Notes under the pieces: generated by a model
What the model was told of the DNA's origin: nothing
Seen by the model: the letters and a program-made list of their open reading frames with translations, nothing else
Databases searched by the model: none
Shown: positions 1 to 64,000 of the stretch, one piece after another
Numbering within the stretch: position 1 is the stretch's first letter
Layout: every line of letters starts with the position of its first letter
Position numbers and translations under genes: made by a program
Source: Pempheris klunzingeri
Lineage: Eukaryota > Chordata > Actinopteri > Acropomatiformes > Pempheridae
Reading direction: 5' to 3'
NCBI RefSeq assembly: GCF_042242105.1
Contig: NC_092016.1
Location: 6,185,501 to 6,249,500 of the forward strand
DNA: 64,000 bases

Positions 1-1255
1 CTGTCTGATTGTGTCAATTAACTGTTCAGTCAGTAAATTGTCCATCAGATTCAGAATCAAACTTCGGTTTTTCCTCTGCTCTCATGCACGCAGACATAAA
101 CAGACAGCGTACACAGTTAAGCTTCATCTACAATGGAAATATGTAAAATATATGTAAAGATTATTACAAGATGTGAAGAAGACAGAAGTGCAATGATGCA
201 GAGTGTAAAGGTGCTGGAATAAACATGGGATGACTATGAACAGGGTCCATTATATACATGAGGTAGATGTATATGATATGGATGTATACAGTATATGTAT
301 AGCATGTTTACATTTGTATTTGACAGTAATGGTATGTAAAACAAAAGCTCTTCTAGAATATACTTTAGAATAAGTCGGTAGTGTGTAACAGGGTTATTGC
401 ACGGGGATTGTTTGTGTCACTATGGCCGATTTAAGTGTTCAATAGTCCGATGGCCTTGTGTCAGTGACGTTAACAGTCAGTCTCACCTGTGCGGACGGTG
501 CTGCATAGGGTGAAGGTAAAGACTGACACAAGCAGTTAGACCTGTCAGTCCCTTTGTGGACAGTGTGTGATCAATCAGCGAGTAGACAGTCACTCCCACA
601 TGCTCAGACTGATGGAATCGGTGCAGATACAGAGTGAGACTGAAATCATTAGAGGCAGTCAGACCAGTCAGACAGCTCACTGATCCTCAGATCTCTGTAC
701 AAGCACAAAGTCAACACGGTTTTATCCTCATGTCACAGAATTTCAGAATAAATGTTCAAATAAGCAGATATTACGGCTTAATGGAATAGTTCAGTGTTTT
801 GGAAAGTACACTCATTTGCTCTCTGGTGGAGAGGTAGATGAGGAGTTCGATAAAACTCATGCATGTGCGGTAAATATGAGGCGACAGTTATGAAGACATG
901 AAGGCTGGAAAAACAGCTAGGCTGGGTCTGTGTAAAGGTAACAAAACCCACCCACCAAAACCTACAAAACTTACTAATTAAAACAACATATCGTGCTTGT
1001 TTAATCTTTAACAACTCTGAAATATAAAGATTAGAAATATGCTTGAATTCAAATGAATTCAAAATACCCCTTGAAATATAAAATGCTTGATTCTCACACA
1101 TAATCTAGTGTTTCATCCACACAATTTTATGCAATGCACTGTTTTCTAATTGAAAGCTCTAATTTTTTCATTTCCTGTTGTTCCTCTTCTCCTCCAGTCT
1201 CTGCAGCGCGGTCATTAGGCATGTTCAGATAGAGAAGAGCTCTACGGTGCCCACC
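1..1255. other. Upstream or intronic DNA 5' of the first gramd4 coding exon
   Basis: No supported coding exon was found here. A pyrimidine-rich tract ending in CCTCCAG just before base 1197 looks like a splice acceptor. The ATG-bearing exon is therefore probably the second gramd4 exon, with the promoter and a non-coding first exon to the left of the window. The short open frames in this stretch have no recognisable features. Confidence 0.5.
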
Positions 1256-4200
1256 ATGCGGAAGCATCTGGACAGGATCCGGTTCCGGGGCCAGAGACGG
1301 GATGAGTTCCTGGATCTGGCGGAGTCGCCCAACACGTCAGACACAGAATCCACTGAGGACCTTGTGATTAAACCTCGCATCTCCGTCAGTCGAGTGGAGT
1401 CGGAGGAGCTGAGGGAGGTGGAAGGAGAGCAGCAGAGTGAGGTACAGAAACACACCTGTCTGGTCTGTGACAGAGACAACCTGAGAAATTTACCAGGACT
1501 TTAAAAGAAACATGTTTTTCTGCTCGTGATCTGTTTTAAATACTGAGCCTGAACACTAATTGCTCAACACATGACTCGTCTTGCTGCAGGACTCTGTTGT
1601 GAACGGTCTCTGTGACTGTGTGAGGAAGCTTTTGAGTGAAATGTTAGCAAAACTAATGGGATGATGGACCAAGCCATTAAAGTAATGTCCGATTGAGACC
1701 TGTAGGTCCCTGAGAGACCATCTGGCTGAGATGTTTCCTCCTTCCTGAGCTCCAGTGTTGCCGTTAATTCAGTCTCTTTCTTGTTGATCTCATCTCTTTG
1801 GATAAAGACTGAATGTTCCCCAAATTTATAATATTAACTGGTTCTTATCTGGTTTACTAAAGGTTAATGGTAATGTGGAGTGTGAATTGAGAAGGACCCA
1901 TGATTGAACCCTGTGGCACCCCACATTGAAGAAAAACTATGACCTAGAACACGTTTGTGAACTATTTATCAAAAATTACCATATATAATATATTGATTCA
2001 GTTTTGTTTCTTGCACTTGATTTTATTTCACTGTTGTTGTGTCACATTTTCAGTGTTGTCTGGTTATTTCAGATTTCTGTCCGTGTGTTTGTCTCTCAGG
2101 CTGGTCCAGGATCATTTTCTGCTTCTCTCCAAGATGACTCGAGAACAGATCTCAACGAGGTCAAAGGTCACCTAGAAATCGCCTTGTTAGAGAAACACTT
2201 CTTACGTGAGTATTCTGACCTGAACTGCACTCTGTGTGGGATTTCTTTGGTTTCAAGACATTTCATGTGTTTCTATGTCCTTTCATGGTGGAATGTAATG
2301 AATAAAACAAGAGATATCATACTCTCTACTCTACTAACTTTGCTAATTAAAATGTGCAAGTACGGCTGAAAAGATCAAACAATTAGTTGATTCACAGAAA
2401 ATAATTTGGGAAATGTTTTGATCATCGATTAAGTAATTTTTAATGGAAAACATTTCATAGTTCATTACATGGCGTAACAGAAGTACTTAGATGCATATAG
2501 TAGATCCAGTGTCGACACAGAGCGTCTGATGTGATGCTATAGTTAACACTCACTTGGTGTTAGGCGTTGTAGCTATGTAGCTAACATAAGCTGGATTTGT
2601 CGCGCTAAGCGAGCCAGATCAAGATCTTTAGACACTTTATTAAGGCTTTTGTCCACAGGGGTCACCATAATCAACACAAAATTAAAATTCCTTGTAATTA
2701 CTTTAAGATTATTTTGTCAGACTACCATCTTTGGCTTTTACGGTAAAATATAAAAATAATTGGGGAATTAAAGTAAAGTGCCCCCTTTTAATCTGTGCAG
2801 GAAGAGCAGCTGTTGATTGGCTGTTGGGTCATTGTGGCTTCTCACATCAGTTTGAAGTCAAACGTCCTGCAGCACAACTGAATGCTGGGTAATCCGTCAA
2901 TATCTGCCCATCTGCGTTATGTAACACACACAGCTATTAATAACCCAGCTGACCTCATCTGACACACATACATGCACGCACACAAACACACACAGAGGTC
3001 ATTAATTAAGACTTGGACTCAAAATACATTTTTAAATTCAATGATAAAGGCTGCATTTTAAAATCTTGAGCTCTGCATCCTTTAAAGGACAGGTCAACAT
3101 TTTTTCAAGTCCATCTTAAAACAATACTCACGTGTCCATGTGTATACTGAAACAGATTTGCCCCTTCTGCTAGTACTGGCCTTAAAGAGATCCTTTAACG
3201 ATGTGATTCCAGTGTAAGTTATGAAGTTATGAGGAACAAATCTTTGGTATTTTGAGTGGACAGTTACAGGGTGCGAGTTCCCCGCCTGTGGCTACCTCTG
3301 ATAACCTGTATAATACGGCACAGGCTGCCGCTGTGCACCTACTGTAATCTCATCACAAGGCTAAAATGAGCAGGTTGCAGCTTTAAATAGAGCAAATGGG
3401 AATCAGTATGACACAATTAATATCGCAAGTTCTGCCAACTGATATCACAAATGTTGTTGATTGGCACAGATCTTTAAAATCAAGCCTCAAATCTCTTGTC
3501 GCTCTCGTACTGTTTAGTCTTCATTTGTCTGTTTGTTCACTGCTGGTAAAGACGTGTATAGTTCAGGGAACTTACATCCCAGTAACATGAGCATGATAAC
3601 TATGACCAAGAGGCCATCTGAAGCTAATATGAGACTTGAGCAGTATCTTCAAAAGCCATGTTTTTAGAACAAAAATAATCTTACTGTTACTTTCCCTTCC
3701 TCAGCAAGGAAACACTGTCATGGGGAAACTTTAAATTTCATACTCAAAAGAATGGAAGATACAGACTTTATTTGGCCGAAGACAGGTCAAGTTACTTTTA
3801 TTTATGTAGCTCAATATCACAAATTTGCCTTGAGGGGCTTCAATAGAATATGACACCCAATTCTTAGACCCATGAGTTGTATTGAACCCACCCCCCCAAA
3901 GAAATCTCAGGAGGAGCGTCAGAGGAGGAGAACTCAGTTTGTCTCCTTTCAGAGACTCTGATCATGTGACCATCCATCTGTTTCAGAGGAGGAGCTGAGG
4001 AAACTCAAAGAGGAGTCCAACGTGGATTCACTCAGACAGGAGCTGGAGAGGGAGCGCTGCAGATGCGTCGAGCTGGAGCAGAAGATCAACGACGTCCTCA
4101 GGCCCAGGTGGTTCTTAACAAAAATAAAAAAATACTTTGAGCATTCGGACAAAGCAACTATTTAATGTGGTTTTATGCCTACACTGACTACTTATTTCTG

Positions 4201-7200
4201 TGTGCCTCACAGACTTGAAGATTCGCCTTCTCAGACACCTAAAGCCCCGTCCCCTCCTCCATCTGCAGTCAGCAGTACAGGTGAGCTGCCTTTGAGCTCA
4301 ATTGTGGAGGATTTGTTTCCAGGGGGGAAAAATAGAAACCAAAAGAGTTGCTGGTCCAGAAACGATTTTCCCTGAACTCCTTTTTGAATATCCTCAATAT
4401 TATTTACCATACTTTGATGTTAACATACACTTTACTCTCAATTTATTAATTACACCTATACAATGTAATCTAAATAATAATAATGTGCAACAGCTCTGCC
4501 ACATATTTTTTTCCTTTATGACGCTTCAGATATACCGTCTTTACTAAAACCTTCAGAGAGGAGTTAATTCAACTATATGTTTATCACTGAGGTACAACGT
4601 AGTGGTGGCATTTAACTGGCCTGTGTTATATTGAAATTATATGTCTCTAATATTTTAATCGCTCATGTATGTCAACGGGGTGACCAAAACATTACAAACA
4701 CCCCTCAATATAATGCATTCCAGTTCATCATCATCATCATTATCAGGGGTTCACACCTCCTTAAACAGTCCTGCGTTTTATTTATTTTCTGTTATGTATG
4801 ATAGATCCAAAAAAATTAGGCTGCACCTTTTATTTTGACAGAGCACCTGCCTCATGTGTCAGCAGGTCTCTGATGCGTGTTCAACATTTCAAGATAATTT
4901 TCTGATTTAATAAGTAACAGACATCCAGAATTTAATTTATGAATATTTTGGGGTGTTCCTACAACAGTAAATATTTCTGTTTCAGAATTTTGTGATGTTG
5001 GTCCTCTCTTGTCCCTTCTGGTGTCTCTCTATTCAGTTTTGGTTTTACTAGTCCAGGTTTTCAGATATCTGTCTCCAGTGCTCACAGAGGACAAATCTGG
5101 TACAAACCTTAGAATAAAATCTTGAGTAAATGTGGTAAAATGTTAATAAACATGTTCATCAGACTTTTCTTTTCCCGTCCTCAGAAAAACAGAAGGACAC
5201 TCTGTCCAACAGTTTCCTGAAATGGCTTTATGATCGTTTTGGCGTTTACATCGAGGACTTCCGCTTCCAACCGGAGGAGCAGACGGTGGAGACGGAGGAG
5301 CCGCTGAGTGCCAAGAGGTGAGCAGGGAAATCCAGAAACTTTCTGTGCTGTACTTTCTGCATTTGTCTTAAATCTACATAAATATCTGGTTTGTCATCCA
5401 CAGGCTGACTGAAAACATGAGACGGCTCAGTGAGTACTTTCTTTCTGACTGACCTTGAACACATCACATTCAAAGCTCTAATGCACCAAATAGATCTGCA
5501 ACGATTAATCGATTAGCTGGATGAAATTAATTGCCAATAATTTTGATGATAAATTAATCGGTTTGAGTAATTTTTTTTAAGAAAAAAAAGTCACACTTTT
5601 CTGATTCTTCAGCTTCTTAAATATAAATATTTTCTGGTTTCTTTACTCCTTTACAACCATAAACTAAATTGAGGACGTCTTCTTGGGTTTGGGAAACACT
5701 GATCAACATTTTTCACTATTTTCTGGCATTTTCTAGACCAAACAACTAATAGATTAATCGATCACTTAACACTTAAAATAATCGTTAGTTGCAGCCGTAA
5801 TACCAAACCAGGAAAAACAGACCCAGACCAAAAGTCCACGTATGTCCACATACTTTTGGCCACATGTTATACTTATGAAAAGGAGATTCTTTATTTGACC
5901 CTTTTTTTTTTTTGACAAAAACATACAGAAGACATAAAGTTGAGGCTTCTGTATCATGACATTGTTGTGTTTCCAGAACGAGGATTCAAACCTGTGACCA
6001 ACTTCAAGAGGAACCTTTCTGCCTTATCCAGCTGGTACTCCATCTACACGTCGGCCATCGCCTTCATTGTGAGTCCACATACATATGCATGTACAAATGA
6101 CTGTTTTTGTCTGGTGACTTTGACTTAAGCAAAGAGAAGGAGAGACTGGCTTCACTCACCCATCAGACAAGGCTGTCTGAAAGCAATGAAAATATTTTAA
6201 ATATAGTGTACACTGAAACTAATGTTGATTTTTATTTATTTATTTTATTTTTTTCTTAGTTGGGCCTTTTTGTAAATGAGTTGTATAGACAAGTACCTCA
6301 TTTAACCCCATTTCAAATAATACAAACCATCCTTTTAACTGAATTCACATCTTTTTGTGGCCATTTACATTTTTTATTATCTATATAAAAACACACTGCC
6401 TCAAAAATTCACTTTCTCCTCAGGTCTACATGTATGCAGCGTGGCACGGCTGGGCAATCCCCATGTTCCTGTTCCTCGCCATCCTCCGTCTCTCTTTGAA
6501 TTGCCTCATTGCCAGGTCAGTGCAAGCCCCACCCGCTCTCTGTGCTTACAGTGCGTAACACAAAGTCCATGCATTCCTCACATTGATATATCGCCCACGC
6601 CTATTTCCACTGACAGCCCTGATACTAGACCTTTTTCATGGCAGACATTTTGACTTTTCATAGCAGGAAAAGCTAAGGTGAAACAAATTTCATTCATGAT
6701 GCTCAGTTGAGTTTGTGTGTCTGTGTCTGTGTGTCAAAGATTTAAATTCAGTGAGTGTGAAATGATCTCATATGTACCTGTATGTTCCCATGATGCACTA
6801 CTCTCAGAGGCTGGAGGATCCAGTGGAGCATCGTACCCGAAGTCTCAGAGCCTGTGGTGAGACGTCTCTCTGTCCACCTGCAGCACTTGACTGTATCCAG
6901 TGTGTCATGTAAAAAGATTTCCATGTGAAACTGGCCTGACGTCCTACCTGGACAGGTGAACAGGTGACATTACAGCTCTGTCTCCTCTGTTGTACAGGAG
7001 CCTCCTAAGGAAGACCTGACGGTGTCTGAGAAGTTCCAGCTGGTCCTGGACGTCGCTCAGAAAGCTCAGGTGAGACTTGACGGAGAGTCAGACGCTCAAC
7101 ATCTCTGCCGACAGAGATTTCACAACAACTATTTTTGTTTTTTGTTTTGCTCCCACAGAATCTGTTTGGGAAGATGGCCAACATCCTGGAGAAAATAAAG

Positions 7201-10200
7201 AAGTGAGTTTGTCCGCACGCATTTAATTTGAGGTCAGATGGACCCAGCATCCATGCACAGATCTTTAATGTGTGTGTGTGTGTGTGTGTGTGTGTAGTCT
7301 GTTCATGTGGGTTCAGCCAGAGTTGACTCAGAAGCTGTACGTTGGTCTGTGGGTGGCCTTCATCTCCTCCTGCCTGCTGCCGTACAACCTGCTTGGATTC
7401 ATCATAGGTACAATATATATATATGTACACAAATCATAATTACACATTTTTTAAATCACCTCGTCTGTTGTTTATGTTTGGATTCCCAGTGTAGTCTGTA
7501 GTGTACTGAGTGGATTTATATTAGTTGTATTTGTGTTGCTCCAATATTCGTTGTCCAATAGTCACTCAGACTGGGACCAGAGTTATTATAGTTTTGTATT
7601 TTTCTTTAGTTTTTATTTTTATTTCCTTTTTGCATTTTTGTATCAAATTGGGTTTGCTCGTTTCAGGTTAGTTTTTATTGTTTAAAAATGTTTAGTTTTA
7701 GTTGAATTTATTCTCCTCCTCATGTTTGCTGTGTTGATGAATTTGACCGAATTGAAAAAGACTAAAACTAAAGACATTTCATGTGTATTTATATTTTATT
7801 TTAGTTACACAATGCCATTTGATTCTTGATCTTTTTTCCTGTTTCAACCCAAGTGTTTTTTCACACCCAGTTTTGTCTGTAGGTTTAGGTTTTAACTGTA
7901 ATATTCATGTGTTAGACACCCTGAAGAGTTTCATTTCAGTGTAGGACTGATATTCAGAGCTGCTGAGCTTCTCTAATTACTGTCCTCCTCTTCCTCAGCT
8001 GTGTACGCAGGTGTAAAGTTCTTCATCATCGACTTCATCTTTAAGAGTTGTCCCAAGCTGAGGCAGCGCTACGACACTCCCTACATCATCTGGACCAATT
8101 TACCCACCGACCTGCAGCTGAAGGAGCGCAGCAGCACCATGCTGAGCAGACGGGTCAGTCTAAACTCTCCATCCAGACGTACAGCTGACCGCTGTCACTG
8201 TGCCGCTCACTGACTCACTGAATCACATGACAGGAAAATGGATGTGTTATGATATTAGAGGCTAACATACAAACTTCTAGTCTTCAGATCCAATCAATGC
8301 TGTATCAGACTTCATGCAGATCCCTCTGATGCAGCCAAAAGCTTTAATCAGTTTTCCCCCCAAACTAAAATCGTGTCATTGCCAACATTGCAAGTATTTG
8401 ACAGCTTATTGAGTTTGATTTGATCAAAGTGGTCTTTAAAAATCAGATTCGCTAAAATTCCAGTTCAAATTTTGGTGGAACTAAAACGTTTAATGTACAG
8501 GTCCTCAAACTCCGCTAATGTGATTGTGTGATGGGCATTAGGTCCCCGGTTCAGGTACCTTGTAGTTAATTGGGGACCTTTGTTTCATATCATTTCCCAT
8601 CTGTCACTCCCCTTGTTTTTGTCACACTGTCGGAGGTCTAACTGAGGCAAAAATTGCCCAGAAAAGACTTAAAATGTTCTGTCCTGCTCTAAGTGGACAG
8701 AACATGTAGTAAATGTGTAGATTTCATGTGTTTTACACAATGTGACCAGTTTACATACAAACTCCAAGCTTCAGAAAGAAATTCAACTTCTGATATTATA
8801 CTTTCAAGTAAAAAAGTTTGATATCAACATGAGATCCAGTGAACCCACTGATGTTCAGTCCACTGATGTAAACCAAGAGGTCAAGATTTCCAATAGTGTC
8901 GTTCACGATAATCTCCTCAATTAATCTAATCATGTAAATTTGAATAGAAACATTTTAGACCTGCAGAGGAAACATCGGCTCAGATGCTTCCTGGTTTAAG
9001 GATCACAAAGTGGATCATTACTGTCGTCTGAAGAGAAGCTACCAAAGCCAGCATCAGCGCAAACAGGTGGTCGCTGGTCTGTCTGGTTTCAGTTCTCTGT
9101 TGTTATTTCTCTCTCTCAGCTGTCTGAGTGTGAACAGGTAGGATCCTGATGTGTGTGTGTGTGTTGTGTGTATTCGCAGTGTAGAGGTCGGTAGTGTGTA
9201 GTGTAGGTAGAGATGTAGACCTGGCATCACTGAATGTAGCCAATAAGCTGCTGTTATTCTCCTGACTGTCATTAATGATAGTGATAGAGTACATATCCCA
9301 ACACCTACTGGTCAGTCAGTGGCTCATTCCTGCTCTCCAGAGGATGAACCCTTTAGACTGTAATGAGCCCATCCTCTTCCTCTAGTGCTTCCATCAAGCT
9401 TCAGTCAGATCTTACTTGAATTTTAACAGTTGTACCCAAATTTGGAGCTTGTATCTGAAATTTCAGGTTTGTATCCAGATTTTTTGCTTTTTGGGTTGGG
9501 ATGGGATTTTTAAAATTAATTTTTAAACTCACGCTTGCATCATGTAGTTGTCACGTCTGGCAGACATCAAACGCAACACACAAACAAAAAAAGTGCAGGT
9601 ATAGTAGCTCAGGAGCAAATCGCTGCTTGTCTGAAGATGCTGTAGATTTGCTGCCCTCAACATGAAGAAGTTAAACAGAAAATTGTATTAGTTTCTAAAA
9701 AAAAAAACATTTTGCTTTTGTCGGACTTATTATTTTTGTCTGTATTTTATGTTTTTGTGTGAGTTTGTGGGTCAGATTTTGCCCAAATTATTATTATTAT
9801 TCATTTATTTATTTGTTTGCATGAATATTTACATCTGTTCTTTCCTCTAGCGCCACCCTCTGGACAAAATATACATTTTTAGTTCCACTGCTGGTAAGGC
9901 TGAGAGCTGCTAAATCATCAGGATGTTGTTTGGTCATATTGTAGCTGTTATAAACACTGCCGTGAGAATTAAGGCACATTTTAACCACACAAAAAGAGCA
10001 AATGATGGTGATAATTAGAGGTCTGACCCATTCTGTCCAACAGCTGTGAACACACCTGGACAGGTGAGTTGTTCTGCCTGCCTGCAGCTTCACTCTGTGA
10101 CTGTAGTGTTCAGGATGCCACCGCGGTACCTCGTCCACTGCTGATTTGCTAATCCAGGACCTGCTTCTGTCCACCTGCTCAGGTCACTGCGGGGGGTCGA

Positions 10201-13200
10201 GGCAGCGTTGGCGCTGCAGCTCCTCTGGGCGTCAGCCGGGACGAGGACGGAGGGCGATACTACAGCACCAAGAGAGGAGCTTTTCACGAAGTCTTCAACC
10301 TGCCGGAGAGTGAGCGCCCTCTGACAGGTGAGGGAGGAACTGCAGGAGGGGAGTTCTGTTTGTTTTAACAGGCAAAATCCATCATCACAGGTTATTTTGG
10401 CTTCATACTCACCCTTCAAACTGGAAGAGCAGATTAGATTTTGTACAGTTTTATTTATTACCCTTAATGCGTCAGGGTGGGTTTTCTGTTTGTTTAAGCC
10501 ACAGCAGACTGAACCCATTGTGTCTGAGCAGGTTCTCACTGATCCTCCTTTTAAACTGATCCTGCAGGTTTCAGTCATTAAAATTAAGGAATACTAGGAT
10601 CTACTAAGTCAATTTAAGTCCCCCAACACAGTATTTTTTGGTCAAATGTTGAAGGTCAGGAATTCACCACTAATGACAAACATTTAATTCTTTATTCATT
10701 TATGGCCCTTTTGAAAAGTCAACATAAAATATACTGAGTCTAAAAACATAGGAATCAGTCAAGTACCACCATCTGTAGTGTAAACTGCCCCCAGGCTGCT
10801 ATAAGGTCCAGAAAAGGACATGACTTTACTTGTAGCTGCGGTCTTGGCTGCAGCGAAAACTCCTGACGGTGACCTGCAGCAGGAGAACAAGTTAGCTGTT
10901 GTCTGACCAGTTTCTAAAAATATTCTTTGTGGTGTTGTTTCAGTGTGTGAGAACGGCTGGCGCTGCTGCCTCATCAACAGAGACAGGAAGACGCCGACAG
11001 ACTACATCCGCCACGGAGTCCTCTACGTGACTGAGAAGTAAGTCCTTCACTTCCTGTCAGTCGCAGGAACAGAGAAAACTGTTCCAAAACAAACAGCCTG
11101 TTGTTTTAATTGATCATGTACTTTGTGTTTAGGGTAAATGGCCCGACATGAACACATTAAGCTGTCGCTGCATTGACCTCCTCACATATGCTGTTTTTCA
11201 GCTATACGTCCAATATACACCCAACTTCCCCACAATGCGTTGATCGGCATTTCAGGCTTTAAATTCTAGCAGATTTTATGAAGTCAGTAAATTAATAATC
11301 AACTAGATGTACAGTTTGAAACCAGGAAACCTCAAACTCCAACTTGTTCATTTCTTGAAAAATATATTTATCTATTTAGGCAGTTATTACTCTGACTGAG
11401 ATGTTCAGTTCAAGATCTTTCATTTCCAACAGTCAAATGTTTTTTTTCTCAGGGTGGGGGCAGAGTGATATTGGCTGATTAATCGGTTATTATCTTTTTC
11501 CTCCTCCAAACCATCAGTATTATATCGGCCTTTAAAAATTCACAATTGGTCGACCTCTAGTGTTTAATAATAATTCAAGATGAACTTAGTCCATAAATCT
11601 GTTTGATGGTAATACAGCTCACATTATACTGGTGACAAAGTCAAACTAGATGAACTTCTTCTGTTTTTGTGCTCATTGGACAGGAAACATGAAATGTGTG
11701 ATTATGCATGCAGGCTGTTCGACTTCACTAACACAGCAATTAGTTGATTTGTTCACTCATGGGATCCTGCCTCTGTTCCAGTCTTTGACTCTGTCTGGGT
11801 TAACTGAACCTCCTCTGTCTCCTCAGTCATCTGTGCTTTGAGAGCTCCAGTTCCAGGTCTGGATCCTCCAAGAGGAACAAAGTCATCAAACTGATAGACA
11901 TCACTGACATCCAAAAGGTACGCAGAGTGTCGGGTCCAGTTCAAATGTCTTCCCTAGACCCTGAGCACTGACCCCTCACAGATTTTAATCAGCTGCTCTT
12001 GTTACATCACTCTGAATAATCAATAACAAGTAGAATGTATAAAGGCTTGCTAGTCATCCTGCGTTATTCAGTCATCAATAGGTTAATTAGTGTTTGGTTT
12101 ATGTCTGGTATACGTCATAAACCTTTTGCAACAGTAACTGAGTGTATTTGAATGATCCTCTCTGTCCCTCTCAGTACAAAGTTTTGTCTGTGCTGCCTGG
12201 ATCTGGGATGGGTATCTCCATAGCGACGCCATCCACCCAAAAGGTAAGGGGTCAGGAGGCGGGCACTCTGACCTGATCTGACGTGTGTTCGTGCGTGTGC
12301 ATTGTCTGTCTGACAGGGTTGATGGTGGGTCAGACTTCAGCTGGCATGAACACAAAGTCAAATCGATGAATTCATTTAAATGAACTACAGTGATGGTGCT
12401 GTTGGCTCACAGATCATCTGGGTGCACAGTTAACATGAGACCCAACAAGTCTGTCACGACACAGAGTTTAATGAGAATCAGATTAGTAGCATTAAAGTAA
12501 TTTAGCGAAGTAAATCAGGTCTTCTTTCTCACTTTTATCATTTAAACGGACAGATCACATTATTTGAATTTAAATGTACACTATATTTAGAATATTTTGA
12601 TTGATTTACATGTCCGTCTGACCGTCCTCTCCCACAAACTGCAGCCATTCTTTCTCTCTTTGCTCGCTTCAAAGCCGCCAGACTCCTTTGACAAAAGCAG
12701 TCATTTTACTTAGCAGAACATGAGCGTTTGCTGTTCTACCACTGCCTCCATCAGTGAACTAACATGTTAGTATGGATCCATACTAGCATACTAACTAACT
12801 ATCCAAAGCACCAAAGTTACACAGTAGCACAAGCAAACTAACCGACAGAGGCAGCGACTCCTGTGGTCTGCAAAGTAAAAATCACTACATTTTGAGAAAG
12901 GAGTGCTGTGGCTTTGAAGTAAGAGAAAATAAGAAGAGAGCAGCTTCAGTTCCCCATCAGAAGAGCTGTTTGACGACAGTGTAAAATGGTGAAAATATTC
13001 TAAACATAGTCGACACTTAAACTGATCTAATCTTTTATTTGGTTTTTCAAATGGCCTAAATATGTTTTACTGCTGACCCCGGCCACAGCAGTACATTGCC
13101 TAGTGTCTGTGTTAGGACTCCTGGGTTCGTGCTGACTGCAAACTACTGTAGGTAATACACTGACTATGGACAAATGCCTCATTTAACCCACTTCAAATAA

Positions 13201-14214
13201 TCCAAACTATCCCTTTAATGCATTCATAATCTTCTTCAGGCTTTACTAAACATAGCATCTAACATAATACAAAACAATCCATTAAAACACTCAAACAAAT
13301 CCATTTAATATTAACCAAATTAAATCAGATTAGAGGAAAGAAAGTCCTCATTCTAACTTCCATAGGTTGTCTGTTGTCATGGTGTGGAGAGAAAGTCCTA
13401 AAGGGTCTCAGCAGTAGTATTGTTGATCTCCGCAGGGAGGAGGCTTTGATGCTTAAAGGTAAAACTAGACATTTACTGGTTTAGTAACAGTGACAGCAGA
13501 CAGTGTTGGACTGATTAACTCGCTGCCCCTGAAACTGAGTGAACGAGAGTGCAAAAGTTGAAATTAAGAAGAAACGCCCAAAAACTTTAAGCACGTTGTG
13601 GGTGAAATAACAGTGGCAGCATACAGTGTTGTGTTATGGAGAAGCTCATCATCAACCCTGCAGGTTTGCTTGTTAATTCACAGATTCACAGACTGTAAAA
13701 TAAGCTCCACTACAAGGAAATGACCAAACTTAATGTTGCCTTTCAGTTTTGTTGCCCTCTGATGTGAACATAAGTGTGATTTAACTAATCCATAGTGTCT
13801 TCAGGAATATCTGGATGAAATCAGCAGAATAATTTAAACCCGATAACATTCGATGATTTGTTATGAAGTTATCTTATTTAACAGTAGGCTCTTATTGTGA
13901 AATACTAGTAAAACCATGACAGTTGGTTTCCACTGAAACAATCTTCTAAAACTGTCCACAAATATATAGTTTAATTTGAAAAGAAAGGTCTCATTTATTT
14001 CCTAAAACAGCTGGTCACTGTAGTTTTAAGCAAACGGTTCTCAAACAGAAAGTTAAGAGTGCATTTGTCAGGGACTATTTTTCAGCTGATTTCTGTTCTG
14101 TTGCAGCCGATGGTGTTCGGCGCGATGATCCACAGAGACGAGGCCTTCGACGCCATCAACACCCAGTACACGAAGGTCGTTGCCATGGCTACAGCCACCA
14201 ACCCAGAGACATAG
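1256..14214 (+). CDS. gramd4: GRAM domain-containing protein 4 (18 coding exons)
   Basis: Exons: 1256-1441, 2100-2205, 3987-4107, 4213-4280, 5185-5317, 5404-5429, 5977-6068, 6424-6515, 6808-6856, 6998-7069, 7159-7202, 7298-7407, 7999-8153, 10183-10327, 10944-11037, 11827-11917, 12175-12243, 14107-14214. Every junction has GT/AG and matching phase. The total is 586 codons, against about 578 in human. The start has a good context (CCACCATGC) and opens with MRKHLDRIRFRG, like the mammalian protein. A coiled coil lies near residues 80-137 (HLEIALLEKHFLL through ELEQKINDVL). Two hydrophobic blocks lie near 233-275 and 344-382. The C-terminal GRAM domain spans about 452-570 (CENGWRCCLINRDRK, GVLYVTENHLCFES, KYKVLSVLPGSGMGI). 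The family is a membrane-anchored GRAM protein of mitochondria and ER contacts, reported as a p53-independent E2F1-induced pro-apoptotic factor (death-inducing protein). Exon 6 is only 26 nt. The acceptor of exon 12 is preceded by a TG repeat instead of a pyrimidine tract. Confidence 0.95.
2366..2470. repeat. Partial copy of a GATTAATCGATTA-type interspersed repeat
   Basis: This stretch in intron 2 of gramd4 contains AACAATTAGTTGATTC and GATCATCGATTAAG. Both resemble the AT-rich repeat seen in full at 5490-5802. It is a truncated, diverged copy judged by eye only. Confidence 0.4.
3798..3890. repeat. Interspersed repeat fragment (TTTATTTATGTAGCTCAATA type)
   Basis: In intron 2 of gramd4, just 5' of exon 3. 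TTTATTTATGTAGCTCAATA followed by a CACAAATTTGCCTTGAGG-like stretch matches my memory of a common percomorph repeat. The assignment to a family is not checked. Confidence 0.4.
5490..5802. repeat. AT-rich interspersed repeat with inverted GCAACGATTA ends
   Basis: In intron 6 of gramd4. The left end reads CTGCAACGATTAATCGATTA and the right end reads AATCGTTAGTTGCAGCCG, so the ends are imperfect inverted repeats (GCTGCAACTAACGATT in reverse). The inside is AT-rich and non-coding. This is a very common type in percomorph genomes, MITE-like in structure. Weaker copies appear near 15058-15165, 45375-45665 and 50868-50975. Confidence 0.6.
5827..5862. repeat. Small foldback made of Tc1-like terminal repeats
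   Basis: ACCAAAAGTCCACGTATG is followed by TGTCCACATACTTTTGGCC. The two halves are imperfect reverse complements. They resemble the ends of the Tc1-like relic at 27634-28482, so this looks like the two ends of an internally deleted copy. Confidence 0.4.
7269..7295 (+). repeat. (TG)n microsatellite forming the polypyrimidine tract of a gramd4 acceptor
   Basis: Thirteen TG units run without a break into the acceptor AG at 7296-7297, so exon 12 of gramd4 starts immediately after the repeat. There is no separate pyrimidine tract. Confidence 0.9.
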
Positions 14215-17200
14215 GCCCGTCACTTCCTGTCGACTATATAGTGCACTATATATTTACTGTCCATGTTTTTACTTGGGTGTCTTGATTCTGAATGTGTAAA
14301 TGTGTCCACTATATAGTGCCGTCAAAAAATTCCACAATGGAACGAAAACAGTAGTGTCCGTGGCATCTTCACTGTTTGTCACTGTGTTTAGCAGTGACAC
14401 TCAAAACCGCTGCTGACTTCAGTTTTAGCTGCTTTCATACGGTTAGGGTGACTCTGATTCAGTGACGTTGCATCACTGATTATTACGACAAACCATTAAC
14501 TTTTTATTACTCCTGAATCCGTTTACTGTAAACTCTCAAGTTAATGGCTGGTATTTAGATAATGGCACTGTTTCTAATTATTGGCTGCAGGAACAAATAA
14601 GAAGTCAAAATATTGAGGAGGGTGCGTGAACCTTTTAATGTCTTACTCGATAAATTCAGTATTTTGTACGGTTCCACAGCATTTTTTTTTCCGTCAGTAC
14701 AACACTCATGGCAGACTCTCCACTCTGCTGAAAACACTGACTGCTCTCATTTCTCTTAAGATACAGTCAACTCACGCGCTGCACTGATGCTTCACATTTA
14801 AAGTCTTCCAAGAGCACAAGCATTTCCTTACTTGGAAGGCTTTTAATGTTAAACCTCCATGAACTTCTTCCTCTTCTTCAAACCACAGTTGTTTTGCTAT
14901 CAGAGAAAAATCCGCAGTTTTACAACCTAAAAGAAGTTTGACGTTTGAATTGGATGATTGCAGTTTGTTCTGGCCTGTCAGCTGAACAAACACTGTTACC
15001 TAACCTCCATAGGGGTGTGTTACTCTGGTATATACAACAGATGGTTTCAGACAGTGTCATAGTGCTGAAACGGTTACTCAGTCAGCAGAAAATGAATCAA
15101 CAACCATTTTGATGATCTAATAATCATTTAAGTCACTTATCAACCAAAAACTGTGCTTGCAGCTTCTCCAGGATGAGGATTTGTACATCATTGTAAACTG
15201 AATATTTTGGGGTTTTGGGACTGTTGGTTGGACAAAATTAGATGTGTAAAGACGTCATTTTGGACATTTGGAAAACTGGCATTTTCACGGTTTTCTTGAC
15301 ATTTGACCGTGATGGATGTTCGTTAATTAATAACTTACAAAAGAGGCTATTAAAAACAGATGAAAGAACACAGGAGACTCTTATCAGACAGTAACCGGAC
15401 GTCTTCCTTGGTAAATACAAAGACTTTATATGACTGAATTATAATTTCTGATACTACCACCTGCTAGTGGTAGTATCAGAAATTATTAAAGCAACATTTT
15501 GACCCTCCTTGAGTCAACAATCAAACCAAAACTGAACTTTAAAGTGGGACAACTTAAGCAGCTTTTATTAACGTCTTCTTTCATTGTTAATTTAGTATTG
15601 CTGATCTGTTGCTTTTTCTTTATTTAATCATTTGGTCCAAAAAGAATAAAAGTCAGAAAACAGTAAAAAAAAATATCCGTCACAAAATGATGCCATCAAA
15701 TATTCTGTGTATGTTTTGTCCGACAGACAGTTCAAACCCCCAAATATTTCATTCAGCAGCAGCAGATCTCCATTTTGGAGAAGCTGGAGCTGGAGAGCAA
15801 TTCTGTTTCTGTTTGGTAAAACTAAATAACTGAGATCTTGGCGATGACTGTTTTGACGGCAGCTTCCTGTCGTTACGCTGTTAAATATATATATATATAT
15901 ATACAGCAAAATTTACTACACAGTGTGTCAGTGCTGAAATGAGTATATTCCACCTACATCTGCAGAGAAGGAACTCTGGACTTTTATTGAAATCGGCTGT
16001 TTTTACAGTGTTATTAGCAGATAAACGTCATTAATTCACAGTAGTGTCTTCAGGGAATTAAAAACGTTATTTGACTCTGTACTTTGGAGCTTTACGGCTC
16101 CTTGATGTTACAGTATGTTGGTTTTTTATGTGGTGGTGAGAGACTGTTTCTATTCTATGTGAATGTTTTAAAGCTAGTTTATCTGCAACATTTAATGTAA
16201 ATTAAATTAATTATTATAAATTATAATTAAATTAACTTCAGCATTTAGCTTTCTTGGTCATTGCTAAAGCTAACCACACAGATACAGTACTGAAGTTTCA
16301 TCTAATCAGAGTTAACTCAGCTTATGCTTTGGCCTTACTTTTCTTTCACAATCAACACGTTAAGAAACTAAAACTACAAAAACCAGAAACCACGTTCCTC
16401 TTTTCTTTTTCTTAAGCTAGAGCTGGATTGAAGCTAGCTGGCTAAAACTAAACAATTGAACACAACACAATGACCTGAAATCATTTTTAGGTTTCTTTGA
16501 TAGCCAATAACCTAAAAAGCTGAAATATTTATGTTTTGTCTGTTTAGATTCTGTTTAACATGTTTTCTTAGTCTAATTAATTTGTTTTTTTTAGCTTCTC
16601 TTTCCAACTTCGTGCAGTCAGCAGGTCTCAGAATAAAAGCAACTAATTTGTTCCCACAAATTATCAATAGTTGCTCTCATTGTATAATTAGTGCTCTGAA
16701 AAATATCTGAAATCTTTTAATTTTAGAAAATTTTAGTCTTGAAACGTGATGCGTTGATGCACTTTACATTTTCTTTTGCCATCCCAACATCTACGAACAT
16801 GTCTGCTTTTTTCCCTCCATAACACATGCCAGTTTGACGTGAATTGAGAAGCAACTTTTTTGCAGCTAGCTAAAGTTTTAAAATGGTTTCTCTGTTTCTG
16901 CCGATCAGCACTGTCGGGTTTTTGTTGTTGTCAGTCTGACGGCTGACGCACCAGATTTATCACTTTTATTTCCTGTCACATTCAACCACAAACAAATTTG
17001 ATATCTATCCTTTTTAGTGAGTAAAGGTAAAATAAATGTAAAAAGAAATAAAATTTTTCTAACCTACACATGAAACAAAGAACATGAAGGAAAGCAGTTT
17101 GCTTCCTCAAGTTCGAATACAGTTTTGATAAATCTTTTACTGGTGTGATCAGGCCTCTCGAAGCCCTTTCTTTGCCAAACTGTCTTGTAGTTTTTCATTT

Positions 17201-18622
17201 GGTTTCTTATTAAAAAAAATGTTTTTGCAATATTAATGCTAGTTGTAACGCCACGTTGCCTCATTCAGACTTTTTGTTTTTCACTTTTCCTGACTGTCTT
17301 TGCTTTAAGTCTTAATTGCTAAAGCAAAGTCAGTCTTCCTCTGGTGTGTTTGTGGTTTCTCAGGTTTCGTTAAAGTCTCGTTTAAGTCAGTGCACTGTGA
17401 ACGTTTCTCTGTCGACCTGTTCTGCTATCTGCATTTAAAGGTTTTGTAAAATTGCGTCACTGTACAAACAGGTGTAATTTTTTTAAAGGAAATGATTCTG
17501 TTGTTAAAATGTGATGTAAATTTTTTTATTTAAGTAAAATCAAATCCAACACAAACAATCTCTGGTTGTTGTTTCTGTGCATTTCCTACTTTACTCCAAC
17601 ATTTTCTGATGATTAAATAGCGAGACTGTGTGAACCACAGTCCACATAAGCAGTAAATGAATCTCTTATTAAAATCTCAAATGTCAGACGTTTGTCAGTT
17701 CAATCAGTTCAAAACCAACTAGGTTCAGCATGCGGGTTAATTCTTAGTTATTCTGCGGATGAACACCTCCTTTAATGTTTCAGTCATAACATTTTACAGT
17801 CCTCCGTATCAGCAGGGAGGGTTTTTTATTACTGGCAGATGTTTCTAGTGTTCATTTATCAGCACTGAGCAACCAGCACAACCAGTAAATAATCATCCCA
17901 AAATATCATTAACACGGGGAAACTAGGTTTTCATTCCTCTCACTATTTCGAACCATGTTACTGTGTAACAGAGATGTTAACAAAATAGGGAACTTTAATT
18001 CTTCCAAAAAAGAGAAGTTTCTAGAGTTAAGGTACAGTGACAGCTGCTTCCTCTTATGTTTAAAAACATCAAACGCATGTATGCCTATACACCTGCATAC
18101 GGGAGGCTATAACATAGCTATAATATAAGCTATAATATAATAAACATACTTGAAATTAATTGATTTCAGTGAGCACGAATCAGTAAATGCACATATTTAT
18201 TTAAAAAATCTTTCTCTGATTCCCTATGATACAAGCAAGAATCTCTGGCGGTCCACAGAAACGCTGCAGCTCCTCTGCACTGGTCTCAGCAGCCTCAAAC
18301 TCCTTTTACACACAAACCTTTAATCATGTTACACTACATTAACTATGACACAGTATTTACATGAAGACCATAAAGAATAAAAGCTGCAAATGGTTAAATT
18401 CACATAAAATCTGAACCCTCACATTCAGGCTGAGGCTAATAAATTAAATGAATTGAAGTTTATAATTACTTGTTTTCACCTTTCAATGAAGAGTCCTGGT
18501 TTTATGCCAATGGTTCTCTATATTGGACTGATAAGGTCGAGTGTTGCAGAACTGACGACTGATAAATCTTTATTAGATTTTATTATGGGTGGCCATGTCT
18601 TCGTTTTTCCTTTTGATGCCTG
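14215..18622. other. gramd4 3' UTR and convergent intergenic space to cdhr5
   Basis: No coding exon is visible. The gramd4 stop is followed by long AT-rich sequence with several plus-strand AATAAA candidates (about 15644 and 16632, and a pair near 17030-17055); I cannot say which is used. An 18-bp perfect palindrome (TATATAGTGCAC then TATATA) sits at 14235-14252. On the minus strand, AATAAA-type signals near 18569-18584 lie about 40-55 nt beyond the cdhr5 stop and are good candidates for its poly(A) signal. Confidence 0.55.
15441..15486. repeat. Perfect 20-bp inverted repeat with 6-nt loop
   Basis: The left arm is 15441-15460 (ATAATTTCTGATACTACCAC). The right arm, 15467-15486, is its exact reverse complement. 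The loop is CTGCTA. It lies about 1.2 kb past the gramd4 stop, probably in its 3' UTR. The stem is shorter than a usual pre-miRNA and has no bulges. Confidence 0.85.
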
Positions 18623-21600
18623 TCACAGATCAACGGTCAATGCTTCATCACTGTCTGAGTCTTCTGCTGGATCCTCAATCTTCAGCTCGAGTCCACTGTC
18701 CAAATCTGCCTCATTAAAGGCGACTCTTTGCTTTTTTTCCTGCGGGTTGTTGTCATCATTCTCCTCTCTGGTGCTGATTGACTGCTCCTCGTCTTCCTCT
18801 TCGCTGTCATCATCTCTGCTGTCTGGGATGATGAGCACCTCCTCCTTGGCGTTGGGATCGATGTCCTCCTTAAACCAGACTGACTTGTATCCCTCGTCCA
18901 CGCGTCTCTCCTTGGTCAGGATGGGTTTCACCTCCTTGTCACTGTCCACCTTGTCTGAGCCTGCCTGGCTGTTGTCGTCACGCAGGAGGCCATGCAGTGC
19001 CACCGAAGAGGTCACGATGGGCTCTTTGAGCGGGAATTCCCTCGCTTCTCTCCATGGATCACCAGCTGCCATCACGCTTCCCCCCTCTGGACCGCCAAAG
19101 CCGACGCTGCCTTCATCTTCATCATTCTGGAAGGCGTCATTAATGTACTGGATAGCCTCCTTCTGACCGTCCAAACCTTGACCCAGCTGTGGAGGGACAT
19201 CACAGTCAGGGAGAGAAGACATCGAAAACCAGATCGACAGTTTAAAGCCCTGTTGGTGACCACTAGAGGCTGCAGTGTTCATTATATCCCACAATGTAGC
19301 ACATAGTGAAGATGCTTCCATGAAGACACTCGTGGATGTATTCAGGAGAATACAGTATTTAAACTTTGGCTCCCCATTCAGTCCTATGAAAGTTGCTTTC
19401 TGGGTTGAGAGTTGGTAAATTGTTGCCATACGGTAACAATAAACAATCATGGAAAGTACCAACATTTCTATTTTTTCTCTAAAAAATATGCTTTTATTGA
19501 AAACAAGACTAAACAAATCCAGCTCATACTTGGTATAATGTATATTTATGCAGTGAAATTAATATAATATAATATAATTAATGGCTTATAGGGTCATAAA
19601 TAGCCTAAAATGCTGCCTGCTATTCTAATTATCCACCTATCTGGACTATGCTTTATCATCACAGGGTACAGGTATTTTCCACCTGTAAACCATTTACAAT
19701 ATATTATCTTGTACGAAGAAAATGTTGTTGTTAAAGCTGACTGGGCTTATTGACAACACAAAAGTGGACCAACATATGGTTTGGATGGGATATCGTAGTG
19801 CCTCCTGTTAAAACTATGATTTACAATGATGTAATTTATAATCTAGATTATATGTTACTCTTACAAAATGTCTATAATTACAAAATATGAATAAAAATAA
19901 TGTTTTTTCCCTTTTACATGTAATTATAAGTTGTAAACATATTGTCAGAGTAGCCTAATGCTACAGGAGGTTACAAGCCTCTTAGTGGCTCACTGTCCAG
20001 CTCCAATTAAAAAAGCTGCTTTCCTAAGCAGCATAGTCACAGCTTTTTTCTAAAAGTATTTTAACTTTTTTTCCACAGAGAGTGGGCTGTTACACAGACA
20101 GGCAGCCCCACTAGGACTTCTCCCACCGTAGCAGATGGCCAGTAAACCACCGCTACTCCCCGTACTGGCCCTACCTTTGGACACTTTTGAACTTTGAACT
20201 TACAGAGTTTCTGAACATGCTGGTTTCGTAGATCTTCCTCCAATCTGCTTTGCCCCTCTGAATGCGACAGATGAGCACGCCGATGACCACCAGAGAGATG
20301 AGCAGCAGTGCACCCAGCGTTCCACCGAGCACTGCCATCTCTGTCAGCCCGTAACCACCAAGCGCTTTGGTCACTGCAGGAACAAAGGCCATTAAATACA
20401 GGTGTCACCAAAAAAACATTCAACTTTGACACTTACCTGGTGGTGAATCTTAAGAGAAGCAAATTAGGGTTTGGGACTATACAAAATAGCATGGTTTACT
20501 CAAAATGTCTCTTTTAAATTGATTTAGATTTTTAACCAGCAGAATGCTCCTCATAGGTTTCATGAAGTCAAAGAAAATCTAGCAGAAAACTTAAATTAAA
20601 GATACAGTCAAACTAACAAAGAGCAAAGCCAACAGTTCAGCTGCTACGTAAAGCCTACCCTAATTATGAAGTTTAGATTTTATACTCGACAAAGACAAGC
20701 AACCTACAGAAAAACTCTAAACCTAAGAAATGTAGGCTGTTTTTATAAGGCTAGAGTTTCTTCGACATAGTGCCAGAGTCGGTGCCAGAATAGACTCACT
20801 ACAAAGTCTCCAAACACGTCGAGGGCCTTTGTTTTTTGATGTAGTGTTCACGCCAAAGCAGTAGTCTGTGGTTGGTTGCTTTGAATGTCAACAACAAGAC
20901 GCCTTTACTAGTCAAAGGAGGCAGCCTTTGAACACAGTGTGAACTCTACCTTTCCCAGAAGGTTTGGCTTGGTTGCCGCTGCCTATAGGACAAATAAAGT
21001 GCCTTCCAGATGACCTCTGCTTCACTTGTTTTGATGATAACTCTTGTCTTAGCTTAATTTCCCTCATTTCACATGACTGAAGCTACTGAGAGAGAACTGT
21101 GACCACCTGGTTGAGCTGTGCTGGCAGTGGAGACGCTTCCGTAACTGGTTAAACTGGTGTGAGTGGTTGAAACACTGGCTTCAGTGGTCAAACTGGAGTG
21201 AGTGGTGGAGACGATGCTCTCACTGGTTGTACTGGGGATGGAGGTTGAGACGCTGCTGTGAGTGGACACACTGGGTTTGGTGGTGGATACGATCGCTTCA
21301 GTGGTCTCGCTGTTGGTGGTGGACACCCCTGTGGACGTTGTAGCCACACTGTCTGTAGTGCTCAGAGGCAAAGTGGTGGTGGTGAGACCTGGGAGGAGAG
21401 CACACTTTTATGTCCCTGCTTTCTACAAAACTTTCACCTTGATTTACAGTCGTATGAAAAAGTTTGGGCACCCCTGACAATTTCCATTATTTTCATTTCT
21501 AAATCATGAGGTGTTTGGATCAGCAATTTCATTTTGATTTATCAAATAACTGATGGACACAGTAATATTTCAGTAGTGAAATGAGTTTTATTGGATTAAC

Positions 21601-24600
21601 AGAAAATGTGCAATATGCATCAAAACAAAATTAGACAGGTGCATAAATTTGGGCACCCCAACAGAAAAATCACATCAATATTTGATAGAGCCTCCTTTTG
21701 CCAAAATAACAGCCTCTAGACGGTTCCTATAGCCCCTAATCAGTGTCTGGATTCTGGATGAAGGTATTTTCGACCATTCCTCCTTACAAAACATCTCCAG
21801 TTCAGTTCGGTTTGATGGTTGCCGAGCATGGACAGCCCGCTTCAAATCATCCCACAGATTTTCAATAATATTCAGGTCTGGGGACTGGGATGGCCATTCC
21901 AGAGCATTGTACTTGTTCCTCTGCATGAATTCCTGAGTAGATTTTGAGCAGTGTTTTGGGTCGTTGTCTTGTTGAAATATCCAGCCCCGGTGTAACTTCA
22001 ACTTTGTGACTGATTCTTGAACATTATTCTCAAGAATCTGCTGATATTGAGTGGAATTCATGCGATCCTCAACTTTAACAAGATTCCCAGTACCAGCACT
22101 GGCCACACAACCCCACAGCATGATGGAACCTCCACCAAATTTTACTGTGGGTAGCAAGTGTTTTTCTTGGAATGCTGTCTTCTTTTGCCACCATGCATAA
22201 CGCCCCTTGTTATGACCAAATAACTCAATCTTTGTTTCATCAGTCCACAGCACCTTATTCCAAAATGAAGCTGGCTTGTTCAAATGTGCTTTTGCATACC
22301 TCAAGCGACTCTGTTTGTGGCGTGTGTGCAGAAAAGGCTTCTTCCGCATCACTCTCCCATACAGCTTCTCCTTGTGCAAAGTGCGTTGAATTGTTGAACG
22401 ATGCATAGTGACACCATCTGCAGCAAGATGATGTTGTAGGTCTTTGGAGGTGGTCTGTGGGTTGTCTTTGACCATTCTCACCATCCTTCGCCTTTGCCTC
22501 TCTGATATTTTTCTTGGCCTGCCACTTCTGGCCTTAACAACAACTGTGCCTGTGGTCTTCCATTTCCTCACTATGTTCCTCACAGTGGAAACTGACAGCT
22601 GAAATCGCTGAGATAGCTTTTTGTAGCCTTCCCCTAAACCTTAACATTGAACAATCTTTGTTTTCAGGTCATTTGAGAGTTGTTTTGAGGCCCCCATGTT
22701 GCCACTCTTCAGAGGAGATTCAAAGAGAAGAACATCTTGCAATTGGCCACCTTAAATACCTTTTTCTCATGATTGGATGCACCTGTCCATGAAGTTCAAG
22801 GCTTAATGAGCTCACCAAACGAATTTTATGTTCCAATTTATCAGTGCTAAGTAGTTACAGGTATTCAAATCAGCAAAATGACAAGGGTGCCCAAATTTTT
22901 GCACAGCCTATTTTTCACATCTGATACAATTTCATACAACTTAATATTGCTACACTAAAAATCTTTGTCTGGAAAATACCCCATTACTTAGCTTTTATTA
23001 GAAAATGAATGGCATGCCACTGTGATCGTTTTCTGTGCAGACAGAGTAAATTATTATGCAGCCTCAGAGGGGTGCCTAAACTTTTTCATACGACTGTAGT
23101 TGCTGAAACCTGCCTCCAGGAGGGTTTTTGGAAACTAGCCACTATCAGCCAGTGGACCCCATGGTACCAACATGCTGTGGCTAAGATTCAGGCCTCACTA
23201 TATGCAGAAAGAGTTCCACATCATTCAGAGGGGACTCATCAAATCTAAGCGCACACAGCTACATGCTTCCAATGAATCCCACAGATGTTGTACAGCTGTG
23301 CACAATTACATAAAGGAACAGAAATCAAATCAACTATACGTGTTGGATACCTTCCCTTTGGATGCCTGTCAAAAGTTCTAATTTTCAATCTTATAATGAA
23401 GTCTAGAGAACGTCTTGTGTGCTTGGTTGTAGCTCCTTTCTTACCACCAGGGTTTCTGCATATGCCTGGTCAGTAATGCACAAAAGAAGAAGCTGATGGA
23501 TGACATCCTCTGTGTGGAACCATCAGCACTCATACTTTGCAAACTGGCTCATGGACTGATCTCAAAACACATCAGGATCTTGAAGTTAACAGATATTCAA
23601 CTCACATCACCAGAGCAAAGTAGCTTTGGGTCACACTGTGTTTGCTACTTCAGTCTGAACACAACCTAAAAAGAGCTTTCACAGCCGAACCGGCGTGGTT
23701 TAAACTAAGCCGGGTGTGTTGGCCCGTTTTGCCTGGTTCAGTGCTGCCCATCACCAAGACTGCATGAAAAGACGTTTGTCCACATCCAAGTGAAATCTGT
23801 CAAGGTTTTTTCTGTGACGTCAGAGCAACCAACCACACGACTGAAAATGTGACACAGCTGACAGGGAACAGTTGATGAAACAGTCCCAGCGAAGCTACAC
23901 TGGCACTATATTCACCCCCTGGTTTCTCTTGGTGAAATGCAGTTTCATTTCCTGAATTCATAAAAAGGTTCCTGAAAAAGTTCTCTTGTGGAAATGGGAC
24001 AGTTAAAAACTCAAAGAAGAGGATCAAGCTCTGTAGCTCAGTCTGGCTCTCGTGTTTGCATGTGTTTGTTGGTCATGGAGCACACTGGAGCACACTGGAG
24101 CACACTGGAGCCACAGGTGGAGCAGACCCGCGGGGACCGTTCAGTCTTTAGCAGAGGCCTCTGTGAAGGTTTTCTTCCTACCTGATGACACCTCCACTGA
24201 GAGCTCGGCTGTGGTTGATTCGTCATTAGATGAGTCCACTGCCACCACCTGGGAGCCATGAAATCGAGCATTTAATGAGAAATTACCCCTCAGTCACTCA
24301 TCATACGTTTTATTACAATTGTACACTCACTTGCAGAGATAATATGGATGTTGGCAGGTCTTCAACCATGAATAAGTAGCTGTCAACGATTGTGAAATCG
24401 CTGCTCCCGTTAACGTAGTAAGTGATGTGGGGATTTAAGCCCTGTTTGAAAAGAAATCAAAAGGTTAGTGCTCAGCATGAAGTAGATAGAAAACTAACAA
24501 AAGGCTTCCTCAGTCAAACACACAAAACTGATGATTATTAAGTTAAAAAATAGCCCACCATCAGTTCACCATGAAGTTGCCTTAGCCTTGAAGTGCTAGT

Positions 24601-27600
24601 TAGGAGGGTTTACCAAAAACGTTGTGTTGTGTTGAATCACTGTCCGCGTCTCAACTTTGCTGCCATTATACAAGACATTTTTTATAATGCATTTTTAAAC
24701 CACAACACCTGATGTCCACTAGAGAGAGTTGACAAAGTTGAATGGTAAAATGTTTTATCCACAAACTGTCGGATTGACTGTTCGTGTTTCTTGACATGTC
24801 ACTGTGTTCCCAGATCTCTATCCATTGATAGAAATAACGGACAAAGCTACAAAAACTAAACTAAAAACTAAATTGTGAAACACTACAATTTCTCTTATCT
24901 AATAAAAACAGATATCTGCTGTAAAGTCTCCATCCAAGTCGGGATGTTTCGTGTTGGTGACACAGTGAGGGGCGTTTTTCAAAGAGTCAAACCTCAAACA
25001 AGCAAAAAACCTCTGTTTCTGTCATGTACTAATCTGAGGAAGGTGGAATCACTGTTTTACCCCAGTGGCCATATAGTCATCATCTGTGGCGATGATCTGC
25101 AGCGGCTTGTCCTTGTTCTTTGGGTCCATCGCCATGGTGCCCACTCCAGTGACGACGGCTTCGTACTGAGGCCTCTGAAACTGCGGAGGGTGGAGACTCT
25201 TCATTTGAACACTGATTGTGACGGTGGTGGTGGCAAACTGATAACTGCTCCTCTTCTGAGCAGCCTGGGAGGAAAAAACATGTTTTTTTTTTTTTCAGGT
25301 TTGGTGATTTGCAGGTGAAATGCAGAACTGTAAATTCCCAAATTCCCTTGGAAGAGCAAACAACCAAATTTTCTGTTAATTTAAAACCTTTTCACTAGTA
25401 AATAATGAATATTTGCTCATTTCTTCTATGATATTAAACTGACAGTTGCTTTGATACAAAGCGATCTGAAGATGTGACTGCAGCTTTGTGAAGGCATTTC
25501 ATACAATTTTAGGAGATTTTATGAATGATGATTTTATTCATGGCTAAGCTGAAAAAAACAACTGACAGATTAATCAGTAATTGTAAGTTGCTGCTTTATG
25601 TCACACACACTCTCTGTCTTTTCTTTAAACCTCAGTTTCTTTATCAATTCTTCTTTGCTCCAAATTTCTGGACTCTCTGTGTTTGTGTTCACACTCCCAG
25701 TCTGTACAGTACTGTTTTATTATCGAAAGGAGAAGAAAAGTGTGTTTGAGAAAATATCAGAAGTCAGACTTAAAGAAGGTCTCAACATGTAACATAAGTG
25801 AAACACGTTTTTAGGTTTTTACAATGCTGTGTTTCTTTAAATCAAGTTACTAGAAACCCAAAAGACCATCTTAATGCAGAATTAGGCAACAACACAGATC
25901 AGGAGGTAACTCAAACACAAAGACACCATGTGTGCTGTGAAGGTTTTTGTCTTTACCAGCACTGTCAGACTGATCGTTTCCACCACGTCGGCCGGCTTCA
26001 GCATGGTGATGTTCCCCGTGCTCGGGCTGATCGCAAACAGACCACCAGCATCTCCTAAAACCCAGCCAGACTGAGCTGTTTCTGCCTGCCAGTATCAACA
26101 ACTTATTTCAGACTGAAAAAAAACCCACTGCTATCATAATCCCAGCTGCTTACCTCTCAAGAACGAGTACTCTATCTCCTCATTTATCCCTGAATCTCCG
26201 TCGATGGCATAAAGCGGTCCTGGTTTCAGTGGTAACACTCCGGTCTGCAGAGGAGAAAACACCAATATCATCGTCATCATGTGTCTGGCACAGTGGTGAA
26301 AGTCATCCTTTAGTATAAGCACAATGGAAATCAGACTGTGGAGGCTCTGTTAAGGCCTCAGCCTCAGACTAACAGTGTCTGAACATCTGACAGTTTATGT
26401 AACTTTCGGAAACCGACAACGCAACAATCAGGCATACTTTCTGCAGATGTGTTAAACTGCTCTCTTTTTTCATTCATCACACTTTGAGGAGAGACAGTGT
26501 GAAAGTGTGTGTTGTTATCCCCATTTATTCGATTCACGGTGCCAAGTTTGTGTATATATACGCATAAATACACAAGGTGTTAGAGAGAGATCAGGGAAGC
26601 AGTGGTATGCAGCCAGGAGGAAGCTTTTCAGTCCACCTTCAAATGAGGATTCTTACAACATGACAATCCAACTAGTTTGGATTTGCATTCAGTTCAGGAG
26701 GTCGCTGTTTGGCTACAGTTTGCTGGACTTTCTGGATAAAGTGCTACCACAATGGGGACATCCTACCTCTTGTTCATTTAAGACAACCCTGCCGGTGTAG
26801 CCTGTGCTCTGGCAGACCACAGTCATCCCCACCACGTACTCGGTGCAGGGCTGGAACCACGGTGGTCTATTGTCCACGTCAAGTATGTTGACCATGATGG
26901 TGGTGGTGGCAGTGACCAAATCCTTGCTATCCGCCGATACCAATGGCGTGTTCTTAAAAACACAAAAAAACACCATCAGGATCTGAGTCAGTAAAACATA
27001 GATCAAGTATATCAGTCAGCAGAGGTCTGTGAAACTGAAACGGTCAAGAACACTTTGACATGCAGACAGAAGGAGGTGAATTCACTGAGCATGCCATTGA
27101 GTTGGAAGAAAGAAATGAGTGTTCAGAACCAGCAGTGAGCAGCACTCACCTGAGCTGTCAATATCAGTTGGACAGTTTGGACTTTATCATATTCGAGATG
27201 TGCATTGACAAGGATTTCCGGGTTGGTAGGCGTCAGCAGTTTAAAGCTGTCCTGTAGAAATCAAAGAGGACAATTGAGCTAATAGTTTCCTACTGCTTCC
27301 AGTCTTAAATTAAATTAAATTGTAAATTAATCTGACACTGATGCTCCAGAAGACAAATAACTAGAGGATTTATCTACATGTTGGGAGCAAAATAAACACG
27401 AGGGCTTACAGATTCAGGTGTCGTCAGTGTGTAGTAGATCTGATCCATGTCTAAGTCTGTGGCGGTGAAGCGGCCCACACTTGTGCCTACAGGAGACATC
27501 TGGGACAAATGGTACAAACAGCCAGTGGTTTGAAATATTAACATGAAACAGTTTTCTACAGTGCAATGTATTGTTAACTGAAGCAACCTTCACAGACCTA

Positions 27601-30600
27601 GCTGACCCTATACTACAAGGTTCCTATTCAGACTCTACATGACCAAAAGTATGTGGACATCGGAATATTGCAGCCATACAGTATGTGTTATCTGAACATG
27701 AGACTCCAAAACCGTGGGCATTAATCTGCAGCTAAAACAGCCTCCACTCTTCTGGTTCAAGCCTTGCTCCAGATTTTAGAAGGTGGCTGCAGGTATTTGC
27801 CTCCATGCAGCCACAAGAGTATAAATGAGGTGACACTGGGTGATGAGGTCTGACTCCCAAAGTTGTGTGGATGGGGCTGAGATCAGGGCTCTGTTACGGT
27901 GGAACTGAGAGCTCAACGTGCAACAACTTAAGAAAACAGACACAGTTAGATAAAACACTGTAGCCAAATTAAGAAAACATCTTCATCACTTTTACAACAC
28001 ATGCACTGCATTTACACATTACACATTACAGACACATGCTGCAATTACATGTGACTAAAGTACGTCACATGGACGCTTAAAAGTGTGTTGTGGCTAATGT
28101 GATGTATTGTTTGTATGTGCATGACGTTTTTGAAATGCTGCACATGTATTGTCATGTTGATGAAGATGTCTTTTTAATTTGCCTTTTTACGCATGTTTTC
28201 TTAAATTGCAGAGCGCTGAGTCCTTGGGGCCACTGTACTCTGTTCAGGCCAGTCAAATTCCTCCACACCAAACTAGGAAAACCACTTCTTTATCGACCTG
28301 GCATTTTAATGTTGAAACAGGAAAAGGCCAAACACAAACTGTTAACACAAAGATGGAAGCACTCTACAGTCTAAAATATGATTGTATGCTCATATCTTTT
28401 TTCACTTGAAACAAATCAAAATAGGCTGCAGGCATAAGGTACATGGGCATGGTGTCTACAGACTTTTGGTCATATAGTGCACTTAAGCTCCAAAGCAACA
28501 TTTAGAGTATCTGTATTAAAACAGGAGATAATACTGCAAATACATTATTTCAGAGAAACAAACATACACACAAAGAAATACACAAAAAATAGGTTGCAAT
28601 GATGAACAATAATTCCTGATTTATTAAAAGGTATCAGACTCTTACCTCATCGACACTGGTATAGTAGATGTCCTGATTAAAGAAGGGAGCGTTATCGTTC
28701 ACATTGGTCACCAATACAATAATGTTGAGGCCCTCCTGGAAACAAAGAGGCACAATCCTTTCTCAAACGATTTTGCTATTGATTTTAGATTATGTGTTTT
28801 TTCAACTATTATTACATTTCTACTACAACTTCTGATTAACATATGACGGAAACATTAAGAATATGAAACCAAAGACACACATCTCTGACATCCATCTGCC
28901 ATCCTTGAACTGTAGAACCTGACTCTGAAAAGTTATGATGCAGAGATTTTTTTTAATCTACAGATTGATTAAAAATATAACCCGTACAACCTCTTCAAGA
29001 GCAAGTATAACCTCTTCAAACAGACTTAACAACTTTCTCAAACACCTGGAGAACCCCTTCAAGCACCCATATAAGCTTCCAAAGCATCCGTAGATCCTCC
29101 TGAGGCATTTGGAGAACCTCAAAAAGAGGCTGCACAGCACACTCAAGAATGTGCAAAACGTCTTTGAGCACCTATCCAACCTTCTCAAGAAGCTGCACGT
29201 CCTTGTCGAGCGCCTGGAGAATCCGCTTTAGCACTTTTTACAACCTCTTTAAACAGAGAATCTCATCAAGACCACCCTTGAAGCATTTGTAGAAACCAGC
29301 ACAGGCCTCTCAAGCATCTGTTGAACCTCCTCAAGAACCTGCACAATCATTCATTTCTGTCTGACATTTAGATTGAGTGCTTCACTGTGGGATATCATCA
29401 CACTCATTCATCCAGTCAAACAAGCACTGTGCTGTCTTAAGACAAAAAAAATCACTGTTCTTGTAGTAGGTTGACTTCAACAAAGAGTAAAGAATTAAAA
29501 GTTAAAATTAGCACAATGCAGATTTCACCTGTCTCAGTTTAACATGTTTAGTGAAAGAAGACAGTTTTACCGTGCGGTTTGTCGCTGTCTCAGTGCAGAT
29601 GATCTTGGCCACGTGATTTGGTTTATTCTGGAAACACAACACACTTCATGTTCAGCAGTCAGGTATTTTCTCACAGACTAGTGTCCTAACTGAGACGTGG
29701 GTGTGGATCTGGTTGGTGCCAGTAGACAAGACTTACAGTACCTCATAGTCCAACACCCTTGCAGCTATCAGTTGGTGTCCCATAAGCCTGAATGGGTTGT
29801 CTGGGTTGTCAGGGGGAGGTTTGAAATCAAGGACTATGCCTGGTTGGACATTGATCGTTACAACGACTGCATCCACCAAGTTGTTTTCTGCAAAGTCCAC
29901 ACTTTGAGGCGCAGTACAGACTGTTGGGGGAGAAGAGGAAGGCAGCTGTCACAATTATAGAGGCATGTGTCCAGTACAGATATCAAAGTCTTAGCTCAAA
30001 AACATGGAAAACTTTACAACTTATTTACATACATACAAACAGGTGCACACCCAGTATGTACTGAGGCAAATTCAGTACACTGAAAATAAACTATAACTAA
30101 AATATAACTAATATAAACAAATAAACTAAATATAACTATTATACAATCAAATGCATGAAATGAAACAGAGGAAAAATAGAAACAAAAGTGTGTGTAAGTT
30201 CAAATATAATGTCAATCTGACAGGAGTGGGGGAGTTACACTATACTTTAGTCTTAAATGTTTTTCTTTATTTCACTGCATATAAGATTAGTTTTGAAAGT
30301 ACTGTGGCCTCCAAATTTCTTATATTTTGCACGACTGCGTCTCCTACTTTCCTTCACTAGTCAGTGGAGTTCCAATAATATTTGATAGATGCTCCCTTTC
30401 TGCAACAGCTTGATTTTGACTTATTCAATTCATTTTAGTTTCAGTAAGGACAGAGCAACTGAACAAAGCAGTGAGTTATAGTGTGAAACTAACTTCTTAC
30501 AACATAGCAGCTAGTGTTGACTTACACTTAACAACAAATGATCACAATTTTAGCAGGTTTAGCTGCTGCAACAGACTGCTTGTTAATAAACAAAATTATA

Positions 30601-31047
30601 GATCAATTGATAATATAAATAATCATAGTTTGAAATCCTAAATTGAGCGCTTATTGTAAATATCTCCACCCCTCTTCTCTCTGGCTTCCACATACACAGT
30701 TTCCACACACTTTCCACTGCGCTCTTTCAATGCCAGACTGCTTCTTGTTTCAGTCACCTGACCGCTCCCTCGGGTTTCATTCCACTTGTACATTATTCAT
30801 CGAAAGTGTACACACTGTAAAAACAGTTAGACCTGGGTTTGTCTGTACCACATGCAGCAGGTAGCAGACTGTTACCCAGCCTATTATTTTCTATAAGCAC
30901 CATCAGTCAGACAACACAAACGAGCCTCAGGTGAACTAGCAGATTTCAGTACTCACAGCGCTGGGCATCAGTGGACGTTTGAAGCAGAATCAGAAATAAC
31001 AAGCTGAAGTACGTCCTCACAGTGAAGTGTGGTTGAATCCCGGCCAT
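18623..31047 (-). CDS. cdhr5: Cadherin-related family member 5 (mucin and cadherin-like), 16 exons
   Basis: Exons 5'->3': 30957-31047, 29742-29920, 29571-29627, 28646-28735, 27410-27499, 27150-27251, 26767-26952, 26154-26244, 25957-26054, 25061-25264, 24331-24441, 24182-24248, 21107-21388, 20950-20982, 20204-20373, 18623-19186. All phases join, giving 804 residues (human about 845). Residues 1-29 are a signal peptide (FSLLFLILLQTSTDA). Four cadherin repeats follow to about residue 455; the EC1/EC2 linker is canonical (VNDNAPFF), the later ones are weaker (DVDNRPPWF, MKSLHPPQF). Residues 456-549 are a Ser/Thr-rich mucin-like stretch (SVSTTHSSLTTEASVSTTHT). The membrane helix is about 574-596. 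The tail is acidic and ends TVDL, a possible PDZ ligand. Known role: CDHR5 pairs with CDHR2 at microvillus tips in the intermicrovillar adhesion complex of intestine and kidney brush borders. Assignment rests on this domain order and on the neighbourhood. The 33-nt exon is predicted from splice signals and phase only. Confidence 0.85.
21447..23096 (-). mobile_element. Tc1/mariner-type transposon with TA target duplication
   Basis: Terminal inverted repeats of about 30 bp begin CAGTCGTATGAAAAAGTTTG on both strands, with one visible mismatch (GGGCACCCC versus AGGCACCCC). Each end is flanked by TA (21445-21446 and 23097-23098). The length is 1,650 bp. It carries one transposase reading frame on the minus strand. 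It sits in intron 12 of cdhr5 in the same orientation as that gene. Its near edge is about 58 nt upstream of the acceptor of the mucin exon. The well-matched ends and almost open frame suggest a fairly recent insertion. Confidence 0.95.
21675..22697 (-). pseudogene. Tc1-like transposase, one nonsense codon
   Basis: From the ATG at 22697 (MGASKQLSNDLKTKIVQ) to the stop at 21675 the frame is 340 codons, the normal length for a Tc1 transposase. One TAA at 22643-22641 breaks it at codon 19. An uninterrupted 302-residue frame begins at 22583. The helix-turn-helix region contains KWKTTGTVVVKARSGRPRKIS. The DDE catalytic motif is intact: WTDETKIELFG, FQQDNDPKHCS and SPDLNIIENLW (the D, D and E residues are present). 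The product would cut and paste the surrounding element. With the nonsense codon it is probably inactive unless translation starts at a later Met, which would cost part of the DNA-binding domain. Confidence 0.9.
24078..24110. repeat. Short tandem repeat, three 10-bp units
   Basis: CACACTGGAG occurs three times exactly, in intron 12 of cdhr5, about 70 nt from the end of the exon at 24182-24248. No function is evident. Confidence 0.8.
27634..28482 (-). mobile_element. Decayed Tc1-like element in cdhr5 intron 4
   Basis: The left end reads ATGACCAAAAGTATGTGGAC. The right end, read in reverse, is TATGACCAAAAGTCTGTAGA. These are matching terminal inverted repeats. The interior (about 27720-27900 and 28240-28370) resembles the reverse strand of a Tc1-type transposase gene common in fish, but it is full of breaks. 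A stretch of about 340 bp in the middle (27900-28240) does not fit and may be a second insertion. Confidence 0.6.
28980..29345. repeat. Degenerate minisatellite in cdhr5 intron 3
   Basis: Variants of a unit of roughly 27-32 bp, such as ACCTCTTCAAGCACC, recur with changes about a dozen times (CCTCTTCAAGAGC, CCCCTTCAAGCACC, CTCCTCAAGAACC). The open minus-strand frame at 28958-29188 is a by-product of this repetition, not a gene. Confidence 0.7.
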
Positions 31048-31084
31048 GTCTATGCCTGTCCTGTCTGAACTGATGCTTGTCTGT

Positions 31085-31120
31085 CTCTGTTCTCTGCTTA
31101 TCTGCTTTGGTTTTATGGCT
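31085..31120 (-). promoter_or_regulatory. Putative cdhr5 core promoter (TATA/CDX-like and GATA)
   Basis: Read on the minus strand, CCATAAAACC at about 31109-31118 is a TATA-like box, and its complement GGTTTTATGG contains the CDX core TTTATGG. AGATAAG at 31103-31097 fits a GATA site, and CAAAG lies between them. The box is about 65 nt from the start codon, leaving room for a short 5' UTR. This fits an intestinal gene but is inferred from the sequence alone. Confidence 0.5.
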
Positions 31121-33059
31121 ACAGTGGACTTTTCCCTGTCATTAAACGTCTGTTTGCTGGGAAGTCATATAGGTTTCTTTTTGTGACTAGCTGTCTTTTA
31201 CTTGATTAGTTTGACCTGAGTCATGTCATGGTTGTAGGTTTACACGTTTACAGACGTGGAAAGAACTGATCAACATTTTCTTATAAATCATCTAATGTCT
31301 TCATATTAGCATGTTGCTGACTGAATAATTCACGTGTCCTGTTCTCCATTTATGGCTGACAAAATCATACAATGTGGGTAGTATTGCGTCTCTCTAATTT
31401 CCTCTGTCTCGATGGCCAGGTGATGTGGTCGGTCACTTTTACACTGATTTGTCACCTTACACTTTAGCCTCTATCTTTATCGTTCATCGTGTTGACAGCT
31501 AACAGTCAAGTTATGCTGCAGTTATTTTTGTAACTGCATATAAACCTCTGCTGGGTCAGGGATGCATTTTGGCCTTGTAGCTCTTCTGTTATAAGGGTTA
31601 GGGTTAGCAAAAAGTCAACCCTACCCGTGGACACCAGTGAAAATTGCATCATTGCTCTGCTGTTAAGCTACTCAATGAAACTCAGTACTTCCTGCAAATG
31701 TTTGACATGAAAAGCATACCCAGAAAGGGAGGGATTCTGCTGCAGAGCTGTTGAAAATAATATGTCAGTATATACAGTTTTCAACATTTACAGAAGTGTT
31801 GTGGGTGTTGTAAGATTTTTGGGAAAAAAAGAAATCATCATCTGCATATAAAGAAATGTTGATGTGTCTTTGACATTTAAAGTGACGAGTTTTGTTGGTT
31901 ATTAACAATTATTCATGCCAACGTCCAGACTGGCATCCATCACAGTGTAGCCCCCCTTATTCATAGAAGTGCACTACTCTGTTGTCAGTGCTGATACATA
32001 GTCATCCAGCAAAGAGTTGCACTGGCCTATGAAACACCCATGCATACTAAGGGTTCTTGTTTTTAGTAACATGTCTTGATCTCTGCTGACTTTATCTGGT
32101 TGTATGATTATAAAAAGAACGTTATTTGAATATTATTGTAAGAAATCTTGTACAAAGTGTTGTTTCACTAATTCAGCAGTATTTCTTGTGTCGTGGACAC
32201 ACTTGTGTGCATGTCATGAATAACTATTACTCTAACTATAACTAAACAGTACTAATTATCTTAAGCTTTAACTATAATATGCTGCGACACAACTTTCTTT
32301 TCTTTCTTTCGGCTAATGGTTTAAAGGAGAGTACAAGTTAAAGGTGAGACCGGGAAGCCCTGTTGTTCACCTCAGGATGTAGAGGAAGAGGTAGAGCGTA
32401 TTTCTGATAACAAAACATAATTGTTGGTATGGTAAAATGTTAATAGATTTATCCTCAAATCCCATGATACTAAACAGCAAAGATGCAAACATTCAAGCCT
32501 ACCTACCTGCGTCTATATCTAGATACATTAAATGGACACATTGGTACTACATTTATTCCCTGGTTCCTCTGGTTGAACACAGGTTTAGTTCCTGAATTTC
32601 TGAAAGGGATTTTTGTCACGGGATTGGCTCCAGCTCCCCCGCGACCCTGATGGATAAGTGGTATAGATGATTGATGGATGGATGGATGGATCCATGACTT
32701 TTTCTCTAGTGCCACCCTCTGGACAAAAATTGGTCTTAGATTTCAAGCATCATTTAAAATATCAATGCATCTGAATGGTAAGCTTTTACTGTCTTCAATA
32801 ACTCTTTTAATATCCACCCATTAAACTGAATGTACTGAAATGGTGTGGGCAAATGTGAAATGCTCCATACACATATAGAAAACACAACATCCCCAAGGTA
32901 CTTCATAAAACTTATTTTAATAAGAAAGATATCGGTTTCCAGATTAAATATGACAACAACTGCATATAAAGCGCTTCACTTAGAACATCAGTAACATGTT
33001 CGTCCTTCCAACGTCAAACTTGTTTCTCTCTTTCTCTTTCTGTCTCAGCCAAGTGTCTT
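31121..33059. other. Intergenic DNA between cdhr5 and the secreted-peptide gene
   Basis: About 1.9 kb with no supported exon. It includes a probable LINE 3' end at about 32630-32692. A TCTAG(C/T)GCCACCCTCTGG block at about 32705-32722 recurs at about 9846-9863 in gramd4 intron 13. The spacing is compact, like that between the human CDHR5 and SCT genes. Confidence 0.6.
32630..32692 (+). repeat. LINE-like 3' tail with GGAT repeats
   Basis: GATTGGCTCCAGCTCCCCCG, then GACCCTGATGGATAAG, then several ATGG units. This is the typical 3' end of a fish non-LTR retrotransposon copy. The 5' part is not recognisable. Confidence 0.6.
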
Positions 33060-35208
33060 CTACAGGTCGGTTGGCCAGTTGTTGTGGACAGACGGACACA
33101 TGTACTGTTTCAGCAGCAGGTTCACCCTCTCCAGGTCTCCTCCCACCCCACTGTGGATAAAAACACAGTGACGATTAAACAATGCTGAAGAGGAAAGTGA
33201 TTCTGTCATTGTAACTCACATCATGACGGCATATTTTCTCAGTTATAACATGTTTTTCTCATTACTACAACATTACCAACTTACATGCATGGCAAGAAAA
33301 AGGATTAACCAACTGGAAGGTTTTTATTGTGAATAACAAGATCAGTTACCAGAATAAGAAAACAATGATACAGTAAAACAAAAAAAGAAAGCAGATGGGT
33401 GATTGGTGGACTATTGTTCTTCTGAATGAATTAAAAAGCTGTACTGTGGAAATATATATATACGGTTGATGTAATGTGTATCACTGGTGTTATAATGTGT
33501 ATCGCTGTTGTTATAATGTGCCTGAAGTCTCACACCTCTGCTTGACGCTCTGCATGCGCCGCAGGAAGGCGCAGATGGAGCTGTGTTTGGCTTTGGATCG
33601 CAGGAATTCTGCGTATCTGTTGGAGAACTCGATGTCTCCCAGCTGCCTCCTGCGGTCCAGACCCGCGGACAGCAGCTGCCTGAAACACAATCACATCAAA
33701 AATGGTACCAATACGGATCAGCATACACATACATCAGGTTATTGATGCACTTTGATTTATCTATCAAAGTGCTTTAAACTCTGGTGGAGATCCCAATGTT
33801 TCTAAAGATGTTAAACTTGTCAGGCTGAATTTTAGAGAGATGTGTGTGAAATCATCATCATTGTCATCATCATGCACACTAGACGTATATTTATAGATGG
33901 AACGCGGCCGCGAATATTTCACACTGTAGAAACATCATAAAGCTTTAATGTAGAGCTGCAACAACATGATTCAGAATATATGTAAGACAGAGTGGAGAAG
34001 TATCTTTTCTTTTCTCAATTCATATGAAGGTAAACCTGCAATTACAGATTTTTTGGCCACATGGAGGCAACGGAAAGAAGTTATGAAAAGAACATTTGAC
34101 ATATCGACTTGGTACGGTGCAAACATTTGCATACCTACACATCCATCAGTTGCAGAGCAGCATTGTCTTTTATCTGGAGTCGTGTCATTCTGTCCATGTG
34201 ATGAATGTCAGACCAATATTTTCACTCTTTTAGCTCTGTTTTTGGTCTCTACCAACTCCTGAGGGAAATACTCTTAATCTGCGAAATGCTCCAGTGTGTT
34301 CACCAGCTAGTCTCTTAACTGTGTCTGTCTGCTGTTTGGTGCTGAACAGGTGTATAGTGGGTTTTTAGGTCTTTTTCTGGTGAAAGTGAACCAAAACAAT
34401 AGATTTGTGGGCTGGACAGCTAAACAATGAGCAGGAACTCACTATAAAGCCCCATAAAGCCAAAGGGAGCAGCAGATTCACTCACTGTTTTCATATTGTC
34501 ATTTGATACATTATTATAAGAACATTTATTATAACCACTTTTAGGGATAATTTAAACCTTCACAATGTAGCATTTGTATCTACAAGAGCTACAAACTCCA
34601 CCGGGCAGATTAATATTCTTAATATTGATATTAATATTCTCAACCAAAAAGTCTAAACGTTTTATTTGTTTTTCCTTGTTTTTAGTGTTAAGTCACCTGA
34701 GTCTGGCCTCGAGCAGAGCGTCTTCAGAGTTAATCCCCGACAGAGACCACGGTGCATTCAGGAGTCTGACCTGAGTCAGGTAACTCTCCACTTCATCTTC
34801 ATCCCTGTGGTCACATGACATGGAGATGCACAACTTTTCAACAAATACAAAGAACAATATCAGAAATACATCAGTCTCTTCTTCCTCCAGGATACAAAAT
34901 TGTACAGAGAACGTATGAGTCTGAACTAAAGGAAGAAATCGTTCCTATTTTTTTTTTTAAACCAGCTGTTCAGTGTTCAGTGTTCAGTGTTCAGTGTTCA
35001 GTGTGGAGTGTGGAGTGCGTTATTGTATTTAGAAGAATCAGAGAGGGTTTTCTTTGGCAGAGGTTTGACTAATTCATTCTTTTTCAGGGGCGAATGAGAT
35101 TTTGGACTTTTCAGCATTGTCTGTTGATAATTACCTGACAGGGAGTGATGTGGTGAGGTGGAGGAGGGCAAAGAGCAGGAACACCTGGGTCACACTGATT
35201 GATGGCAT
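33060..35208 (-). CDS. Secreted prohormone-like protein, 138 residues; candidate secretin-like gene
   Basis: Coding exons 5'->3': 35135-35208, 34697-34804, 33536-33679, 33060-33150. All junctions have GT/AG and phases join. Met1 begins a clear signal peptide (VFLLFALLHLTTSLPV). Residues 70-72 are RRR and 101-102 are RR; between them is a 28-residue segment starting QLGDIEFSNRYAEFL. Only two Cys exist, one in that segment (SSICAFL) and one near the end (YMCPSVHNNWPTDL). The layout fits a peptide-hormone precursor. Secretin-family peptides carry Asp, Phe, Thr/Ser and Tyr/Leu at positions 3, 6, 7 and 10, and D-x-x-F-S-x-x-Y here has that spacing. Position 1 His and a Gly for amidation are missing. 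Alternatively ARLRQLLSAGL, just before RRR, resembles the C-terminal half of secretin (ARLQRLLQGL). The gene lies directly upstream of cdhr5 on its strand, as human SCT does. I am confident of a secreted-protein gene and only moderately of its kinship. Confidence 0.7.
34967..35003. repeat. (TGTTCAG)n tandem repeat
   Basis: Five 7-bp units followed by related GTGTGGA units, in an intron of the secreted-peptide gene between coding exons 1 and 2. Confidence 0.85.
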
Positions 35209-35384
35209 CGTGAGGATGATGAAGACGAGGATGATGATTTCCTGTGGAGACAGGAGACAAGTACATGTCGTATTGGTCTGGATCTGTTTTTCCTCATTTG
35301 TTCTTGGCTGTTAAACCAAAATCGTAATGCTTCAGCATGAAATTATATTCTCAACAATAGTATCTAACTTTGTAGCAGTAGTTT

Positions 35385-35580
35385 GTGTTTGTCCCTCTCC
35401 AGTTTCAACACGACAGTGGCCCCTGTGCACAAAGCCAGCTCCACAAAGAAATGTGTGGAGTTTTGTGCGGAGGCACCTGACTGGCCTGCACAAACCTCTG
35501 ACCTCAACTCAATCCAACACCTTTAGGATGAACTGAAACGCTAACTTGGAGCCAGAACTCATCACCAAACAGCAGTGTTA
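35385..35580 (+). mobile_element. Tc1-like transposase relic
   Basis: The stretch translates roughly as SDLNSIQHL-stop-DEL, a decayed form of the Tc1 motif around the catalytic Glu (PDLNPIEHLWDEL in live copies). It is preceded by remnants of the region before that motif. It lies in the 5' intron of the secreted-peptide gene and appears to belong to the same family as the relic at 27634-28482. Confidence 0.6.
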
Positions 35581-36415
35581 TACCTGGGTAATGCTCTCGT
35601 GGCTGAATGGGTGCAAATCCCTGCAGCTTTGGAATATGAAGTTTTGAAAAGAAAGTTTTGTACATTTTTACATTAAAATGTGGCCCCGTGAAGTCTCGTC
35701 TGAAAGCTTGTGTGTTCAGGTGTGTGCTTGCAGGTGTACTTGTTGTAATTAAGTTGTAAGTCTTCCGCCTTTCAGGGCAATATCCCAGTCAAGAGAACTA
35801 CAAATCCAAACAGGTATAGATGCCTCACATCAGCCATATTTCATTGTATGTAAACCCAAATTTAATAGATGTGTTTTAACCGTAACATGACACATGACAA
35901 GTCTGGAATCATAAAACTGTCTCGCAAACCGGTAACACAGAAATCTTTGCCATCCCTTCCATACTTCTCATATGACAAGAAAGCAACATAAGCTACATTA
36001 TTCAGTCAGTCGTGATAAACACCAGCATGGAGATTTAGCGCTTGTAAAGACTGAATGCTCAAACTTGTCTCAAAATGTGACCTGCACGAGGTTACAGAGA
36101 CAATGCTCATGTACAAGATTCTAAAACTAAAATTACTGCCACAGAACTGTATTTTCCATTACACTGTTTTAACCGATACATTTTACCATTGGTTATTAAA
36201 GTCAGCCACATCATTTTAAAACCTCATCAACATAATGAGATGCTAATATGTTAACAATTCTGAGTGTGATAATCAACCTGAAAGTTCACAGAAAACACAA
36301 GAGATACTAATAATATGAACATATTACACATTATATATACGACATTATCTCATCATATCCATATATCATATATCATATCCAACACTGTCTCCAGTTGATG
36401 TATGAAGAGACTCAC

Positions 36416-36490
36416 CTGAACAGAGACCAGACCGGATCGGACCTGCAGACTGGCTGTTAGGGTCCGGGCTGCCTCCTTTTGTACCCCATT
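36416..36490 (-). promoter_or_regulatory. Putative TATA-like promoter and non-coding first exon of the secreted-peptide gene
   Basis: On the minus strand TACAAAAGG at 36483-36475 is a TATA-like box. A transcript starting about 30 nt downstream (near 36450) would end its first exon at 36416 with the donor TTCAG|GTGAGT. The next exon would begin after the acceptor TCTCCACAG near 35240 and reach the start codon at 35208. An in-frame ATG exists at about 36494 but lies upstream of the TATA-like box, so I prefer the start at 35208. Confidence 0.5.
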
Positions 36491-38832
36491 AGCCATCGAT
36501 CCCCCTGACAGACGTTATTGGTCTGATTTTTGGTCTGATATTTACCGTGTCAACATACTGAGTCAGGAATCAGATTGTCCAGGTTTGTTCGCTCCCTGAC
36601 ATCTTAATGAAATTACTGGATCTGACTTCCTGAATGAGCTCTAATCACCTGTGAGAGCTGCCTGCTGTTTGTTCACATGAAATCATCCTCACATCCACAC
36701 AGAGTATTGATCCACGCACAAACATTTACATCTCTTTATTACTGTGATTTGTGCCTCTGTTTGCTCCGTCACAACTGTTCTGTTCGACCTCACAGCATTA
36801 TTTGAGGGTTTTTACTTCTTTGTAGGACTCATCTGATGACTAAACTCATGCTGCCCTCTAAAATTTTTGTTCCATATACAACATTACTTCGATAACAATG
36901 TTTGCAAAAGTTGGTCTTAATTTCCAGCCCTGTTACACCTCGTCAAGAAAACAATTATTTCAATACTGTCATGGTGACTTGACAATATTAGTGAAAGTTA
37001 TTTAAAAACTTACAATAAAATGATTTCATATAACACATTTATTATGATTGTGTGTAATTTCTTAATGTTACAAAATATTTTTGGTGAACATATTGGGATT
37101 TTTCTTCAATAGTGAATATTAAATGAATATTATTACCGCATATTATTACCACACAGGCCACACCTCTTGATATTGGATTATAGTGCTTTTTGTATTTGAC
37201 ATCAATATTTTTGTAGAAAATTAATGATATTTTTAAGCAGCTTCCGTGTAATTTGAAGCAATGACCCCAAATTAACATTGGAAATTTGTTATTATATAAA
37301 TATATTATCATATTATGTCAATATATATTAATATTTACATAATGTCAGGCAGGAACGTATAATTATTAAGGTTTTAAAAAAAAATCTATAGTTTGCTGTT
37401 TAATCTCAAAATGGGGTGCTTCACAAAAGACCAGAGACAGAGAAGTAAAAAGCTGCAGGCAGAGATTTTGTCATGAAGCCTTTGATATTTCATGGTGGTA
37501 GTGAGGGAAATGTTACACCTGAGCAGTGGACGGTGGTCCTCACGTGGCTGACAGTCACCTGGTGTGAAGACAGATGAGGAGTCCAGACTGAGGTGCTTCA
37601 TGCAGGTCCTGTTAAAGATAAAAGTTAAAAATAAAAGTTGTTGAGACCCCAGAAGCTTTGAAATAATGATTAAATGAAAGTCATTCTGTCCCTCTGTAAA
37701 GGTTGATCCACACCCATCCTGACCTCCCTCTCCACAAATCCCACTCCAGGAGTCACTCAGAGAGGAGTGGTCCGACTATCCCCACTACAGGCGAATGCAT
37801 TCAAGAGCATCTCGTAAATTCAAATCTATTCTCCAATTGCCACTAAGTTTGTTTAAAACAGGAGTTTCTATTTTTTTCTTGTTCTCTTCTCAGTCCTTAC
37901 TTTCTTGTTCTTTCACTACATTTTTAATAATTAGATGCTAAAATCCCAACAGCATCCAAATTCATTTACATAGATTTTACAGATCTATGTTGGGAATATT
38001 GGAAATACCTGACTGTCATCAGCAAACCCAACAATATTCTTGTACAACGTGATCCCATGTCTTTGATGATTTTCATGTTGTTTCACTTCAACATTTTTAA
38101 TAATTAGTCTTTGCCAATATGCATCAATTGCTAAATACAGATTTTAAAAATTCCATTAAAATCAAATCAAATTATCCTCCCTCTCTCCCCTCTACTGTTG
38201 TGGTCCTGTCCTCATTCTACCTGGCACCATATCCCAGAAAAACGGGACGGTACACAGGCCACGAGAAATGTTGAGAAAGAGGACATCAAAAAAGAGGAAA
38301 ATGGAAAAGAGGAAGCTGTAAAAGAGTTTGAACAAGGGGATGTAGATAAAGAAAAATCAAAACGAGGTGAAAACGGTGCAAAAAGAGGAAGAGAAGTGTT
38401 TGGCGTGTTTGTGTGGAAACGTGTGCCCATCTCAGTCACTTCAGTTTTTACCCTTTGAGGCTATATGTTAAACATTAATTGAGGATTGAGGATGATAAAC
38501 CTTTTCAACCTTCAAACCTTTAGCTATGAACTTGACTGGACACTTTAACACAACAAATATTAAAAAGTTTGCTTTGAAATTGACTGTCCATTTCCCTCCC
38601 ACTGAGTTAACAGTTTGCGAGTGAGCTTCACAAGCAGCGATGCGGCTAGCACTGTTAGCTTAGCAGCGACGAAGGCTTTCCTCCACGACAACACATTTTG
38701 TACAAAACAACCATAGAATCACAGAATAAAATCACGACTGTGTACAGGGAAGAGTTGAATATGTTTTTAATTCCTGATAATGAAACAGCTACAGCAGAAG
38801 GTAAAGATCAGTTACAGCTCAGATTACAGCTG

Positions 38833-39394
38833 GAGGTCGACTGATTCACCAGATCAAACTAGTTTTCAGCGTCAGATTAAACTACAGTGTTGAAAATAAA
38901 AATATATTAATTTGGAAGAAACTATAGCTTAGGACTCTGAAACTAAAGCTGATTTCTTTTGACTTTATAACTATTCAGATAGATGACTAAGACTAATCAA
39001 TAGGAAAAAGGATTGTTATTTGCTAATCCTTCAGTTTACATGTTAGTAGAATACTTTACACGACACTAGAAGTTTTCTCAAGATTATATTTGCAGTTCTA
39101 CTTTTTCGGTTATAATGTTGGTTTTTACAGATTTATCTCTGTGCTTCTTTAAGGTCCCAGTCAGCAAAATCAGTACTTTTAAATTTCATCTCTGCAATCG
39201 GTGGGTGACATGAAGCCTCCAGCACCGACCGTTTCACCAAAACATGAATTTGCCAAATTCTGATTGACCGGGTCCTAAATATGTAGTTCTAAACACTAGC
39301 ATACTTTTAATTAATCATTACAGACCGCTAAATGTAAATAAATGCCTTTATCTAATCCCTCATTAAAAATCCACTTTAGCCATCAGTCGACCTC
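38833..39394. mobile_element. MITE-like element with GAGGTCGACTGAT inverted ends
   Basis: GAGGTCGACTGAT at 38833-38845 matches in reverse ATCAGTCGACCTC at 39382-39394 exactly (13 bp). The interior is AT-rich and has no reading frame. A GGTCGACCTCTAG stretch near 11549 in gramd4 intron 15 looks like the end of a related copy. No target-site duplication was confirmed. Confidence 0.6.
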
Positions 39395-39829
39395 TGCGCA
39401 CATTTGGTTTGTGGTTGTTTGGGGGTTTTACAGCAAACATTCAGACTGTGATTGTACATCGAAACAACAAGAGAGCAGAGCCAAAAGGTTCTTCACCGGT
39501 CCACTCAGTTCCTACTAACTGAGGTTTGATCTGAGGCCCAAGTCGGGCCAAGACCAAGTTACTGTCGGTCCAATCAGGTCTCCAACGGTCCTGTTGTACT
39601 TTTTACTCTTTTAGTGGAGCATCGTGCTGCTGCCAGTGTCTGTGTTCTCTCTCTGCTTGCAGCTCCACTGCATTCAGGTCTGATTATCCTCTGGCTTGGA
39701 CCACTTCTGATTATCCTCAGGTCCCTTTTGGATCACGTCTGTTTTTCCTTAACAATTCAAATGTTTTTTTGATTGGGTCCCAGATTTTGGACCAATGAAG
39801 AGCTCTGGGCTGAGCCACAGCTGTCACAC

Positions 39830-39830
<1 letters not shown>

Positions 39831-39860
<30 letters not shown>
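39831..39860. repeat. (CAGA)n microsatellite
   Basis: Seven or more uninterrupted CAGA units in intergenic DNA downstream of cerk. Confidence 0.9.
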
Positions 39861-42464
39861 GGCAGCTACATCATTAAACCCCGGCTGGTATTTGGATAGA
39901 TTAGGATCAGGACAAAGCTGAAAGCTGACTGGTTGGTGTTTTGGAGCACCGTGAGCTGCTACTGCTTCCCTCGACTGTCAGATTGAGTCCTGCTCGACGT
40001 CAGCAGAGAGGAAACAGAACTGCTGGTCAGCTTACAAACAAACAAAAAACAAACAAACAGCATCTTCAGCATCTGACAGTTCAGTGCTGATACTCGTCTT
40101 CCTGTCTGGTTCATCACACGGTCAAAGTTTAAATTATTCTCCAAAACACTGACAAGGCTCTACAGAAAATTACAGATGACAATACAGATAATGCTACATG
40201 TAGATTGTATTTTCTAAAAAAACGAACCCTGTGGACACAGCGAGCAGCGGCTACAGAGAAAGTTCACATCTGGCTACGACATGCTCAGAGCTGTCCACTT
40301 TGAAAGTGTAAAATGATTGATTCAAAACTGAAAAGGACTCGACTGTGAACACTTTTTGTGAGCAGATAGTTGAATATCAACGCTGGACTCTAAAGTCCAG
40401 CTTCCTCCAATAAAACCAGAATTGACTTCAGGTCAATAATATGAACCTTCAACCAACACGATAAAATTCCTAACCAGCTTTTGTATCAAAGTAGACAAAT
40501 TATTTGCCTTTTTCACTGCGGAATTGGTTCATTTGCACAAATATTCTGGGCCAGTAGGTTGGAGCCACTGCTTTAGTGTTCTTTAGTGTCTTTTATTGTA
40601 TGTGAGTCTTATATGATTTGTGGAAGCTTCAGATGATTATCTTGAGGTTTTACAAAACAAAAGTAACCCGACAGACGAGCTAAAGACAACACGTCACACT
40701 GAGAGTAAACTGAAGCTACAGAAGTGGCAGAAAATCTGCAGTTTGTGTGAAACATTGGTGTTAAAGAAGCACTTCTTCAGATGGTTTACTTTGTGCTGTG
40801 TTTGCTCCTTTTCTTTTGCATATCGAGCGGAAATGGAAGATTAAAAACATTCACGCGTGCGCTGCTCAGCTTAACTCAGCCACGACCAGCTTGACTGACA
40901 CGAAACTTTCTTAAAATTAACATTTGAGATTTTTTATATTTCTTTTCTTAGTTGCAGGGAATTCAAATATGTAAAAATACATTTTCATAGTCAAGACTGA
41001 TCTCAGGTATTGCTGAGATAACTCTAATGGACCTGTGTGAGAACAGAGATGGTGACTGTGAAAGAAAAGTTCAACACTGCAAAATAAATCTCCTCAGTAT
41101 TACTTTCCCCTGCAAGTACCGACCATGTGCAGGGGATTTACTTTCTATGCATGTGAATCAACCCCACCCCTAATGATCACATGACCATAGGAGTGACTGG
41201 CAGGTGTCTGGCATCCTTATAATATGTAACAGATCATTTCAAATCCAAGATAGATAGTTTTTATAATAATTAAAACTATTTAAAAAGTGCAAATAACTAA
41301 CATTTATGTAACAGCATCTAATCTACTTACAAGCTGAATAAATACAAAGACTCTCAGTGTGCTCTTATCAGCAGCAGGGCTGCAGTCGAGATAAGTCTGA
41401 GACAACACATGCCACAAGACAGAGAATGAGATAAGAGAAAAAAAAAACCTTCAGTCCAGACTCAAGACCAGATTTGACTTCTACAAGGTTCACAACAGAA
41501 AGACTGAAATGAAATAATAACAAAGACGGTGACAAATCTGATGTAACAGAAAAAAATGTTATGAGTTAAGAACCATTACAGCAGACTGAACACAGCCTCT
41601 CCAGTCCGTTAAGAAAACATGTACCGTGAACGAGACAAGTCTGTAACTGGAGGCTGACACAGACACTAATCTGAGTGAAAACACCGAAAACAGCATGACA
41701 AGTCCGAGTGAAAACACCCACATGACAGACAGAAGTCAGAGTCTCATTTCTGACAAGAGTCCATGTTGCTTTGATGATTTCCAACTACAGCAGCTGCTGT
41801 TGTTCTGGAGTTATATTTAAAAATAAATCAGGTGCCAGACACCTGACAACCATTCAGCTGTTCAGAGCAAATCACCAACAGCGCCACCTAAACACAGCAG
41901 CTAGTTTCCTGGGAATAGATTTAAAGCTGAATATAAGAAGTTGATGTAGCCACTGTGACATCACCCATTGGTTTGTTGTTGTTTGTGACTGCTGTTTTGA
42001 AACCTTGAGTTGAGCATTTTCAAAATCGCAAGTCACAAGATAGTCCCGTCCTAAAGCATAGAGTGCTTTATCATCTATTTTTCTCTAAATGGGACCATCA
42101 TTTACTAAATTAACTTCATGCTGTATTAAAGGAGAAATTAAACTAGTGAGTGAGACCATAAACTCACTAAGAAACTGTTAACTGAGGTTAAAATAAAAAT
42201 TGAGTGAGAAGTGTACATATGTTCCTGTGTGTGAGGAAAACATACTGGACTTTCAGACCCAGAAAGTAAAACCTGTTTCTCTCCGTACTGCTGATTCTTG
42301 TGGAATAATGGCACAACTCATTGCCGAGTCAGTAAATCCTGTCGGGTGTCCTGGTGAAGGATGTGATGAGTGTTGCATGATGGCGGCGGCAGCAGTGTCA
42401 TTGGCAGAGGCTGGAAACAGGGTGAAGACTCCAGTGTCTGACAGGGAATAATGGGGACCTGGGT

Positions 42465-45400
42465 CTATATTGCACAGGGGTTGGTGAGATCTTCGAACAC
42501 TGTTGGTTCTTCGATCCCTCGTGCAAACAGTTTGATCAACTGGCAGTGCACTCTGGGAAAAAACAAAGGAGTGTTCATTGATCTAACCTAGGTTAAAAAA
42601 AATGTTATGATAGTAAAGTGAGAACCTCTAGGGGTCATGGTACCTGACATCAATGGCTGTGTGGGTCAGGATCTCGCCATCGCAGTTCCAGCTGCTGTAG
42701 GCGGGGGCACAACCGCAAGCCGGGTGGTCTCGGCAGATCTGGCTGAAGATCTGGCGTTTGCCGTTCTCGTGCAGATCCAGCTCCAGGTCCGAGTCACTCT
42801 GGCAGTGACGCGGTGTGAAGCGAAAACGCTGCACCCGGTGAACCTCAACAAAAGTCAGGTCAAACTGGTCAAGGAAAGAAGAAGTAGAGAGTAAGGAGGG
42901 TTGGAGGTTTCAGTCTTTTTATCAAGATTATGTAGAGAGACCATAAACCAGACTAGTGATTTATTACCTGGTCATCTTTGCTGGTGTGTCTGAGGAGGTG
43001 TCTGAGAAAGTCAAAGCGGGAACATTTTCGGACCAGGATGAGGTCGGTGGTGCCGTCGGCCAGGTGAGCAGCAGGTGAAAGGCCTTTGGGACTGCGAGGA
43101 CAAGCACAGCTCATGCTGGCAGCATTTATGGCCAGGAACTTCCCTCGGATTGTCCTCCACCCACTGCCACTCTCTGGAACCATATAAATTCAATAAAACA
43201 ATGAATACATTCAGTAGCACCTAAAATTAAGTGAGTAAGATGTTACAATCGCCCGACATACTGAGTAACTTTAAAACATTGAGGTTCAAAGTTTATTCTT
43301 GACCATGGAAATGTGGTAGAAATCTCTTGAACAGCTACTATATGGACCTTTAGGTGAGATTCTTCTGCAAATTGCTGTTTCAAAGAAGGTCAAGACAGTT
43401 CTTAAAGTTGTCAGTAAAAAAATGAACATCTGCCACTATACGGCAAGTGGTTAAAGTGTGCTGATGAGGATCATTGGATGTAACTGAGAGCTCCAGAACA
43501 GCTACTAAATGGATGGATATTGAGGTAAGAATGTTTTGTGTTTTCTTAGCCAACTGCACGGTAAGTCTTCTTATGATGAGCTCAAGCTATTTTAGCTCGT
43601 TGTGACTCTCCTGTGGCGTGCCTCAGGGTTCCGTTCATGGAACACATTTATTTCCAAATACAGCATAAATATATTCAGAAATACAACAAGATACAACATG
43701 TAACTCAAATAGCTTTGGACCTCTTGAAAGACAGTTCAGTCATTTTCTTATTGAGTTTTAGAAGCTTCGAATGAGGATTTGTTGGACTCACCTCCGTCTG
43801 ATGCTTCGTCCAGCTCGTACCTCTCAGCTCTCTCTGAAAGTAGCTGCCCATTGTGCTGACAAACCACACAGCTGGTAATTTACAGAAACAGCAATGTTAT
43901 TTAAAAAAAGAGGCATACAGCAATAATCAGATCACATAACCAGAACCCAACCCCTTTATCTACTAAACTCCATTGTTAAAAGAATTTGGACCAAATCATT
44001 AGCTAACCTTCACCTATATCATCTATATAACATCTCTCTCACCCAGATCGACACTTGGAGGCGTCCCGCGGTGTTCCCATGATGCCTCTGGCTGGCAGGT
44101 AGGACACTGTTCCTTCATAGTAATGATGAGTCAGGAACATCTTTAGACCTGCAGGAGTCAGAGCATCAACATGGTTAACATGGCTGCGTTTTGGAAATCA
44201 TGAAAAGACTAATAAATGTAAAATGTGCCCTCGCATTAAAACACTACTCAGCACTGAAAAAACAACTCTGCTCTGCTTTATTTATGGAAAAAATGAAATA
44301 TATTGTGATTTTCATTTGACAATGTTTACTATAATTGTAATATTCTGCAAGACAATAAAATTGAACATTAATTACAAATAAGGTAGTTAAGGACACGGTT
44401 CTGTGTCCAGATGCAAATACAACACTGTATATCATTTATTATTTGATCTATTAATCAATGAATCATATGTAATTTTTTGTTAAACTATCATTATTACAGA
44501 GAGGAAATCAAATTTATGATACAGAACTCTGAATCCGAAACATGAAAACATATCTCGAGAGCCTGGACATATTTCCGACTTGTTTCTATTCATAGCTTCT
44601 GCTAGTAGCTGTGGTCGTATTCATCAATTTCTTCTGTCTGATGATGGAAACATGTTGTTGTTGAGAGGTTTTTTCCTCCGTTTAGCCTAAAGGAAGCTTT
44701 GGTCACTAAACAATAGCAGCTTAGTTCAATTCCCAGGATTGTAAAAACATCATAGCTCCTGAAAACATCTGAACGCACGGCATATTCCTACCTGAGAGGT
44801 CGTATCTGGCTGGTCCCATCCATCTCTTCCTCTCACTGTCAGTTAGCACGTCGCCGTAGAAACCGTACCCCAGCAGGGAGACGGAGTATCGCAGGAACGT
44901 GTTGTTGTGGTGAACAGAGCACACATCCATGGACTGAGAGTCACCTGAACACACACATAAAACACGTACAATCAACATGCTAACCTGGAATCATTTAATG
45001 CCATTGTTGGTATATATCCACAATTGACAGACTGGAGGTAATAGTGAAGCTAAAAGTGCTGCTAAATAATGCTCAAACAGGAGGTTAGCTTGTATATTTG
45101 GCCATGCTCAGACAGCCTCCTACAGTGCATCAAGTGCTAAACTAGAACACCAGATGGCAGCATGTGACCAAGGAAAACAAAATAATGTGAATCAATTGTC
45201 ATTAAGTTTGATGAGACTATGTTGGAGGACAAACTGGATATGGTTAAAAAAAAAAAATTGGTGACATTTGAATAATATAATCCTGAGAGAATAACAAAAA
45301 ACTGTAGTTGGGTCTGAACCAAATTCAGCCCAGTAGATCACTGGTGTTAACAAATCTGGTCTAATTTGAAGAATCTACTGATAAAATGATGAGATGTTTT

Positions 45401-48304
45401 ATCAAATGTGGAGAAAAGGACACTGTATAATTGAAATTATTCAATAAATGTGAAACAGCTACATCACACACACATATCTGTTAAAAATAAATCAATATTT
45501 GAAAGACATATATTAAACAGAGTGGTTTCCTTTTCTTTCACTTATTTCAACGATTCATCTGCTGATTATTTTCTCAATTATTCTATGAATCATACTAAAA
45601 AGAGTCCAAGGTTTGATGTGTCGTTTTGTCTGCTTAACGGTCAAAAACCCAAAGATATTTAGTTTACTATTTAAGCAAGACCAGGACAAGCAGCAAATTC
45701 TCACCTTTTAAAAACATGAAAACAGCAAATGTTTGACATTTTTTCTTGAAAAAGGACAAACTGTTACAAATCAAAATTGCTTTAAATTTAAATCAAAAGC
45801 TTTAAATTAGGGTTTTGCTTCACTGCTTTAACAGTTTTAATAGGAAATGGGCAGAACTTCCACCAGTAGATGTAGTTCTTTATGAGACACCTGTGGATAT
45901 ATAGTTTCTGAATGTGCAACTTTTGCAAGATATTGACCAAAAAGTCTGGACATTTTATTTTTACTAGAGGGGGACCTTCTTCATCTTATGACCTTTAGGA
46001 GTCTTTTTACAAATAAGCTGTTGTATTTCATGACAGCTGGACAAACATCATCCTTTGAGTTCTGATCACTGTGCCCTGTGTATAAGATGTCAAATAACCT
46101 GCAATGACCTGGTGCTGAAATGATTCATGTTATAGTTGGTGCATAGTGAGACCATGTGACTGACCCACAATGATGTGCAGCGCAGAGGTCACGGGGTCGT
46201 TGGTGCCCACAGTGGCGAAGCAGATACAATCAGTTGACCCTGAAGCAAACAAACAAACAGATGAGTTAACACAACACAATGCACACACATCCCTAAATGT
46301 CTCACACACCTGCACCAATCACAGCAGCCACGAATTAACCAGCTGAGCTGCTTTTCCTGCTGCAGAGAGAAAGAATGACTGCATGTGTGTGAATGTGTGT
46401 TTTCATTTATAGAGCACTTAAGCAGAACAATAGAAAACAAAGAAGGACACAAACAAACAGGAAAGAACAAACTGAGAAGGCCAAAGTCAGCATCTGCATT
46501 TTTACCCTAGTAACAGAGAATCCTGCTCTCTGATTGGCTGTCAGCCATTGGTAAAAATCACATCAGTATTTTGTACATCATGTGACAAGCTGAGAAAACC
46601 TCAGAACAGCTGGTAACTTTCGCAACGAGTCTGATGCTACAGGCTACATTATCTCAAGGACACATCACTACTTCACTATCACTAATTCCTCAAGGACACA
46701 TTGACCCATTGAACTTCCATAAGGACCTTTAAAGACCTCTTGAATCTTCGTGGGGGACCAAAGGAACCATCTCATGAACCTCTTTAACTTCCTCAAAGAC
46801 CTCTATAACCTGCTCACTGACCTTTGGATCCCCCTCAAAGACGTCTATAACCTCCACACATTGTTACTACACTGAATGATTGAGACGAAATGTAATCAAC
46901 TGACTTAACAAACAATAAAATCAGTATCAATCAGCGTTTCTGACCTGCAGGAATTATTCCGATGCGAAGCGAGCAGGGCTGCAGAGTTTCATCTGGAGAG
47001 TGTGGATCTACGCTGCTGTCAATCTGTGTCCTCCAGATCAGCCCATGGATGATCTCACTGAACATGCCGTCCCCGCCGACACACACCACCCTGAGTCAGG
47101 GTTAAAGTGAAACGTTAGTAGGAGTATAAGATGGTGAAATAAAACTAAGTGTTTGTTTACTTGTTTATTCATCTATGATTTAACGTACTAAAACAAACAT
47201 AACTTCTCGGACCAATTAATTGGATAAATGTCCCTTTAAGTGTAAAAAGAGATTCACTGTGGTGCTTTTATTTTGGTGGTTCAGCTATGTTTGCTGACTT
47301 GCAGGTGTTTTCTGCTCTGTGGTGTAATTACAGTACATAATAATGGGGGATGCTCACCCATCAAACTTCTTCAGCTCCGCCTCTGTCCTCAGGTGATCTC
47401 TTGCATAATTGGCGTACTCCGTCACTATGACAACAAACACAACAGACAAAATGTGCTTTAGATGCATAATCCTAAACACAGGAAGTACAAAAACAGGGAG
47501 TGAGCGATACGGGACACACCTATGACGTGTGTGGAGACGCCTGCCTGAGCGAACAGCGGGGCGACCTTCTGCTCGTAGATACGTTTGCCCTGTCGCTTCC
47601 CGCCGTACGGGTTGATGTAGACAAGCAGGTTTTTGGGTCTGCTGGCTGTAGAGAACAACAACAACAACGTTACTGACAGCTTCTGATAACGACCACATGC
47701 GTGTTGGTCAGTGTTTGCTGGTGTAAAGTCGTACTGATGGCGGCAAGCTGCTCTCTAATGCCGTTGATCCAGCGTTGACACAGCGCCTCCTCTGAACAGG
47801 TAAAGGTGATCTCAGCACACCGCCAGCGGTGCTGCTGACACCTCTCCACGTACAGCACTGAAACACAACAGACACAAGTCACACAAATTAGCTTGTAATT
47901 GACCATTTAATGACGTATGAAGGGAAGAGAAACAATGCAGGTTTAAGGAACTTCAGCTTTGGCTTCACTTTTCAGACTCAGAAGCTGCGTCCACTTCTTT
48001 CAGGCAGTCTATGGTGTTTACTGTATGTCCCGTGTGCGTTCCTGCTGTGTTTAATGCATCTCCAGGTTTATTTGTTGTGCTTTCAGATGTGTTTAATGTC
48101 TTTCCAAATGTGTTTTATGTGTTTCCAGGTGTGTTTAGTGCGTTTCCAGGTGTGTTTACCTGTGAAGGCCTGCCTGCAGTCCTTTTCTTCTCTCTCTTTA
48201 ATCTTTTTCCAGCTGCCATCATTTCTTCTTCTGTTGCTGTTCTCCTCCTCTTCTTCTCTGACAGAGATGATCTCTGACACCGCTACGCTGCGACACACAC
48301 CTGA

Positions 48305-48339
<35 letters not shown>

Positions 48340-51300
48340 GTTAGCTTTACAATAAAGCAGCCACCTCTTGGAGTGCAGTTCCAGGTATGACCCAAATAAA
48401 ACTACAGATTCACTGTGATGCAGCAAGAATAATACGAAAGAAATGAACGGAAACCAGCAGATACCTGAAAAATAAGACATCGATCTAGACCCACATGAGA
48501 ACAGTTGACTGAGTGAGAGTTGCTTTTTGGTTTTGAATGTCTGAACCATATTTGTTGGGTGTTACAAAGCTGGAATGTAACCAGAACACAGAGGTTCTGC
48601 TCCAGAGGTAAAGAAACCTCATCTGAAAACACATTTGTAATAACACTGACCCACCTATCAGAAGCAACGTGGCGTCAGTGTCTTGTTCAAAAGGACACTT
48701 TGACTTGGAGGAGCCTACTTTTGAACCAATAAACATGCGATCGGTGGACGACCCACTTTGACCTGATATCATAAAACTATGTGTGTATCACTGACCTCCG
48801 CTTACTGTAATGCTTCTTTTTCTATTGAAACCACCACTTTTCTCACTATTAATAAATATGACAATAAAATCTTTAAGAACAATTAAACCAAGACTGAAAC
48901 GTTGACGTTATAAAGAGAGATCAGACTCAACATTATTTGTCACGTCACTGTAAACCAAAGTGTAGCAGCTGAAGCTTCATCAGCTCTCAGTGATCATTAC
49001 AAACAATCCACTTTACCTCACAGAGGCCTGAAACCGGCACATGAAAGAGGTCACATGGCCACACAGGTGCAGGATGATTTTGGCCACCTGGCTTTTGCTG
49101 CTGCTGTGTGAGCTCTACTTACTCAAAGTGCTGACGGGACCAATATGGAAATAACCTGATTTTTTGTCTTGCACTACAATTTCATGCATAAGTAATGTTA
49201 ACAAAATATTTGTTCTTTGCCGTTTACAGTTTGTTTTATTTTGGTCCTTTTGTGTTTCTACATGTCCACAATTTACTCTGGATTGAATCTGCAAGCTTTT
49301 GTTTGTTTTCTTGGTAAATATGTGGAAAAAAGTGTGTTATTTGCAGGCTATTTTATGACAGAATAAAACTAAACCCAACCCAAAACAAAACAGAACAAAA
49401 ACACAGTGCGTGTTTTCAGGGGGGATTGCTGGCACAATGCTAAACTTGGCTAACTCCGTCCTGAGTCCAACTGCGTATTTAACACAGAGACATGACACCG
49501 ATCCCTATAGCCCACTCTTAGAAAGAAAGTGAATTCCCAAAATTTGGGATTTCCCAAAATGCTGAAATGTTCCACAAAAGAACATTTGATTAAACAGGAT
49601 TTTTCTGAAAGCAGCAGCACAAACTGAACAAACTACAGCAGGGTAACTGAAACTATTCAGCCAAACTACAAACAAACACTTGACCAGGAGCAGTGAGGAG
49701 CACAGCATGTTTCTGCTGGACTTGATGTTGAGGGAAAACGGCACTAAAACTGACACCACTTCTCTGAAAACAACAGTTCTATTCCAAAATGTGATCTTTG
49801 ATGAATCTTAAAAAACTTAGAGAACTTTGACAGCAGTCTAGAATTTGGATAGTGAGCCCAGTTCCCTTTTTAAGCTTTTTAAAGATCAATTTTTAAGATT
49901 CCTGATGAAATGAGGAAGCGAATTTATTTCATGTAAAAATGAACTTGCATCATTTTGGAACGCAACTGCAGGTTCAGCTTGGGAACAGACGGTTCATAGT
50001 TCAACCATCAACCACAGAAACATGTTCTAACAGCAGCACCACGATCAACTAAACCTGCAGTCGGGCAGGTGGAGGCGGCCCACTGCATTGTGGGAGCAAA
50101 GTCACGCCTACCTGAGTCTGGTCGATGACGGAACGAAGGAACACAAAACCCTGCAGGAGAACCACACAGTTACAAAGGCTCCACAGAGCGTCATTGATAT
50201 GCTGAAGTTTAGTAGGTATCATTTTTACCCCCACAAACGGCACTGGGCTGTGAGGTGACTTCGGCCTTTAACAATCATTAAAAAAGGAGCTGCAGTCAAA
50301 CGGTCAATCATTTTTCAGAGTGACACAAACTCCCTGAAAAATATCTGTAATATCAGAGGTTGATCTGCTCTTTTCAATAACATTTGGAAAGTCTAGAAGA
50401 GCTGTTGGATAAAAACTATACTTTCCTATTCATGTTTGCAAGGAGCCAACAGGAAGTCAGCCGACTCGGCCGGAGGAAGGAGTGTGTAGACTGTGGTGTG
50501 TGTGCTCCCAAAAAAAACAAACAAACACAACAAAAACCAGCATTGCAACAATGCAACAATATCTTATTATAAAATACGAGACCAACCATGTCAATAAGAA
50601 ATAATGTTTCTATGAGATCAGTGGTTTGATTATTTTCAGCAATGTACCTTATTAATAGTATATTCAGTGTATTGGAAGTTATATATTCACATGTTGGCCA
50701 ATAAACAGTGATAAAAGAAGTATTCAGATCCTTTACCTAAGTAATAGTACTAATACCACACTGTAAAAATATTGTCTTAAGTAAAAGTATGTAAGAATAT
50801 ACAAAGAAATGTATTTAATGTATTAAAAGTACACAATGCAGAACAACTCTCAGTTTCACCGGAGCTGGAAACATGAAAAATGACTGAAACGATCAAAATC
50901 ATTCCAATTAATTTTCTGTCAATCAACTAACTGAATAATCGGCTAATCCTTTTAGCTGTGCACGTAGAAACTGTTGGATAGTTATGACTGACCTTCATAT
51001 TTTATAAACTCTTCATGTGTTTTGTGAGCAAAAAAATCTCAAATTTGTAAAGTAACTAAAGCTGTCAGATAAATTTAGAGCAGGACAAAGTACAAGACTT
51101 TCCTCTGAATGTAGCGGAGTAGAAGTAGAATGTGGTGTGAAAAGAAAAGACTTTTAAAAAAGACTGTAAAGTACAAATACCTTAAATCTGTAAAAACAAA
51201 ATGTACTTTGTCATATTCAATCGCTGACAATGATTAACGAGAATTTGCAGTAAAGATACACCACCAGAGAGCACTGACAAGTTTTATACTGTAAAATGTC

Positions 51301-54300
51301 TCAGTATGTGTGTTGATTACAAGGGATCTGTATCAACATTGTCTGTATATGTTATATGTTTAGAAGTAGTGCTTCAGCCGACATGTTATTAAATGTTTCT
51401 CAAAAATCTACTATTGGTCTGGCAAGAAAATACTATGAATATATACTATGTATGTATGTATGTAGAATAGACTACGTATTTGAACAGAAATTTCAATACA
51501 CTATTATTTGAATAAATCAATAGTCATGTTCACTGTACTTTTAAACTTACGAAAGTGAATGTTATGAAAATAGCAGCAGCAGCAGACAGAAAGCAGGTCA
51601 AACATTAAAGATTCACACCTGAAACACAAACACACACACACACACTGCTGAAACACGAAGCTTCGTGGACGATGAGCAGCTGAAACTCCGAGGACACAGA
51701 AAGGAGCTCCGACCTGCTGACGTTTAACGCTGTCGGCCGGTTTTGAGACTCTCCTGGTTGGTTAATGATAAACAACTGCGACACAAAACATCTGATTCTG
51801 TGATAGAAAAAACAAACAAACTCAAAAGACTGCAGACATAAAAACTGAGGGAAAGAAGTCAACAACAACTCCCATGGTGCATTTCAGTGAGAAACACCCA
51901 ATAATTAGAGCTTTAAAGCGTAATCTGTAGAAACATTCAGAAGTGTCAACTCTCTGATTCTGGATCAGTTTAGGATCAATTCAGCAGGTCACAGTGAGCT
52001 CTGAAGCAGCTGCAGTCTGACCTGAAACCTTCCTGCTCTGCTGCTTTGAATATTCATAGTGTCCTGAACGCAGCTCACCTGTGTGCCTGAGGACACACCT
52101 AGATGAAGAGGCACGGTGCACTGATGAAGATGATGCTGATCGGTGGGAGCCACTCCCACTGTGTAACCAGGGGGTTTGAATCTTGCTCCATTAATAGGGA
52201 TTATTATTGTGTTTTCATTAATATTGGTGAGCCGCTGCTGGTCAGAGTTTCATTCAGCTTGACAGTTTTGAAAGTTTTGCAGCTGAACTACATGATCGGC
52301 ACATTAGTTGGATAAGAAGAGAAGAGAATAATAGAAAAACATGACGACATAGACAAGAAATATGGGGACATTTCCACTGGATGCCAAGTAATAATAGTAA
52401 TTGGATAATTTAATGAATATTCTCCAATCACATGATACCGCGACTTATAAAATGTTACATAAATCTTGACCAGCTCATAAAGTAAAACCTCCCTCTGCCA
52501 AACATCTTTTGCTTTTATGGCCATAAAACAATGAAACAATCTCCCCTAATGCCAGCAAACCTTCAAACTTTCTAACAAAACTTTAGTTATTCACACAGCA
52601 AACTTGCATACATTAGTAAATCAGTGTTTGTTTTATTGACTGCAATAGTATTTTGTACTCTTATAATATATGTAGTTTTCTTAACTATTTTATTATTGTA
52701 CTTACCTTCCCAGGAACGATGGGTGGAAAATATCAATTTAATAAAAACCTGGTACAATACATCTTTCGTTATTTTAAATAAGGTTATTGCTCTTTGTACA
52801 TTGTCCCTGTTCGCATAAAGAAATTTAAATTTAAAATGAAAGCACACGAGTCCACAGTGACACTGGGTTTTATATCTACACTTTTATGGACAATGCATTT
52901 ATTAATCAATTTACTGTAACATATTTAACAATAACAGCTACATATAATACAGCATTTCTGAACAAAAGTATTAACAGTTTTAATAAATAATAGTAATGAT
53001 AATAATAAACAGGCTTCTTGGATGTTGATTGTTCACATACGAGACTAAAACCATCCCAGTTTCACACCTCTTACTGTCACTCCTGACCAGGCCTTACATG
53101 GCTGAGCACATCAGTGGGCTGTTAACCCCGTAGTGCCCAAAAGGCCTCTCAGATCAGCTGGATCAGGTCTCCCGACTGTTCCACAGTCCAGACTGAGGTC
53201 AAAGAGTTACTGAGCATTTGTTATACTGGCACCTCGGCTTTGGATCAATCTTCCAGTTAATTTTTTGATCTGCTGAACCGTTTTTGCTTGTTTCTGACTT
53301 GCCTTTTAATCCAACAACTAGTTGTTTACATAACACAAAATGTTCAAATTCTTAAATTTTAAGTTTAATTCAATAGTTTCACCCATGTTCTACCTTTGGA
53401 TGACTTATTTGAATGCTCTACTTTTTTTTAGTCTTTTAATGGGGTGCTTGTGTTTTGCTATTCTTCTGTTTTCTGCTTTTTATGGTGTATGTATTTTGCT
53501 GTTCCATGAAAATAAAACCATTATCATTAGAAAGCCTTTAAAATCAAACAGGTGGTGCAGGGTCTGATTTTGAAAGGCTTAAGTTTTGAAAGTGACAAGA
53601 AACCCCTCACATCCTTTTTTGTCCCAAAACAGATTAAAAGAGAAGAGAAGACAGATAGCAAACCAAAGCCAATCAGTGACAACCAGAACCCCCATTAAAG
53701 TTTTAGCTAGAAAAAGAATGACATTAAAACATTACAGAGACCCCATAACAAGGCTGGCCGAGGACCCCCACATCACTAAATCCACCCGTGCTGTGAGAGC
53801 TACAAAATGACTGTTATTCAGTTCTTCTATCACATTTCATCTCCTCTGTTTCTACGTGTTTCCTGTGTGTAGAATACAGTAAAAACTGTATGAGGTTTGG
53901 TTTGTACTGTCCCTCCCCTGCCTGCAGCCTCAGTGTGACCTCCACATATTGTGTGTCAGGCTGGATGTTATGTGTTATGTAACCGGATATCTCGTGTATC
54001 ACTTGTAGTCCGGACTACATTATACTCCGTTTAGTACATTAAAGTGTTTATTATTTACAGGTCCAGATACTGTCTGAGTGTCCAACATGTCCCCCCTCCG
54101 TCCTTCATGTCCTTTGTTTATCTCACGGGATGTCGCGGTGTGTTTAAGGCCGACAGACACACAAAGACAGTTAAATATATACATACACAAAGACAGACAT
54201 TTTATGCGGGTCTTACTGGGTCTGAACGGGTGGTACACCGGGCTGGAGATCCGTCTTTTCCAGGTGAGCAGGGACCGGGTCAGGCTCACATCGTACGCGG

Positions 54301-54352
54301 CGTTTCTGACGCGGAGCTCGGACAGCAGCAGCAGCCTGCCCGGCCTCTCCAT
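42465..54352 (-). CDS. cerk: Ceramide kinase (13 exons)
   Basis: Exons 5'->3': 54217-54352, 48160-48300, 47735-47857, 47520-47645, 47358-47424, 46945-47090, 46165-46239, 44792-44944, 44043-44148, 43792-43871, 42968-43173, 42644-42864, 42465-42552. All phases agree; 555 codons, human about 537. The enzyme phosphorylates ceramide to ceramide-1-phosphate with ATP at Golgi and plasma membranes. The N-terminus is PH-like (SVAVSEIISV, HRWRCAEITFTC). The diacylglycerol-kinase catalytic domain has LLVYINPYGGKRQGKRIYE, the ATP-binding VCVGGDGMFSE (GGDG near 203-206) and IGIIPAGSTDCICF. The CxxxCxxC motif typical of ceramide kinases is present (CRSGCVVC, about 355-362), split between exons 9 and 10. 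GLSPAAHLADGTTDLILVRK and SWNCDGE also match the family. The insert EEEEENSNRRRNDG in exon 2 is more charged than in mammals. Exon 2 is odd at both ends: a TG repeat before its acceptor and a minisatellite at its donor. Intron 1 is about 5.9 kb. Confidence 0.95.
46690..46865. repeat. Degenerate minisatellite in cerk intron 6
   Basis: Units such as CCTCAAAGACCTCTATAACC and CCTCAAAGACGTCTATAACC recur with a spacing of about 28 or a multiple. The motif resembles the cdhr5 intron 3 minisatellite at 28980-29345. Confidence 0.6.
48089..48160. repeat. 21-bp minisatellite reaching the cerk exon 2 donor
   Basis: Three units of 21 bp (48089-48109, 48110-48130, 48131-48151) share GTGTTT followed by TTTCCA. 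A fourth, partial unit GTGTTTACC contains the cerk exon 2 splice donor (GGTAAACAC on the minus strand). Diverged copies extend left to about 48047. Confidence 0.75.
48305..48335 (-). repeat. (CA)n / (TG)n microsatellite before the cerk exon 2 acceptor
   Basis: About 15 CA units on the plus strand, that is TG on the cerk strand. They end four bases before the acceptor AG (48302-48301). Confidence 0.9.
52295..52620 (-). repeat. Possible LINE ORF2 3'-end relic
   Basis: On the minus strand, near 52500-52545, the sequence can be read as MAIKAK and, in another frame, as a IKQWNNLP-like phrase typical of the last residues of LINE reverse transcriptase ORFs. It lies in cerk intron 1. The evidence is weak. 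Confidence 0.3.
53050..53330. repeat. Possible retrotransposon-derived segment in cerk intron 1
   Basis: GTTAACCCCGTAGTGCCC, GACTGTTCCACAGTCCAGAC and the sequence around them resemble decayed fish LINE sequence that I recall, with the 'fruit' of an ORF no longer open. The family is unassigned. Confidence 0.3.
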
Positions 54353-54620
54353 CTGCGTCTGTCCGACCTGCTCCGTCCTTCAGCCGGCTGAGGAGGAAGC
54401 AGCAGCCCCGGGGACGGTTACCTCTGGCCGGGCATGTTCTCTCTGTGTGTCCGGAGGGGCTCCAAACCCCGAAAAAAGGCGACTATCAGGCAGCCACGGG
54501 TCGGGAGAGGATGTGTCCGTGTAACGGATTTCAGCTCGGGATGTTTTTTCTGACAGATAGCGGTTTCTTACCGGAAGTAGGAGGAGCCTGGTGGTGCGTC
54601 CAGGTGCTGCCAGAAAACTC
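54353..54620 (-). promoter_or_regulatory. cerk promoter region, GC-rich with an ETS site
   Basis: The 250 bp upstream of the cerk start codon is richer in CG dinucleotides than its surroundings (for example CCCCGGGGACGG and CCGGCCTC near the start). CCGGAAGT at 54571-54578 is a full ETS/GABP-type site, common in TATA-less housekeeping promoters. No TATA box is visible. The transcription start is not defined. Confidence 0.5.
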
Positions 54621-56376
54621 TGACAATCTGAAGTTCAACTATTTTAGGACTGCACTGTTATTTCAAGACTTTTTGAATTACTGTGACATTAAAAACTTTA
54701 TGATCAGAGATGTACGTGCTCATATTCAATAATTTGTGTTTAATTTTTTTGTAAACATTTTTTGTAAATAAACCTCTTCTAAGATGTTCTGTCTTCATAG
54801 TTATCTTACATCTTCTTACCCGGAAAAGTTAAAATTCTGAATGAACTCTAGAGACATAAAAACCGTGGATTGAAAGGGTGATTTAAATCAGATTTTAGGT
54901 GTCATAATGGACCCATAACTGTCTACAAACTACACAAAAGTATCCAAAAATATCCAATAAAGCAAAGCGCAATGCAGTCAAAATCAAGGTGCTTGTCAGC
55001 ATCAGGCAGAGATTTACAATTTATGATTTCTAAACATCACACAAACAGGTTCATTTTATTTGATAATTTATCCTCCCCATTGTTTGCATTTGGTTGTTTG
55101 TTTTTAAGCAAGGAGTCTTATAATTCCAACGTTTTAGACAGCACTTGAAAGCATCAGGAACCAGTAGCGTCTGTTGTCCTTTACGTCATCACGTCCTCTG
55201 ATTGATCCTTGCCTGAGGGAAGAACAAAGCTCCTCTGCAGGGAACCAAAATCACGTCCTGTAGTTCTTTGATACTGTTAAAAAAACAATGGTTATCGCTG
55301 CTTACTTTTACAAGGGAGCTATAATTCACTCCGTGTAGACCTTGTTAGCTATATGCAGTACTGGCAAGATGCTAGTACTAGTTTAACTATGCAGAGTGCT
55401 AGTACTGTCTAAAATATTGTATGTAAATGTCCAATCTTTCTATGATATTGATGATAATATTTTTCTATAATACACACTTTTACTAGGGTAACATTTTCAG
55501 TGCAGGACTTTCACTCGTAACACATTACGCAACACACATTAATACTTTTAAAGAGTCTGAATACTTCGTCCACCACTGGTAATTATGGAAAGTTTGAAAG
55601 CTCCAGAGCAAGAGCGTAAGTGGACCTTGAGTGGAGACTGGCTTAACATTTACTGGCTTTAATGGTTCTTGGGAAATAAGTGAACCTCATTTGACTTGAT
55701 TACTTAAAACACATTTCCTATATATTTATTAAAAAAACAACAGCAACATTTTATTTCAAAAGCAGCTCGCTGATTTAAAAGTCAGTTTGCTTTGACTTTT
55801 TCTGGGACGTTTCCAGAGGTGATTCCTGGTTTTCCAGAGACAGCAGGGGGAGCTGCTGCTGCACACACCGCCCTGTGTGAGGAGCTGCTCAGAGAGGCTG
55901 TGTTCTGTTTCAGCTCAAACAGTTTTAACCTTCAGCCGAATCTGAACTGAACAACTCGAAAACCTCCTTGTAGTGGATGTTTTACTTTGTTCCGGCTGGA
56001 TTTCAGAGTCCACTCAGTCCACTGGGCAGGTCTGTTTCTTTTTTTGAGACTTAAACACAGTGTGTTAGCAAGTCCAGGGAGCAGGTGAAACATTCATTTA
56101 GTGAAAGCAAAGTCCTTGAGCCAGTTAGTCGCCCCCTGATCTGCTGAGTGGAGGGTGACTCATCCTCCTTTTACTCTGTGGAGAGGACAAGCTTCAATGA
56201 TCACATCAATGATCTATATCCGACATGCATCTGCAGACGTGCCAATTAAAAATACACTGATTTCCATTCAATTTTTCCATAATTTAATTCTCCATCATGT
56301 AATTTTTGCTATAAACCTTTCAGAATTATTTATCAGTTTCTCTGTTTATATTTGTTCCTACTGTATGCACTTTGGA

Positions 56377-56430
56377 CTTCAAGTTATTCTATGAAAGGCG
56401 CTTTATAAATAAAGTTATTATTGTTATTAT
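56377..56430 (+). repeat. Retroelement 3' end with (TTATTA)n tail
   Basis: GTTATTCTATGAAAGGCGCT followed by TTATAAATAAAGTTATTATT is the usual 3' end of fish L2/CR1-like or SINE copies. The preceding 150-200 bp may belong to the same copy. Confidence 0.6.
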
Positions 56431-56494
56431 TAAAGACTGCTGGTGGGGTTTTTCTCCAAATTGGTCGTCTAGATGGGAATCAAGCATGAATGGG

Positions 56495-56496
<2 letters not shown>

Positions 56497-56524
<28 letters not shown>
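56497..56524. repeat. (GT)14 microsatellite
   Basis: Fourteen uninterrupted GT units in intergenic DNA. Confidence 0.9.
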
Positions 56525-56527
<3 letters not shown>

Positions 56528-58059
56528 GTGCTCTTGAACAAGTAGTCCCAGTTATGATCCACATGGTTGTGTTAATCTGGGCACCCACACCGTGTGTGTG
56601 AGGAGACCTGGACTAGACGGGGGGGCAGTGTTCTGCTGCAGAGGGAGCATCGGCTCTTCCACTGGCAGCATTTACAGCCTGTGAGCTTACAGAGCAGGTC
56701 GTGCAGGTTTTGATTTATTGAAGGTGAAGCATTGAATGAGGGTTCATATGATGCCCTAGAATCCAGGTTTCAGGATAAAAGAAGCTGGATATTGTTGATG
56801 ATTAGTTTGGTGTCAGATTTCTCTGAATGGGAATAATTTACTCTCTCTTTGTCCCCTTGTTGTTACACGCTATATACAGTACATCATATCAAGTAACAGA
56901 TATTTTAACACTCTTATCTGAACTTAGGTGTTATGGAAGGTCTGTGACAATGATTAATTGAATTAAATTATCAGGTGAGGCATAGAATTAAAGTCCTGTT
57001 CCACTCAAAAATATGTTTTGCTTAATGTTTCCTAACTTTAATGTTTGACTTTCACTGTACAGAATGACAAATGTGCAAAGGGAGAAAACATTTTCTGTGT
57101 CCTCACCGTAAATCTGAGTTTAAAACATATACAAATGAGATGATTTAATTACATTACAACTAGTTTGAGAAAACCAATCATGGTTCAATACGCGACTTCC
57201 ACAGTATGTGATGTTGAAATGTGAAACAGTGCACAAAAAACTGAGAATGGGCTTTTCAGAGAAGCAGGAGACATTTTGTGTCCAGAGGTTAAACTTTTGA
57301 AATGAAAAATATTCATATATTCATAGATTTGGGATTTTTCAATGAAGGAGATAGAATAGATGGAATTTTGCAACACAGTAATTTAACTTTTTTGTGGAAA
57401 AACTAGTGTAGGAGTATCTTTGTGTGCCTTCAAACATGTTTAATGGGGACCTTTAAGAGATTACAACTGGTAGTTTAGCACCCAACCCGTTAAATTTAAA
57501 CCCTTTTCTCAGCTCCTGCAGTTACACTCTGTGGTTTAAGTGCAGACCTCAAACTTTCAGCAGATTCCTCCCCCAAAATGGGACATCAGCACCTCCTGCT
57601 GCTAGAGTAATGTACCCACATTAGGCACGAAAACCAAGGAATAGATAGTCAAGGGAAAATAGCATGTGCTGATGAGGTGATGTGCTTTTAAATGTGGACA
57701 AAATGATGTGAATCAACCTCTAACTTCCATTTTCTGAATTGTATTTGAGGTAATTTAGTAGACTTAATGTACTGAAAATGAATAAATCAATAGACAAAAT
57801 CATCAGAAACACATCACTGAGTTTTACTGAAGTGTGTGAAAGACTTTTACTTTGAAGTCTGGTTTTTGACCCTGTGACGTCTCAGGTTCAGGTCACACAG
57901 CCAGCAGTGGTCCTCCCCTCCCCTGAGAGATGGAGCGCAGAGATGGATGCATCTGACAGGAAGCCCCTCTCCGGCCCGTGATGGATGCTGCTGCCTCTGA
58001 CGCTTGGGCCGCGGTGAGGGAACAAGGCGGCTGGATGGCGAGGAAGAGGAGGGTGTAGG

Positions 58060-58085
58060 TCAGGGCTATTTATAGAAAATAGATG
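58060..58085. promoter_or_regulatory. Consensus MEF2-like site in a GC-richer block
   Basis: CTATTTATAG is an exact MEF2 consensus, and GAAAATAG follows at once. It lies in a block of more complex sequence (57890-58160) within otherwise AT-rich DNA, which suggests a possible enhancer. Nothing proves it is functional. Confidence 0.3.
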
Positions 58086-59765
58086 ATGAGGCCTTTGCCC
58101 CGACCTCTCTGTGATGCATGATAACTGTCCCTCCAGCTGCGTCCACTCAGGTGATGTCAGCTGAAATGGACGATGGGCGAAGTGGCAGAGCAGCTGTCCC
58201 AGCACAGCACCAAGACGCCAGCGAGCGACCGACCCACTAAACTCTGCTCACCACAGCATGAAGGGGAGCTGTGCAGGAGACCGGAGGTCAGAATACAGGG
58301 GCGGCATTCACAAAACAGCCTAAGGCATGGCATGTTCACACCAGTGTTTTGGGGAAAAAACCCAGCAATAATGAAATTTTAAAAGCAATATATTTTAATG
58401 GCAGCAAGTGCATGAATATCCAATCAGCTGAAGGACAGATTGAAACAATCCAGTAACACCAAAGACCGTTTGCACAACTCTCCACTGTTTGGATGTCAAA
58501 GTGAAAGAAAATCAGTTTTCTTGAGTTATTTATAAAAATGTCATCGATTCTAATGGGGTCAACTTTGCCTGCTCTTTCTTTCAGGAGCTCTCAGTTCTGG
58601 ATGTGAAGTTAGGAAATTCTAGTTAAAAACTTTGTGTCCACTTGAATCCAGAGGAGTCTGTGTAATCAAAACAGATGAGTGTAAAAGTGGGACTGTCTAT
58701 TGATCACACACGGATCTATAAACTAATTATCGTCTCAGGCCAGATTTCTTTTTTATAAACTGGATAATTGGAGATGCAGTGAAGTCAGTTGAGAAGCTGG
58801 GAGCACCTGAACTCTACAGCAGAGACGGTGCAGAGCAAACAAGGAGGCCAACAGGGCAGTAACCAACCTGCTAATAGGCTGATAGAACAGAAAAAAAGCC
58901 TGTTAGAGGTCAGAGCAGAGCATGTTAACAGGCTGGCATAGATCAGCAGTCTTATTATATGCACATTAAACAGTCACATAACAGGAAGACTAGAAAAACC
59001 ATGATTTATTCTGATTCATAAGTGGTTACGAAACAGAACATGGTGAAAACAAACAAAAAAAACCCACCACAAACAAAAACCAAGGCTTCCTTTGAGCTCA
59101 CACCCAGTCAGATTAGAGCCATCTGTTGTGTGCTGCAAGTTGAGGAGAGCATCATCTGTATAAAACACCAATAATTTTCTCTAACATGGATCTCTCTTTA
59201 CTTGTGATTTAACAAATCAGATCAACTTTGTAAAGCAGTTTGATCCAAAGTGCTTTAAATGCAGGAAAACAAGAGGAAGGATGACAGCAGGCCGTCGGTG
59301 CATAGAGACTGAGACCTGGGTGAGTGATGGTTAAATGCTGGAGAGTAGAAGTGGGTGAGGGAAAAGCAGACAGAGGGAGGAAGGGAATTCCATGATTTTG
59401 GGGCAGAACAAGAGAAGCTCCTGTCCGCTCAGCACTTAGTCCAGGATCTCAGAGACAGATGGGTGGCTTTGGTCAGATGACCTCAGTCCCCAGACGGCGT
59501 GTTAGAGGGTCAGGAGCTCTGTTATGTAGGAGGGGGCAAAATCATTTAATTTGTACACAACAATGAAGACTTTAAAATCAGTTCTATATGCGTTACAGGC
59601 AGCCAGTGTAGGGAGCCTCGTCAAAACTCAGCATTTTAAATCAGTTGGAGACGGGATAAAAACAGGACTGAGTGAAAGCAAAATACAATGAGAATAAACT
59701 ACACAAACCAGGTTTCATCAGGAAAATGCTTTAATCTCATTCATTTCTTTTAAGTTCTGTGTTTT

Positions 59766-62700
59766 TCACTGCAGAGGTCTCTCCTTCACTGTGATTGGTC
59801 CAACCACCGTGTCCTCTTCCCACTGAGTACCTGCAGCACAGAAATATGAAAAAAAAAAAAAAACCTTAAGGGATTTCAGGTTCTCATTGATTTGCACCTT
59901 ATGGGACAATCTAAGGGGTTTTAGCATGACATCTTCAGTTAATTAATGGAAATTTATTCCATTTTCAATGCCCTGTGTATGTGGCATCGTGTTTACAGAG
60001 CAGTCTCTTCAGGATGGCATAAGCAGCATGTGCTGCCTGTTTGCTGAACTCCGATGGAGTGAAAATGACACAGACCAGTCGGGTTTTGGAGAGCATCCAC
60101 GTACCTGCTCCAGTCAGGTGTCTCTGGCTTCCTGTCCCACAGGCTGTGTCACAGCAGGAACAGGCGTTATGGCTGCCACTGGCCTCCCTCCACCTGTCAA
60201 TCAAAAGCTCTTACAGATTAACTCCAAATGTAAATATTCCTTATACAGACACAGGAAACAAAAAATCAGAAATACAGATTTTAGATTGATATGGTTCTCC
60301 ATCCACTGGTATGAACTAAAATGCAGTGAGGGTGTGAGTATGAACTTAGTCCTTAATATTCATGATATTGCTGACTAATCTAAATGTAATATACCACATG
60401 CTTTTGGCATTAAGGTAATGAAAGTTTGCTCCATGTGCAGAACTTGACCTGACTAAGCAAATACACAAAAATCTCACCCATGGGCGAATGAACAGGCCTT
60501 GTTGGTGGCACCCACAGCTGCAGCAGCTGCCGTGGCTCTCAGACTGCAGGTGATGTAGATCTAAGAGACACCAAGAGGACGTGCATTCGCACAGTTTATG
60601 TAGCACCAATTCATAAACGTTACACACTTCATATAGAGCAGGAGCAAACAAATCCGGCTATAACTTTGCAGGAAAATTAACAGGAAATGTGCAGTGTGTT
60701 GGAGTCTCACCACGCCACTGTTGTCCTGCAGGAACCTGAAGGCCTCCACCTGAAACTGCAGTCTGTCGTCCTGAGACCGCGGCAGGAACTGAGAGCTGGA
60801 GCCTGTCAGCTGACTGTCAAACAGACACCTGAAGGCAACATATAGAAGCATCAGACAAGACACCTGAACACAACACAGGAGACCAGATAAACTATTGACC
60901 CTTACAAAGATGTGGGAGGACGGCTTATGGCATGAATACATTTATTCATGGTGCTGAATGGGGAAGAAAGAATAGATAGGAGCACAATAAATGATCCCAT
61001 CCAGATACGTTTTAGGACATGAACAAAAACACTTGATAATTCCCTTCATAAAGTTTGAACAATCTTAATTACATTTCTCTACCTAAAAGCTCCAAAATCT
61101 ACAAACATTTAGAATTTCAAAAAGTTCAGCTGCAGGTCATAACATGTCACTAAAGAAAGCTCCAACGGACCCGTTGTTTCCCAGGAAGGCGTATCGAGGG
61201 ACTGTGTCAACGTTTGGGATCACAGTGGCCACACAGCTGTCCACAAACACTCTGAGAGGAGCGTGATGAAACTGTTTGACTGAAACGTCAAACTTCATCA
61301 TGTCTCCCAGCAGGAATTCAGTGGACGGACGATGGAACTGCCAGTCATCTGGGGGTCACAGGGAAACAAACTCACAAAAACAAGTCTTTTTATTGAATTT
61401 TAGAGGGAATCAGGATGCCAAATACTGTGGCTTCAACAAGAGACCAACGGACTGCACAATTTTGTACTTTTACTCCACCTCAGCATTTCCATTTACACTT
61501 CACTGCATGTATTCAAGAGCTAGTTCTTACTACAAGACTTTTCAAACAACTTTGATTAAAACATTGTGGTAAAAGTTGTTAAAATCCGATGACCAATTAC
61601 ATCATCACTTGCATACAAGACAATAATTATGAACCGATTATACAATAGTGCCACATGGACAGTTGCCATCCTTCATTATGAGACTTAAGTGAAATTATAA
61701 GTGCAGGACTTAAACTCATAATCGGGTATTTCTACACTGTGATATTGCCACTTTAACTTCAGTAAATTTGAATACTTCTAAACACTGCTGATTAAAAAAA
61801 AAAAAAATACATTACAAGGATCACAAGAGTTGAGAAACGTGCTGTGGGCCGCCAGGACACTGTAAGAAAGTCTTTTCTCCATTAATGAAGTTGGAACAAA
61901 CACCCACCGGTCATGAGCCTCAGGGAGAAGTAAAGACTTTCCTCTGAAGCTTTGGCGAGACTGAACGGCGTCCAGGTCGGCTTAAAGATCCCACTGCTTA
62001 CATCGTGCTTCCTAAAAACCATTAAGAATAATATTCTAAACCTTTGTTCAATTTAGATATTTCTTGATTTCATCTTTTACTTTTAGAAAACAGACAAAAG
62101 TCTGATTCAGGACCTCTGATAGTGACACTGGATGCCGACTGTGACATCTCTGGTTCGGACAATTTGAGCGTCTCCCAGAGGACTGGGAGCGTAGATCAGC
62201 TCGAAGGAATAGGTGAACGAGTCCTCGGCCATCTGAAACACAGTTTACAAGATGCCTTAAATGTCAAACGTGGAGACAAGTACCATAAATCCACTTCTGA
62301 CATTAACACTAATTACTGCAGCTTTTTAGCTCCTAGTTTTGAACCAAATAATATACAATAAAACCAGTCTCATAAGCTCTGATAAACCCACTGCGCACTA
62401 CTGGCCCCAATATCAGAGACTGTCGAAGTGGTGCATTCAGTCGCTAAAGAGGCAGAAGGTTCACATGGTTGTACAACAAAATGAAAGCTGGAGCCCCTTC
62501 ATGCTACACACAGAGCAAATATTACATTTAGAATAGAGAAAGAACCAATTAAAAGAAATATACACAACTGTATACAAATACAAAACAATGAGCCCCTTGT
62601 TTCAAAAGTCATTGTGCAAACTACAAATTGCTTAAGTGCTGGTTTAAAGTGAAAAACAATGAGTGTAACCAGGAGGGACAGGACTCATTGAGCAGTCAAA

Positions 62701-63158
62701 TCTGAAAGATGAAAACTCAGATTCTGAAATCAGCTGAACATTTACTGAACATTAGCAGATGTCAAATGTTTTGTCTGATGCTCAAATGAAACTGGCCTTC
62801 TTGACTTAAATGCGTCATTGTAAAACCGAGGTTTCACATCAAAGCCTCACCAGCAGCTGGCTGCCACATCCGTGCAGCTCCGATTCAAAGACCAGGACCT
62901 GAGCTTCAGCATCTTCCCCTGTGGCAGGACATCCTCCCAGTGTGACATCTGCAGCCAGGACAGGTTTACCAATCCCCAACAGGTCTTTCTTGGCCTCCAC
63001 CCGCACAGAGTTCTCCCCACAGATGGCGTGGACGCTGTCGGCCGCTGTTGGAACCTTCAGCTCAAAGTGTGGAGGGTACCGAGGCGCCTCTTCAGTCGGC
63101 GGCTCTGGAAACTTCCAAGACAACGGTTTATGGAAAGACTGCGTCTCCTGGTGGACAG
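59766..63158 (-). CDS. zp3: Zona pellucida ZP3-type egg-coat protein, 5' partial (8 exons)
   Basis: Exons 5'->3': 62851-63158, 62114-62232, 61908-62011, 61171-61348, 60711-60828, 60478-60560, 60105-60193, 59766-59830. Phases agree; 353 residues are present. The first exon is missing: the acceptor at 63159-63160 is clear, but no signal-peptide exon is visible up to base 64000. The ZP domain starts near ICGENSVRVEAKKDLLGIGK and continues LGGC, SELHGCGSQLL, VGIQCHYQRKHDVSSG, VDSCVATVIP, GCLFDSQLTGSSSQFLPR, YITCSLRA, KACSFAHGGW and the ZP3 signature CSCCDTACG. The cysteine order fits ZP3, which forms egg-envelope filaments with other ZP proteins. The protein ends soon after VVGPITVKE, a probable external hydrophobic patch. 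It has no C-terminal membrane helix, as in many fish ZP3 copies. No dibasic cleavage site is seen before that patch (only GSQRH). Fish carry several zp3 genes and I cannot say which this is. Confidence 0.9.
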
Positions 63159-64000
63159 CTGGGAGGGAGGAGAGATATTATCCATCAGTTTGACTGTTTT
63201 TGAGTGTGGTAGCCATTAATAAAGTTGTACTTGAAAGTTGATTCAACCTTGAATGTTTTCTGCTTTATTCATTACCAGGACAACCAGTTAGTCCTCATCA
63301 CCGAGGTCTTTTCTCTTATGAAACCAAAACATCATTTTAACATCTTGGTGCAGCAGAATGTGATGAAGATGATGACAAACTGTTTCAAACAGCACCAGCT
63401 TTGCAATAAGGGACTTCAGTGATGATAACTAAGTGCAGTGCTTAGATGCAACTAAATTTACTCAAATACTTAATTACTATTTTGAGGTACATTTTACTGT
63501 CGTTTCATTTGACTTTTTACTTCTACCCCACTAAGCTAAATTTGAAAATGGAGCTTTACTCCACTACAACCACAGCTTTAGTAGTTACAAATTAAGATTT
63601 TACATACAAAACGCTTATTAAATTTGCTTTCTCACGATGCAAAATTCTCAGCAGGACATAGAATCAATTAGGTCAAGTGACAGAAAACTGGCAAAAAAAA
63701 AAAAAAAAAAAAAAAAAACTTTTGATAAATATTTAAGACCTCTTTCATGCAAAAACATTTCCCAGTCCTAGCCTCGCAGAATGTGAAGATTTGCCGTTTT
63801 TCCTTGCAATTATCTCAAATCTCTATATCGTATTTTGTAGTTTATACAACCGGTTGGAGCTAATTGTGCCATTGCGGCAGTAAAGACATTCTGGACTCCC
63901 ACACAGTGGATGAGGACCAAATTAGGTGCATCACAGAATTAAATCAAAGTCAAACATTCACTCCATCTAATACTGAAACACAATGAATATTCAATATACG
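63159..64000. other. Probable intron 1 or 5' flank of the ZP3-like gene
   Basis: No exon with a signal peptide was found on the minus strand. The stretch is AT-rich and carries a run of 26 A at 63693-63718, possibly the tail of a retroposed element. Confidence 0.5.

Follow-up and report, generated by a model that had tools for sequence, protein, structure and literature searches.

A teleost secretin (sct) ortholog in which secretin appears eroded and a second precursor peptide is conserved

The term hormone was first applied to secretin. In 2010-2011 it was held to be absent from teleosts (parts of PMC2880984 and PMC3084839), a view repeated by the first-pass annotation of the locus considered here but overturned by the main text of PMC12714231. 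Next to cdhr5 in Pempheris klunzingeri lies a gene whose product contains a 28-residue segment with secretin-like spacing. This raises the question of whether the segment is the missing secretin, a neighbor of it, or something else. We addressed it in a window of 64,000 nucleotides, i.e., the whole stretch of DNA analyzed (NC_092016.1, positions 6,185,501 to 6,249,500). Very probably, this is a percomorph teleost ortholog of sct, derived from an ancestor with tandem peptides, in which secretin has eroded and the second peptide (peptide 2) has been kept as a released ligand.

The gene encodes a real, secreted precursor. In-silico splicing of the minus strand yields an open frame with three internal junctions, all of them phase 2 and GT-AG, and a product of 138 amino acids with a signal peptide of approximately residues 1 to 22-24 (read by eye), which bears out the four phase-consistent exons proposed at first pass (Table 1). 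The same SVQ/EIII join is found in the Maylandia gene model P0011. The donor after 36416 and the next acceptor, 35241, form a probable 5' noncoding join, and a TATA-like TACAAAA starts at 36483. The motifs previously singled out are all present, i.e., RRR (residues 70-72), RR (101-102), MCPSVHN, EARLRQLLSAGL and, between the basic sites, the 28-residue segment QLGDIEFSNRYAEFLRSKAKHSSICAFL (residues 73-100) with D-x-x-F-S-x-x-Y. Neither Rfam nor tRNA scanning of the window gave a match. In a search with the window protein, 60 of the 61 proteins listed had E values of 1.7e-11 or lower and the top 15 spanned the whole protein at 79-91% identity, so the gene cannot be put down to chance; the named organisms among the 61 are teleosts.

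Table 1. Coordinates of sct and cdhr5 features, numbered from the first base of the window
Feature	Position	Strand	Coding part	Basis or remark
Exon 1, probable noncoding	36416..36460	(-)		Donor CAG/GTGAG, last exon base 36416; upper limit is a guess
Exon 2: 5' UTR, start codon 35208, signal peptide	35135..35241	(-)	35208-35135	Acceptor 35241; donor GTAATT
Exon 3: eroded secretin hormone	34697..34804	(-)	34804-34697	Splicing; paddlefish and sturgeon secretins align here
Exon 4: linker (QLLSAGLDRRR), peptide 2 (QLGDIEFSNRYAEFLRSKAKHSSICAFL, 73-100), and RRMQSVKQ	33536..33679	(-)	33679-33536	Splicing
Exon 5: conserved tail helix and Cys (VNLLLKQYMCP), stop codon	33060..33150	(-)	33150-33060	Splicing
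Possible poly(A) signal ATTAAA	32916..32921	(-)		About 140 bases past the stop
cdhr5, downstream neighbor	18626..31164	(-)		P0087 tblastn, ORFs; outer limits by eye

The homologs of the gene include chondrostean proteins. A profile search, in which the 7995 best-matching candidates were scored, returned 83 proteins, one of them from sturgeon and bearing a Pfam hormone domain (P0075), which the teleost profile matched at E = 6.4e-24; a search from this sturgeon protein returned 7 proteins and added paddlefish and sterlet sequences (P0088 and P0089). P0075 matches Pfam Hormone_2 at residues 33-60 (E = 2.5e-11), and the best PDB matches of its first peptide are chains of PACAP (E = 0.0032) and of secretin (E = 0.014). 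P0088 and P0089 bear the same Pfam label and are named "VIP peptides-like." The three share one layout: signal peptide, HADGLFTSELSKLRGSLSARNYVKALL or a near variant, GAKR or GARR, a short linker, and QLGDIEFTNKYADYLKSKAKLHKITSLLKHMQNIKR. In sturgeon and paddlefish this amounts to a textbook secretin followed by a second peptide, QLGDIEFTNKYADYLKSKAKLHKITSLL. As their sequences show, sturgeon and paddlefish still carry both peptides, the second being a probable, not certain, member of the secretin family. A profile search, as suggested at first pass, reached chondrostean secretin homologs; the teleost sequences tested lacked a Hormone_2 match (0 of 10, i.e., the window protein and nine others). 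For the window protein, Pfam and PDB searches were uninformative, with only a subthreshold Pfam match, and the teleost profile retrieved no secretin-family chain from the PDB. In UniRef, three teleost homologs (P0012, P0030, and P0031) are named along the lines of "Glucagon / GIP / secretin / VIP." None of the homologs retrieved with the window protein, the profile, or the sturgeon protein was a gar, elephant shark, chicken, frog, or human precursor.

The position beside cdhr5 points the same way as this homology. A cdhr5-like Antennarius protein (P0087) aligns by tblastn to window exons at 26913-24189, on the same strand as sct; a mucin-like stretch and a transmembrane segment of cdhr5 were both read by eye. 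A Tc1-type transposase is found inside cdhr5 at 21678-22640 (Pfam). Of the earlier claim that cdhr5 lies about 2 kb downstream on the same strand, order and strand are upheld by the exons matched with P0087; the spacing of about 2 kb was read by eye only, from a cdhr5 signal-peptide exon near 31.1 kb that has no homolog match. The P0087 model ends with the last exon of sct (window 33137-33063), indicating that the two genes are linked in Antennarius too. We considered such fused cdhr5 models as proof of the window gene order and rejected them: P0087 begins with cdhr5 and closes with the sct exon, opposite to the order in the window, and therefore does not confirm it. Upstream of sct, Pfam identified a DAGK_cat gene at about 47 kb, which we take to be of the ceramide-kinase type, and a ZP gene at 61-63 kb. 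No drd4 was noticed in a by-eye reading of the window ORFs. MUCDHL is a synonym of CDHR5, and human SCT lies on the same strand as CDHR5. Human and chicken have the gene order MUCDHL, DRD4, DEAF1, and beyond; the fugu scaffold that carries both MUCDHL and DRD4 is one on which SCT was "proposed to be absent" (parts of PMC2880984). Homology to a precursor with a recognizable secretin and the position beside cdhr5 on the same strand are two marks of sct that the window gene shows; it is the teleost ortholog. The first-pass reading of a secreted prohormone at the secretin locus, a secretin ortholog that has lost the classical hormone, is upheld.

What became of secretin itself can be followed in an alignment of the window protein with 29 of the 89 homologs, which by choice excludes fragments, near-duplicates, and certain other sequences and in which two gene models are cut at an inner start. 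Chondrostean secretin aligns with window exon 3. Relative to the sturgeon hormone, H1 is replaced by E, D3 by E, G4 by S, and F6 by L, while T7 is kept; the Arg before His1 has become D, the K-R after the hormone R-L, and GAKR is gone, with EARL aligned to the former GAKR site and RQLLSAGL to the linker. The window stretch therefore does not have the combination of His1, Asp3, Gly4, Phe6, Thr7, and flanking cleavage sites that marks a functional secretin. Erosion is graded from sturgeon through eel and salmonids to percomorphs: in the alignment, eel keeps SLVARNYVEDLLDD, salmonids have ARNYVDALVEAR, and percomorphs have DALLEARL. Scored against a secretin-family profile, the stretch retains a weak family signal in eel (P = 0.07) and salmonids (P = 0.04) and none in the window (P = 0.42). 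In teleosts, as these alignments show, His1, most of the central motif, and the flanking cleavage sites of peptide 1 are gone, and the remnant has become a spacer. EARLRQLLSAGL, which had been likened to the C-terminal half of secretin, coincides with the former cleavage site plus linker; on this alignment, its resemblance to human secretin ARLQRLLQGL is therefore a matter of chance.

Constraint is distributed very differently across the precursor. Among the 27 teleost rows, mean pairwise identity is 80% for peptide 2 and 76% for tail residues 115-128, versus 36% for the secretin remnant and 38% for the signal peptide; between teleosts and Acipenser sinensis, residues 73-100 average 63% identity. 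An R-Q pair marks the start of peptide 2 in all 80 matched homologs (of 89). Just ahead of it, RRR is present in 49 of 73 parsed rows, and the remaining 24 include 22 with a lone Arg immediately preceding Gln; 17 of 90 rows were unparsed in this dibasic-site analysis, and several parsed rows are genomic frames running into an intron. A trade-off between two dibasic sites after peptide 2 was also considered and is not claimed, since at least one of the two is retained in 71 of 73 rows, against about 70 expected if they were independent. In the window, cleavage after Arg72 would most likely release peptide 2, which would receive a pyroglutamate cap and be trimmed at RR 101-102. As noted at first pass, the segment has neither His1 nor an amidation Gly.

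Peptide products have been observed in zebrafish. Its sct gene (si:zfos-2372e4.1, ENSDARG00000099233) was described by Morash et al. in PLoS Biol in December 2025; according to portions of that paper, it is syntenic with human, shark, and gar sct and highly expressed, together with ccka, in one enteroendocrine cluster, and mass spectrometry detected pyroglutamate peptides from a fish-conserved region (PMC12714231). Their pyroglutamate residue would correspond to the Gln that begins peptide 2 in the window. Further peptides came from the secretin-aligned region (same source), so this stretch may not be wholly silent. The paper also aligns fugu, razorfish, and gar orthologs and suggests that a single peptide was retained in each of the two lineages, mammals and fishes (PMC12714231, in part). 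Given this zebrafish ortholog and fish alignment, both the gene family and its central idea have already been published, and the window gene is an added member of that family. The main text of PMC12714231 does not mention sturgeon, paddlefish, Acipenser, or Polyodon, nor "cysteine," has "disulfide" solely in a reference title, and was not found to contain the register correction or the cysteine idea set out below.

Whether peptide 2 is a relative of secretin, secretin itself, or neither was judged against a profile built from eleven peptides of the secretin family, including the two sturgeon secretins, with 20,000 shuffles. It fits without gaps and in one register throughout, with one extra Gln in front (P = 0.0008 for sturgeon, 0.005 for otophysans, 0.026 for eel, and 0.036 for the window); the matches, read from the peptides, are D3, F6, T/S7, Y10, A18, and L27. 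In profile-profile comparison, 1 of 300 column shuffles scored as high for the chondrosteans and 2 of 300 for all 30 rows, in the same register. The core pattern of D3, F6, T/S7, Y10, and a hydrophobic C-terminal part is thus present, without the N-terminal His/Tyr: position 1 in the family register is Leu, with Gln ahead, in all 30 aligned rows. The D-x-x-F-S-x-x-Y spacing and the window's own fit to the profile would favor a diverged secretin, the reading of the first-pass annotation. However, all three chondrostean orthologs have a full secretin upstream and a similar segment downstream, and because these precursors carry both peptides, that reading, to which we would give very little credence on any count, is refuted. 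The segment corresponds to the second peptide, the real secretin of sturgeon and paddlefish lying upstream. More weight, though it still strikes us as unlikely, goes to an unrelated conserved propeptide segment behind secretin, acting on a receptor type of its own. It would account for the missing His1, the extra N-terminal Gln, the lack of any Pfam or PDB match of its own (peptide 2 alone retrieved no secretin-family chain from the PDB, only noise), and HHalign probabilities against the family of just 40% (chondrosteans) and 25% (all rows). The gapless register, the sturgeon score, the rarity of equally good shuffles, and a tandem position typical of the secretin family argue against it, and peptide 2 is probably, on these comparisons, a divergent family member.

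Two further readings concern the protein as a whole. That it is a small helical cytokine or a growth hormone-like factor is suggested by UniRef "Growth hormone" names on P0002, P0014, P0019, and P0044 and by the several helices predicted; yet the 10 teleost rows gave no match or subthreshold ones in Pfam and no cytokine or hormone fold, the chondrostean orthologs carry Hormone_2, the pTM of the structural model is low, and the zebrafish peptides are processed (PMC12714231, in part), making this most improbable. Decay of the secretin segment might also be expected of a pseudogene kept by its position alone, to which we attach next to no probability: frame and splice sites are intact, peptide 2 (80%) and the tail (76%) are conserved across the 27 teleost rows, and both expression and peptides are reported in portions of the zebrafish study (PMC12714231).

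According to the preferred reading, that of an sct ortholog with an eroded secretin, the ancestral precursor would have held two secretin-family peptides in tandem, secretin first, in the manner of PRP/PACAP and PHI/VIP. Teleosts keep peptide 2 under strong constraint and most likely free it in gut endocrine cells by cleavage after Arg72, pyroglutamate capping, and a cut at RR 101-102. The product could be a mostly helical ligand of a class B1 receptor, perhaps of the VPAC/PAC1 type, or of another receptor.

A pair of cysteines suggests how the surviving peptide may have changed. The window precursor has only two, at residues 97 and 127. The Cys in peptide 2 is present in all 76 nonchondrostean homologs with a readable site (1 unreadable) and replaced by Thr in the three chondrosteans. 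The tail Cys is found in all 55 nonchondrostean rows with an alignable tail and in 3/3 chondrosteans; of the 80 matched rows, 22 had no readable site, 21 because they are incomplete or run into an intron or another frame. The last is the cod model P0078, which reads YRR where its relative P0074 has YRCP. AlphaFold modeling (31 sequences, P0001 first) predicts helices at 77-105 and 116-126 (mean pLDDT 64, pTM 0.31), with the N terminus of peptide 2 free in the P0001 model ahead of the single helix 77-105. Residues 97 and 127 being the sole cysteines, a disulfide between peptide 2 and the tail may form. It is conceivable, if doubtful, that teleosts underwent a hormone swap within one precursor in which the survivor was reengineered by a Cys97-Cys127 bond joining peptide 2 to the tail as a hormone of two segments. 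The gain of the peptide 2 Cys is one event on the tree and so carries no statistical weight as covariation. The zebrafish samples were reduced and alkylated, so the published mass spectrometry would miss such a bond (methods as given in part of PMC12714231). MCPSVHN, previously paired with human LCPSGSN, aligns instead with sturgeon FICHAVN. Sturgeon has a second tail Cys (DLCLLWFQQNLL) with no counterpart in the teleost rows, and it is this Cys that the mammalian C-peptide Cys would more likely match.

Overall, the first-pass annotation is partly supported: its finding was true, misassigned in detail, and in essence already published. At this locus the gene persisted, secretin wore away, and its sister peptide remained under constraint, the chondrostean precursors with both peptides, two of the three filed as "VIP peptides-like," representing the intermediate state.

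Compared with known systems, the window gene is closest to zebrafish sct, likewise a secreted precursor with synteny, limited homology in the secretin region, and a conserved fish-specific pyroglutamate region (PMC12714231, in part); the match rests on otophysan rows, of which Astyanax P0081 bears the zebrafish gene name. P0075, P0088, and P0089 share the signal peptide, peptide 2, and tail Cys with the window precursor but differ in having a full secretin, a longer tail with a second Cys, and Thr for Cys in peptide 2. Mammalian SCT, also beside CDHR5 (as MUCDHL in part of PMC2880984) and from a common ancestral precursor, keeps peptide 1 and is believed to lack peptide 2, whereas the window gene does the reverse, an idea put forward in the main text of PMC12714231. 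Chicken SCT with SCT-LP has two peptides per sct precursor, and both stimulate chicken SCTR in cultured cells (portions of PMC12714231, on Wang et al. 2012). PRP/PACAP and PHI/VIP precursors similarly hold two family peptides on separate exons (PMC2880984 in part). There PACAP and VIP, in second position, are the most conserved family members and retain His1; in the window gene it is the first peptide that has eroded, and its second is without His1.

The secretin remnant, i.e., the eroded exon-3 stretch of the sct precursor, contains cysteine in the homologs P0065, P0067, P0069, P0070, and P0071 from otophysan fishes (characins, knifefish, and catfishes). P0065, P0070, and P0071 carry a CRRC pair and P0069 a CSRC pair plus one additional Cys, while P0067 has one Cys only; where two cysteines are available, an extra disulfide is possible. 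Separately, in the Alosa alosa precursor (P0044) the start of the conserved second peptide appears to be partially copied in tandem, QLDNTEFYDRYA being immediately followed by RQLGDIEFSNRYA.

The Antennarius model P0087 fuses the last sct exon after cdhr5 exons, the opposite of the order in the window, a possible sign that the locus was rearranged in this fish or that an additional cdhr5-like copy exists there. Other sct-family models are labeled "cadherin-related family member 5-like," "Growth hormone," or "VIP peptides-like," and searches by name therefore miss the family.

The cdhr5 gene of the window encloses a Tc1/mariner-type transposase ORF. The putative cytoplasmic exon of cdhr5, identified by eye, terminates in LTVDL, possibly a PDZ-binding end; Pfam yielded a sub-threshold match only.

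Features in and around cdhr5 (window coordinates)
Feature	Position	Strand	Basis
gramd4-like exons	about 6-15 kb	plus	apparent resemblance; a single weak GRAM hit below threshold, E = 0.0086
Frame overlying putative cdhr5 cytoplasmic exon	18408-19163	plus	shadow of minus-strand frame
Putative cdhr5 cytoplasmic exon, long frame	18626-19558	minus	by eye
Tc1/mariner-type transposase, long ORF	21678-22640	minus	Pfam HTH_Tnp_Tc3_2, E = 1.6e-21; DDE_3, E = 1.6e-14
DAGK_cat gene	about 42-58 kb	minus	Pfam DAGK_cat; presumably ceramide-kinase type

The cdhr5-sct pair is flanked by plus-strand exons that we take to resemble gramd4 and by a minus-strand DAGK_cat gene, presumably of the ceramide-kinase type. 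Because gramd4 and a ceramide-kinase-type gene adjoin on human chromosome 22, the pair may be enclosed within another gene block in Pempheris klunzingeri.
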